This document shows positions 1 through 33,393 of a stretch of 33,393 bases of DNA, in pieces; position 1 is the stretch's first letter; every line of letters starts with the position of its first letter. The notes beneath the pieces are model-generated. The model was given only the letters and a program-made list of their open reading frames with translations, made no database searches and had not been told where the DNA came from. This DNA is from a virus. The stretch is taken from the IMG/VR virus record IMGVR_UViG_3300032296_002177, positions 1 through 33,393 of that record. The stretch is one strand, 5' to 3'. A program made the position numbers and the translations under genes.

Positions 1-77
1 CTAGAACGCGCACCGTCGCAGTTCGCAGGTTTTCAGGGGTCGGCCGACACGCCCGACCGCGTGGTTTAAAGTAAAAC

Positions 78-107
78 TTGAGCCTTTCGAGTTTGTAAAG
101 ATAAACT
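78..107 (+). promoter_or_regulatory. Candidate sigma-70-type promoter before the methyltransferase gene
   Basis: TTGAGC at 78-83 and TAAACT at 102-107, separated by 18 bases, resemble a -35/-10 pair (the -10 fits the TAnnnT pattern). A start just downstream would give a very short leader carrying only the AGGGGGA ribosome binding site at 114-120 before the ATG at 126. The remaining bases 1-77 show no gene. This is a by-eye match without experimental support. Confidence 0.35.
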
Positions 108-125
108 AAAAACAGGGGGAAAAAA

Positions 126-1451
126 ATGATTAACGAAAGCCTTCGAAGTTTGGCCACGCCGATCGACGACTTGCACACGCTGCCCGGCAATCCACGCAGG
201 GGCGACATCGCAGCCGTTGCGCGATCGCTCGAGCGCTTTGGCCAGCGCAAGCCGATTGTTGCCAAACACAGCGACGGAACCATCATCGCCGGCAACCACA
301 CATGGCAAGCAGCGAAGCAGCTCGGCTGGAGTGAGATCGCCGTCGTTTGGACAGACGACGATGACAACACAGCCCACGCATTCGCGCTCGCCGATAACCG
401 CACCGCCGAACTTGGAAGCTACGACGAAGATGCGCTTCGAGAGATGATCGCGCAGCTCGTAAATGTAGATCCAGAATTAGTAAGCGACGCCGGCTACAGC
501 CAGGAAGCGATTGCAGAGATTCTGAAGATGCCAGTCGAAGAGATTCCAATGGCCGGAGATTTAGATGCAGCACCAGCGAAGTCAAGAACCGCGCACAGCA
601 TCGAAGGCGACACATGGATCCTCGGGCCGCATCGTCTTGTTGTTGGAGATTCAACAAACCCAGAAATTCTAAACAAGGCACTCGGCGGCAAACTTGCAGA
701 TTGCATCTTCACCGATCCGCCATACAACGTCGCATACACTGGCGGAACAAATGAGAACCTAACAATTCAGAACGACTCAATGAGCGACTTGGAATTTGAA
801 TCGTTTCTCCTTGCAACTTACACAGCGATGTATGCAAACGCAAAAGAAGGCTGCCCGATTTATGTCTGCCACGCAGATGGAAGCAGCGTCACATTCAGAT
901 CAGCGTTCAAGACTTCCGGATTTATGCTCAAGCAAATTCTTATCTGGGTGAAAGATAACTTCACACTCAGCCGCCAGGATTACAACTGGCAGCATGAACC
1001 AATCATCTACGGATGGAAACCAGGAGCAGCACATCCCTGGTTCGGCCCATTCAACGACTCAACCGTTCTCGACTTCGCAACGAAGGACTTGGACACATTG
1101 AGCAAGACAGAACTCGTCAAAATTATCGAGACAGCAAGAGAGTCATCGACAATTATTCGCGAGCCACGTCCACGCAGAAATTCAGAACACCCGACCATGA
1201 AGCCCATCAACCTCATCACTCGAATATTGAGCAACTCGGCGAATCGTGACTCGGTTGTTCTGGATCCATTTGGCGGATCAGGTTCCACACTTGTAGCAGC
1301 TCACACACTCGGAATGACTGCAGCACTTGTAGAATTAGATCCCATATACGCAGACGTTATCTGCAAGCGCTGGCAAGAACTGACTGGAATCCTTCCAATC
1401 AATGAACTCACCGGCAAGCCTTACGATTTCATAGGAAGCGAAAATGCCTAA
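126..1451 (+). CDS. ParB/Srx-domain fused to DNA methyltransferase (N4-cytosine or N6-adenine)
   Basis: 441 residues. The N-terminal part (about 10-135) is a ParB/sulfiredoxin-like domain with the helix motif GNHTWQAAKQLGW at 56-68. The C-terminal part is a beta-class S-adenosylmethionine-dependent DNA methyltransferase: catalytic DPPY at 197-200 comes before the cofactor-binding FGGSG at 382-386, the order typical of the beta class. Such fusions are common in phages and usually protect phage DNA from host restriction; the ParB-like part may help DNA binding. The start has a strong AGGGGGA site 6 bases upstream. The gene overlaps the small terminase by 8 bases, so it is co-expressed with packaging genes. 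The target site cannot be read from the sequence. Confidence 0.92.
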   Translation: MINESLRSLATPIDDLHTLPGNPRRGDIAAVARSLERFGQRKPIVAKHSDGTIIAGNHTWQAAKQLGWSEIAVVWTDDDDNTAHAFALADNRTAELGSYDEDALREMIAQLVNVDPELVSDAGYSQEAIAEILKMPVEEIPMAGDLDAAPAKSRTAHSIEGDTWILGPHRLVVGDSTNPEILNKALGGKLADCIFTDPPYNVAYTGGTNENLTIQNDSMSDLEFESFLLATYTAMYANAKEGCPIYVCHADGSSVTFRSAFKTSGFMLKQILIWVKDNFTLSRQDYNWQHEPIIYGWKPGAAHPWFGPFNDSTVLDFATKDLDTLSKTELVKIIETARESSTIIREPRPRRNSEHPTMKPINLITRILSNSANRDSVVLDPFGGSGSTLVAAHTLGMTAALVELDPIYADVICKRWQELTGILPINELTGKPYDFIGSENA

Positions 1452-1881
1452 TCCCCCAAAGACAATTGAGCAGAAGCGCAAACTTGGAAACCCAGGAAAG
1501 CGACCGCTGCCAGATAAAGGAACGCTGATCTCTTTGCCGATGGCGAAAGAAACACCGGAACCACTTCGCCCACTTGGAGCAGAAGGACAAAATATGTGGG
1601 AGAGAATCTGGCAAGCAGGACGTGCATGGATTTCTCCAACCACAGACATCGAACATGTAATGATTCTCTGCGAAACGATGGATGAGCGCGTTCAACTTCG
1701 AGCGATAGTTTTCAGAGGTGGAGAATGGCGCGACCGCGTCGCATTGCGTCATCTTGATCATCAGATAACTGCAATGCTTTCCTTGATCGCATTCAACCCG
1801 GTCGAGCGTTCGCGACTTGGACTAGCAGAAGTGCAAGCACAGACACGCATCCAGGAATTAATGACGCGAGCACGTGGCTAA
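1444..1881 (+). CDS. terS: Terminase small subunit (P27 family)
   Basis: 145 residues. The start LGNPGKRPLP (15-24) and the C-terminal FNPVERSRLGLAEV (117-130) are hallmarks of P27-family small terminases, which recognise phage DNA and load the large subunit at the packaging site. The length is normal for the family. It overlaps the upstream methyltransferase by 8 bases and the downstream large terminase by 8 bases, as expected for one translationally coupled packaging unit. Family assignment is by motif recognition; position directly before the large subunit supports it. Confidence 0.9.
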   Translation: MPNPPKTIEQKRKLGNPGKRPLPDKGTLISLPMAKETPEPLRPLGAEGQNMWERIWQAGRAWISPTTDIEHVMILCETMDERVQLRAIVFRGGEWRDRVALRHLDHQITAMLSLIAFNPVERSRLGLAEVQAQTRIQELMTRARG

Positions 1882-3409
1882 GAAAAAAATACAATCATGG
1901 CCGCCGCGTTGGATAACGCCGGTGGACTTGCCAGACCGCAAACGCGGCGATGGCCCTTTATATTCTGAATTTGCAGAAGCCGTATGCAGAGTAACGAAAG
2001 ATTCAGTGGCAGCACCAGCCGGCGAACTTTTACACCTGCGCGATTGGCAGAAGGAACTTCTCAACTACGCACTTGCACGCAGGCCAGATGGCAGACTTAA
2101 ACACAGAGTCGCCCTAATCGGCATGGCGAGAAAAAATGGAAAGAGCGCGCTCGCAGCTTCGATGGGATTATCGGCGCTCACACTTGGCGGCAACGGTTCC
2201 GAAATTTATTCATGCGCAGCAGATCGAGATCAGGCTCGCATCGTATTTGGAACAGCAAAGCGAATGGTTGAACTTGACCCGGAACTTTCTTCGATGTTTA
2301 CGCTTTACCGCGACGTAATCGAATACAAAGACAAGGGATCCGTTTACCGCGCACTTTCAGCAGAGGCATACACGAAAGAAGGACTCAACCCTTCACCGAT
2401 CGTAATCTTCGACGAAGTCCATGCGCAGCCAAACCGAGAACTCTGGGATGTTATGTCGCTTGCAGGCGGCGCACGATCCGATTCACTTCTCCTCGGCATA
2501 ACGACAGCAGGAGTAAAGACGCAAGCAAACGGCCAGGACAGCCTCGCCTATTCTTTATATCAATACGGCCAGAAGCTTGTAAAGGGCGAACTTATAGATC
2601 CGTCGTTCTTCTTCGCCTGGTGGGAACCGAAGAACCCGGAAGCAGATCACAGAGACAGGCAGCTCTGGATTGAATCAAACCCCGGATTCGCAGACATCGT
2701 CGACGCCGAAGATTTCGAGAGCGCAGTCTTGAGAACGCCAGAAGCAGAATTCAGAACGAAGCGCACGAATTGCTTCGTATCAACAGCAACCGCCTGGCTT
2801 CCAACCGGATCATGGGAAGCCTTGATCGACACAGAGAGAACGCCAGAACCAGGCGAAGATGTAATCCTTGCATTTGACGGAGCGTTCTCAAACGACAGCA
2901 CCGCGCTCATTGCGTGGCTGCTTGGCGGAGACAAACCGCACCTCATGGTTGTAGGAATCTGGGAACGACCAGACGACGCAGAACAGGGATGGCATGTGCC
3001 AGTGGCCGAAGTCGAACAGACGATCATCGACACTTTCAGAAACAGCAACTTCCAAACCAGAGAGATCGTCTTCGACCCGGCGCGATGGCAGCGCACTTTC
3101 ATGATTCTAGACGAGCAAGGAATGCCAGTCGTCTCATATCCGAACAGCGCAGAACGCATGGTTCCAGCAACGCAAAAATTCTACGAAGCCGTAGTGAATC
3201 AAAGCTTCACCCACGATGGCGATGAAAGAATGGCAAGACATATAACAAACTGCGTCACGAAGCAATCATCTCGGGGCGTTATGGTTGCGAAAGCAAGCTC
3301 GAAGCGAAAAGTCGATGCGGCCGTAGCAGCAATCTTCGGATATGACAGAGCAACGCAACCAGCAGAACCAAAGCCACCAGTGGCCCGGTTCTTCTCGGTT
3401 CAACTTTAG
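1874..3409 (+). CDS. terL: Terminase large subunit (HK97-like ATPase-nuclease)
   Basis: 511 residues, GTG start inside the end of the small-subunit gene. It is the DNA-packaging motor: the ATPase pumps DNA into the prohead and the nuclease cuts concatemers. Visible motifs are Walker A GMARKNGKS (83-91), Walker B IVIFDE (176-181) with the catalytic Glu, and a C-terminal RNase H-like nuclease with acidic residues at FDGA (Asp335), DPARW (Asp401) and DAAVAA (Asp481). Length and domain order match HK97-type large terminases. No disruption is seen. Confidence 0.95.
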   Translation: MAKKKIQSWPPRWITPVDLPDRKRGDGPLYSEFAEAVCRVTKDSVAAPAGELLHLRDWQKELLNYALARRPDGRLKHRVALIGMARKNGKSALAASMGLSALTLGGNGSEIYSCAADRDQARIVFGTAKRMVELDPELSSMFTLYRDVIEYKDKGSVYRALSAEAYTKEGLNPSPIVIFDEVHAQPNRELWDVMSLAGGARSDSLLLGITTAGVKTQANGQDSLAYSLYQYGQKLVKGELIDPSFFFAWWEPKNPEADHRDRQLWIESNPGFADIVDAEDFESAVLRTPEAEFRTKRTNCFVSTATAWLPTGSWEALIDTERTPEPGEDVILAFDGAFSNDSTALIAWLLGGDKPHLMVVGIWERPDDAEQGWHVPVAEVEQTIIDTFRNSNFQTREIVFDPARWQRTFMILDEQGMPVVSYPNSAERMVPATQKFYEAVVNQSFTHDGDERMARHITNCVTKQSSRGVMVAKASSKRKVDAAVAAIFGYDRATQPAEPKPPVARFFSVQL

Positions 3410-3416
3410 GAGCGAA

Positions 3417-3557
3417 ATGAAAAAAATAGATTTCTCACTCGTAGCAGAAGTGACTGGCGTAGCATTAGCAACCACAGGAATCGCAATGCTCTCATTGCCG
3501 ATCGCATTAATTACACTGGGAACATTTCTAGTATGGATAACAGAAAAGGCTAACTGA
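3417..3557 (+). CDS. Small single-pass membrane protein between terminase and portal
   Basis: 46 residues. The start at 3417 is chosen because AGGAG (3408-3412) sits five bases upstream; longer in-frame starts lie inside the terminase gene. Residues about 12-40 form one hydrophobic membrane segment, with short charged ends. The stop overlaps the portal ATG by one base (TGATG). No family recognised; small membrane genes at this position occur in other phages, role unknown. Confidence 0.7.
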   Translation: MKKIDFSLVAEVTGVALATTGIAMLSLPIALITLGTFLVWITEKAN

Positions 3558-5218
3558 TGAGTCTATCGAAGCGAATCAAAGCAGCAGAGCAGAAGCGCAC
3601 AAACAATAGCCAATGGGTCGAACCACTTATCCCTGGCCGCCCTGCTTACATGGCCCCATCTGGAATCGACGTCAACGCAGACTCCGCAATTCGCATGTCG
3701 ACAGTTTATGCATGCGTCCGATTGCTCGGCGATACGATTTCCTCATTGCCACTTGCAGCATACGTTCGACGCGGAAGAAACAGAATCTCATACGCCAGCG
3801 TTTATGGAGAGCAACCAGCCTGGATCAACAAACCAAATCCAGAAGCATCGCGCCTCGAGTTTTACGAACAGATCATCGCCTCACTTAATATTCATGGCAA
3901 CGCATTCATCCTCACCGTTCGCGACGACATGGGCGAAGTTCAAGAGGTCTACTGCGTTCATCCAGACGACGTTCGCATTGAACGACCACGTCCTGGCGAG
4001 CCAATTATCTATAAGATGAGAGATGAAGAAGGAATATATTCTCGCATTTTGACCTCACGCGAAATGAAACACATTCCACTCTTTAGACTTCCAGGATCCA
4101 TGTACGGCCTCGGCCCGATCGCAGCAGCTCGACTCACGATCGGCGCAGCGATGGCAGCAGACACATACGCAGCCGCATACTTCGGCAACGCAGCAAACCC
4201 AGGCGGCGTCATTGAAGTGCCGGGCGAATTAACAGAAGAGCAGGCAGGCGACATCGGCCGCGATTGGAACATCACCCACACAGGGCCGTACCGCGCAGGC
4301 AAGATCGGAATCCTTTCAGGCGGCGCACAATTTCGCCCACTCACACTAAACGCAGCAGACGCGCAGCTACTAGAAGCAAGACGCTTCAACGTTGAAGACA
4401 TTGCGAGATTATTCAGAGTACCGATCAGCCTGCTCGGACATCCAGTAGCAGGAGCGATGTCATTTGCAAGCGTTGAAGCACAGAACCTCTCATTCGTGCA
4501 GCACTCACTTCGTCCATTATTGGAACGAATCGAACAGTCAATGTCCGAATTACTTCCAGAACCGGACGGCTTCATCAAATTCAATCTTGACGCATTGCTT
4601 CGTGGAACCACTCTCGAGCGATTCGACGCATACACAAAGGGCCTCCGCGAAGGCTTCCTATCACTTAACGACGTCCGCGCCGTTGAAGATTTATCACCAC
4701 TCGGAGTGGCAGGCGATCAATTCAGAGTGCCATTGCAGAATATCGACGCGGCAGATGCACCAGATGTAGGACTCAAACTTCGAGCCGAGATCGCAGCAAG
4801 CCTGATCCAAGTCGGCTTCGATCCAAAGGCCGTAACAGAAGCCGTCGGATTGCCATCGATGGCTCATACAGGACTGCCATCAACGCAGCTGCAACAGATC
4901 TCAACGATAGATCCAGCAGATCCAAAGAGCGTATACGAAGTCAACTCAAGAGAAGCAAGAAGCGAGCAACCGCACATGGTTCTACAAGTTCCAGAACCAA
5001 CCGTCAATGTTGCAGCTCCGAATGTAACAATTGAACCGGCGATGGTTATGCTTGAATCACCTCAAGTCAATGTTGAAGCGCCAAATGTAAGCGTCGATGC
5101 ACCGACAGTAAATGTGACAAATACAATCGAGCGCAAAAGAGTCCGCAAGAAGATTATTCGAGATGATAACAATTTGATTATTGAAGTCATCGAAGAATTT
5201 GTAGAAGGGGATGAATAA
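3557..5218 (+). CDS. Portal protein (HK97 family) with beta-repeat C-terminal tail
   Basis: 553 residues. The N-terminal and central parts are a typical HK97-family portal: RMSTVYACVRLLGDTISSLP near residues 47-66, a conserved fold up to about 400, and the phrase FRVPISLLGH (about 291-300). It forms the dodecameric ring at the head vertex through which DNA passes. The last ~90 residues are unusual: alternating VNV/PNV/APNV segments (about 475-520) suggest a repetitive beta structure, followed by a basic then acidic end. HK97 portals are usually nearer 400-450 residues, so this tail is an addition. Start overlaps the upstream stop; the end overlaps the next ATG (TAATG). Confidence 0.93.
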   Translation: MSLSKRIKAAEQKRTNNSQWVEPLIPGRPAYMAPSGIDVNADSAIRMSTVYACVRLLGDTISSLPLAAYVRRGRNRISYASVYGEQPAWINKPNPEASRLEFYEQIIASLNIHGNAFILTVRDDMGEVQEVYCVHPDDVRIERPRPGEPIIYKMRDEEGIYSRILTSREMKHIPLFRLPGSMYGLGPIAAARLTIGAAMAADTYAAAYFGNAANPGGVIEVPGELTEEQAGDIGRDWNITHTGPYRAGKIGILSGGAQFRPLTLNAADAQLLEARRFNVEDIARLFRVPISLLGHPVAGAMSFASVEAQNLSFVQHSLRPLLERIEQSMSELLPEPDGFIKFNLDALLRGTTLERFDAYTKGLREGFLSLNDVRAVEDLSPLGVAGDQFRVPLQNIDAADAPDVGLKLRAEIAASLIQVGFDPKAVTEAVGLPSMAHTGLPSTQLQQISTIDPADPKSVYEVNSREARSEQPHMVLQVPEPTVNVAAPNVTIEPAMVMLESPQVNVEAPNVSVDAPTVNVTNTIERKRVRKKIIRDDNNLIIEVIEEFVEGDE

Positions 5219-5601
5219 TGGCAACAGGTCTAAGTTCTTATCTTGCGAACAAATTTCTGGATTCAGTCGGCAACGCGACCGCTTATTCGGCAGCTGATGT
5301 CTATGTGAAACTTCACATAGGAGATCCAGGAGCAAACGGCACAAGCAATCCAGCAACAGAGACGACTCGCAAAGCAGCCTCATTCGCTGCAGCAACAGCC
5401 GGTGGACTTACATCCGATGCAGACGTTTCATGGACAAACATCGCAGGCTCAGAAGACGCCACCTTCTTCACAGTATGGGATAACGCAACAGCAGGAAATT
5501 TCTTGTTTAGCGGAGCCGTAACAGGCAATGCATATACAGCAGGCGATACCTTCACAATTCCAAGTGGATCACTAACAGCATCCCTAACACTCGCGAGCTA
5601 A
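5218..5601 (+). CDS. Small virion protein, fibre/decoration-like
   Basis: 127 residues. The opening MATGLSSYLANKFLD followed by YVKLHIGDPG is the signature of a widespread phage protein family often labelled tail-fibre-like; these are short, beta-rich, Ser/Thr/Ala-rich proteins of uncertain role. Its position right after the portal and before the protease points to a head-associated (decoration or head-fibre) role here rather than a tail one, but that is inference. Starts in a TAATG overlap with the portal stop. Confidence 0.6.
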   Translation: MATGLSSYLANKFLDSVGNATAYSAADVYVKLHIGDPGANGTSNPATETTRKAASFAAATAGGLTSDADVSWTNIAGSEDATFFTVWDNATAGNFLFSGAVTGNAYTAGDTFTIPSGSLTASLTLAS

Positions 5602-5602
5602 C

Positions 5603-5983
5603 ATGGCGCAATTCGTCCTTGATACTTCTCAGCTCGATGTTGACGTATTAGGCCCGATTACCTTCGCGACAGCAAGCGCTTCATTAGGATCCATAGCAGC
5701 AACGGCAACCGTAGCGATCGACAACATTGTTGCAGCCAATGCGCCTCTTGGAGCATTGCTGGCACAGGCAAACATTCCACAGGCGATAGTTCAAACTTCT
5801 GGTTCGCTAGGACTTCCGAACTACGTTCAACCAAACATCATCACGCCAGAGATACAGATAAAGCAAGCCAAGAAAATAAAAGGACAAGCAAAGACACGAC
5901 TAGGCGCAATGAAAATACAAGCAACATCAAGAATAGACTTCTCTGTGCTTAACGACGACGCAGAACTTCTCTTAGTGATATAG
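5603..5983 (+). CDS. Hypothetical protein in head module
   Basis: 126 residues. The N-terminal ~60 residues are Ala/Ser/Thr/Val-rich and look beta-forming; residues about 80-120 are basic (IKQAKKIKGQAKTRLG). No family recognised. It begins two bases after the upstream stop and ends 7 bases before the protease gene, so it belongs to the head operon and is probably a virion or assembly protein. No catalytic motif is seen. Confidence 0.6.
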   Translation: MAQFVLDTSQLDVDVLGPITFATASASLGSIAATATVAIDNIVAANAPLGALLAQANIPQAIVQTSGSLGLPNYVQPNIITPEIQIKQAKKIKGQAKTRLGAMKIQATSRIDFSVLNDDAELLLVI

Positions 5984-5990
5984 GACAAAA

Positions 5991-7292
5991 ATGCCATATT
6001 TAATAAGCGACAAGCAGAGCGATTGCGCAGGATGGGCAGCCGTTAAAGAAGAAGCAGATGGCACATACACGACAATCGGATGCCATCAAAATAAGCAAGA
6101 TGCCATCGACCAGATGGTTGCAGTTTCGATCGCAGAAGAGATAGAACCAGGCGGTGAAGTAAGCAACCGAGCCGTTGATTTATCGGCCCCGGCATTTATT
6201 CAAGCAAACGCAAAGCGTGGACTTGCATATTTGGCAGAAGGATATGGCGGCGACGGCCTGACAGAAGGAACCAAGCAAGCAGCTCGAGAGATGGCAGCAG
6301 GAAATATCACCGAAAACAAGATCAGGAAAATGGCCCCCTGGTTTGCAAGACACAAAGTCGATGGCCAGGCAGCAAAGAACAGCAACCCATCCGATCCACA
6401 ATACCCAGGCCCAGGATTAGTCGCCTGGCTTTTATGGGGCGGAGATTCAGACTTCAGCGACCGAGCACAAAACTGGGCGCAAAGGAAGATAGATGCACTC
6501 GACGCAGAAGAAGACTCAAGGAGCAAAATGACAAAGAAAATCGAACGCCGCACCTTTACGATCAAGAACGTAGAAGCTCGCCAGGCAGAAGACGGAACCA
6601 TGCGCCTCTCAGGATACGCAGCCGTATTCAACGAAGACAGCGTGCCGCTTCCATTCCTTGAGAGAATTGCACCCGGCGCATTTAGGAAGACCCTGACAGA
6701 GACACCAGATGTTCGCCTCTTGATCAATCACGAAGGCCTACCTTTGGCACGAACAAAGAACAAAACGCTTCGACTTCACGAAGACGAAACCGGCCTCTAC
6801 ATGGACGCCGATCTCCCAGACACGCAAGCAGCTCGTGACCTTTACACACTGGTCGAGCGCGGCGATGTTGATCAGATGAGCTTCGCATTTCGAGTGATCC
6901 GCCAGAAATGGAGCGAAGATCGCAGCCGCCGAGTTCTTACAGAGCTCAGCCTTTCTGACGGCGACGTTTCAGTGGTGACTTACCCGGCTTATCCAACCAC
7001 CACAGTCGAAGCCAGAGAACACTTGCAAAACGCAATTCAGGCCGTCAAAGAAGGCCGCGAAATTTCAGGCGAATCTCTTCTCGTTCTAAATACCATCTTC
7101 AGCGACTTATCAGAAGGACACGATTATGTTATGCGTGCAGTCGAGATGATGGCAGCATTAATGAATGCGCAAGAAGCGCCAGAAGAAGCGCCAGAAGAAG
7201 AGATGCCAGTAGAAGAACCAATGATTGAAGATACAGCGCCTCGATCTATTTCTCTTCGCCTTGCGAAAGCAATCATCAACAATACAAAGTAG
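5991..7292 (+). CDS. Prohead maturation protease (U35/HK97 type) with N-terminal extra domains
   Basis: 433 residues, about twice a minimal HK97-type protease. The protease domain spans roughly 185-345: RRTFTI at the start, LLINHEG with the likely catalytic His247, and DQMSFAF with the likely nucleophile Ser297. It cleaves the capsid scaffold domain during head maturation. Residues 1-50 form a small Cys/Trp-containing domain (SDCAGWAAV), and about 75-172 a second one (RGLAYLAEGYGGDGL ... LVAWLLWGGD), both of which I associate with actinophage maturation proteins. The C-terminus has an acidic E-rich stretch (395-412). AGGA precedes the start; an internal start with its own binding site lies at 6528. 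Confidence 0.88.
   Translation: MPYLISDKQSDCAGWAAVKEEADGTYTTIGCHQNKQDAIDQMVAVSIAEEIEPGGEVSNRAVDLSAPAFIQANAKRGLAYLAEGYGGDGLTEGTKQAAREMAAGNITENKIRKMAPWFARHKVDGQAAKNSNPSDPQYPGPGLVAWLLWGGDSDFSDRAQNWAQRKIDALDAEEDSRSKMTKKIERRTFTIKNVEARQAEDGTMRLSGYAAVFNEDSVPLPFLERIAPGAFRKTLTETPDVRLLINHEGLPLARTKNKTLRLHEDETGLYMDADLPDTQAARDLYTLVERGDVDQMSFAFRVIRQKWSEDRSRRVLTELSLSDGDVSVVTYPAYPTTTVEAREHLQNAIQAVKEGREISGESLLVLNTIFSDLSEGHDYVMRAVEMMAALMNAQEAPEEAPEEEMPVEEPMIEDTAPRSISLRLAKAIINNTK
6518..6530 (+). promoter_or_regulatory. Internal ribosome binding site and start within the protease gene
   Basis: AAGGAG at 6518-6523 is four bases before an in-frame ATG at 6528 (codon 180), exactly where the protease domain begins. 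This could produce a shorter ~254-residue protease without the N-terminal domains. The motif is visible; its use is inferred. Confidence 0.45.
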
Positions 7293-7295
7293 AAT

Positions 7296-7313
7296 TCTGC
7301 TGCAATCAGCAGA
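7296..7313 (+). other. Small hairpin between protease and capsid genes
   Basis: TCTGCTG and CAGCAGA form a perfect 7-bp stem with a CAAT loop three bases after the protease stop. There is no U-run, so it is not a classical terminator; it may stabilise or process the capsid mRNA. The rest of the gap to 7405 also holds a weaker TCTCGC/GCGAGA pair and the capsid ribosome binding site (AGAAGGAGA). Confidence 0.45.
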
Positions 7314-7405
7314 TACAAAGCCGGAGCGCCTCTCGCACCCAATATGCGCCGCGAGATTAAGTGAAACCACTTTGATCCAAAACCTAATCAGAAGGAGATC
7401 AACAC

Positions 7406-8758
7406 ATGTCAAAGTCTTTCCTTGATAAGTTGATCGAGCGTCGTGATGCAGTCAAGTCAGAGATGGACGCAGTTCTCGAAGCAGTAGCAGAAGAGAACCG
7501 CACTGACCTCACAGCAGAGGAAACCACAAAGGTGGATACACTCGTAGAAGAATCACGCTCACTCGATACAAAGATCGAAAAGATGAAAACACAGGCAGAT
7601 GCAGATGCAAAGGCATCTGAAATCCGCTCAGCAGTTTCAGATGTTGTAATGCCACGCACTACAGGCAGCGCAACAGTCACACGCGAAGAGCGTACATATT
7701 CAGCAAACTCAGGTGCATCATTCGTGAAGGACGCATTCAATGCGCAATTCGCAAATGACTACGCAGCAAACGAGCGCCTCGCACGCCACATGCGTGAAGA
7801 GTCAATCGAGCGCCGCGATGTTGGAACAGCACAGTTCGAAGGTCTTGTAATTCCACAATACCTCGTCGACCTTGCAGCTCCATACGCACGTGCAGGCCGC
7901 CCATTCGCAGATGCAGCAACAAACAAGATGACACTTCCACCATCAGGCATGACACTAAACATCAGCCGCATGACAACAGGATCATCAACAGCCGTACAGG
8001 TAACACAGAACGACGCAGTATCAGAAACAGATGTGGATGACACACTGCTCACAATCAATGTTCGTACAATCGCAGGCCAGCAAGATATTTCTCGCCAGGC
8101 TCTAGAGCGCGGAACAGGCATCGACACATTCGTGATTGCTGACTTGATCAAGTCATGGCACACCACACTTGACTCACAGATCCTCAATGGCGCAGGCACA
8201 GCCGGCACAATCAAGGGCCTACGTAACTCAGGTGGCAACGCCGTAACATTCACATCAACAGCGCCAACAGTCGGATTGCTTTATCCAAAGCTTGCTGACG
8301 CAATTCAGCAGATCCAGACAAACGCATTCGTTTCACCTACACACTGGGTACTTCACCCACGTCGCCTCGCATTCCTTCTCGCAGCAGTGGACAGCACAAA
8401 CCGTCCACTCGTTGTGCCAGCAGCAAACGGCGCAATGAACGCAGTAGGAGTCGGCGGAGCGCCAATCTACGGAAACTCCGGATATCAGATGCTCGGACTT
8501 CCAATCGTTACCGATGCAAACATCGGAACAACATACGGAACAACAACAAACCAGGATGAAATCTATTGCGTAACAGCAAGCGAATCTCATCTCTGGGAGC
8601 AGCCAGGATCACCATTCGCACTTCGCTTTGATGCGACAGGCGCTGGCAACCTCACAATCAAGTCTGTCGTTTACGGCTACGCCGCATACACAGCAGAGCG
8701 CTACCCACTTGCAGCCTCGATTATTTCAGGCACAGGTCTAAGCGCCCCAAGCTTCTAA
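7406..8758 (+). CDS. Major capsid protein (HK97 fold)
   Basis: 450 residues. Residues 1 to ~110 are charged and helical with heptad-like spacing (LIERRDAVKSEMDAVLEAV), the expected delta/scaffold domain removed by the prohead protease encoded upstream. The remainder is a typical HK97-fold shell protein, with landmarks such as EGLVIPQYLVDLAAPYARAG, LNISRM, the QDISRQALERG helix and WVLHPRRLAFL. It builds the icosahedral head. A strong AAGGAGA site precedes the ATG, and the gene is followed by a long stem-loop, fitting a highly expressed transcript. Confidence 0.95.
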   Translation: MSKSFLDKLIERRDAVKSEMDAVLEAVAEENRTDLTAEETTKVDTLVEESRSLDTKIEKMKTQADADAKASEIRSAVSDVVMPRTTGSATVTREERTYSANSGASFVKDAFNAQFANDYAANERLARHMREESIERRDVGTAQFEGLVIPQYLVDLAAPYARAGRPFADAATNKMTLPPSGMTLNISRMTTGSSTAVQVTQNDAVSETDVDDTLLTINVRTIAGQQDISRQALERGTGIDTFVIADLIKSWHTTLDSQILNGAGTAGTIKGLRNSGGNAVTFTSTAPTVGLLYPKLADAIQQIQTNAFVSPTHWVLHPRRLAFLLAAVDSTNRPLVVPAANGAMNAVGVGGAPIYGNSGYQMLGLPIVTDANIGTTYGTTTNQDEIYCVTASESHLWEQPGSPFALRFDATGAGNLTIKSVVYGYAAYTAERYPLAASIISGTGLSAPSF

Positions 8759-8778
8759 TAGAAGCAAAGCACTAAATT

Positions 8779-8821
8779 GTGCAGGGCGAGTGGCCCACCC
8801 CCCGAGTCACTCGCCCTGCAC
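8779..8821 (+). terminator. Strong 14-bp hairpin after the capsid gene
   Basis: GTGCAGGGCGAGTG (8779-8792) pairs perfectly with CACTCGCCCTGCAC (8808-8821) around a C-rich 15-base loop. Only TTCT follows, so full Rho-independent termination is doubtful; partial termination or 3' protection of the capsid mRNA is more likely. A longer reading frame starting at the GTG within this stem is rejected in favour of the ATG at 8842. Confidence 0.7.
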
Positions 8822-8841
8822 TTCTAAACAGGGGGAAACAA

Positions 8842-9525
8842 ATGAAGACAGGACACAAAGTAACAATCGGCTCATGCGATCCAGGATCCGTAAATGGATC
8901 CTTTGCATACAGACTGATTCAACTTGCACAATCAAGAAGCAGCAGACTCGGGCCATTCGTAAGAATCAAAGGCTCCGGACTTTTATCAAAGCAACGCAAC
9001 CGCATGGTGAAACAATTTCTCGATAACACCGACAGCGACTGGCTTCTTATGTTGGATTCAGACGAGCAGCTGACGACGCCGGCATTTGACGCCTTGATCG
9101 ACACAGCCCACGACAAAGACCGCCCGATCGTCGCAGGCCTTGTCTTTGCAGGATTTGGAGTACCAGGCAAGCCTTACCCAAAGCCAGTCCCGGCAATATT
9201 CCAGGACTCCGATAAAGGCTTCCTTCCGCTTTACAAATACGACAAGAACGCAGTCTTTGAAATCGACGCAGCAGGAACCGGATGCCTAATGGTTCACCGA
9301 AGCGTTCTCGAGAAGATGCGCGAAGTCGCAGATCCAAACCAGGGTAAAGACTGGTGCTGGTTCTGGGATGGGCCAGTAAACGGAGAATGGATCGGCGAAG
9401 ATTTATTATTCTGCAGAAGGGCAAAGGCGCTCGGATTTAAGATCCATGTAAACACAGCCGCCGTCCTACCGCATCAGAAGAGCTTCTGGATGGAAGAAAT
9501 TCACAATGATATTTGGCAAGATTAA
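8842..9525 (+). CDS. Glycosyltransferase, GT-A fold
   Basis: 227 residues. Start at 8842 is preceded by AGGGGGAA (8830-8837). The metal/nucleotide-sugar binding DSD motif is at 72-74 (LLMLDSDEQLT); later landmarks are AAGTGCLMVHRSVLEKM and EDLLFCRRAKALGFKIHV, as in GT2-like enzymes. It would transfer a sugar from a nucleotide donor. Placement between the capsid and connector genes suggests it decorates virion proteins such as the capsid, but the acceptor cannot be told from sequence. It is the first of three glycosyltransferases in the window. Confidence 0.82.
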   Translation: MKTGHKVTIGSCDPGSVNGSFAYRLIQLAQSRSSRLGPFVRIKGSGLLSKQRNRMVKQFLDNTDSDWLLMLDSDEQLTTPAFDALIDTAHDKDRPIVAGLVFAGFGVPGKPYPKPVPAIFQDSDKGFLPLYKYDKNAVFEIDAAGTGCLMVHRSVLEKMREVADPNQGKDWCWFWDGPVNGEWIGEDLLFCRRAKALGFKIHVNTAAVLPHQKSFWMEEIHNDIWQD

Positions 9526-9631
9526 GAAGACCCGGCGCAAGCCGGCAAAGGAAACAGCAACCGCCGATCCCAAACTAGAACGCGCAATGCTGCCGAAACC
9601 GGAAAGAAGGACGAAGCGTGGCCCTAACTAA
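9506..9631 (+). CDS. Small basic hypothetical protein
   Basis: 41 residues in a different frame from both neighbours, overlapping the glycosyltransferase end by 20 bases and the adaptor start by 14. Very rich in Lys/Arg (IKKTRRKPAKE and PERRTKRG). It fills what would otherwise be a 92-base gap in a densely packed genome, which is the main reason to believe it. The ribosome binding site is weak (GGAAGAA). Unknown role. Confidence 0.4.
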   Translation: MIFGKIKKTRRKPAKETATADPKLERAMLPKPERRTKRGPN

Positions 9632-10226
9632 TGCCTATTGCACCCTGGCCGAATTAAAGGCCTCGCTTGCGATCACAGACAGCGTGGATGACACCCCACT
9701 CGAAGCAGCGATCACAGCAACCAGCCGCATGATTGACGATTACACCGGGCGCTTCTTTTACCGGAACGGAACGACGCAATCACCAGTCGCTCGTTATTAC
9801 ACGCCGCTAGATCCCTGGACAATGAACATGGATGACAGCGTTTCAATTACAGAAGTAGCAACAGACGACAACTTCAACCAAACATGGGATACCGTCTGGT
9901 CAACGAGCGACTATATGCTCGAGCCAGTAAATAACCCACAGCGCGGATGGCCAGTCAACCGCATTCTTGCAATCGGCCGATACGTTTGGCCCTATTACTT
10001 ACCACAGTCCTGCCGAATCACCGGCGTCTGGGGATGGACAGCAGTACCAGCCGAGATCAACATGGCAACCTTGATCCAGGCAGCTCGATTATTCACACGC
10101 CGCCAGTCGCCATTCGGAATCGCAGGAAGCCCGGACTTAGGCACAGTGCGTCTCACAGCCAAACTTGACGCAGACGTTGAAGCCTTGCTTCGACCATTCC
10201 GCAAGAACAATGGGCTGGCTAAATAA
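9618..10226 (+). CDS. Head-tail connector/adaptor protein (HK97 gp6-like)
   Basis: 202 residues, GTG start with GAAGGA upstream. The opening CTLAELKASLAI followed by helices with MIDDYTGRFFYR is typical of gp6-like adaptors that form the ring beneath the portal. The middle section contains aromatic-rich beta segments (residues ~70-130) and the end returns to helices. The gene is in the expected place between head and tail genes and ends in a TAATG overlap with the next gene. Confidence 0.75.
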   Translation: MALTNAYCTLAELKASLAITDSVDDTPLEAAITATSRMIDDYTGRFFYRNGTTQSPVARYYTPLDPWTMNMDDSVSITEVATDDNFNQTWDTVWSTSDYMLEPVNNPQRGWPVNRILAIGRYVWPYYLPQSCRITGVWGWTAVPAEINMATLIQAARLFTRRQSPFGIAGSPDLGTVRLTAKLDADVEALLRPFRKNNGLAK

Positions 10227-10630
10227 TGCCTATGCAACCAAGCCAGGTGCGAGACGCGCTCAAGACAAGACTTCAAACCATCTCGGGCCTTCGCGTTTAC
10301 GAATTGATCCCAGAACCAGTGACACCGCCATGCGCGATCGTGGGGCAGCTCGACTTCACATTCGACATCGATAACGCCCGGGGATTAGATCAAGCAAACG
10401 TCGATGTTTATGTGATCGTCCAGCGCTTCTCAGAGCGAGCAGGCCAGGACAAGCTCGATGCGTATCTTGCAGGCACAGGAGCAACATCCATCAAAGCCGC
10501 AATAGAGGGAGACAGAACGCTCGGCGGAACATGCCAGACATTGCGAGTGACTAGCGCAGAGTCCGGAACATACGACTCGCAATCGAACTCATTTCTCTCG
10601 TACCGATACCGCCTAACAATCTGGGGATAA
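10226..10630 (+). CDS. Probable tail terminator / tail completion protein
   Basis: 134 residues. N-terminal helix VRDALKTRLQTI, then PPCAIVGQLDFTF and a beta-rich body ending in SYRYRLTIWG. This pattern (short alpha/beta protein immediately before the tail tube gene) matches tail terminator or neck proteins of siphoviruses, which cap the tail tube and join it to the head. Assignment rests mostly on position and overall pattern. Begins in a TAATG overlap with the adaptor gene. Confidence 0.6.
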   Translation: MPMQPSQVRDALKTRLQTISGLRVYELIPEPVTPPCAIVGQLDFTFDIDNARGLDQANVDVYVIVQRFSERAGQDKLDAYLAGTGATSIKAAIEGDRTLGGTCQTLRVTSAESGTYDSQSNSFLSYRYRLTIWG

Positions 10631-10640
10631 GGAGATCCAA

Positions 10641-10832
10641 ATGACATACACAGTAATCTCACATCGAGAAGTCTGCGGAAAGACCACAGGCGACATACTC
10701 ACCGCAAAAGAATTGCAAGATGCAGGAATCAGCGCACAAACCCTGATCGCTGGAAACCACATCAAAGCAAGTAACACAGCACCACAAATCCCATCCATCA
10801 AAACAGAAACAGAAGAAGGAGCGACAAAATAA
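10641..10832 (+). CDS. Small hypothetical protein before tail tube genes
   Basis: 63 residues with a clear AAGGAGA site upstream. Contains ILTAKELQDAGISAQTLIAGNHI (shown here in part: AKELQDAGI), a likely helix, and a polar Thr/Glu-rich end. It ends in a TAATG overlap with the first tube gene, so it is translated with it. No family recognised. Confidence 0.65.
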   Translation: MTYTVISHREVCGKTTGDILTAKELQDAGISAQTLIAGNHIKASNTAPQIPSIKTETEEGATK

Positions 10833-11242
10833 TGGCTCGCATAGTTCTCACTAACGCATTTATCTCCGTCGGCGGAGTGGATCTGAGCGATTTGGTCGCA
10901 TCAGTCTCACTCAGCGAAACATTCGACATCGTCGAAACAACAGCATTCTCATCAACAGCAGCAAAGACACGCGTTGCTGGATTAGAAGACAATTCAATCA
11001 CCCTGGAATTTCACCAGGACTACGCAACCAACGAAGTGGAGCAAACAATCTATCCACTTCTCGGAACAGCAGCAGCTGTAATCGTAAAGCCAAACGGCTC
11101 AAGCACCAGCGCATTCAATCCAAGTTATACCTGCTCTGCTATTATTTCAGAATGGACTCCGATCAACGGATCCGTCGGTGAATTGGCCACAGCATCTGTG
11201 ACTTGGCCAGTAACCGGAGCAATCACGAAGGCGGTCGCATAA
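10832..11242 (+). CDS. Major tail (tube) protein, copy 1
   Basis: 136 residues. Beta-rich, Thr/Ser/Val-rich, with no membrane segment. It contains DIVETTAF, TRVAGLEDN and EFHQDYATNEVEQTIYPLLG, a pattern typical of small phage tail-tube proteins whose hexamers stack to form the tube. About two thirds of residues are identical to the product of the next gene, so the pair arose by tandem duplication. Position just before the tail assembly chaperone and tape measure genes is the classic tube location. Confidence 0.85.
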   Translation: MARIVLTNAFISVGGVDLSDLVASVSLSETFDIVETTAFSSTAAKTRVAGLEDNSITLEFHQDYATNEVEQTIYPLLGTAAAVIVKPNGSSTSAFNPSYTCSAIISEWTPINGSVGELATASVTWPVTGAITKAVA

Positions 11243-11649
11243 TGGCAAGACTTGTACTAACAAACGCATCCGTTGTATTCGGAAGCACAGACTTGAGTTC
11301 GTATATTTCGAGCATCACTCTAAATTCAACATTTGATATCGTAGAAACAACTGCATTCGGAAACACAGCGAAAACACGTGTGGCCGGTCTTGCAGACAAT
11401 TCTGTGACGTTCGAATTTCACCAGGACTACGCAACATCAGCAGTCGAGCAAACAATCTATCCGTTGCTCGGAACAGCAGTCTCAGTTGTTGCAAAGCCAG
11501 TAGCAGGAACAACAACAACAGTAAATCCGCAATACACATTTTCTACGCTTGTCTCCGAATGGACTCCTCTAAATGGATCCGTCGGTGAATTAGCAACTGC
11601 GAGTGTGACTTGGCCGATCTCCGGCGCAATTACCAAAGCAACATCCTAA
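11242..11649 (+). CDS. Major tail (tube) protein paralogue, copy 2
   Basis: 135 residues. Start at 11242 is chosen because it overlaps the stop of copy 1 (TAATG) and the protein then begins MARLVLTNA, aligned to copy 1's MARIVLTNA; an upstream in-frame GTG/ATG would add 13 unrelated residues. My hand alignment gives about 92 identities over 135 positions, with one residue deleted near position 43. Conserved blocks include DIVETTAF, FHQDYAT and NGSVGELATASVTWP; the N-terminal 10-35 and the 85-105 regions differ most. Both copies look intact. Confidence 0.83.
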   Translation: MARLVLTNASVVFGSTDLSSYISSITLNSTFDIVETTAFGNTAKTRVAGLADNSVTFEFHQDYATSAVEQTIYPLLGTAVSVVAKPVAGTTTTVNPQYTFSTLVSEWTPLNGSVGELATASVTWPISGAITKATS

Positions 11650-11670
11650 AGAAAATAGGGGGAAACAAAG

Positions 11671-11949
11671 ATGGATGGATTAAATATTAAAGTCAAGACG
11701 ACTGATGGCGTGGAAAAAACGTTCTCATTACGGCCACGCATCATCGTCGACTTTGAACAGAAGTATGGCAAAGGTCTAACCAAACTCATCGGCGAAGAGC
11801 AGAAGCTCGAACATATCTACTATCTCGGATGGCTTGCACTTAAAGCAAATGGAGTGGTTGTGAAACCATTCGGCCCGGAATTCTTAGATACGCTCGAAGG
11901 AGTTCAATTAGACACAGACCCAAATTCAGAATCCACAGAGACAGCCTGA
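11671..11949 (+). CDS. Tail assembly chaperone, short form (gpG-like)
   Basis: 92 residues; AGGGGGA at 11657-11663 precedes the ATG. It has the features of lambda gpG-type chaperones: small, soluble, with a beta N-terminus (IKVKTTDGVEKTFSLRPR), a helix (DFEQKYGKGLTKLI) and a hydrophobic helix (YLGWLALKA), placed between tube and tape measure genes. Its end contains a slippery heptamer producing a longer form. The chaperone binds the tape measure protein during tail assembly and is absent from virions. Confidence 0.8.
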   Translation: MDGLNIKVKTTDGVEKTFSLRPRIIVDFEQKYGKGLTKLIGEEQKLEHIYYLGWLALKANGVVVKPFGPEFLDTLEGVQLDTDPNSESTETA

Positions 11950-12086
11950 CATACACAATCGCAGCAGTTTCTGTGGAGACAGGACTAGATCCGATTTCTT
12001 TAATTGATGCACCAGACGGCATCCTTGAAGCGATCGTGATTTATCTTAAGGAGAAGGCAAAGGCGGCAAACAAACATGGCCAATGA
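11671..12086 (+). CDS. Tail assembly chaperone, -1 frameshift long form (gpGT-like)
   Basis: Slipping back one base at 11919-11925 joins residues 1-85 to an open frame that ends at the TGA 12084-12086, giving about 138 residues. The added 53 residues (LTYTIAAVSVETGLDPISL ..., ending KAANKHGQ) encode a conserved-looking helical extension. Without frameshifting this 130-base stretch between the short form and the next gene would be unexplained. A G/GT pair made by frameshift is a conserved feature of siphovirus tails. The last 11 bases overlap the next gene. Confidence 0.75.
11919..11925 (+). other. -1 ribosomal frameshift slippery sequence
   Basis: C CCA AAT in the chaperone frame fits the canonical X XXY YYZ heptamer with X=C, Y=A, Z=T. 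Both tRNAs can re-pair as CCC AAA after a one-base slip. It sits 21 bases upstream of the short-form stop, and the -1 frame is open across it to 12083. Confidence 0.75.
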
Positions 12087-12627
12087 AGTCGTGGCAATAA
12101 GCGGCATCAAAGAAACCACCGCCGCCTTGAAGAAATTCGACAAGGACGCAGCTCGTCGGCTGAACAAAGTTATCAATGACGAGCTGCGTCGTGCCGAAGG
12201 CGACGCCAGAGATCAGATAGACAATAAGCCGCCCATGAGTGGCTGGCGATCAACAGCGCCACAGAACCCACGCAAGGGCGTCAGAGGCGGCCAGGGATGG
12301 CCAGCCTGGGATCCGCAAGCAATCAGGCAGGGCATCGTCAAAACTCGCTCAGAGGGCCGCGTGAGGGCCGATTACACGACCAGCGCAGGCGCACTCTTTA
12401 ACAAGAACGCCTCCGGCGTTATCTTCGAAGTTGCAGGACGCAGGACACCAGGGCAGGGAACAGGCCGCCAGATGATCGGCGTATTGAACGACAGGATCAG
12501 GAAAGCATCACGCGGAATCTGGTTCGTCATTGATCGCGATCGTCCAAAGATTTATGCAAATATAAGAAGCGCAATGGATGATGCCCAGAAAATTTTGCAA
12601 GCCAATCTAAATAAAGAGAAGGGATAA
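12076..12627 (+). CDS. HK97 gp10-like tail completion/minor tail protein candidate
   Basis: 183 residues. The N-terminus resembles the gp10/neck-type family (ISGIKETTAALKKFDKDAAR, then RRLNKVINDELRRAEGDARD), followed by a middle with Gly/Pro/Trp (GGQGWPAWDP) and a conserved-looking end with WFVIDRDRPKIYANIR. That family is usually a tail completion protein located before the tube gene; here it lies between the chaperone and the tape measure gene, which is unusual, so the role is uncertain. Starts inside the frameshift extension. Confidence 0.55.
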   Translation: MANEVVAISGIKETTAALKKFDKDAARRLNKVINDELRRAEGDARDQIDNKPPMSGWRSTAPQNPRKGVRGGQGWPAWDPQAIRQGIVKTRSEGRVRADYTTSAGALFNKNASGVIFEVAGRRTPGQGTGRQMIGVLNDRIRKASRGIWFVIDRDRPKIYANIRSAMDDAQKILQANLNKEKG

Positions 12628-12633
12628 CCGAGC

Positions 12634-14991
12634 ATGGCAATCGGAGCAGTAGTCGCCCGGATTATTACCCAGTATTCAGATAAAGGCAGCAAGGCAGCAT
12701 CCAGAGATATCAATAAGCTCGGGAAATCTTTCGATAAATTTGCAGGCAAAGTAGCAAAATCCTTCGGAATTGCAGCAGCAGCCAGCGCAGCATTCGCAGT
12801 CAAGATTGGCGTCGATTCAGTCAAGGCTGCGATTGCAGATGAAAAATCCCAGGCGCTTCTTGCCAATTCTCTAAGAAACACCACCGGCGCGACAGACGCA
12901 GCGATAGCAGCGACCGAGTCATATATAGATGTTATTCAAAGAACGCTCGGAGTCACAGATGATGAGCTGCGTCCGGCACTTGCAAAATTAGCAGGAATTA
13001 CCTCCTCAATTACGGATGCACAACAACTTCTAGGTTTAGCCTTAGACGTTTCAGCAGGCGCAAGCGTAGATTTAGGATCAGCAACAAATGCAGTGACTAG
13101 AGCACTGCAGGGCAACTTTAGAGCACTGCGTGCTTTAGGAGTTCCAATTACAGATGCAATGGTCAAATCAAAAGACCTGAACGCCGTTCTTGAATTGACC
13201 GCTAAAACATTTGGTGGGGCAGCATCAACCAGAGCCGAAACCTTTGAATTTAGAATGATCCGTCTCGGTATTGCATTTGATGAAGCCAAAGAAACACTTG
13301 GCACAGCACTTATGCCTACACTTGAAGAATTATTCAAAGTAATGGTGACAAAAGTAATACCAGCCATTCAGGAATTTATTGCAGAAAATGGAAATAAACT
13401 TGTTGCAGTAATGACTGGAGCGATTAAAGCCATCGTTGGCTTTGGCTTTGTCATCTTTAAAGTCTTCGCATTTGTCGCGAAACACAAAGAAGTATTCGTA
13501 TCACTCGGCGCGATATTTGCAGCGACATTCGTGGCAGGCAAAGTCTATGCATTCGTTACAGCCATACAAGGGCTAGTCAAGGCTTACCAGGCAATCAGAG
13601 CTGCAGCGATCGGAGCAGCAGCAGCACAGGCAGCAGCCACAGGCGGCCTCTCAGTTGCAGCTGCAGCCGCCGGCGTTGCCGCATTCGGAGTCACGCTCGG
13701 CGGTCTTTATCTTGCCACTAAGAAGGCAAGCGACGAGATGAAAAAACTGGAAGGATCCGGCGAAGATTTAGAATTTTCATTCGATGGATTAGATTCAACC
13801 ACCGGCGATTTCTTGAACAAACTCGGCGGCCTCAACGTGAATCTTAAGAAGGGCATCAAAAACACAAAGGATCTGACAGCAGCAGACCTGAAACAAATTG
13901 CCACAAAGAAGGCGCTCGCTGCTTTGGCAAAATTAGGCATTAAGCCAACGACAGAAACAGATCCAATACAACTCGAAGCGGCACGCTTGAATTTAATCAA
14001 GCAAAATAACATCGCAGAGCAGAAGCGCATAGAATCAATTCTTGCAAATCTAGAAGCGCAACTTAAGGCAAACGAAGCAATCAAGCGATACACCGATCTG
14101 CTTGGAGTCGTTGCAGATTCAACAATCTCAAATGAAGAGGTTGTTATCCTGGCGGCAAAGTGGGGAATCAGCAAAGAAGCAGTGATCGCATATACGACTG
14201 CCATCTTTGCCGTTAACGATGGCAAAATTTCAACGACAGAAGTCGAAAATCTTGCAAAGCAATGGGGAGTAACAAAGCAGCAGGCTGGAATATATCTAGA
14301 CTTCTTCCGAGCACTCAACGACGGCAAACTTGATCAGACAGAGATAAACAATCTCATGATCAAGTGGGGCCTTACCACTCAGCAAGTAGAAAATTATGCA
14401 ACGCTTATCGCAAAGGGAGTAACACCTTCTGACCTTTGGCCGCAACCAGGAGATGCAGCAAAGAAGTCATGGGAAGATGCACTCAAGGCGCTTAATAATT
14501 ACATTGCAAAATCAGGATCCACAATCACTCCGACGCCACAGGCGGCTCCGGCATTTGAACCATTTATCGGGTCAAAGGGCGGCATCGGAACGACGACGAT
14601 ATCGCCTACAGTTTCGAGCGTCCCGGCAGTTCAAGCAACTTTCGAGAAGGTATTCACAGACATGTCTGCGATGGGAAATAACCAAACCCAATCAGCGATT
14701 CTGGCTTTATCTTCAGCTCGATACGAAGCCCTTGCAGCTTCATATGCCAATAGGCCAAAGCTCGCAGAAGGCGGCATCGTTACAAGTCCAACCACAGCTC
14801 TGATCGGCGAAGCCGGGCCAGAAGCCGTTATTCCACTCAACCGAATGGGATCAATGGGCGGATCTAATGTCAACATTGTCGTCAACGGCAGCGTGACCAG
14901 CGAAGGCGACCTCGTCAACGCGATCCGTAACGCGATCCTTCAGGGCCAAAATAACGGACAGGCGATCACAAAGACAGCGATCCAACTCTGA
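12634..14991 (+). CDS. Tape measure protein
   Basis: 785 residues, the longest protein in the window. The Ala/Lys-rich helical N-terminus, hydrophobic segments at about 264-310 and 338-362, and C-terminal AEGGIVTSPTTALIGEAGPE (711-730) are characteristic of siphovirus tape measure proteins, which set tail length and are ejected with DNA. At ~1.5 angstrom per residue the tail would be roughly 115-120 nm (rule of thumb). Residues ~495-590 contain three ~35-residue repeats with degenerate EF-hand-like loops (NDGKISTTE, NDGKLDQTE). It follows the chaperone genes as expected. Confidence 0.93.
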   Translation: MAIGAVVARIITQYSDKGSKAASRDINKLGKSFDKFAGKVAKSFGIAAAASAAFAVKIGVDSVKAAIADEKSQALLANSLRNTTGATDAAIAATESYIDVIQRTLGVTDDELRPALAKLAGITSSITDAQQLLGLALDVSAGASVDLGSATNAVTRALQGNFRALRALGVPITDAMVKSKDLNAVLELTAKTFGGAASTRAETFEFRMIRLGIAFDEAKETLGTALMPTLEELFKVMVTKVIPAIQEFIAENGNKLVAVMTGAIKAIVGFGFVIFKVFAFVAKHKEVFVSLGAIFAATFVAGKVYAFVTAIQGLVKAYQAIRAAAIGAAAAQAAATGGLSVAAAAAGVAAFGVTLGGLYLATKKASDEMKKLEGSGEDLEFSFDGLDSTTGDFLNKLGGLNVNLKKGIKNTKDLTAADLKQIATKKALAALAKLGIKPTTETDPIQLEAARLNLIKQNNIAEQKRIESILANLEAQLKANEAIKRYTDLLGVVADSTISNEEVVILAAKWGISKEAVIAYTTAIFAVNDGKISTTEVENLAKQWGVTKQQAGIYLDFFRALNDGKLDQTEINNLMIKWGLTTQQVENYATLIAKGVTPSDLWPQPGDAAKKSWEDALKALNNYIAKSGSTITPTPQAAPAFEPFIGSKGGIGTTTISPTVSSVPAVQATFEKVFTDMSAMGNNQTQSAILALSSARYEALAASYANRPKLAEGGIVTSPTTALIGEAGPEAVIPLNRMGSMGGSNVNIVVNGSVTSEGDLVNAIRNAILQGQNNGQAITKTAIQL

Positions 14992-16247
14992 TGGCAGGCA
15001 TTCCACAGCTCGGAGCATCGATCGACTTCGTCAACGGCCCGGCCTTTATTTCGACCGCATTCACATTGGATGACAGCATCAAGGGCAAGCTCGGAACAGG
15101 CCAGCTCGCAGACGCAGACGACTCGGTCGACATTTCCAGCATCATCCTGCGATCATCGATCCGCAGAGGACGAAACCGCATCCTGAACAAGTTCGAAGCA
15201 GGAACGGCCGTCGTTGAGATCAAGGACGACAATGGCGACTGGAACCCGGCCAATACAGCAGGCCCCTATTACGGCAAGCTCGTACCCTTGCGCAAAATCC
15301 GAATCTGGGCAGATTACGAAGGCGTCCGTTATTACCTTTTCTCCGGATTTATCACCAGTTATGACACACAATTTGCACTAGGAGCCGATGAAGTTTCTAG
15401 AGTGATCCTGCAATGCGTCGACGGCTTCCGCCTTCTCAATAACGCAGCCATTACCACAGTGCCGGACACCGGAGCAGGGCAATTAAGCGGAACGCGCATC
15501 AATAAACTTCTCGACGTTGTCGACTGGCCTGCTTCACAAAGAGACATCAACGCCGGCGACAGCACGATGCAGGCGGATCCGGGAACAGCCGATCGCACCG
15601 TACTCGAAGCAATTCAAACAGTAGAAAATAGCGAGTTCGGTGGCTTCTTCTTGGACGCAGAAGGAAACGCAACCTTCTACTCAAGAACCACAGTTAGCCA
15701 GTACGCAGATTCAACGCCTGTCGTTTTCAGCGATACCGGATCAGGAATCGGGTACGCCCAGATTGACCTGGCCTTTGATGACACCTTGATCGTGAACGAC
15801 GTCTCAGTTCAAAGGCTCAACGGCACAAACCAGACCGTCACCAGCCAGACATCAATCGATAACTACTTCATCCATTCAGGAGCCAGAACCGGCATCCTGG
15901 TGCAGACAGATACAGAAGCTCTAGATCAAGCGACCATGATCTTGCAATCGCGCAAGGACGCAACCCTTCGCATTGATTCCATGACGCTCAACCTGGTCGA
16001 CGATGGTCAAGAAGCAAGAAACATCGCAGGCATTAACCTCGAGATATTCGACCTGGTCAATGTTACGAAAAGCATGCCGGGATCCACGTCGATCACCAGC
16101 GAGTTATTCGTACAAGGACTACAGCACGACATTACAAGGACAACATTTACCACTAAGATACTGACCAGCGAACCGATCATCCAGGCATTCATTCTAGATA
16201 GCACATCACAGGGAATTCTGGGCGTCGCAGGCGTTCTCAGTTACTAA
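14991..16247 (+). CDS. Minor tail protein (distal tail/hub-like)
   Basis: 418 residues. Starts in a TGATG overlap with the tape measure stop. The first ~130 residues resemble distal tail-type beta domains (SIDFVNGPAFI, DISSIILRSSIRRGRNRI, VEIKDDNGDWNP, RKIRIWADYEG), and the remainder is rich in beta strands with phrases like VRYYLFSGFITSYD. Genes directly after the tape measure normally encode the distal tail and baseplate hub, so a tail-tip structural role is likely. No enzymatic motif is seen. Confidence 0.75.
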   Translation: MAGIPQLGASIDFVNGPAFISTAFTLDDSIKGKLGTGQLADADDSVDISSIILRSSIRRGRNRILNKFEAGTAVVEIKDDNGDWNPANTAGPYYGKLVPLRKIRIWADYEGVRYYLFSGFITSYDTQFALGADEVSRVILQCVDGFRLLNNAAITTVPDTGAGQLSGTRINKLLDVVDWPASQRDINAGDSTMQADPGTADRTVLEAIQTVENSEFGGFFLDAEGNATFYSRTTVSQYADSTPVVFSDTGSGIGYAQIDLAFDDTLIVNDVSVQRLNGTNQTVTSQTSIDNYFIHSGARTGILVQTDTEALDQATMILQSRKDATLRIDSMTLNLVDDGQEARNIAGINLEIFDLVNVTKSMPGSTSITSELFVQGLQHDITRTTFTTKILTSEPIIQAFILDSTSQGILGVAGVLSY

Positions 16248-16259
16248 TAAGGAGAAATC

Positions 16260-17024
16260 ATGGCAGGAGCAGGGTACAAGTTATTTGCAACAGGAGACGT
16301 GCTGACAGCAGCGCAAGTCAATACTTTCTTGATGCAGCAGACGGTGATGGTATTCGCCGATTCTTCAGCTCGTACAACAGCGCTAAGCGGCGTCGTTGCA
16401 GAAGGAATGCTCTCTTATTTAACCGGAACAAACGCACTTCAATATTACGACGGCGCAGCATGGCAAGATGTGAGCAACCCAGGAGACATCACCGGAGTAA
16501 CAGCAGGAACAGGACTCACCGGCGGCGGCACTTCCGGATCCGTAACGCTTGCCATTGATTCGACCGTTGCCACTTTGACCGGCAGCCAGACGCTGACCAA
16601 TAAGACGCTGACAGCGCCAATCATCACCGATGCAGTTATTCGGGGCTTTGAAGAAGATGTGAATGTGGTGGCATCGGCAGCGACAGGCACGATTAACTTT
16701 GATGTTTCCACAGCATCGGTGTGGTTCTACACGTCAAACGCCACTGCCAATCACACGCTCAACTTCCGTTATTCAAGCGGAGCAACTCTTAGCTCAGTTC
16801 TTGCAGTAGGCGATGCAATCACCCTGGTATGGCTTAACACAAACGGAGCAACAGCCTATTATCCAAACGTGATTCAAATTGATGGAACCACAGTTACTCC
16901 AAAGGTTCCGGCCGCAATCAGCGCAGGGAACGCATCTGCCATTGATGCCTACACCTTCACAATCATCAAGACTGCGGCAACACCGACATACACAGTGCTT
17001 GAGACACAGACTAAGTTTGCTTAA
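16260..17024 (+). CDS. Tail fibre-like minor tail protein
   Basis: 254 residues, with a good AAGGAGA site upstream. The N-terminal LFATGDVLTAAQVNTFLMQQ is a common virion attachment-type opening. The central GVTAGTGLTGGGTSGSVTLA and TGSQTLTNKTLTAPII phrases are frequent in phage tail fibres. The C-terminal ~110 residues are beta-rich and may be the trimerising or exposed part. Likely attached to the tail tip, receptor role inferred. Confidence 0.75.
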   Translation: MAGAGYKLFATGDVLTAAQVNTFLMQQTVMVFADSSARTTALSGVVAEGMLSYLTGTNALQYYDGAAWQDVSNPGDITGVTAGTGLTGGGTSGSVTLAIDSTVATLTGSQTLTNKTLTAPIITDAVIRGFEEDVNVVASAATGTINFDVSTASVWFYTSNATANHTLNFRYSSGATLSSVLAVGDAITLVWLNTNGATAYYPNVIQIDGTTVTPKVPAAISAGNASAIDAYTFTIIKTAATPTYTVLETQTKFA

Positions 17025-17035
17025 GGGGATCAGCA

Positions 17036-17608
17036 ATGCCACTTATTAGCACGCTCGCAAACGCCTCAGCTAGAGGTTACGGAATGTTTGGTGGGGCTGC
17101 ACCATTGCCTACAACTGGGTTTGTCTCCATTGCAACAAGAACATTGTCTGCGAATGACTCAACAATTACATTTTCTGCAATTCCACAAGTGTATAAACAT
17201 CTGCAAATCCGTGCTGTTCATCAATCAACTGCAGCGCATTGGACAAATATTTCATTCAATAGTGATACAACAACATCAAATTATATTTATCACAGACTTC
17301 TAGGAGATGGCGCTAATGCTTCTTCCGAAGGCGCAACATCATCACGCAGATTTTTTACATCTTATCCATCTCCTTATTGGTGTTCTTCTATTATTGATAT
17401 TTTAGATTATACAAATACCAATAAAACTAAAACAATAAGAGGGTTGCACTCTTGGGCTGGTGATGGCGCTTCCGGATTTAATGGAGAAGCCAACTTTATT
17501 TCTAATTTATGGTTGGGAACTGCTGCAATATCAAATATTGAGATAACTACTCCGGGGCAAAACTTCACAACATATTCAACATTTGCGCTCTATGGAATTG
17601 AGGGGTAA
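17036..17608 (+). CDS. Putative receptor-binding/fibre protein, paralogue A
   Basis: 190 residues. Contains FSAIPQVYKHLQIRAVHQS and ends STFALYGIEG, motifs that I recognise in small phage tail proteins suspected of surface exposure. Related in layout to the next two genes: N-terminal SIPxTYTDL-like segment and C-terminal YGI end. Composition is clearly AT-richer than the surrounding genome (about one third GC at 17401-17460), suggesting separate acquisition. GGGGATCAGC precedes the start. Function inferred from position only. Confidence 0.6.
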   Translation: MPLISTLANASARGYGMFGGAAPLPTTGFVSIATRTLSANDSTITFSAIPQVYKHLQIRAVHQSTAAHWTNISFNSDTTTSNYIYHRLLGDGANASSEGATSSRRFFTSYPSPYWCSSIIDILDYTNTNKTKTIRGLHSWAGDGASGFNGEANFISNLWLGTAAISNIEITTPGQNFTTYSTFALYGIEG

Positions 17609-17613
17609 TAAAA

Positions 17614-18123
17614 ATGGCAGCAGCACAAACTTATGAACCAATACAAACGAACACTTTAAGTTCAGCAACAAACAGCGTAAGTCTTTCTTCTATTCCACAA
17701 ACATATACTGATCTAGTTCTTGTATGCACTGGTACAAACTCTGCGGGATTTGATGGCATAGATATAAGAGTTGGCAACGGATCAGTAGATACTGCCAGCA
17801 ATTATGGAATTGTTGCCGTTAATGGAAATGGCACAAATGCGCAATCTTTTGCTGATTACAGTAATACCTCAATGACAAATATGGGAATTACTGGCTCATC
17901 TACAAGACAGACTTCGATTTATCATTTTATGAATTACGCCAATACTTCCACATTCAAAGCCGTAGTAGGTCGTTCTAATATCACAGATTTTCGCGTTGCT
18001 GGTTTAGGTGGTATATGGCGAAGCACATCTGCCATAAATGTGATTCAACTGCGCTCAGATAATGCTAGCTACAATTTTACTGTTGGATCAACATTTACCT
18101 TATGGGGAATTAAGGCGGCTTAA
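17614..18123 (+). CDS. Putative receptor-binding/fibre protein, paralogue B
   Basis: 169 residues. Shares SSIPQTYTDLVLV near the N-terminus and STFTLWGIKA at the C-terminus with its neighbours; the middle is Asn/Thr/Ser-rich and diverged (for example IDIRVGNGSVDTASNY). Divergence in the middle with conserved ends is what one expects for variable binding domains. AT-rich composition as in the neighbours. It begins five bases after the previous stop. Confidence 0.6.
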   Translation: MAAAQTYEPIQTNTLSSATNSVSLSSIPQTYTDLVLVCTGTNSAGFDGIDIRVGNGSVDTASNYGIVAVNGNGTNAQSFADYSNTSMTNMGITGSSTRQTSIYHFMNYANTSTFKAVVGRSNITDFRVAGLGGIWRSTSAINVIQLRSDNASYNFTVGSTFTLWGIKAA

Positions 18124-18125
18124 TA

Positions 18126-18644
18126 ATGGCAAATACATATACTTTAATTCAATCTTATACAGCAACTGGTTCAGTTGCCTCAATTGATTTCAACAGCATT
18201 CCAGGAACTTATACTGATTTGCAAGTTGTTATTTCAGGTCGTTCAGGTGCTTCATTTGCCAGAAGAGCCATATCTTTTACTATAAATGGTTCAACTGCTA
18301 ATGATTATCGAGATATGTATCTCTTGGGTAATGGCACTGCTGCAAGTTCCGCACAAGATACACCGCCACAACCAAATATCTTAATATGGGATGTACCTGC
18401 TGCAACTTCTGCATCAAATACTTTTTCTAATATAAGTGTTTATATTCCAAATTATTCTTCTTCTTCCATAACTAAATGTGTAAGCAATGATGGAATTTCA
18501 GAAGATAATTCAACAGCAGCAATCGGTGTTCTAGCAGCTGGTCTTTATATGCAGAACACAGCCATCACCAGTCTTAGTTTTGCTGTTCAAGGTAACTTCG
18601 TTACACACTCAAGCGCATATCTCTACGGCATCAAGAACTCATAA
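18126..18644 (+). CDS. Putative receptor-binding/fibre protein, paralogue C
   Basis: 172 residues. Begins two bases after the previous stop with NTYTLIQSYTATGS, NSIPGTYTDLQVVISG and ends SSAYLYGIKNS, matching the paralogue pattern. The middle (SFTINGSTANDYRDMYLLGN, then a Ser/Asn-rich beta section) differs from the other two. AT-rich until its final ~60 bases, where the composition returns toward that of the rest of the genome. No enzymatic motif. Confidence 0.6.
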   Translation: MANTYTLIQSYTATGSVASIDFNSIPGTYTDLQVVISGRSGASFARRAISFTINGSTANDYRDMYLLGNGTAASSAQDTPPQPNILIWDVPAATSASNTFSNISVYIPNYSSSSITKCVSNDGISEDNSTAAIGVLAAGLYMQNTAITSLSFAVQGNFVTHSSAYLYGIKNS

Positions 18645-18653
18645 GGAGAAAAA

Positions 18654-18890
18654 ATGACAACACGACCAACGCGAATCGAAATCAACTGCACGACAGGTGA
18701 AGTCCTAGAGGTTGAGCTAACAGATGCTGAAATGGCACAGCGTGAATTAGATATTGCTGAAGCCGCCGCACGCAAAGCCGAAGAGGATGCCGCCGCTTCC
18801 GCATTGGCAACTCTCAAGGCATCTGCGAAGGCGAAGCTCGTCGCAGGCCAGCCTTTGACGGCAGAAGAAGCAGACACACTCGTCCTTTAA
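18654..18890 (+). CDS. Small coiled-coil protein following fibre genes
   Basis: 78 residues with an AAGGAGA site. Starts beta-like (TRIEINCTTGEVLEVELTD) and continues as an Ala/Glu/Lys helix from ~22 to ~65, ending with PLTAEEADTLVL. This short beta-then-coil layout is frequent immediately after fibre genes in phages and could serve as a fibre assembly partner; not established. Confidence 0.6.
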   Translation: MTTRPTRIEINCTTGEVLEVELTDAEMAQRELDIAEAAARKAEEDAAASALATLKASAKAKLVAGQPLTAEEADTLVL

Positions 18891-19051
18891 TGGGATACCA
18901 AGAAGGCAATTGCACCCGGGAACCAACCCGGACGATTGACGACGCCGTCGACGAAGTAGAAGCATCGGGGATCCAAAAGAAACCAGGAGAAATCAATGGG
19001 AATCAGCACCCAACAAGTCACCGTAGGAACCACAGCAACCGCGCTCGTTGA
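18890..19051 (+). CDS. Small hypothetical protein
   Basis: 53 residues starting in a TAATG overlap with the previous stop and running into the next gene by 56 bases. Polar, with EPTRTIDDAVDEVEASGIQ as its likely core. It fills the 105-base interval between two confident genes. The overlapping 3' part is basic and may be just a read-through of the next gene's frame. Weak case. Confidence 0.35.
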   Translation: MGYQEGNCTREPTRTIDDAVDEVEASGIQKKPGEINGNQHPTSHRRNHSNRAR

Positions 19052-19250
19052 CGCAACAGCAGAAGCAGAGATGGTCTATTTACACAGCTCAAGCGGCACG
19101 TGCTATCTGGGCAACAGCGATGTAACTTCCAGCACCGGATACCGGATGGATAACGGCGACAAGCTCACGATCGAGAACAAGGCAAACGGAATCTGGGCGA
19201 TTACCACCTCGGGAACCGTCACGATGCAAGTGATGGCGATCGGTAAATGA
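18996..19250 (+). CDS. Small beta-rich virion-type protein
   Basis: 84 residues with AGGAGAAATCA before the start. Pattern VTVGTTATALVDATAEAEMV, YLHSSSGTCYLGNSDVTSS, then a beta end. I recognise this as a small protein often found near tail or lysis genes of actinobacterial phages; likely a single beta-sandwich domain. Function unknown. Its stop overlaps the next ATG (ATGA). Confidence 0.6.
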   Translation: MGISTQQVTVGTTATALVDATAEAEMVYLHSSSGTCYLGNSDVTSSTGYRMDNGDKLTIENKANGIWAITTSGTVTMQVMAIGK

Positions 19251-19459
19251 CAGCGCAGGATTACGCAGCGCTGACGGTTTCACTTCTTACGATCGGCGGA
19301 GCCTTTATCGCGATGACCAGATGGCTGGTCAAGCATTATCTGGCCGAATTGAAGCCCAATGGCGGCAGCTCAGTCAGCGACAGAATTTCGAGAGTGGAAA
19401 CCAGAGTAGATGAAATTTATAGCCTGCTTCTTAGCAACAGCGATCGTCGCAAGCCTTAG
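19247..19459 (+). CDS. Small membrane protein with C-terminal coil (holin- or spanin-like)
   Basis: 70 residues. One membrane segment at about 8-28 (ALTVSLLTIGGAFIAM), a basic patch, then a helical coil (DRISRVETRVDEIYSLLL). This is a typical layout for small lysis-cassette proteins upstream of an endolysin. The next gene, a lipoprotein, starts inside its 3' end in another frame, an arrangement like Rz/Rz1. Role is inferred. Confidence 0.6.
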   Translation: MTAQDYAALTVSLLTIGGAFIAMTRWLVKHYLAELKPNGGSSVSDRISRVETRVDEIYSLLLSNSDRRKP

Positions 19460-19604
19460 CGGATGCGGATACCAGGGATGGGTTCGATATCCATGCCAGC
19501 AATATGAGAATTGGCAGAAGCCCGAGTGCCAGCCGCCGCAATGCGAAGCGATCGGCCAATGCACAAAAGATCTTCTCCCAGAAGTGGATACCCAGAATGG
19601 CTAG
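19410..19604 (+). CDS. Small predicted lipoprotein in lysis cassette
   Basis: 64 residues. Lys at position 2, a hydrophobic stretch (FIACFLATAIVAS) and a lipobox LSGC, with Cys19 as the expected lipidation site. The mature part is short and Cys/Pro/Gln-rich (YPCQQYENWQKPECQPPQCE), with five further cysteines. It overlaps the upstream gene by 50 bases and the next by 8. Could aid lysis or block superinfection; I cannot decide between these. Confidence 0.65.
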   Translation: MKFIACFLATAIVASLSGCGYQGWVRYPCQQYENWQKPECQPPQCEAIGQCTKDLLPEVDTQNG

Positions 19605-19884
19605 GAAGCGCTTCACGCCCGAAGAACTTCACGCACGCCTGATCGTAACAATCGGCGTCATCTTGGCGATCGTCTTCGCCGGATCCGTTTTCAGCCTTCT
19701 ATATGCTTTGCTTTTCATTACGCAGCCGATGGCGCAGGCCCCAAACGATGCCGCATTTATCGATCTAGTTTCCACATTGTGCGTCTTTCTGACCGGCACG
19801 CTTGCAGGAATACTCAGCGCCAATGGGCTAAAATCTAAACCGAAGCAGCAGCAAGAAGGGGAAGCCAGTGAACCAACTCGATAA
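19597..19884 (+). CDS. Two-pass membrane protein, holin candidate
   Basis: 95 residues. Start at 19597 is chosen because it overlaps the lipoprotein stop by 8 bases and gives MARKRFTPEELHARLIV; the longer frame adds 31 basic residues lying inside the lipoprotein gene. Two membrane segments, about 14-39 and 51-72, are followed by a polar Gln/Glu-rich tail. Size, topology and position immediately before the endolysin fit a class II holin, which would form membrane lesions for endolysin release. Confidence 0.65.
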   Translation: MARKRFTPEELHARLIVTIGVILAIVFAGSVFSLLYALLFITQPMAQAPNDAAFIDLVSTLCVFLTGTLAGILSANGLKSKPKQQQEGEASEPTR

Positions 19885-20377
19885 GTTTATCGAAGTAGCA
19901 AAAGCAGAACTCGGCTACATCGAAGGGCCTCAAGATAACGAAACGAAATATCAGAAGGCAAAGCAGCCCTGGTGCGGAGCCTTCGTGAACTGGTGCGCAA
20001 AGCAGGCAGGGATCAAGATCCCAAACTGCACATACACGCCAGCAGGAGCAACAGCCTTCATGGACAAGAACGCCTGGACACTTGCGCAAGCAGCAGAACC
20101 ACAGCCCGGCGATATCGCCTTCTTTGATTTCCCAGGAGACGCGCTCGATCGCATTTCACACGTTGGAATTGTGATCAGCAATAACGGCAACGGCACAGTG
20201 ACCACAATTGAAGGTAACACCAGCCCGGACAAGAAGGGCGACCAGCGCAATGGCGGCGAAGTTTGCCAGAAGATGCGAGCATTCAAGAAGAAGAATCGCG
20301 GCAAGGTTCAACCATCTCTGCCAGTATTTATCGTAGGATTTGGCCGCCCTAAATTTAAGGAGATTACAAATGGATAA
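19868..20377 (+). CDS. Endolysin, CHAP-type amidase/endopeptidase
   Basis: 169 residues, GTG start with AAGGGGA 7 bases upstream. A single CHAP domain: catalytic Cys36 in PWCGAFVNWCAKQAG, His98 in DRISHVGIV, and Glu115/Asn117 in TTIEGNT. CHAP enzymes cut peptidoglycan amide bonds. No separate cell-wall binding domain is present, so this is a minimal enzyme with only a short Lys-rich end. It overlaps the holin candidate upstream by 17 bases and another small membrane gene downstream by 8. Confidence 0.88.
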   Translation: MNQLDKFIEVAKAELGYIEGPQDNETKYQKAKQPWCGAFVNWCAKQAGIKIPNCTYTPAGATAFMDKNAWTLAQAAEPQPGDIAFFDFPGDALDRISHVGIVISNNGNGTVTTIEGNTSPDKKGDQRNGGEVCQKMRAFKKKNRGKVQPSLPVFIVGFGRPKFKEITNG

Positions 20378-20564
20378 GAAGAAGCTCGAAGCAATTTCAA
20401 TGACATATCTGCGAGCAGGAGCAGCAGCAATTGCAGCTCTTTATCTTGCAGATCCAAACCGCCCACTCAAGGAATACCTTGCAGCAGGAATCGCAGCAGT
20501 CGCCGGCCCAATCTTGAAGGCCATCGATCCAAAGGCGATTGAATTCGGACGCGGAGCAAAGTAG
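20370..20564 (+). CDS. Small hydrophobic protein, second holin candidate
   Basis: 64 residues; AAGGAGA 8 bases before the ATG decides this start over a longer frame beginning inside the endolysin gene. Two hydrophobic stretches (about 13-27 and 35-49), joined by ADPNRPLKEYLAAG and followed by AIDPKAIEFGRG. This small pattern is frequent next to actinophage endolysins and may be a holin or antiholin. Confidence 0.6.
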   Translation: MDKKKLEAISMTYLRAGAAAIAALYLADPNRPLKEYLAAGIAAVAGPILKAIDPKAIEFGRGAK

Positions 20565-20567
20565 TAA

Positions 20568-20831
20568 ATGAATCGGGGGGAAATTCTTCAAGAAGCAGCT
20601 CGACTCACAGCCAAAGATCGCCAGAACATCTACGGCGATCCAAGAACCAACCACTGCCGAATTGCAGACTTATGGACGACATATCTCGAGCAGCAGATAA
20701 CACCACAGCAAGTGGCCATATGCATGGCGCTAGTTAAAGTCGCACGTTTGATGCAGACAGAGACAGAAGACTCCTTCATAGATTTAGCAGCCTACGCCAG
20801 CATCGCCGGCGAGATTGCGACAAATCAATGA
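20568..20831 (+). CDS. DUF6378-like phage protein
   Basis: 87 residues. The pattern ILQEAARLTAKDRQNIYGDP, then RIADLWTTYLEQQITPQQVA and LVKVARLMQTETEDSFIDLA matches a small helical family common in tailed phages and labelled DUF6378 from memory. The function of the family is unknown. It begins three bases after the previous stop and overlaps the next gene by 4 bases. Confidence 0.7.
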   Translation: MNRGEILQEAARLTAKDRQNIYGDPRTNHCRIADLWTTYLEQQITPQQVAICMALVKVARLMQTETEDSFIDLAAYASIAGEIATNQ

Positions 20832-21505
20832 ACGAAATGATTATCCTCGTACCGACCAGAGGACGCCCACGCAACGCAGTCGAATTATTGGCAGAGCACG
20901 ACAGCCTTTCAACACATTCAGACATCCTCTTCGTGATTGATGCAAACGACCCAGAGCACGATGCCTACGAATACGAAGTAGGCAAAGACAAATGCATGAC
21001 GATCGAGAATGAAACCCGGGGCATGGCTTACCCAATTAACAAGGCAGCCAGTGCGATCGTAAAGAAGGGCGAATATAAATACTTCGCCTTCCTCGGCGAC
21101 GACCACCGCCCACGCACAGCCGGGTGGGATGCACTTCTTATCCAGGCAATGCAGAAGCGGCCGTCGATGGCCTACGGCAACGATTTACTGCAAGGGGAAC
21201 GACTTCCAACCATGATCGCGATGACAAGTGACATCGTCAAAGCGCTCGATGGAATGGTTCCGCCAAAGATGAAGCATTTATACCTCGACAATTTCTGGAA
21301 GAAACTAGGCCAGGACTTAGGAGCGCTGACTTACCTCGATCACGTTATTGTTGAGCACATGCACCCAATCGCAGGCAAAGCGGAGTGGGATGAGGGATAC
21401 AAGGAAGTCAACGCAACCGAAATCTATTCATTCGACGCACTCGCCTACAAGAACTACATCGAGAGCGAAGCCTACGAATTGCTCAAGCGCAAACTAAGGC
21501 CATGA
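20828..21505 (+). CDS. Glycosyltransferase-like protein (GT-A fold)
   Basis: 225 residues. Opening MIILVPTRGRP and the FLGDDHRPRT segment with Asp91-Asp92 correspond to the nucleotide-binding start and DxD-like metal site of GT2-type enzymes; AGWDALLIQAM and YLDHVIVEHMHP are further family-like landmarks. It probably transfers a sugar to a phage or host surface molecule. Overlaps both neighbours by 4 bases (ATGA), in one cassette with another glycosyltransferase and an epimerase. Confidence 0.72.
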   Translation: MNEMIILVPTRGRPRNAVELLAEHDSLSTHSDILFVIDANDPEHDAYEYEVGKDKCMTIENETRGMAYPINKAASAIVKKGEYKYFAFLGDDHRPRTAGWDALLIQAMQKRPSMAYGNDLLQGERLPTMIAMTSDIVKALDGMVPPKMKHLYLDNFWKKLGQDLGALTYLDHVIVEHMHPIAGKAEWDEGYKEVNATEIYSFDALAYKNYIESEAYELLKRKLRP

Positions 21506-22218
21506 AGCAGCTCATCACTTATTCTTTATACGGCAGCGAAGAGCGATATACGATCGGTGCGATCAAGAACGCAATTCTGGCCACTCGCCACTTCAAAGGA
21601 TTCACCCTGCGTTTCTACACCGGGGCCTCGGTTCCAGAATCCATCAAACAAACCCTTCGCCTCTTTCCCCACGTGCAGCTCGTAGAGGAATATGAGCCAG
21701 AAGACCATCGGGCCAAACTCTGGAGATTTCAGGCTTTAGCAGATCAGGAATACGACGTCATTCTAAGCCGCGATGCAGACGCCAGGCTGACCCACAGAGA
21801 ACGGATTGCACACGAAGAGTTTCTAGCAAGCGGCCTTGATTTTCACATTATGAAAGACCACCCCACAGGCCACAATTACAAGATCAGCGCCGGCATGTTC
21901 GCAGCTCGAACCAAAGCGATCCCGGACGATTTGAAGGAGACGCAAGAACCCGGGAATTATTACACCGCCGATCAGGACTGGCTAGCGGCCCACATTTGGC
22001 CGTTGATCAAGGACAGCGCCCTGATCCACGATGAGCATTACGAAACCCCCACAGAAGGCCAGAGCAAGCGCCGCCCATTCCCGATCGCAAAGAAAGCCAC
22101 GCTCCACCATATCGGGGCAGCACTTGAAGCAGACGATCGCTTCGTCTTCAGCAATGACCAGGCGATGGCAAAGGCCGAATCAGGAAGCGACAAATATCTG
22201 GCAGAATGGCTCGTATGA
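21502..22218 (+). CDS. Glycosyltransferase-like protein with DxD motif
   Basis: 238 residues. A DxD motif lies at 91-93 (ILSRDADARLT) after an N-terminal Rossmann-type half (LITYSLYGSEERYTIGAIKN). KLWRFQALAD and DYHIMKDHP-like segments (written here as FHIMKDHPTG) follow, in keeping with enzymes that act on sugar chains. Sequence differs from the other two glycosyltransferases in the window, so it is not a recent duplicate. Joined to both neighbours by ATGA overlaps. Confidence 0.68.
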   Translation: MKQLITYSLYGSEERYTIGAIKNAILATRHFKGFTLRFYTGASVPESIKQTLRLFPHVQLVEEYEPEDHRAKLWRFQALADQEYDVILSRDADARLTHRERIAHEEFLASGLDFHIMKDHPTGHNYKISAGMFAARTKAIPDDLKETQEPGNYYTADQDWLAAHIWPLIKDSALIHDEHYETPTEGQSKRRPFPIAKKATLHHIGAALEADDRFVFSNDQAMAKAESGSDKYLAEWLV

Positions 22219-23078
22219 AGATTCTAATAACAGGAGACGCCGGCTTCGTCGGCCGCGCCTTTCATAGAGCACTCGACGACAAAGGCCATGAGATCACCGG
22301 CATCGACATCGCAAACGGAATCGATTGCAGGGATTTCTTCAAGAAGGACGACACCAGATACGACGTCGTTATTCACCTCGCCGCGATCGTCGGCGGCCGC
22401 GCCACGATCGAAGGGAACCCTTTGGCCGTTGCCAGCGACCTGGCGATCGACAGCGACATGTTTCAGTGGGCGGTAAGGACAAAGCCGAAGCATCTGGTTT
22501 ATTACAGCAGCTCGGCGGCCTATCCGATTTATTTGCAAAGAGCCGCCTACCAGCAACGACTTCGAGAAGGCGACATCAACCTCGATCACATTCGAACCCC
22601 GGACTTCAGCTACGGATGGGCGAAATTGACCGGCGAAACTTTGGCCAGATACGCCAGAGCAGAAGGAATCAAAGTACACGTCCTGCGGCCATTTAGCGGC
22701 TACGGCAGCGACCAGGCGCTCGATTACCCATTCCCATCCTTGATTAAACGCGGCAAAGCCAAACTGAATCCGTTCGAAATCTGGGGAACCGGCGAGCAAG
22801 TCCGCGACTTTATCCACATCGACGATGTGGTTGCAGCTACCTTCGAAGCGATCACAAACGACATTCAAACTTTGAACCTTTGCACCGGGCGACCGACCTC
22901 ATTTATCCAGCTCGCAGAGATGATTATGCTGGCGCAGGGATACCTGGCCCCGATCAAGAAACACCCAGGCAAGCCAAGCGGAGTCGAATATCGAGTCGGC
23001 GACCCCACGAAGATGCTGCAGATTTATGAACCAAAGATTAGCCTGGAAGAAGGAATCGCCAGGGCGCTCAAAGAATGA
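22215..23078 (+). CDS. NAD-dependent sugar-nucleotide epimerase/dehydratase
   Basis: 287 residues from the ATG at 22215, which overlaps the previous stop (ATGA); a start 9 bases upstream is possible. An extended short-chain dehydrogenase: NAD-binding GDAGFVG at 7-13, catalytic YGWAK (Tyr133, Lys137), SSSAAYP at 98-104 and the substrate-domain phrase GTGEQVRDFIHIDDVV. It would epimerise or dehydrate a nucleotide sugar such as UDP- or GDP-hexose, supplying a donor for the adjacent glycosyltransferases. Last gene of the rightward late block, followed by a terminator. Confidence 0.88.
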   Translation: MKILITGDAGFVGRAFHRALDDKGHEITGIDIANGIDCRDFFKKDDTRYDVVIHLAAIVGGRATIEGNPLAVASDLAIDSDMFQWAVRTKPKHLVYYSSSAAYPIYLQRAAYQQRLREGDINLDHIRTPDFSYGWAKLTGETLARYARAEGIKVHVLRPFSGYGSDQALDYPFPSLIKRGKAKLNPFEIWGTGEQVRDFIHIDDVVAATFEAITNDIQTLNLCTGRPTSFIQLAEMIMLAQGYLAPIKKHPGKPSGVEYRVGDPTKMLQIYEPKISLEEGIARALKE

Positions 23079-23083
23079 AAACA

Positions 23084-23123
23084 CCCCCCACAGCCAGGAA
23101 ACAGGCGGTGGGGGGCATTTCTT
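23084..23123. terminator. Bidirectional terminator between convergent operons
   Basis: CCCCCCAC (23084-23091) pairs with GTGGGGGG (23108-23115), extended inward by GCC/GGC after one mismatch. CATTTCTT follows on the + strand and TGTTTTCATT on the - strand, so it can end both the rightward late operon and the leftward small-gene operon, whose last stop codon is at 23125. Confidence 0.75.
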
Positions 23124-23124
23124 G

Positions 23125-23367
23125 CTAAAGGAGATCGGATGGATCCCGGATAGATCGCATCTCCTTCGCAATAACCCGATTGCCCCAAAAGACCAGGAAC
23201 CGATCGGGAAGAACAGGAACGCGCAGCTCTTTCTTTGGCAGCAGCACGATCAGGAAAGACCACAGGCCAAAGAACAGGCCACAGGAGAACCAGAACCAGA
23301 TCCGGCGGCCGTAGGCCAGCGCCAGAAGGCCGGCAACAGGGGCAATGGCCAGATTCCACCAGCTCAT
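23125..23367 (-). CDS. Two-pass small membrane protein
   Basis: 80 residues. Start overlaps the ribbon-helix-helix stop (ATGA). Very Trp/Phe-rich hydrophobic segments at about 2-19 (WWNLAIAPVAGLLALAYG) and 22-44 (IWFWFSCGLFFGLWSFLIVL) are followed by a basic cytosolic-type tail. Last gene of the leftward operon. No family recognised; a membrane-acting accessory role (for example exclusion of other phages) is conceivable but unsupported. Confidence 0.6.
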   Translation of the reverse strand: MSWWNLAIAPVAGLLALAYGRRIWFWFSCGLFFGLWSFLIVLLPKKELRVPVLPDRFLVFWGNRVIAKEMRSIRDPSDLL

Positions 23368-23492
23368 CGGATGTAGGCCTTCAGAGCATCCACGATGACC
23401 TCGCTGACCGATTTCTCATCGGCGGCAGCCTTAGCTTTGACGGCAGCCCACAGGGAATCCGAAACCCGGACAGAACGCATCTTCTTAGCCAT
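23364..23492 (-). CDS. Ribbon-helix-helix DNA-binding protein
   Basis: 42 residues, with GAGGTGA, a near-perfect ribosome binding site, 5 bases before the ATG. The strand MRSVRVSDSLW is followed by two helices (AAVKAKAAADE and SVSEVIVDALKAYIR), the compact Arc/CopG fold that binds DNA as a dimer of dimers. It is short but complete for that fold. It overlaps both neighbours (8 and 4 bases). Probably a repressor, either of this operon or of the divergent one; the operator is unknown. Confidence 0.75.
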   Translation of the reverse strand: MAKKMRSVRVSDSLWAAVKAKAAADEKSVSEVIVDALKAYIR

Positions 23493-23652
23493 TGGCAATC
23501 ACCTCGTCGATCATGACCGAGCAGGATCCGTAACCGGAACCAGTCCAGCAGACATCGCGAGTGGCAAAGGTGAACAGGCTGGCTAGCAGCAAGCCGATCA
23601 CGATCGCCACAGCGCGGCGTCGGCGCACAAACTTCGGATCCATCTTCATCAT
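23485..23652 (-). CDS. Small single-pass membrane protein
   Basis: 55 residues, with TTAGGAG upstream of the first of two adjacent ATGs. Basic N-terminus (FVRRRRAVA), one membrane segment (about 15-29, IVIGLLLASLFTFAT), and a short outer part with two cysteines (DVCWTGSGYGSC). Could be an anchored or secreted small protein. Overlaps the regulator gene by 8 bases. Confidence 0.6.
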   Translation of the reverse strand: MMKMDPKFVRRRRAVAIVIGLLLASLFTFATRDVCWTGSGYGSCSVMIDEVIANG

Positions 23653-23819
23653 TTCAGACTCCTAAGCGCCTGGAGATAGGAAGGAAGCGTAGCCAGGGTA
23701 TTCACCATGACCGCCTCCATGAGCTTGTCATCGCCAGACTCGACGGCAGTGAGCAGGTTATGCGAAGCCGTATACATCGCATCGCAGATATCGGTATGAA
23801 TTGCTTTCATTGCACCCAT
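23649..23819 (-). CDS. Small helical hypothetical protein
   Basis: 56 residues, apparently all helical (AIHTDICDAMYTASHNLLTA, then DDKLMEAVMVNTLATLPSYL). No motif recognised. The start directly abuts the stop of the upstream zinc-ribbon gene (TAA ATG) and the end overlaps the next start (ATGA). An alternative ATG lies 9 bases in. Confidence 0.6.
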   Translation of the reverse strand: MGAMKAIHTDICDAMYTASHNLLTAVESGDDKLMEAVMVNTLATLPSYLQALRSLK

Positions 23820-23978
23820 TTATTTCTTACCTTTCACTAGTTGAGAATGAAGACCGGCGCACGTAGGGCAAACCGGGATGCGCGATTGCTCGCCATTGTC
23901 GTATTGATACCAGCGATAAACCAGAGTGGAGCTGCGGCCACAGAGAGCACATTCGCGAAAGAAGGAAACATCGCTCAT
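23820..23978 (-). CDS. Zinc-ribbon protein, copy 2
   Basis: 52 residues. Two CxxC knuckles, Cys10/Cys13 and Cys37/Cys40, enclose VYRWYQYDNGEQSRIPV, a typical zinc-ribbon hairpin. GAGGTCA lies upstream and the start overlaps the previous stop (ATGA). It is recognisably similar to the product of the preceding gene, indicating local duplication. A 98-residue frame on the same strand across this region lacks any motif and is rejected. Could bind nucleic acid or a protein partner. Confidence 0.7.
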   Translation of the reverse strand: MSDVSFFRECALCGRSSTLVYRWYQYDNGEQSRIPVCPTCAGLHSQLVKGKK

Positions 23979-24145
23979 GGCTTGACCTCATATTCTGAAT
24001 TCTTGCGAGCGCAGAAGACACAGACATTGATCCAATAGCGCTCGCCATTTGGATGTTGATATTGGCGCTTGTAGAGCGCCTGCCAGCGACCATCGCAGGC
24101 ATCACAATCAGGAAGACCGGCAACCTTCATCTGGGGCTTACTCAT
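23975..24145 (-). CDS. Zinc-ribbon protein, copy 1
   Basis: 56 residues. CxxC pairs at Cys14/Cys17 and Cys42/Cys45 flank LYKRQYQHPNGERYWIN, the same hairpin design as copy 2 (aromatic-R/K-x-Y-Q ... N-G-E). The ATG at 24145 is chosen because it follows the previous stop by two bases with AAGG upstream; a start 18 bases earlier would overlap that gene. Role unknown; zinc ribbons in phages often bind nucleic acid or modify host transcription. Confidence 0.68.
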   Translation of the reverse strand: MSKPQMKVAGLPDCDACDGRWQALYKRQYQHPNGERYWINVCVFCARKNSEYEVKP

Positions 24146-24147
24146 GA

Positions 24148-24417
24148 TCAGCGACCTTCCCATGCAGCTCGTGGAGCATAAGGCGAGACTTTGGAATTTG
24201 AACCGACTTCAGAAGTCGCGATCCAGACGACGCCCAGGGCATCTTCGGCATCTTCGGCATCTTCGTCGACATCTTCGGAGTCAACCAGCGAAACGCAATC
24301 GATGACAGCAGCCAGAGGATAGGAAGGTTGCGTAGCAACCATGACATCGGCCTCGGCCAGTTCGGGAAATTCTTCCATGAGATCCTGGAGCTGCTCGATG
24401 AGATCAGTGAGAGTCAT
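24148..24417 (-). CDS. Acidic conserved actinobacterial-type protein
   Basis: 89 residues. Starts TLTDLIEQLQDLMEEFPELA, continues VMVATQPSYPLAAVIDCV, has an acidic linker of Asp/Glu/Ala (about 47-59) and ends VVWIATSEV ... SPYAPRAAWEG. I recall this pattern from actinobacterial chromosomes, plasmids and phages, where it is uncharacterised. It supports an actinobacterial host. Start overlaps the upstream stop (TAATG). Confidence 0.65.
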   Translation of the reverse strand: MTLTDLIEQLQDLMEEFPELAEADVMVATQPSYPLAAVIDCVSLVDSEDVDEDAEDAEDALGVVWIATSEVGSNSKVSPYAPRAAWEGR

Positions 24418-24668
24418 TATGCGCCTACCTTTGTGCGTGAATCAAAAACGATATAACCTTGAGCATCAACGACTCCACCATTGCCGTCGATATCTTGATC
24501 AATCTTTGCAGCGATAGATTTCAACGCCACTGGATATGAAGAATCTGAACGACAAAATCTATCTGTGCGAGTTGAATACTTGTAACTGAAACCCTGGTAG
24601 TCATATTTAAATATATGAACTCCGCGATAGCGATAAATGCCCTTCTCAACTTTTTCAATATTAAACAT
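24417..24668 (-). CDS. Hypothetical protein
   Basis: 83 residues. Start at 24668 is chosen for its TAATG overlap with the preceding gene; an upstream in-frame start lies inside that gene. Tyr/Lys/Arg-rich beta pattern (GIYRYRGVHIFKYDYQGFSY), then a helix and GGVVDAQGYIVFDS. No family recognised. Slightly AT-richer than most of the genome. Confidence 0.6.
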   Translation of the reverse strand: MFNIEKVEKGIYRYRGVHIFKYDYQGFSYKYSTRTDRFCRSDSSYPVALKSIAAKIDQDIDGNGGVVDAQGYIVFDSRTKVGA

Positions 24669-24961
24669 TACGCTAACCACTCCTTTGCGATCGCAACGAG
24701 AACAGAAGACGAAACCTTGCCCTTGAAAGAAACAGATGCAGCAATCGCATACTTTTCAGCTTTGTAAATATGAATCACATTATCTTCGATCGCAAAGCGA
24801 ACACCAGTGTGGAAAGTACCCTTCAAGAAACCATCATTAGAACCAGCCGGATACAAATCGCAACCGCCGAAAATATTATCGACAGGAACATCGCACTCGC
24901 CAGAGATCGCAAGCTGAGTAGCAGCTTCGACGATTACATCTTCCAAAGTCATAACTGACAT
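24668..24961 (-). CDS. Hypothetical protein, first gene of leftward operon
   Basis: 97 residues from the ATG at 24961, which follows GGGGGG by a short A/T-rich spacer; the longer frame reaching to 25150 would add 63 residues through the intergenic region and is rejected. Helix at the start (LEDVIVEAATQLAISG), a Gly/Asn middle with two Cys, and a Val/Ile-rich end. No family recognised. Confidence 0.6.
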   Translation of the reverse strand: MSVMTLEDVIVEAATQLAISGECDVPVDNIFGGCDLYPAGSNDGFLKGTFHTGVRFAIEDNVIHIYKAEKYAIAASVSFKGKVSSSVLVAIAKEWLA

Positions 24962-25194
24962 TTTTATTACCCCCCACCGGCTGAGACATTCGCTCTTTGC
25001 CGATAAGAGAATCTTGCCATAGGTCATGACAGATGACCAGACAAAGACGCACCTGAATCCTGTGAGTTTTATCCACAGCCCCGGCCGATTGAGCGTGTGA
25101 AGGCCGGCTGCGGCGTGGCGGATCCCAGAATCGAGAGCCAGCCCCCACAATTGGCAACGACAAGGCAGAGCGCCACAAGACCAGGGGGAAACAG
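24962..25194. promoter_or_regulatory. Divergent intergenic control region
   Basis: 233 bases without a gene between the leftward small-gene operon and the rightward replication operon; both must be transcribed outward from here. It contains a perfect DnaA box (25069-25077), an inverted repeat CCGGCC/GGCCGG (25081-25086 and 25102-25107) and the AGGGGGAA binding site of the next gene. I could not identify convincing -35/-10 pairs for either direction. Confidence 0.55.
25069..25077 (+). promoter_or_regulatory. DnaA box (consensus TTATCCACA)
   Basis: Exact match to the bacterial DnaA consensus. Chance occurrence of one perfect 9-mer on either strand in 33 kb is about one in four, but a second perfect copy in reverse orientation lies at 31122-31130 in another intergenic region. 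Confidence 0.5.
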
Positions 25195-25353
25195 ATGGAG
25201 CTACAGCTCATCATCGGAGCAGGGATCGCAGCAACAGGAATCATCACAGCATTATTGTTACGCTTTCAGAACGATCCACTCGAAGAAGATATTCGAGCAG
25301 CGATGCAATACGAAAGCAAGAAACAGAAGATCGCAAAGGCGATCCGTCGATGA
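25195..25353 (+). CDS. Small N-terminally anchored membrane protein
   Basis: 52 residues; AGGGGGAA (25183-25190) is an excellent match to this phage's strong start motif. Membrane segment at about 3-19 (LQLIIGAGIAATGIITALLL), then a charged helix (EEDIRAAMQYESKKQKIAKA). First gene of the rightward replication operon. Overlaps the next gene (ATGA). Role unknown. Confidence 0.65.
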   Translation: MELQLIIGAGIAATGIITALLLRFQNDPLEEDIRAAMQYESKKQKIAKAIRR

Positions 25354-25688
25354 CATATTTCGATCCTTTATTTTCAGTGCATGGCAACGAAGGTCGCCTG
25401 GCGATTTATCTCGAAGAGCGAGATGCCGTTCTGGATTTGATAGAAGAAACCGGCAGAGAAGTAGACCCGGACTACATCGCAGACTTGGCGGATTACGGAA
25501 AGATTGAAAAACTCAAAACCGAAGAAGGCTTCGATATTTATTCCAAACATCGCGACAAACTAGATCCGACAGTTTTACTCATTGCAAACATGACCCAGGA
25601 CGAAGCGCTCACTTTGGCAGAACAAATCCTGATCACAGTAAGAGCCATGAGAGAACCAGCAGCTCGACGATTGGAACTCGTAAAGTAA
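25350..25688 (+). CDS. Hypothetical acidic helical protein
   Basis: 112 residues, rich in Glu/Asp/Leu and predicted helical throughout (for example LAIYLEERDAVLDLIEETGR, MTQDEALTLAEQIL). No family recognised. Coupled to the previous gene by ATGA and directly abutting the nuclease gene (TAA ATG). Confidence 0.6.
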   Translation: MTYFDPLFSVHGNEGRLAIYLEERDAVLDLIEETGREVDPDYIADLADYGKIEKLKTEEGFDIYSKHRDKLDPTVLLIANMTQDEALTLAEQILITVRAMREPAARRLELVK

Positions 25689-26039
25689 ATGGCAAATCCA
25701 AACGGACGCAAAGGCGCACTCTTCGAAACAGATGTAATGAGATGGCTGCGTTCCGTTGGCGCGATCGCTGAGCGATTGACCAAAGCCGGCAGCAAAGACG
25801 AAGGCGACGTCGTCGCGATCGTTGCAGGCAAGACATACATTCTGGAATTGAAGAACCGAAAAAACATCTCACTCCCGGCGTTCTGGGATGAAGCAACGAC
25901 AGAAGCTGCAAACTATGCAAAGGCCAGAGGACTAGAACAAACTCCTCCGGCATACGTCATAATTAAGAGACGCAACGCAGGAATTGAAAAGGCCTGGGTT
26001 GTCGAAAATCTAGAGCAGTGGGTGCAGCGCCATGATTAG
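25689..26039 (+). CDS. Holliday-junction-resolvase-like PD-(D/E)xK nuclease
   Basis: 116 residues. KGALFETDVMRWLRSVG with Glu13, GDVVAI with Asp40, and YILELKNRK with Glu53 and Lys55 form the E...D...ExK active site of small archaeal-resolvase-like or RecB-family nucleases. It would cut branched DNA arising in phage replication or packaging. A full single-domain length is preserved. It overlaps the WhiB gene by 8 bases. Confidence 0.72.
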   Translation: MANPNGRKGALFETDVMRWLRSVGAIAERLTKAGSKDEGDVVAIVAGKTYILELKNRKNISLPAFWDEATTEAANYAKARGLEQTPPAYVIIKRRNAGIEKAWVVENLEQWVQRHD

Positions 26040-26496
26040 AACGACGCAGCATCTCCCATTTGTGCAGCTCTTCGAGAGCGCCGCATGCGCCGAGATTGGC
26101 GATCCCGATTATTTCTTCCCGGAAGGGAAAGCAGAAGAGGCAGAGCGCCTCCCAAACCTTCGCAGAATCTGCGGTGGTTGTATCGAAAGAAAGGAATGCT
26201 TGGCATACGCCATCAAAGAAGAGATCCCACATGGCATCTGGGGCGGCAAGACGCCGTCCGAGAGGGGCCATGACTTGAAGCGAGATCAGAAGAAGGAGCG
26301 CCAAAAGCGCGTCGTCAAACTCCGCGATCAAGGAATCTCAACCGACGAAATCGCCAGAAAAGTAGGCATCAGGGTGACCCAGGTTTACCGGATCTTCACT
26401 GAAGCAAACAAGGCGAGAAAGCGAGAAGACCAATCAAACCAGATCAGACATACGCAGTCCGCCGATTTATCTTCATCATTGGAATCGCAACGGTGA
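26032..26496 (+). CDS. whiB: WhiB-family regulator with C-terminal helix-turn-helix
   Basis: 154 residues. The WhiB domain (about 10-82) has the four iron-sulfur cysteines Cys19, Cys47, Cys50 and Cys56 (CxxCxxxxxC) and the GIWGG turn at 68-72, then PSERGHDLKR. WhiB proteins bind the principal sigma factor and alter transcription. Beyond it, KERQKRVVKLRDQGISTDEI ... VTQVYRIF (about 87-123) looks like an added resolvase/sigma-type helix-turn-helix, making it longer than usual (80-130 residues). The family is restricted to Actinobacteria and their phages. Likely regulates phage or host transcription; overlaps the neighbours by 8 and 4 bases. Confidence 0.88.
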   Translation: MIRTTQHLPFVQLFESAACAEIGDPDYFFPEGKAEEAERLPNLRRICGGCIERKECLAYAIKEEIPHGIWGGKTPSERGHDLKRDQKKERQKRVVKLRDQGISTDEIARKVGIRVTQVYRIFTEANKARKREDQSNQIRHTQSADLSSSLESQR

Positions 26497-26882
26497 CCAG
26501 CACGATCGCGGCGGCAGCCTTAACACCAGCACCGGCGACACCGCCGGTCGTACTCGAGCAAAGGACACCGATGGAGCACATCGATCCGAGAATGCTCGCC
26601 CGAGAATTGCTGCAGCCACAGCAATACAAATGCTTCGCGCAATTAATCGGCAAGGAGAGCGCGTGGCAATCCGTCAATAACCCACAAAGCTCTGCAAAGG
26701 GCGTGGGCCAGCTCCTTGCCGGCACATACAAAAATCTAGGGATGCGACACCCGGAATCCAGAGTCAGCCAAACGATCGCAGCTCTAGCCTATATCGGAAG
26801 ACGATACGGATCCGGTGGCCCCTGCGCCGCCTGGACACATTGGAAAGAGAAGAAAACAAAGACCGGCTACGGCTGGTATTAG
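26493..26882 (+). CDS. Transglycosylase-like (lysozyme-fold) protein
   Basis: 129 residues from a GTG in a GTGA overlap with the WhiB stop. The C-terminal ~85 residues are a transglycosylase/aggregation-factor-like domain: CFAQLIGKESAWQSVNNPQS with likely catalytic Glu54, GVGQLLAGTY, IAALAYIGRRYG and AWTHWKEKK ... GYGWY. It should cut peptidoglycan glycan strands. The N-terminus is Ala/Pro/Thr-rich, and upstream in-frame codons encode a signal-peptide-like stretch without an ordinary start codon. Location in the replication operon, not the lysis cassette, is odd. Confidence 0.72.
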   Translation: MTSTIAAAALTPAPATPPVVLEQRTPMEHIDPRMLARELLQPQQYKCFAQLIGKESAWQSVNNPQSSAKGVGQLLAGTYKNLGMRHPESRVSQTIAALAYIGRRYGSGGPCAAWTHWKEKKTKTGYGWY

Positions 26883-26890
26883 GGGGAAAA

Positions 26891-27208
26891 ATGACAATCG
26901 AAATAGAACACAAAGTCGTGGACTTCGATGACGCGGTCGGCCAATGGCTGCGCCAATACAAAGAAGCCCAGGACGAAGTAAAGAAGTGGCAGGAAGTAGC
27001 AGACATCGCACGATCGCACCTTGAATCAGCGATGGGCGAAGCCGAAATCGGCATGTACCAAAATCGGCCTGTGATCCGTTGGACATATGTCGAGAGCAAA
27101 CGATTCGACACAAAGAGAGCACGCGAGATATTGCCACCGCAAGTAATCGAAGCGCTCGAAATGATTTCAACCAGCAGACGATTCACGATCGTAGAGCAGG
27201 ACGCATGA
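26891..27208 (+). CDS. Conserved hypothetical protein upstream of the RecB-like nuclease
   Basis: 105 residues; AGGGGGA four bases before the ATG decides the start over a longer overlapping frame. Helical coil (WLRQYKEAQDEVKKWQEVAD), then IGMYQNRPVIRWTYVESKRF, LPPQVIEALEMI and SRRFTIVEQ. I recall similar proteins beside exonuclease genes in actinophages, so it may be a partner of the nuclease encoded downstream; not proven. Confidence 0.65.
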   Translation: MTIEIEHKVVDFDDAVGQWLRQYKEAQDEVKKWQEVADIARSHLESAMGEAEIGMYQNRPVIRWTYVESKRFDTKRAREILPPQVIEALEMISTSRRFTIVEQDA

Positions 27209-27294
27209 GCCTGCCTACGATCATCCCAAACCCAGGCATCACAGAGCCGCCCATCTTTACGCCCTACGAAGACGACGAAGAGGACGACGAATAA
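27205..27294 (+). CDS. 29-residue proline/acidic microprotein
   Basis: ATG in an ATGA overlap with the previous stop; its own stop directly abuts the next ATG (TAA ATG). The sequence is a Pro-rich start (PTIIPNPGITEPP) and an acidic end (DDEEDDE). It precisely fills the gap between two real genes, which supports translation. Could be a real peptide or a translational coupling leader. Confidence 0.45.
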   Translation: MSLPTIIPNPGITEPPIFTPYEDDEEDDE

Positions 27295-28032
27295 ATGTTC
27301 GTATCACCGCACGCACCAGGCAAAGCACTCGGCGATGAATTGGCAGCAATCATCACGAAGGCAGGCACATGGACACCGAGATCAAAGCAGGTCTACATCG
27401 GCCCATCCGAGATAGGCCATTCATGCACCAGGCGCATCGCTTACAAACTCCTCGACTGGGATAAAGCAAATGAGATCCCCGGCGGCGGAAACTGGGCAGC
27501 GCAAGTCGGAACAGCGATCCATGCGCACCTGGCCGAAATCTTCGGCAAACTTGAAGACTTTGAAGTCGAACAGAAGGTCACCATTCGAGCCAATCTCACC
27601 GGCACAGTGGACTTATTCGACAAGCGGCGCGGCATTGTTATGGATTGGAAAACCACAGGCAGCACAGGCCTCGAGAAGCGACGCAAAGAAGGAGCTACGG
27701 ATCAGCAGCTCGTTCAAGTGCAGCTCTACGGATATGGCAAAGCGCAAGAAGGCGCAGAGGTCAAACAAGTCGCCCTGATTTATTTACCGACAAGCGGCGG
27801 CCTTGACGACATGCATGTGGAACTTCACGATTACGACGAAAGCGTTGCGATCGCAGCTCTGGCCAGACTCGACACCGTCTACGGATTGCTCGCAACCGTC
27901 GACGTCGAGAACAGCCCGGAACTTTGGCCATTGATACCAGCAAGCCCCGATCGGCTTTGCAATTACTGCCCATACTTCCAGCCTTTCAGCACAGACTTAG
28001 CAAAGGCATGCAACGGAGATACGACTCCATGA
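27295..28032 (+). CDS. RecB/Cas4-like nuclease (PD-(D/E)xK, Fe-S type)
   Basis: 245 residues. GTAIHAHLAE (72-81) precedes the active site: Asp106 in GTVDLFD, Asp117 and Lys119 in VMDWKTTG, and a QVQLYGY motif (141-147). Four cysteines, Cys44, Cys222, Cys225 and Cys239, are placed as in Cas4/AddB-type proteins with a 4Fe-4S cluster that ties N- and C-termini. It would act as an exonuclease in recombination and replication with the SSB-like and primase-helicase proteins encoded downstream. Confidence 0.82.
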   Translation: MFVSPHAPGKALGDELAAIITKAGTWTPRSKQVYIGPSEIGHSCTRRIAYKLLDWDKANEIPGGGNWAAQVGTAIHAHLAEIFGKLEDFEVEQKVTIRANLTGTVDLFDKRRGIVMDWKTTGSTGLEKRRKEGATDQQLVQVQLYGYGKAQEGAEVKQVALIYLPTSGGLDDMHVELHDYDESVAIAALARLDTVYGLLATVDVENSPELWPLIPASPDRLCNYCPYFQPFSTDLAKACNGDTTP

Positions 28033-28268
28033 GATGGCTGATGAATATCAACGGAGACATCTGGCGGCAAGAAACTGACTTGCCATTGAAGATGATTGAA
28101 ACAGAATCATCTCAAGTACCAGACTACATTCGATTTATACACTCGGAAGAAGTCACTATTAACTTTCCAGTGCAAAGAACGATAAACGACATCCGTAAAG
28201 AGATGCTCGAAACAGAGTTGGAAAACCAACAATCAAGTAACACCAAGACAAAGGGGGAACGAGAATGA
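28029..28268 (+). CDS. Small hypothetical protein
   Basis: 79 residues. The start is in an ATGA overlap with the nuclease stop; an upstream frame inside that gene is discarded. Contains RWLMNINGDIWRQETDLPLK, then a helical charged end rich in Glu/Asn/Gln. Ends in a 4-base overlap with the SSB-like gene, in a stretch that carries that gene's AGGGGGAA site. No family recognised. Confidence 0.6.
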   Translation: MRWLMNINGDIWRQETDLPLKMIETESSQVPDYIRFIHSEEVTINFPVQRTINDIRKEMLETELENQQSSNTKTKGERE

Positions 28269-28732
28269 CATTCTCGGAACTTGCAACAGGCGGCGACCAG
28301 CCAAAGGTCGCAGATCTAGCAAACCAATTGCTGATCATTGAACCAACCGAATACAAAGCCAGCATTAACACAGTGCATGGCGAAACAGATGCAATCGAAG
28401 TCAACGTGACCAACCTCGACACAGGCGAGATCCACGACGGCCTTCTATTCTTCAACGTAGCCTTAAAGAACGCGCTCAAGAACAAAGTCGGCCAGAAGGT
28501 TCTGGCACGCATCGGACAGGGAACAGCAAAGCCAGGAAAGTCAGCGCCCTGGATCCTGATCGACGCAACCAGTAACCCTGCGGATTTAGCAAAGGCAAAC
28601 GCCTTCGTTGCATCTGCCCCTGCAAAGCCTGCGGCAGCGCCGGCGGCGGAGCCAAAGCAAGTAGTCACAGCTGACGGATTGACGCCAGAAGTCATCGCGC
28701 TCCTGGCCCAGCTCGGAGCAAAGCCAGCATAA
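28265..28732 (+). CDS. Single-stranded DNA binding protein-like
   Basis: 155 residues. The N-terminal ~110 residues are a beta-rich OB-fold-type domain (LLIIEPTEYKASINTVHGET, IEVNVTNLDTGEIHDGLLFF, KVLARIGQGT, PWILIDAT). The tail is Ala/Pro/Lys-rich (APAKPAAAPAAEPKQ), typical for SSBs, but lacks an acidic tip. The assignment matches small SSB-like proteins of actinophages and the position between nuclease and primase-helicase. AGGGGGAA at 28252-28259 drives translation. Confidence 0.72.
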   Translation: MTFSELATGGDQPKVADLANQLLIIEPTEYKASINTVHGETDAIEVNVTNLDTGEIHDGLLFFNVALKNALKNKVGQKVLARIGQGTAKPGKSAPWILIDATSNPADLAKANAFVASAPAKPAAAPAAEPKQVVTADGLTPEVIALLAQLGAKPA

Positions 28733-28742
28733 AGTAAGCATT

Positions 28743-28764
28743 CTCGAGTGGGGCTTCACTCGGG
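28743..28764 (+). other. Hairpin after SSB-like gene
   Basis: CGAGTG (28745-28750) and CACTCG (28757-28762) pair around a GGGCTT loop, extended by two outer pairs, one a G-U. It starts about 10 bases after the SSB-like stop and precedes the tRNA-like element. No U-run follows, so attenuation or processing is more likely than termination. Confidence 0.45.
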
Positions 28765-28771
28765 GAAGGGC

Positions 28772-28826
28772 GCGTGGGCCAGGCGGCCGTAGGGGAAGCG
28801 AATCGGTTCGAGTCCGATTTCACGCA
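28772..28826 (+). pseudogene. tRNA-like remnant lacking an anticodon arm
   Basis: A textbook T-arm is present: ATCGG (28802-28806), loop TTCGAGT, CCGAT (28814-28818). TTCACGC (28819-28825) pairs with GCGTGGG (28772-28778) as a seven-pair acceptor stem (two G-U pairs), followed by A at the discriminator position. Only 23 bases separate the 5' acceptor strand and the T-arm, where about 41-43 are needed, so no D-arm plus anticodon arm can fit. It may be a decayed tRNA, a tRNA mimic or an old attachment site. No CCA is encoded. Confidence 0.5.
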
Positions 28827-28851
28827 CGCAAGAATAAACAAGGGGGCAGCA

Positions 28852-29052
28852 ATGACGGATCAAGAGAAGGCAATCAACGAAGTTCTCGAGAGCATCGAGA
28901 TAGAGATTGTAAAGATGATCAACAGAAAGCTAGTGACAGAAGCATCGGATTGCTGCTTCAGAGAACGAGAAAAGGGATTCCAGGAAGGGCTGCAATTTAG
29001 CAGAGCAAGTCTTCGCGCCCGATACATTGAAGAAGAAGCAAACGACGAATGA
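28852..29052 (+). CDS. Small helical hypothetical protein
   Basis: 66 residues; AGGGGG (28841-28846) upstream decides this start over a longer frame running through the tRNA-like region. Mostly helical and charged (QEKAINEVLESIEIEIVKMI, then EREKGFQEGLQFSRASLRAR), with a Cys-Cys pair. Overlaps the primase-helicase gene by 4 bases. No family recognised. Confidence 0.62.
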   Translation: MTDQEKAINEVLESIEIEIVKMINRKLVTEASDCCFREREKGFQEGLQFSRASLRARYIEEEANDE

Positions 29053-31115
29053 GCAATGAAATTCTGACCACAGCTCTGCGCTTTGCAGCAGCAGGCATCT
29101 GCGCCGTTCCAGTTGCAGCAGACGGATCCAAACGCCCCGGATTGCCAGCATGGACGGCCTACCAGAAGAAGCGACCCACGCCTGAAGAATTAATGGGCTG
29201 GTTCGGAAAGAAGCAAGACGGCGTCGGCATCATTTGCGGATCCGTAAGCGGCGGCCTTGAAATGTTGGAACTTGAAGGCAGAGCAGTCGCAAAGAAACTT
29301 CACATCGAGCTCAGGCAGATATTCGAGAGCAGCGAGCATGGCCACCTTTGGACGAAGCTCGTCAACGGATACATGGAGACGACGCCATCGGGCGGCATTC
29401 ATTGGCTCTACCGGATCGCAGACGCCAAAGTGCCAGGCAATACGAAGATCGCACAGGCAGCAGGCGAAGATGGCGGATGCTTGGCCGAAACACGCGGCGA
29501 AGGCGGCTTCGTGATCACAGCGCCATCCGGCGGCAAGTGCCACCCTTCAGGCAACGCCTGGCAGATCAGCGCAGGATCCATTGAAACCATTCCAACCTTT
29601 ACGATCGCAGAGCGCGAGATTATTCACCAGTACTTCGCCCTTTACGACGAAGTACCGAAGGCCGAATGGATCGAAGAAGAGACAAAGCCACGCCAGGACG
29701 GAATCCAAACACCAGGCGATGCCTACAACGACACCGTCACCTGGGAAAGCATTCTGGAGCCACTCGGATGGACGAAGGTTTACAGCAAGGGCGAAGCGAC
29801 CGCATGGCGACGTCCAGGCAAGTCCGAAGGCATATCGGCGACGACAAACTTCAACGGCAACGGCAAACTCTTCGTTTTCAGTACATCAACCATCTTCGAT
29901 GCGCAGAGCAGTTATTCGAAGTTTGCCGCCTACACCCAGATAGAACATAAGGGCGACTTCAAATCAGCAGCTTCACATTTACGATCGCAGGGCTTCGGAG
30001 CAAAGACAGAGCTGCGCACCGATTGGCAGCAGATCGAAGCCCACAATCCCAGCCATGTGCAGCTACACGATGAGAACGAAGAGATCGCGACCAGCTCGTG
30101 GATCCCACAGGACATCACCGACATGCAGCTCGAAGATGAACCAGGGCCATCCATTCTCAAGCGAGAAGACGGCCATCATATTCTTTATGCAAACAAGATA
30201 AACGCCATCTTCGGTGAGAGCGAAAGCGGCAAGACTTGGATCGCAATCGAAGCGGTACGCCAGGAATTAGCCAAAGGCCACTGCGTCTTTTATATGGACT
30301 TCGAAGACAGCGCTCGCGGCATCAGAGGACGCCTCAAGACGATGGGAGTGGCAACTACAGGGTTGCGCCACTTCAGATACGCAAACCCGGACGAAGGGCT
30401 TACCAGGGGCATCGTGGAAGTCATTCAAAGCGAGATCCAGATCCATAAACCATCCCTGATCGTGATCGACGGCGTCAACGCAGCGATGAACCTTCTCGGC
30501 CTCGACTTGGAGAAGAACAAAGACGCCACGACGTTCTCGCAGCTCATCCTTCGCCCACTCCGAATGGAGAACGCGGCCATCTTGACCATTGATCACGTCA
30601 CGAAGAGCAAGGACACCCGGGGCAACTACGCCATCGGAGCACAGGCAAAGCGAGCCGATATCGACGGCGTCGCGATCGCAGTCGACGTGGCGATGCCATT
30701 CGGCCGGGGCTTGGACGGCTGCCTGAATCTGAAAGTAACCAAAGACCGGCCAGGATTTGTCCGCGCCATCTGCCAGGACGCTAAAGACCTCGGCGTCGCC
30801 AATTTGAAGAGCAACAAGGACGGAACCATCACAGTCACGATTAGCGGCGGCACAATTCAAGTGACGACGAAGGAGCAGAAGCTTCAGGAAGTATCGGCCT
30901 TCTTCAAACGCATGGGCAACGAGATGGGCCAGAACGACATCCGCAAAGGACTGCGTCAAGAAGGAATCGAGATCGGAAACCAGGAATTAGGGCAGGCATT
31001 GGAGCAGCTCATCTCCGGCGGCTTCATCGAATTTAGGAAGCAAGGGCAGAAGTACCTCTACAAATTCAAGAATCAATTCATGATCGGTGACGTCAACGCA
31101 TGGGAAGCGGAGTAA
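29049..31115 (+). CDS. Primase-polymerase / RepA-type helicase fusion
   Basis: 688 residues. Residues 1 to ~195 are a bifunctional primase-polymerase-like domain (LRFAAAGICAVPVAADGSKR, GVGIICGSVSGGLEMLELEG, TPSGGIHWLYR, GEGGFVITAPSG). The usual Asp pair of this site appears as Glu-x-Glu at 74-76. Residues ~370-600 are a RecA-type hexameric helicase: Walker A GESESGKT (389-396), Walker B LIVIDG (470-475), and TIDHVTKS ... GNYAIGAQAKRAD. The C-terminus looks like a winged helix (DIRKGLRQEGIEIGNQELGQ). It is the core replication enzyme, followed directly by the repeat region. Confidence 0.85.
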   Translation: MSNEILTTALRFAAAGICAVPVAADGSKRPGLPAWTAYQKKRPTPEELMGWFGKKQDGVGIICGSVSGGLEMLELEGRAVAKKLHIELRQIFESSEHGHLWTKLVNGYMETTPSGGIHWLYRIADAKVPGNTKIAQAAGEDGGCLAETRGEGGFVITAPSGGKCHPSGNAWQISAGSIETIPTFTIAEREIIHQYFALYDEVPKAEWIEEETKPRQDGIQTPGDAYNDTVTWESILEPLGWTKVYSKGEATAWRRPGKSEGISATTNFNGNGKLFVFSTSTIFDAQSSYSKFAAYTQIEHKGDFKSAASHLRSQGFGAKTELRTDWQQIEAHNPSHVQLHDENEEIATSSWIPQDITDMQLEDEPGPSILKREDGHHILYANKINAIFGESESGKTWIAIEAVRQELAKGHCVFYMDFEDSARGIRGRLKTMGVATTGLRHFRYANPDEGLTRGIVEVIQSEIQIHKPSLIVIDGVNAAMNLLGLDLEKNKDATTFSQLILRPLRMENAAILTIDHVTKSKDTRGNYAIGAQAKRADIDGVAIAVDVAMPFGRGLDGCLNLKVTKDRPGFVRAICQDAKDLGVANLKSNKDGTITVTISGGTIQVTTKEQKLQEVSAFFKRMGNEMGQNDIRKGLRQEGIEIGNQELGQALEQLISGGFIEFRKQGQKYLYKFKNQFMIGDVNAWEAE

Positions 31116-31121
31116 GCAGCC

Positions 31122-31130
31122 TGTGGATAA
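31122..31130 (-). promoter_or_regulatory. DnaA box (reverse orientation)
   Basis: TGTGGATAA on the + strand is the exact complement of TTATCCACA. It sits within CAGCCTGTGGATAACT (31117-31132), which recurs with one change at 31303-31318 in the next gene (CAGCCTGTGGAAAACT). Confidence 0.55.
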
Positions 31131-31198
31131 CTCAACTGTTCCGCCGTTCCGCACCGTTCCGCACCGTTCCGCAGAACGGCAGGGCAAGAGCGACCAAA

Positions 31199-31240
31199 CT
31201 GTTCCGCTGTTCCCCCCCTATAAGGGGGAACGCGGAACAG
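31199..31240 (+). other. Long hairpin built from the GTTCC repeats
   Basis: CTGTTCCGC (31199-31207) pairs with GCGGAACAG (31232-31240), and GTTCCCCC (31209-31216) with GGGGGAAC (31224-31231), leaving one bulged T and a CCTATAA loop: 17 base pairs. It could be an origin cruciform, a replication arrest site or an mRNA structure before the next gene. No U-run follows. Confidence 0.7.
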
Positions 31241-31268
31241 TGGAACAGCAGCCAAAGGAACAGAATAA

Positions 31269-31643
31269 ATGAAAGATTCAAACTTCACTCCTTTATTTTG
31301 CACAGCCTGTGGAAAACTTATCTGGGAAGGGTTGGCCGTCGGATTTCAGATCAGACTCGACCCCGGAACTTTGACCATTCAAGAAGAGATCATCAAACGG
31401 ATCCAGGGCAGCCGAACATTTGAACTACATAGGACGGCCGTATCATTTGAAGCAGGGCTGCGATCGCTGAACGCCATCCAAAGAAGCCAGGGCAAGAAGC
31501 CACTCATTCTGGCCAGCCACAGCTGCAGCCGGAGTAAAGAGATATTCAGATTCGAAGGGCAGGAGCCAAGCGAAGATGAGATCCCGGATTATTGGAACAG
31601 CAGGAAGAAGCCACAGCTCGAAACCGAAGGGATACCGTTCTGA
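31269..31643 (+). CDS. Hypothetical protein with N-terminal CxxC
   Basis: 124 residues; GGAAC about 8 bases upstream is a modest binding site. LFCTACGKLIWEG has a CxxC (Cys11, Cys14), with further Cys in ILASHSCS; together they could bind zinc. The middle (IRLDPGTLTIQEEIIKRIQG, LHRTAVSFEAGLRSLNAIQ) looks alpha/beta. I recall similar proteins beside actinophage primases but not a function. Its end overlaps the next gene by one base (TGATG). Confidence 0.6.
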   Translation: MKDSNFTPLFCTACGKLIWEGLAVGFQIRLDPGTLTIQEEIIKRIQGSRTFELHRTAVSFEAGLRSLNAIQRSQGKKPLILASHSCSRSKEIFRFEGQEPSEDEIPDYWNSRKKPQLETEGIPF

Positions 31644-32380
31644 TGGACTGCACAATCTGCGGCAAGAAGACTGAGCGACCAGGAGCCTGCAACCGATGCG
31701 CCTCCAAAGTCCGCAACCAGATCGCAGAGCTTCCACAGCTCCACAAAGAAGCCGGACAATTTCTGCACCCATCCCGGACAGGATCAGGGGCGGCCAGCAC
31801 CGAGCGCAGCATTGGCATCAACGTCTCGGCTTTGGACTTCACGATGGCGACGGAACTTCTTCGAACCCTTCATGCCTGGGAATCCACGATCCGTTTCACC
31901 AGACAGCTCACGCCTCCTGCAATGTTGATCAAGGAAGCAAGTACAGAGGGCGAAGTCTTGGCGAGCGCAACCTTTCACCTGAGCCACCTCGATTGGTCAC
32001 TTGGACAAGAATGGGCGGCAGACTTCGCCCACGAAATCCAGATTATCCATGCCAAAGGAAGAGCAGCTGCAAAGCGCTTCTCGGAGCAGCCCCGGCGAAT
32101 CCCATGCCCGAGCGATGACTGCAAGAAGTACGTGGTCATTGACGCCGATAACTTAACAGCCGAAGTCGCCTGCTTCGGATGCAAGCAGCAATGGACGGTG
32201 CTGCGGTTGATAGCATTGGCAATGAGCAACCCGAGCAAAACCTTTTACCTCGACGTTGAAGCGATTGCAATGTGGCTAGGAATTACAGAGCGCGAAGTTT
32301 ATAGAACGATCAAGAAGAATGACATCCAGAGAAGAGGAAGTCTTTATGACATCGCAGCAATTATCCAGGCACGATCATGA
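31643..32380 (+). CDS. Zinc-ribbon and helix-turn-helix DNA-binding protein
   Basis: 245 residues from the TGATG overlap start. N-terminal zinc finger with Cys3/Cys6 and Cys16/Cys19 (DCTICGKKTERPGACNRC); a second cluster near 172-203 (IPCPSDDCKKY ... VACFGCKQQW); a C-terminal helix-turn-helix (AIAMWLGITEREVYRTIKKN, then RRGSLYDIAAI). The overall layout suggests a DNA-binding regulator or replication accessory. Just before an intergenic operator-like palindrome, so autoregulation or control of downstream genes is possible. Confidence 0.68.
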   Translation: MDCTICGKKTERPGACNRCASKVRNQIAELPQLHKEAGQFLHPSRTGSGAASTERSIGINVSALDFTMATELLRTLHAWESTIRFTRQLTPPAMLIKEASTEGEVLASATFHLSHLDWSLGQEWAADFAHEIQIIHAKGRAAAKRFSEQPRRIPCPSDDCKKYVVIDADNLTAEVACFGCKQQWTVLRLIALAMSNPSKTFYLDVEAIAMWLGITEREVYRTIKKNDIQRRGSLYDIAAIIQARS

Positions 32381-32385
32381 CTAAC

Positions 32386-32407
32386 GAATTGACGAAAGTG
32401 TCAATTC
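32386..32407. promoter_or_regulatory. Perfect palindrome, operator candidate, overlapping a -35-like element
   Basis: GAATTGAC and GTCAATTC form an 8-bp perfect inverted repeat with a 6-base spacer, 6 bases after the preceding stop codon. TTGACG (32389-32394) inside it resembles a -35; a -10 could be near 32412-32420 (TGATACGCT) but is weak. The geometry fits repressor binding over a promoter for 32466 and the nuclease genes. Confidence 0.5.
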
Positions 32408-32465
32408 AATCTGATACGCTTGCGCTAGCAGATGCAACCATCCCCGAAAGACAAAGGGGAATCGA

Positions 32466-32666
32466 ATGCTAAACATAACCATAAGCATCGGCGATGTTCA
32501 CACAGACATGACGACTGACAATAACTTATCATTCGACGCGATCGAGTCATTACTTAACCGAGCAGTTACTGCAACGCTTCAATCATATCTCTCACTGCCG
32601 GAGAAGGACAGGCTCGCGCTTTACGGATCGGAATTCGAAGACGACCATGACGGAGATGACGACTGA
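32466..32666 (+). CDS. Small acidic hypothetical protein
   Basis: 66 residues with AAAGGGGA upstream. Beta-like start (LNITISIGDVHTDMTTDNNL), a helix (FDAIESLLNRAVTATLQSYL) and an Asp/Glu-rich end (EFEDDHDGDDD). No family recognised. Its last 20 bases overlap the endonuclease VII gene. Confidence 0.6.
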   Translation: MLNITISIGDVHTDMTTDNNLSFDAIESLLNRAVTATLQSYLSLPEKDRLALYGSEFEDDHDGDDD

Positions 32667-33027
32667 AAGAACGTGTTCAAGATGCAAGGAAAGCAAACCA
32701 CTGCGTCTCTTCTGCAAAGATAGAAGGAGAGCAGATGGAGTGCGTGAACTTTGTAAGTCTTGCAGGAGCAGCGATCGTCGCATTGTTCATAAGGCGAATA
32801 AGAATCGCCAGGCGATACTCGAAGAGCAGAACAATGCGTGCGCTATCTGTGGCGTCCATATTGAAGAGAGCGCAACGAGATTCGTAATGGATCACAATCA
32901 CGAAACGAATCAAGTACGCGGAATACTTTGTAGCAATTGCAACGTCGGACTTGGATACTTCAAAGACCAGCCCGGCAGACTTGGCCAAGCAATCAAGTAC
33001 CTCATGGATTACGATGGCCTTACCTAG
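32647..33027 (+). CDS. Recombination endonuclease VII-like HNH nuclease
   Basis: 126 residues. N-terminal zinc knuckles Cys10/Cys13 and Cys36/Cys39 (RTCSRCKESKPL, LCKSC), then the endonuclease VII core: CAICGVHI, FVMDHNHETNQVRGILCSNC and NVGLGYFKD with the catalytic DHNH-type motif and zinc CxxC pairs. T4 endonuclease VII resolves branched DNA before packaging. A second in-frame ATG lies 9 bases downstream. Overlaps the next nuclease gene by 14 bases. Confidence 0.85.
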   Translation: MTEMTTERTCSRCKESKPLRLFCKDRRRADGVRELCKSCRSSDRRIVHKANKNRQAILEEQNNACAICGVHIEESATRFVMDHNHETNQVRGILCSNCNVGLGYFKDQPGRLGQAIKYLMDYDGLT

Positions 33028-33322
33028 ACCATGCAAAGACTGCGGAACGATTGCACGCGCAGCTCGATGCAACGACTGCGATCGCATTCATCGAAAGATT
33101 AAAGAAGCAACCAGGCCCACACGTGCGCAGCGCGGATACGACTACCAGTGGCGACAGATCAGCAAAGCACTCAGAGAAGAGCAACCCTGGTGCAGCGAAT
33201 GCGGCCGGACAAACGACCTCACCGTCGATCACATAAAGCCCCTGGCAGATGGCGGCATGACAATCAGATCGAACCTTCAAGTTCTCTGCAGAAAATGCAA
33301 TTCCAGCAAATCGAATAGATAA
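33014..33322 (+). CDS. HNH endonuclease, packaging-associated type
   Basis: 102 residues from the ATG at 33014 (overlapping the upstream gene by 14 bases). N-terminal zinc knuckles (CKDCGTIARAARCNDC), then RGYDYQWRQISKALREEQPW and the HNH core: CSECGR, TVDHIKPLADGG and NLQVLCRKCNSSK. Such HNH enzymes are encoded beside terminases in HK97-like phages and help cut DNA at the packaging site. On a circular map this gene directly precedes the methyltransferase-terminase genes. Confidence 0.88.
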   Translation: MALPRPCKDCGTIARAARCNDCDRIHRKIKEATRPTRAQRGYDYQWRQISKALREEQPWCSECGRTNDLTVDHIKPLADGGMTIRSNLQVLCRKCNSSKSNR

Positions 33323-33393
33323 ACACGCACAGACCCCCCACCCGGTATATCCCGGTACGGCTCTAATCTTTAGGGCGCAAGGGGGGAGTTCAC
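33323..33393. other. Right-end noncoding sequence, possible packaging-site region
   Basis: 71 bases with no gene. It has a C-run (33333-33340 area), a 10-bp-spaced direct repeat CCCGGTA (33341-33347 and 33351-33357) and a G-run near the end (GGGGGG around 33371). Placed after the HNH gene and, if circular, before the terminase operon, it is a plausible cos or terminase recognition site. No matching terminal repeat with bases 1-125 is visible. Confidence 0.4.

Follow-up and report, generated by a model that had tools for sequence, protein, structure and literature searches.

The window analyzed here is a complete IMG/VR virus record, IMGVR_UViG_3300032296_002177, of 33,393 bases, and its terminase, portal, and head genes identify it as a tailed phage. 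A WhiB gene (26032–26496), together with Arthrobacter phages as the nearest isolated relatives of the PrimPol domain described below, points to an actinobacterial host. The left end of the record (126–1451) encodes a ParB-like N terminus fused to a DNA methyltransferase. Near the right end, a plus-strand gene (29049–31115) encodes a primase–helicase of 688 amino acids. The 153 nt between its stop codon and the next start codon (31116–31268) make up the putative origin element, which is conserved as a unit. Downstream on the same strand lie the genes for a zinc-knuckle protein (phrog_10480; 31269–31643) and a protein with zinc and HTH-like DNA-binding features (phrog_1467/1568; 31643–32380).

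The primase–helicase combines a PrimPol domain (residues 9–172; Pfam PF09250, 1.6e-11), an AAA_25 RecA-like helicase domain (residues 378–521; PF13481, 9.5e-9), and a predicted C-terminal winged helix. The helicase part matched only AAA_25 and other RecA-like families, with neither an SF3 nor an MCM/D5-like helicase domain, and the protein gave no RepA_N match. Pfam winged-helix matches to the C-terminal stretch were weak. The AlphaFold (AF2) model of the isolated C-terminal domain (pLDDT 79) is a three-helix winged helix with the secondary structure order H-H-H-E-E, and a Foldseek search with this domain retrieved DNA-binding winged helices such as Zur, Fur, PadR, and BlaI (best E 4.9e-4). 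The full-length AF2 model (pLDDT 70, pTM 0.38) is too weak for claims on domain arrangement. Together with the covariation and natural swaps described below, the domain model places the predicted winged helix at residues ~605–680 (codons 30861–31088, plus strand) and its recognition helix, IGNQELGQALEQL, at codons 30972–31010 (plus strand).

Within the element, CCGTTCCGCA is repeated in three exact tandem copies at 31144, 31154, and 31164 (spacing 10), and there are five direct copies of GTTCCGC (31138, 31146, 31156, 31166, and 31201). Four direct iterons of the form C[CT]GTTCCGC (31136–31172, plus strand) start at 31136, 31144, 31154, and 31164, a spacing of 8, 10, and 10; tandem direct repeats at about helical spacing are a feature of iteron-type theta origins. 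A partial inverted iteron, GCAGAACGGC (31171–31180, minus strand), is followed by a hairpin (31198–31241) of 18 pairs, in which a single base bulges out of the left arm. Its outer arms, ACTGTTCCGC and GCGGAACAGT, are made of the iteron, its inner arms are GTTCCCCC and GGGGGAAC, and its loop is CCTATAA. Two more inverted half-iterons, GGAACAG, lie behind it (31242–31262, minus strand). The GTTCC core is present ten times on the two strands of the 153 nt (six direct; four inverted, at 31227, 31234, 31242, and 31257), whereas every other 153-nt stretch of the 33.4-kb record has at most three copies. When the whole element was folded, z was −5.45, and none of 200 shuffled sequences folded as well. 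An exact DnaA box (TGTGGATAA/TTATCCACA; 31122–31130, minus strand) lies ahead of the first iteron. An earlier, sequence-only reading of this DNA had listed the three tandem 10-bp repeats, the five direct copies, the perfect DnaA box, and a hairpin with repeat-built arms, all of which were recovered; its inverted copies hold as four GTTCC cores, but the exact inverted heptamer GCGGAAC is found just once (31232), the others matching only GGAAC(AG). The repeats, the box, and the hairpin are confirmed as real and far above chance.

The DnaA box alone is not unique, because two further exact copies of TTATCCACA lie at 22810 and 25069. A second DnaA-like site at 31308 (TGTGGAAAA, within TGTGGAAAACTT, 31303–31324) was rejected as merely the C-G-K-L codons of the zinc knuckle; TGTGGAAAACTT is conserved in many relatives and might mislead origin finders. 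Iteron-type theta origins are also expected to have a DnaA box beside the iterons and an AT-rich unwinding element nearby; here GC content is 54 to 66% over most of the element, and the sole AT-rich stretch (30% GC; 31250–31299) lies inside the start of the next gene. A GC skew plot, proposed in the sequence-only reading, was uninformative because the main genes share a single strand and no clear switch in GC or AT skew was found across the record, third-codon skew included; the cumulative GC minimum falls at 28.6 kb.

We searched IMG/VR with this and related primases and obtained well over 100 distinct relatives among the matches listed. After removal of duplicates and of contigs ending too early, the element was found 3′ of the PrimPol/AAA_25 primase gene in 112 of the 112 listed relatives with enough sequence. 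Absence of the repeats from this locus in relatives had been named in advance as evidence against an origin; the element was never missing. As a check against circularity that does not depend on the protein, two DNA patterns (the hairpin apex, and the DnaA box with the first iteron) were scanned over the whole collection. Of 61 loci listed, 55 lay directly after a primase gene, five were separated from it by one gene, and one was cut by a contig end. Foreign genes have repeatedly been inserted precisely between primase and element, in L011, L014, L039, L064, L128, L261, and L270; the inserts resemble a methyltransferase or a PAPS reductase (for the first four, named from translations only) and leave the element whole. 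The DnaA box keeps with the repeats rather than with the primase in L011, L014, L039, and L270. Because it remains whole, with its DnaA box, when a gene is inserted upstream, the element is a unit. In L039 the insert has a CCTGTGGATAAC box at either end, a possible sign that site-specific insertion, or a duplication, took place at this box. Six loci (L071, L120, L122, L132, L141, and L172) carry a second block of repeats of the same word, in both orientations, ahead of the element, in the first ~130 nt after the primase stop, flanked in several cases by sequences like TTTACGCTC and GAGCGTAAA; this block is perhaps a second binding array or a larger hairpin. The closest Arthrobacter phages, represented by Peas, were set aside as a comparison, their PrimPol being only 41% alike and their next gene starting without a gap; similar repeats were not found in the two intergenic gaps that were checked.

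The repeat word differs between clades, and at least seven words are known across the relatives: CYGTTCCGC in this phage, and elsewhere CCGCGCCGA, CTGTTTCCC, CCGAACCT, CCGATCCGC, CCGATAC, and ATTGACCC, along with a mixed GTTCC[CT]. Across word classes the iterons are spaced by 8, 10, or 11. Each element uses a single word in its direct copies, in the outer arms of its hairpin, and in the inverted copies behind the hairpin, and the copies of an element therefore change together between clades. In each of the 43 distinct sequences that were folded the hairpin keeps its pairing, although the letters have changed at almost all pairs apart from those of the C-run; pairs were read in individual folds, as a MAFFT alignment misplaced the right arm. 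Compensated pairs also occur outside the word, as CGCGCC/GGCGCG versus CACGCC/GGCGTG in L025 and L028, GTG/CAC in L049 and L064, CCTTCC/GGAAGG in L093, and CGATAC/GTATCG in L097. The hairpin of L128 has a different apex, TGCCTATAAGGCA. The kept symmetry could serve pairing itself or a symmetric protein complex.

To find which part of the primase follows the word, word similarity was compared with primase identity segment by segment over 60 representative loci, with overall identity of residues 1–560 controlled for. Partial correlations were 0.47, 0.64, and 0.46 in the three segments of residues 601–688 and ranged from −0.17 to 0.20 outside them. A partial Mantel test of the last ~85 residues against the word gave 0.656, a value reached by none of 2000 permutations, and the partial correlations of the zinc-knuckle and zinc/HTH proteins with the word were 0.14 and 0.04. 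On trees, the minimum number of word changes was 15 for the catalytic part, 13 for the zinc protein, and 9 for the last 85 residues, the lowest possible number being 7.

Three natural swaps (L070/L062, L118/L122, and L175/L138) give the same picture. The DNA of the paired loci is mostly 93 to 100% identical on both flanks and about 50 to 75% identical over an exchanged block of ~430 bp, which runs from ~290 nt before the primase stop codon to ~140 nt after it. L070 and L062, with the words CCGAACCT and CTGTTCCGC, are 99% identical in residues 1–580 but 39% over the last 85, whereas their zinc proteins are 100% and the proteins encoded after those 99% identical; the other two pairs repeat this pattern with other words. 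Across the word swaps, residues 1–580, which include the PrimPol domain, stay 97 to 99% identical, the zinc-knuckle protein 94 to 100%, and the zinc/HTH protein 95 to 99%. Among the primase and the two downstream proteins compared, the word is linked exclusively to the predicted winged helix. On the swaps and the low partial correlations we reject the zinc/HTH proteins as readers, and the near-constancy of the catalytic part disfavors the PrimPol domain. Of the two binders proposed in the sequence-only reading, the downstream zinc/HTH protein is thus left without support, and the adjacent fused enzyme gains strong support, narrowed to its C-terminal domain. These data strongly support the winged helix as the predicted reader of the iterons, and on the same comparisons the predicted winged helix and the element are one contiguous, exchangeable specificity cassette. 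The clearest residue differences between word classes fall at the N terminus of the recognition helix, whose third position is N with all CCG-ending words and S or G with CCGAACCT (CCT-ending); the CTGTTTCCC class (TTTCCC) has a KD pair. We take this correspondence between helix residues and word as a pattern and, at most, a candidate code.

Similar arrangements accompany AAA_25 genes in other replicons. In the 7.9-kb Streptomyces plasmid p-XQ-29-C (L219), CCTGCCC repeats begin immediately after the AAA_25 gene, together with a hairpin whose apex is a C-run/G-run. No second Pfam replication domain was found among the neighboring genes tested, and the remaining products are annotated as hypothetical, apart from an FtsK-type and a DUF2637 protein. 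Other words, strongly repeated and different in each case, mark the 3′ end of the AAA gene, inside it or just past it, in Kineococcus plasmid pKRAD02 (L220) and in the phages MinS1 (annotated host Microcystis), Dagobah (Streptomyces), and P8625 (Verrucomicrobia); in Dulem virus 38, Rasputia, and Zuko, which carry a related AAA domain, no word was significantly repeated there. Because two of the positive cases are plasmids, a role in replication is favored over phage-specific regulation. In Dagobah (L222; 3440–3766), AACCGGT iterons fall within the last AAA codons, where they encode the repetitive peptide EPVGEPVADLLEPVGEPVADLHEPV, and are followed by a hairpin with the apex CGGTCTCTTTAGAGACCG. 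In MinS1 (L221), an Lsr2 gene adjoins the gene for the DnaB-N/AAA_25/winged-helix protein; Lsr2 is typical of actinobacteria and their phages, and the annotated cyanobacterial host may merit checking.

We consider it likely that the element is the phage replication origin and that it is read by the primase–helicase encoded immediately upstream, so that the origin proposed in the sequence-only reading is well supported, though indirectly. Some observations weigh on the other side: the skew plot has no clear switch, the element is GC-rich with its one AT-rich stretch in the start of the next gene, and Dulem virus 38, Rasputia, and Zuko have no significant word. From the comparisons we infer a course of binding, unwinding, and priming in which the C-terminal winged helix would bind the iterons in duplex DNA and thereby load several primase–helicase subunits, and with them the AAA_25 ring helicase. 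As the strands melt, the GC-rich hairpin, with the same word in its arms, might be extruded or exposed as single strands and fix the site of loading or priming, where the PrimPol domain would make the first primer. On the comparisons above, the predicted winged helix and the element evolve in concert and pass between phages by recombination.

The main rival left is that the same winged helix binds the repeats as an operator, to control transcription of the downstream zinc/HTH/nuclease genes, and that the repeats have no part in starting replication. Iterons frequently double as operators, the element sits between two codirectional genes in an operon-like block, and an operator would give an identical covariation of word and winged helix. 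However, the element lies 3′ rather than 5′ of the gene for its presumed reader, no sigma-70-like promoter was found near it, and insertion of a gene between primase and element has been tolerated repeatedly. An operator would not need a paired, GC-rich hairpin, and the same element is present in the 7.9-kb plasmid, where the AAA_25 gene is the only recognizable replication gene. We regard this explanation as unlikely.

The DnaA box itself varies among the relatives. It lies beside the element at 58 of the 112 loci listed (the clade of this phage, the CCGCGCC clade, and the CCGATCC/CCGATAC clade). At 36 of these loci the box falls inside the primase frame, which then ends LPVDN; the P, V, D, and N codons of the box are identical in all 36, and neighboring codons vary. 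This codon invariance indicates selection on the box at the DNA level in the three clades. Box and first iteron are separated by 5 bp at 21 loci and by 14 to 15 bp at 37, two distances that differ by about a turn of the helix. These features would suit an origin that host DnaA does most to open and whose repeats are read by the downstream zinc/HTH proteins. Yet the other 54 relatives have the same element and no box, so DnaA is not a general requirement, and the constancy of the zinc/HTH proteins across the word swaps speaks against them as readers; we give this combination very little weight. The opening role that the sequence-only reading had suggested for host DnaA accordingly has partial support, its box being selected and phased but not general. 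In our preferred reading, that of an origin read by the upstream primase–helicase, it is plausible that host DnaA is a clade-specific helper outside the core mechanism, helping to open or load the origin beside the first iteron in box-bearing phages, while other clades do without it.

It is equally improbable that the hairpin acts in the transcript, through processing, translation control, or attenuation. Its stable stem, its kept pairing, and its place between two genes of one probable transcript would fit such a role, but neither a terminator nor a T-run was found at the element, and Rfam gave no match to it above the gathering score, sub-threshold hits being at chance level. Moreover, the direct repeats outside the hairpin change together with its arms and with a DNA-binding-type winged helix, neither of which RNA pairing needs. 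A fourth explanation takes the word as a single-stranded template site of the PrimPol domain instead of a duplex site of the winged helix, after the PrimPol of phage NrS-1, which requires an 8-nt template recognition sequence, present in two genomic copies, for de novo priming (PMC7102993); the PrimPol-containing part of the enzyme does not track the word and is almost unchanged where the word changes completely, which makes this most improbable here.

To our knowledge, it is very rare for the origin of a metagenomic phage to be known. Natural swaps point to a putative origin and its reader from sequence alone and supply cognate and noncognate pairs for the bench, and the at least seven words with matching winged helices are usable for learning a recognition code of origin specificity. 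They are also potential orthogonal origin/initiator pairs for actinobacteria. Each phage seems to own a private, swappable origin lock and key, which raises the question of what drives the turnover of words: phage competition, satellites, or origin-directed nucleases as in ICP1/PLE. As a tentative generalization, which we hold to be possible but somewhat less than probable, phage and plasmid replicons of the AAA_25 (RepA/DnaB-like) type might widely carry, at the 3′ end of the gene and just behind it, a transferable lock-and-key cassette of winged helix and iteron hairpin. Its word would diversify under selection by satellites, competing phages, or nucleases that target origins, and a handful of recognition-helix residues may suffice to predict it.

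Several known systems share parts of this arrangement. In the Sulfolobus plasmid pRN1, a stem–loop 3′ of the gene for a PrimPol–helicase–winged-helix protein is required for replication (PMC4234260). ORF904 of pRN1 and the present enzyme each join PrimPol, helicase, and a C-terminal winged helix in one protein, and in both systems a stem–loop of ~100 nt, an origin in pRN1 and a putative one here, lies directly 3′ of the gene, with its fold kept and its sequence least conserved between conserved flanks. The pRN1 helicase is of the SF3 type, whereas that of the phage is AAA_25 (RecA/RepA-like), and no iteron structure is reported for pRN1 (PMC4234260), whereas here the arms and flank are iterons of one word and a DnaA box is possible.

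For the SaPI Rep and SCCmec Cch2 proteins, the sections of PMC7581432 cited here describe a helicase C terminus that reads iterons just downstream of its own gene. The phage shares the iterons directly 3′ and a helicase C terminus as predicted reader, in our case from position and covariation only. The staphylococcal systems, as described in those sections, use a self-loading MCM/D5-like initiator and a separate primase, and a hairpin built of iterons and covarying with the DNA-binding domain does not feature in them. In the PLE satellites of Vibrio cholerae, the DNA-binding domain of RepA covaries with the ori, and cognate pairing has been shown experimentally (PMC8263062). Exchange and covariation of a DNA-binding domain with the ori are common to both, here with three swaps and the Mantel correlation given above. 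PLE has a RepA_N initiator, semi-palindromic iterons of ~30 bp, and a noncoding origin apart from repA; it has two module types only, whereas the phages have at least seven words in a contiguous cassette.

With NrS-1 the phage shares a phage-encoded PrimPol–helicase fusion and, by our reading, sequence-specific initiation; it differs in that its PrimPol domain does not track the word. The RSF1010 system of RepA, RepB′, and RepC (described in PMC4234260) likewise combines iterons, ssi hairpins, a RecA-like ring helicase, and a primase, but as three separate proteins, whereas the phage has a single fusion protein and builds its hairpin arms from the iteron itself. Because the helicase or initiator family differs each time, the phage element belongs by descent, as far as the domain matches show, to neither pRN1, SaPI Rep/Cch2, nor PLE. 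By analogy, its anatomy appears closest to pRN1, its use of the helicase C terminus to SaPI Rep/Cch2, and its exchange of modules to PLE; new here are the identification of the probable reader domain and its union with the putative origin in a contiguous, swappable cassette with many words.
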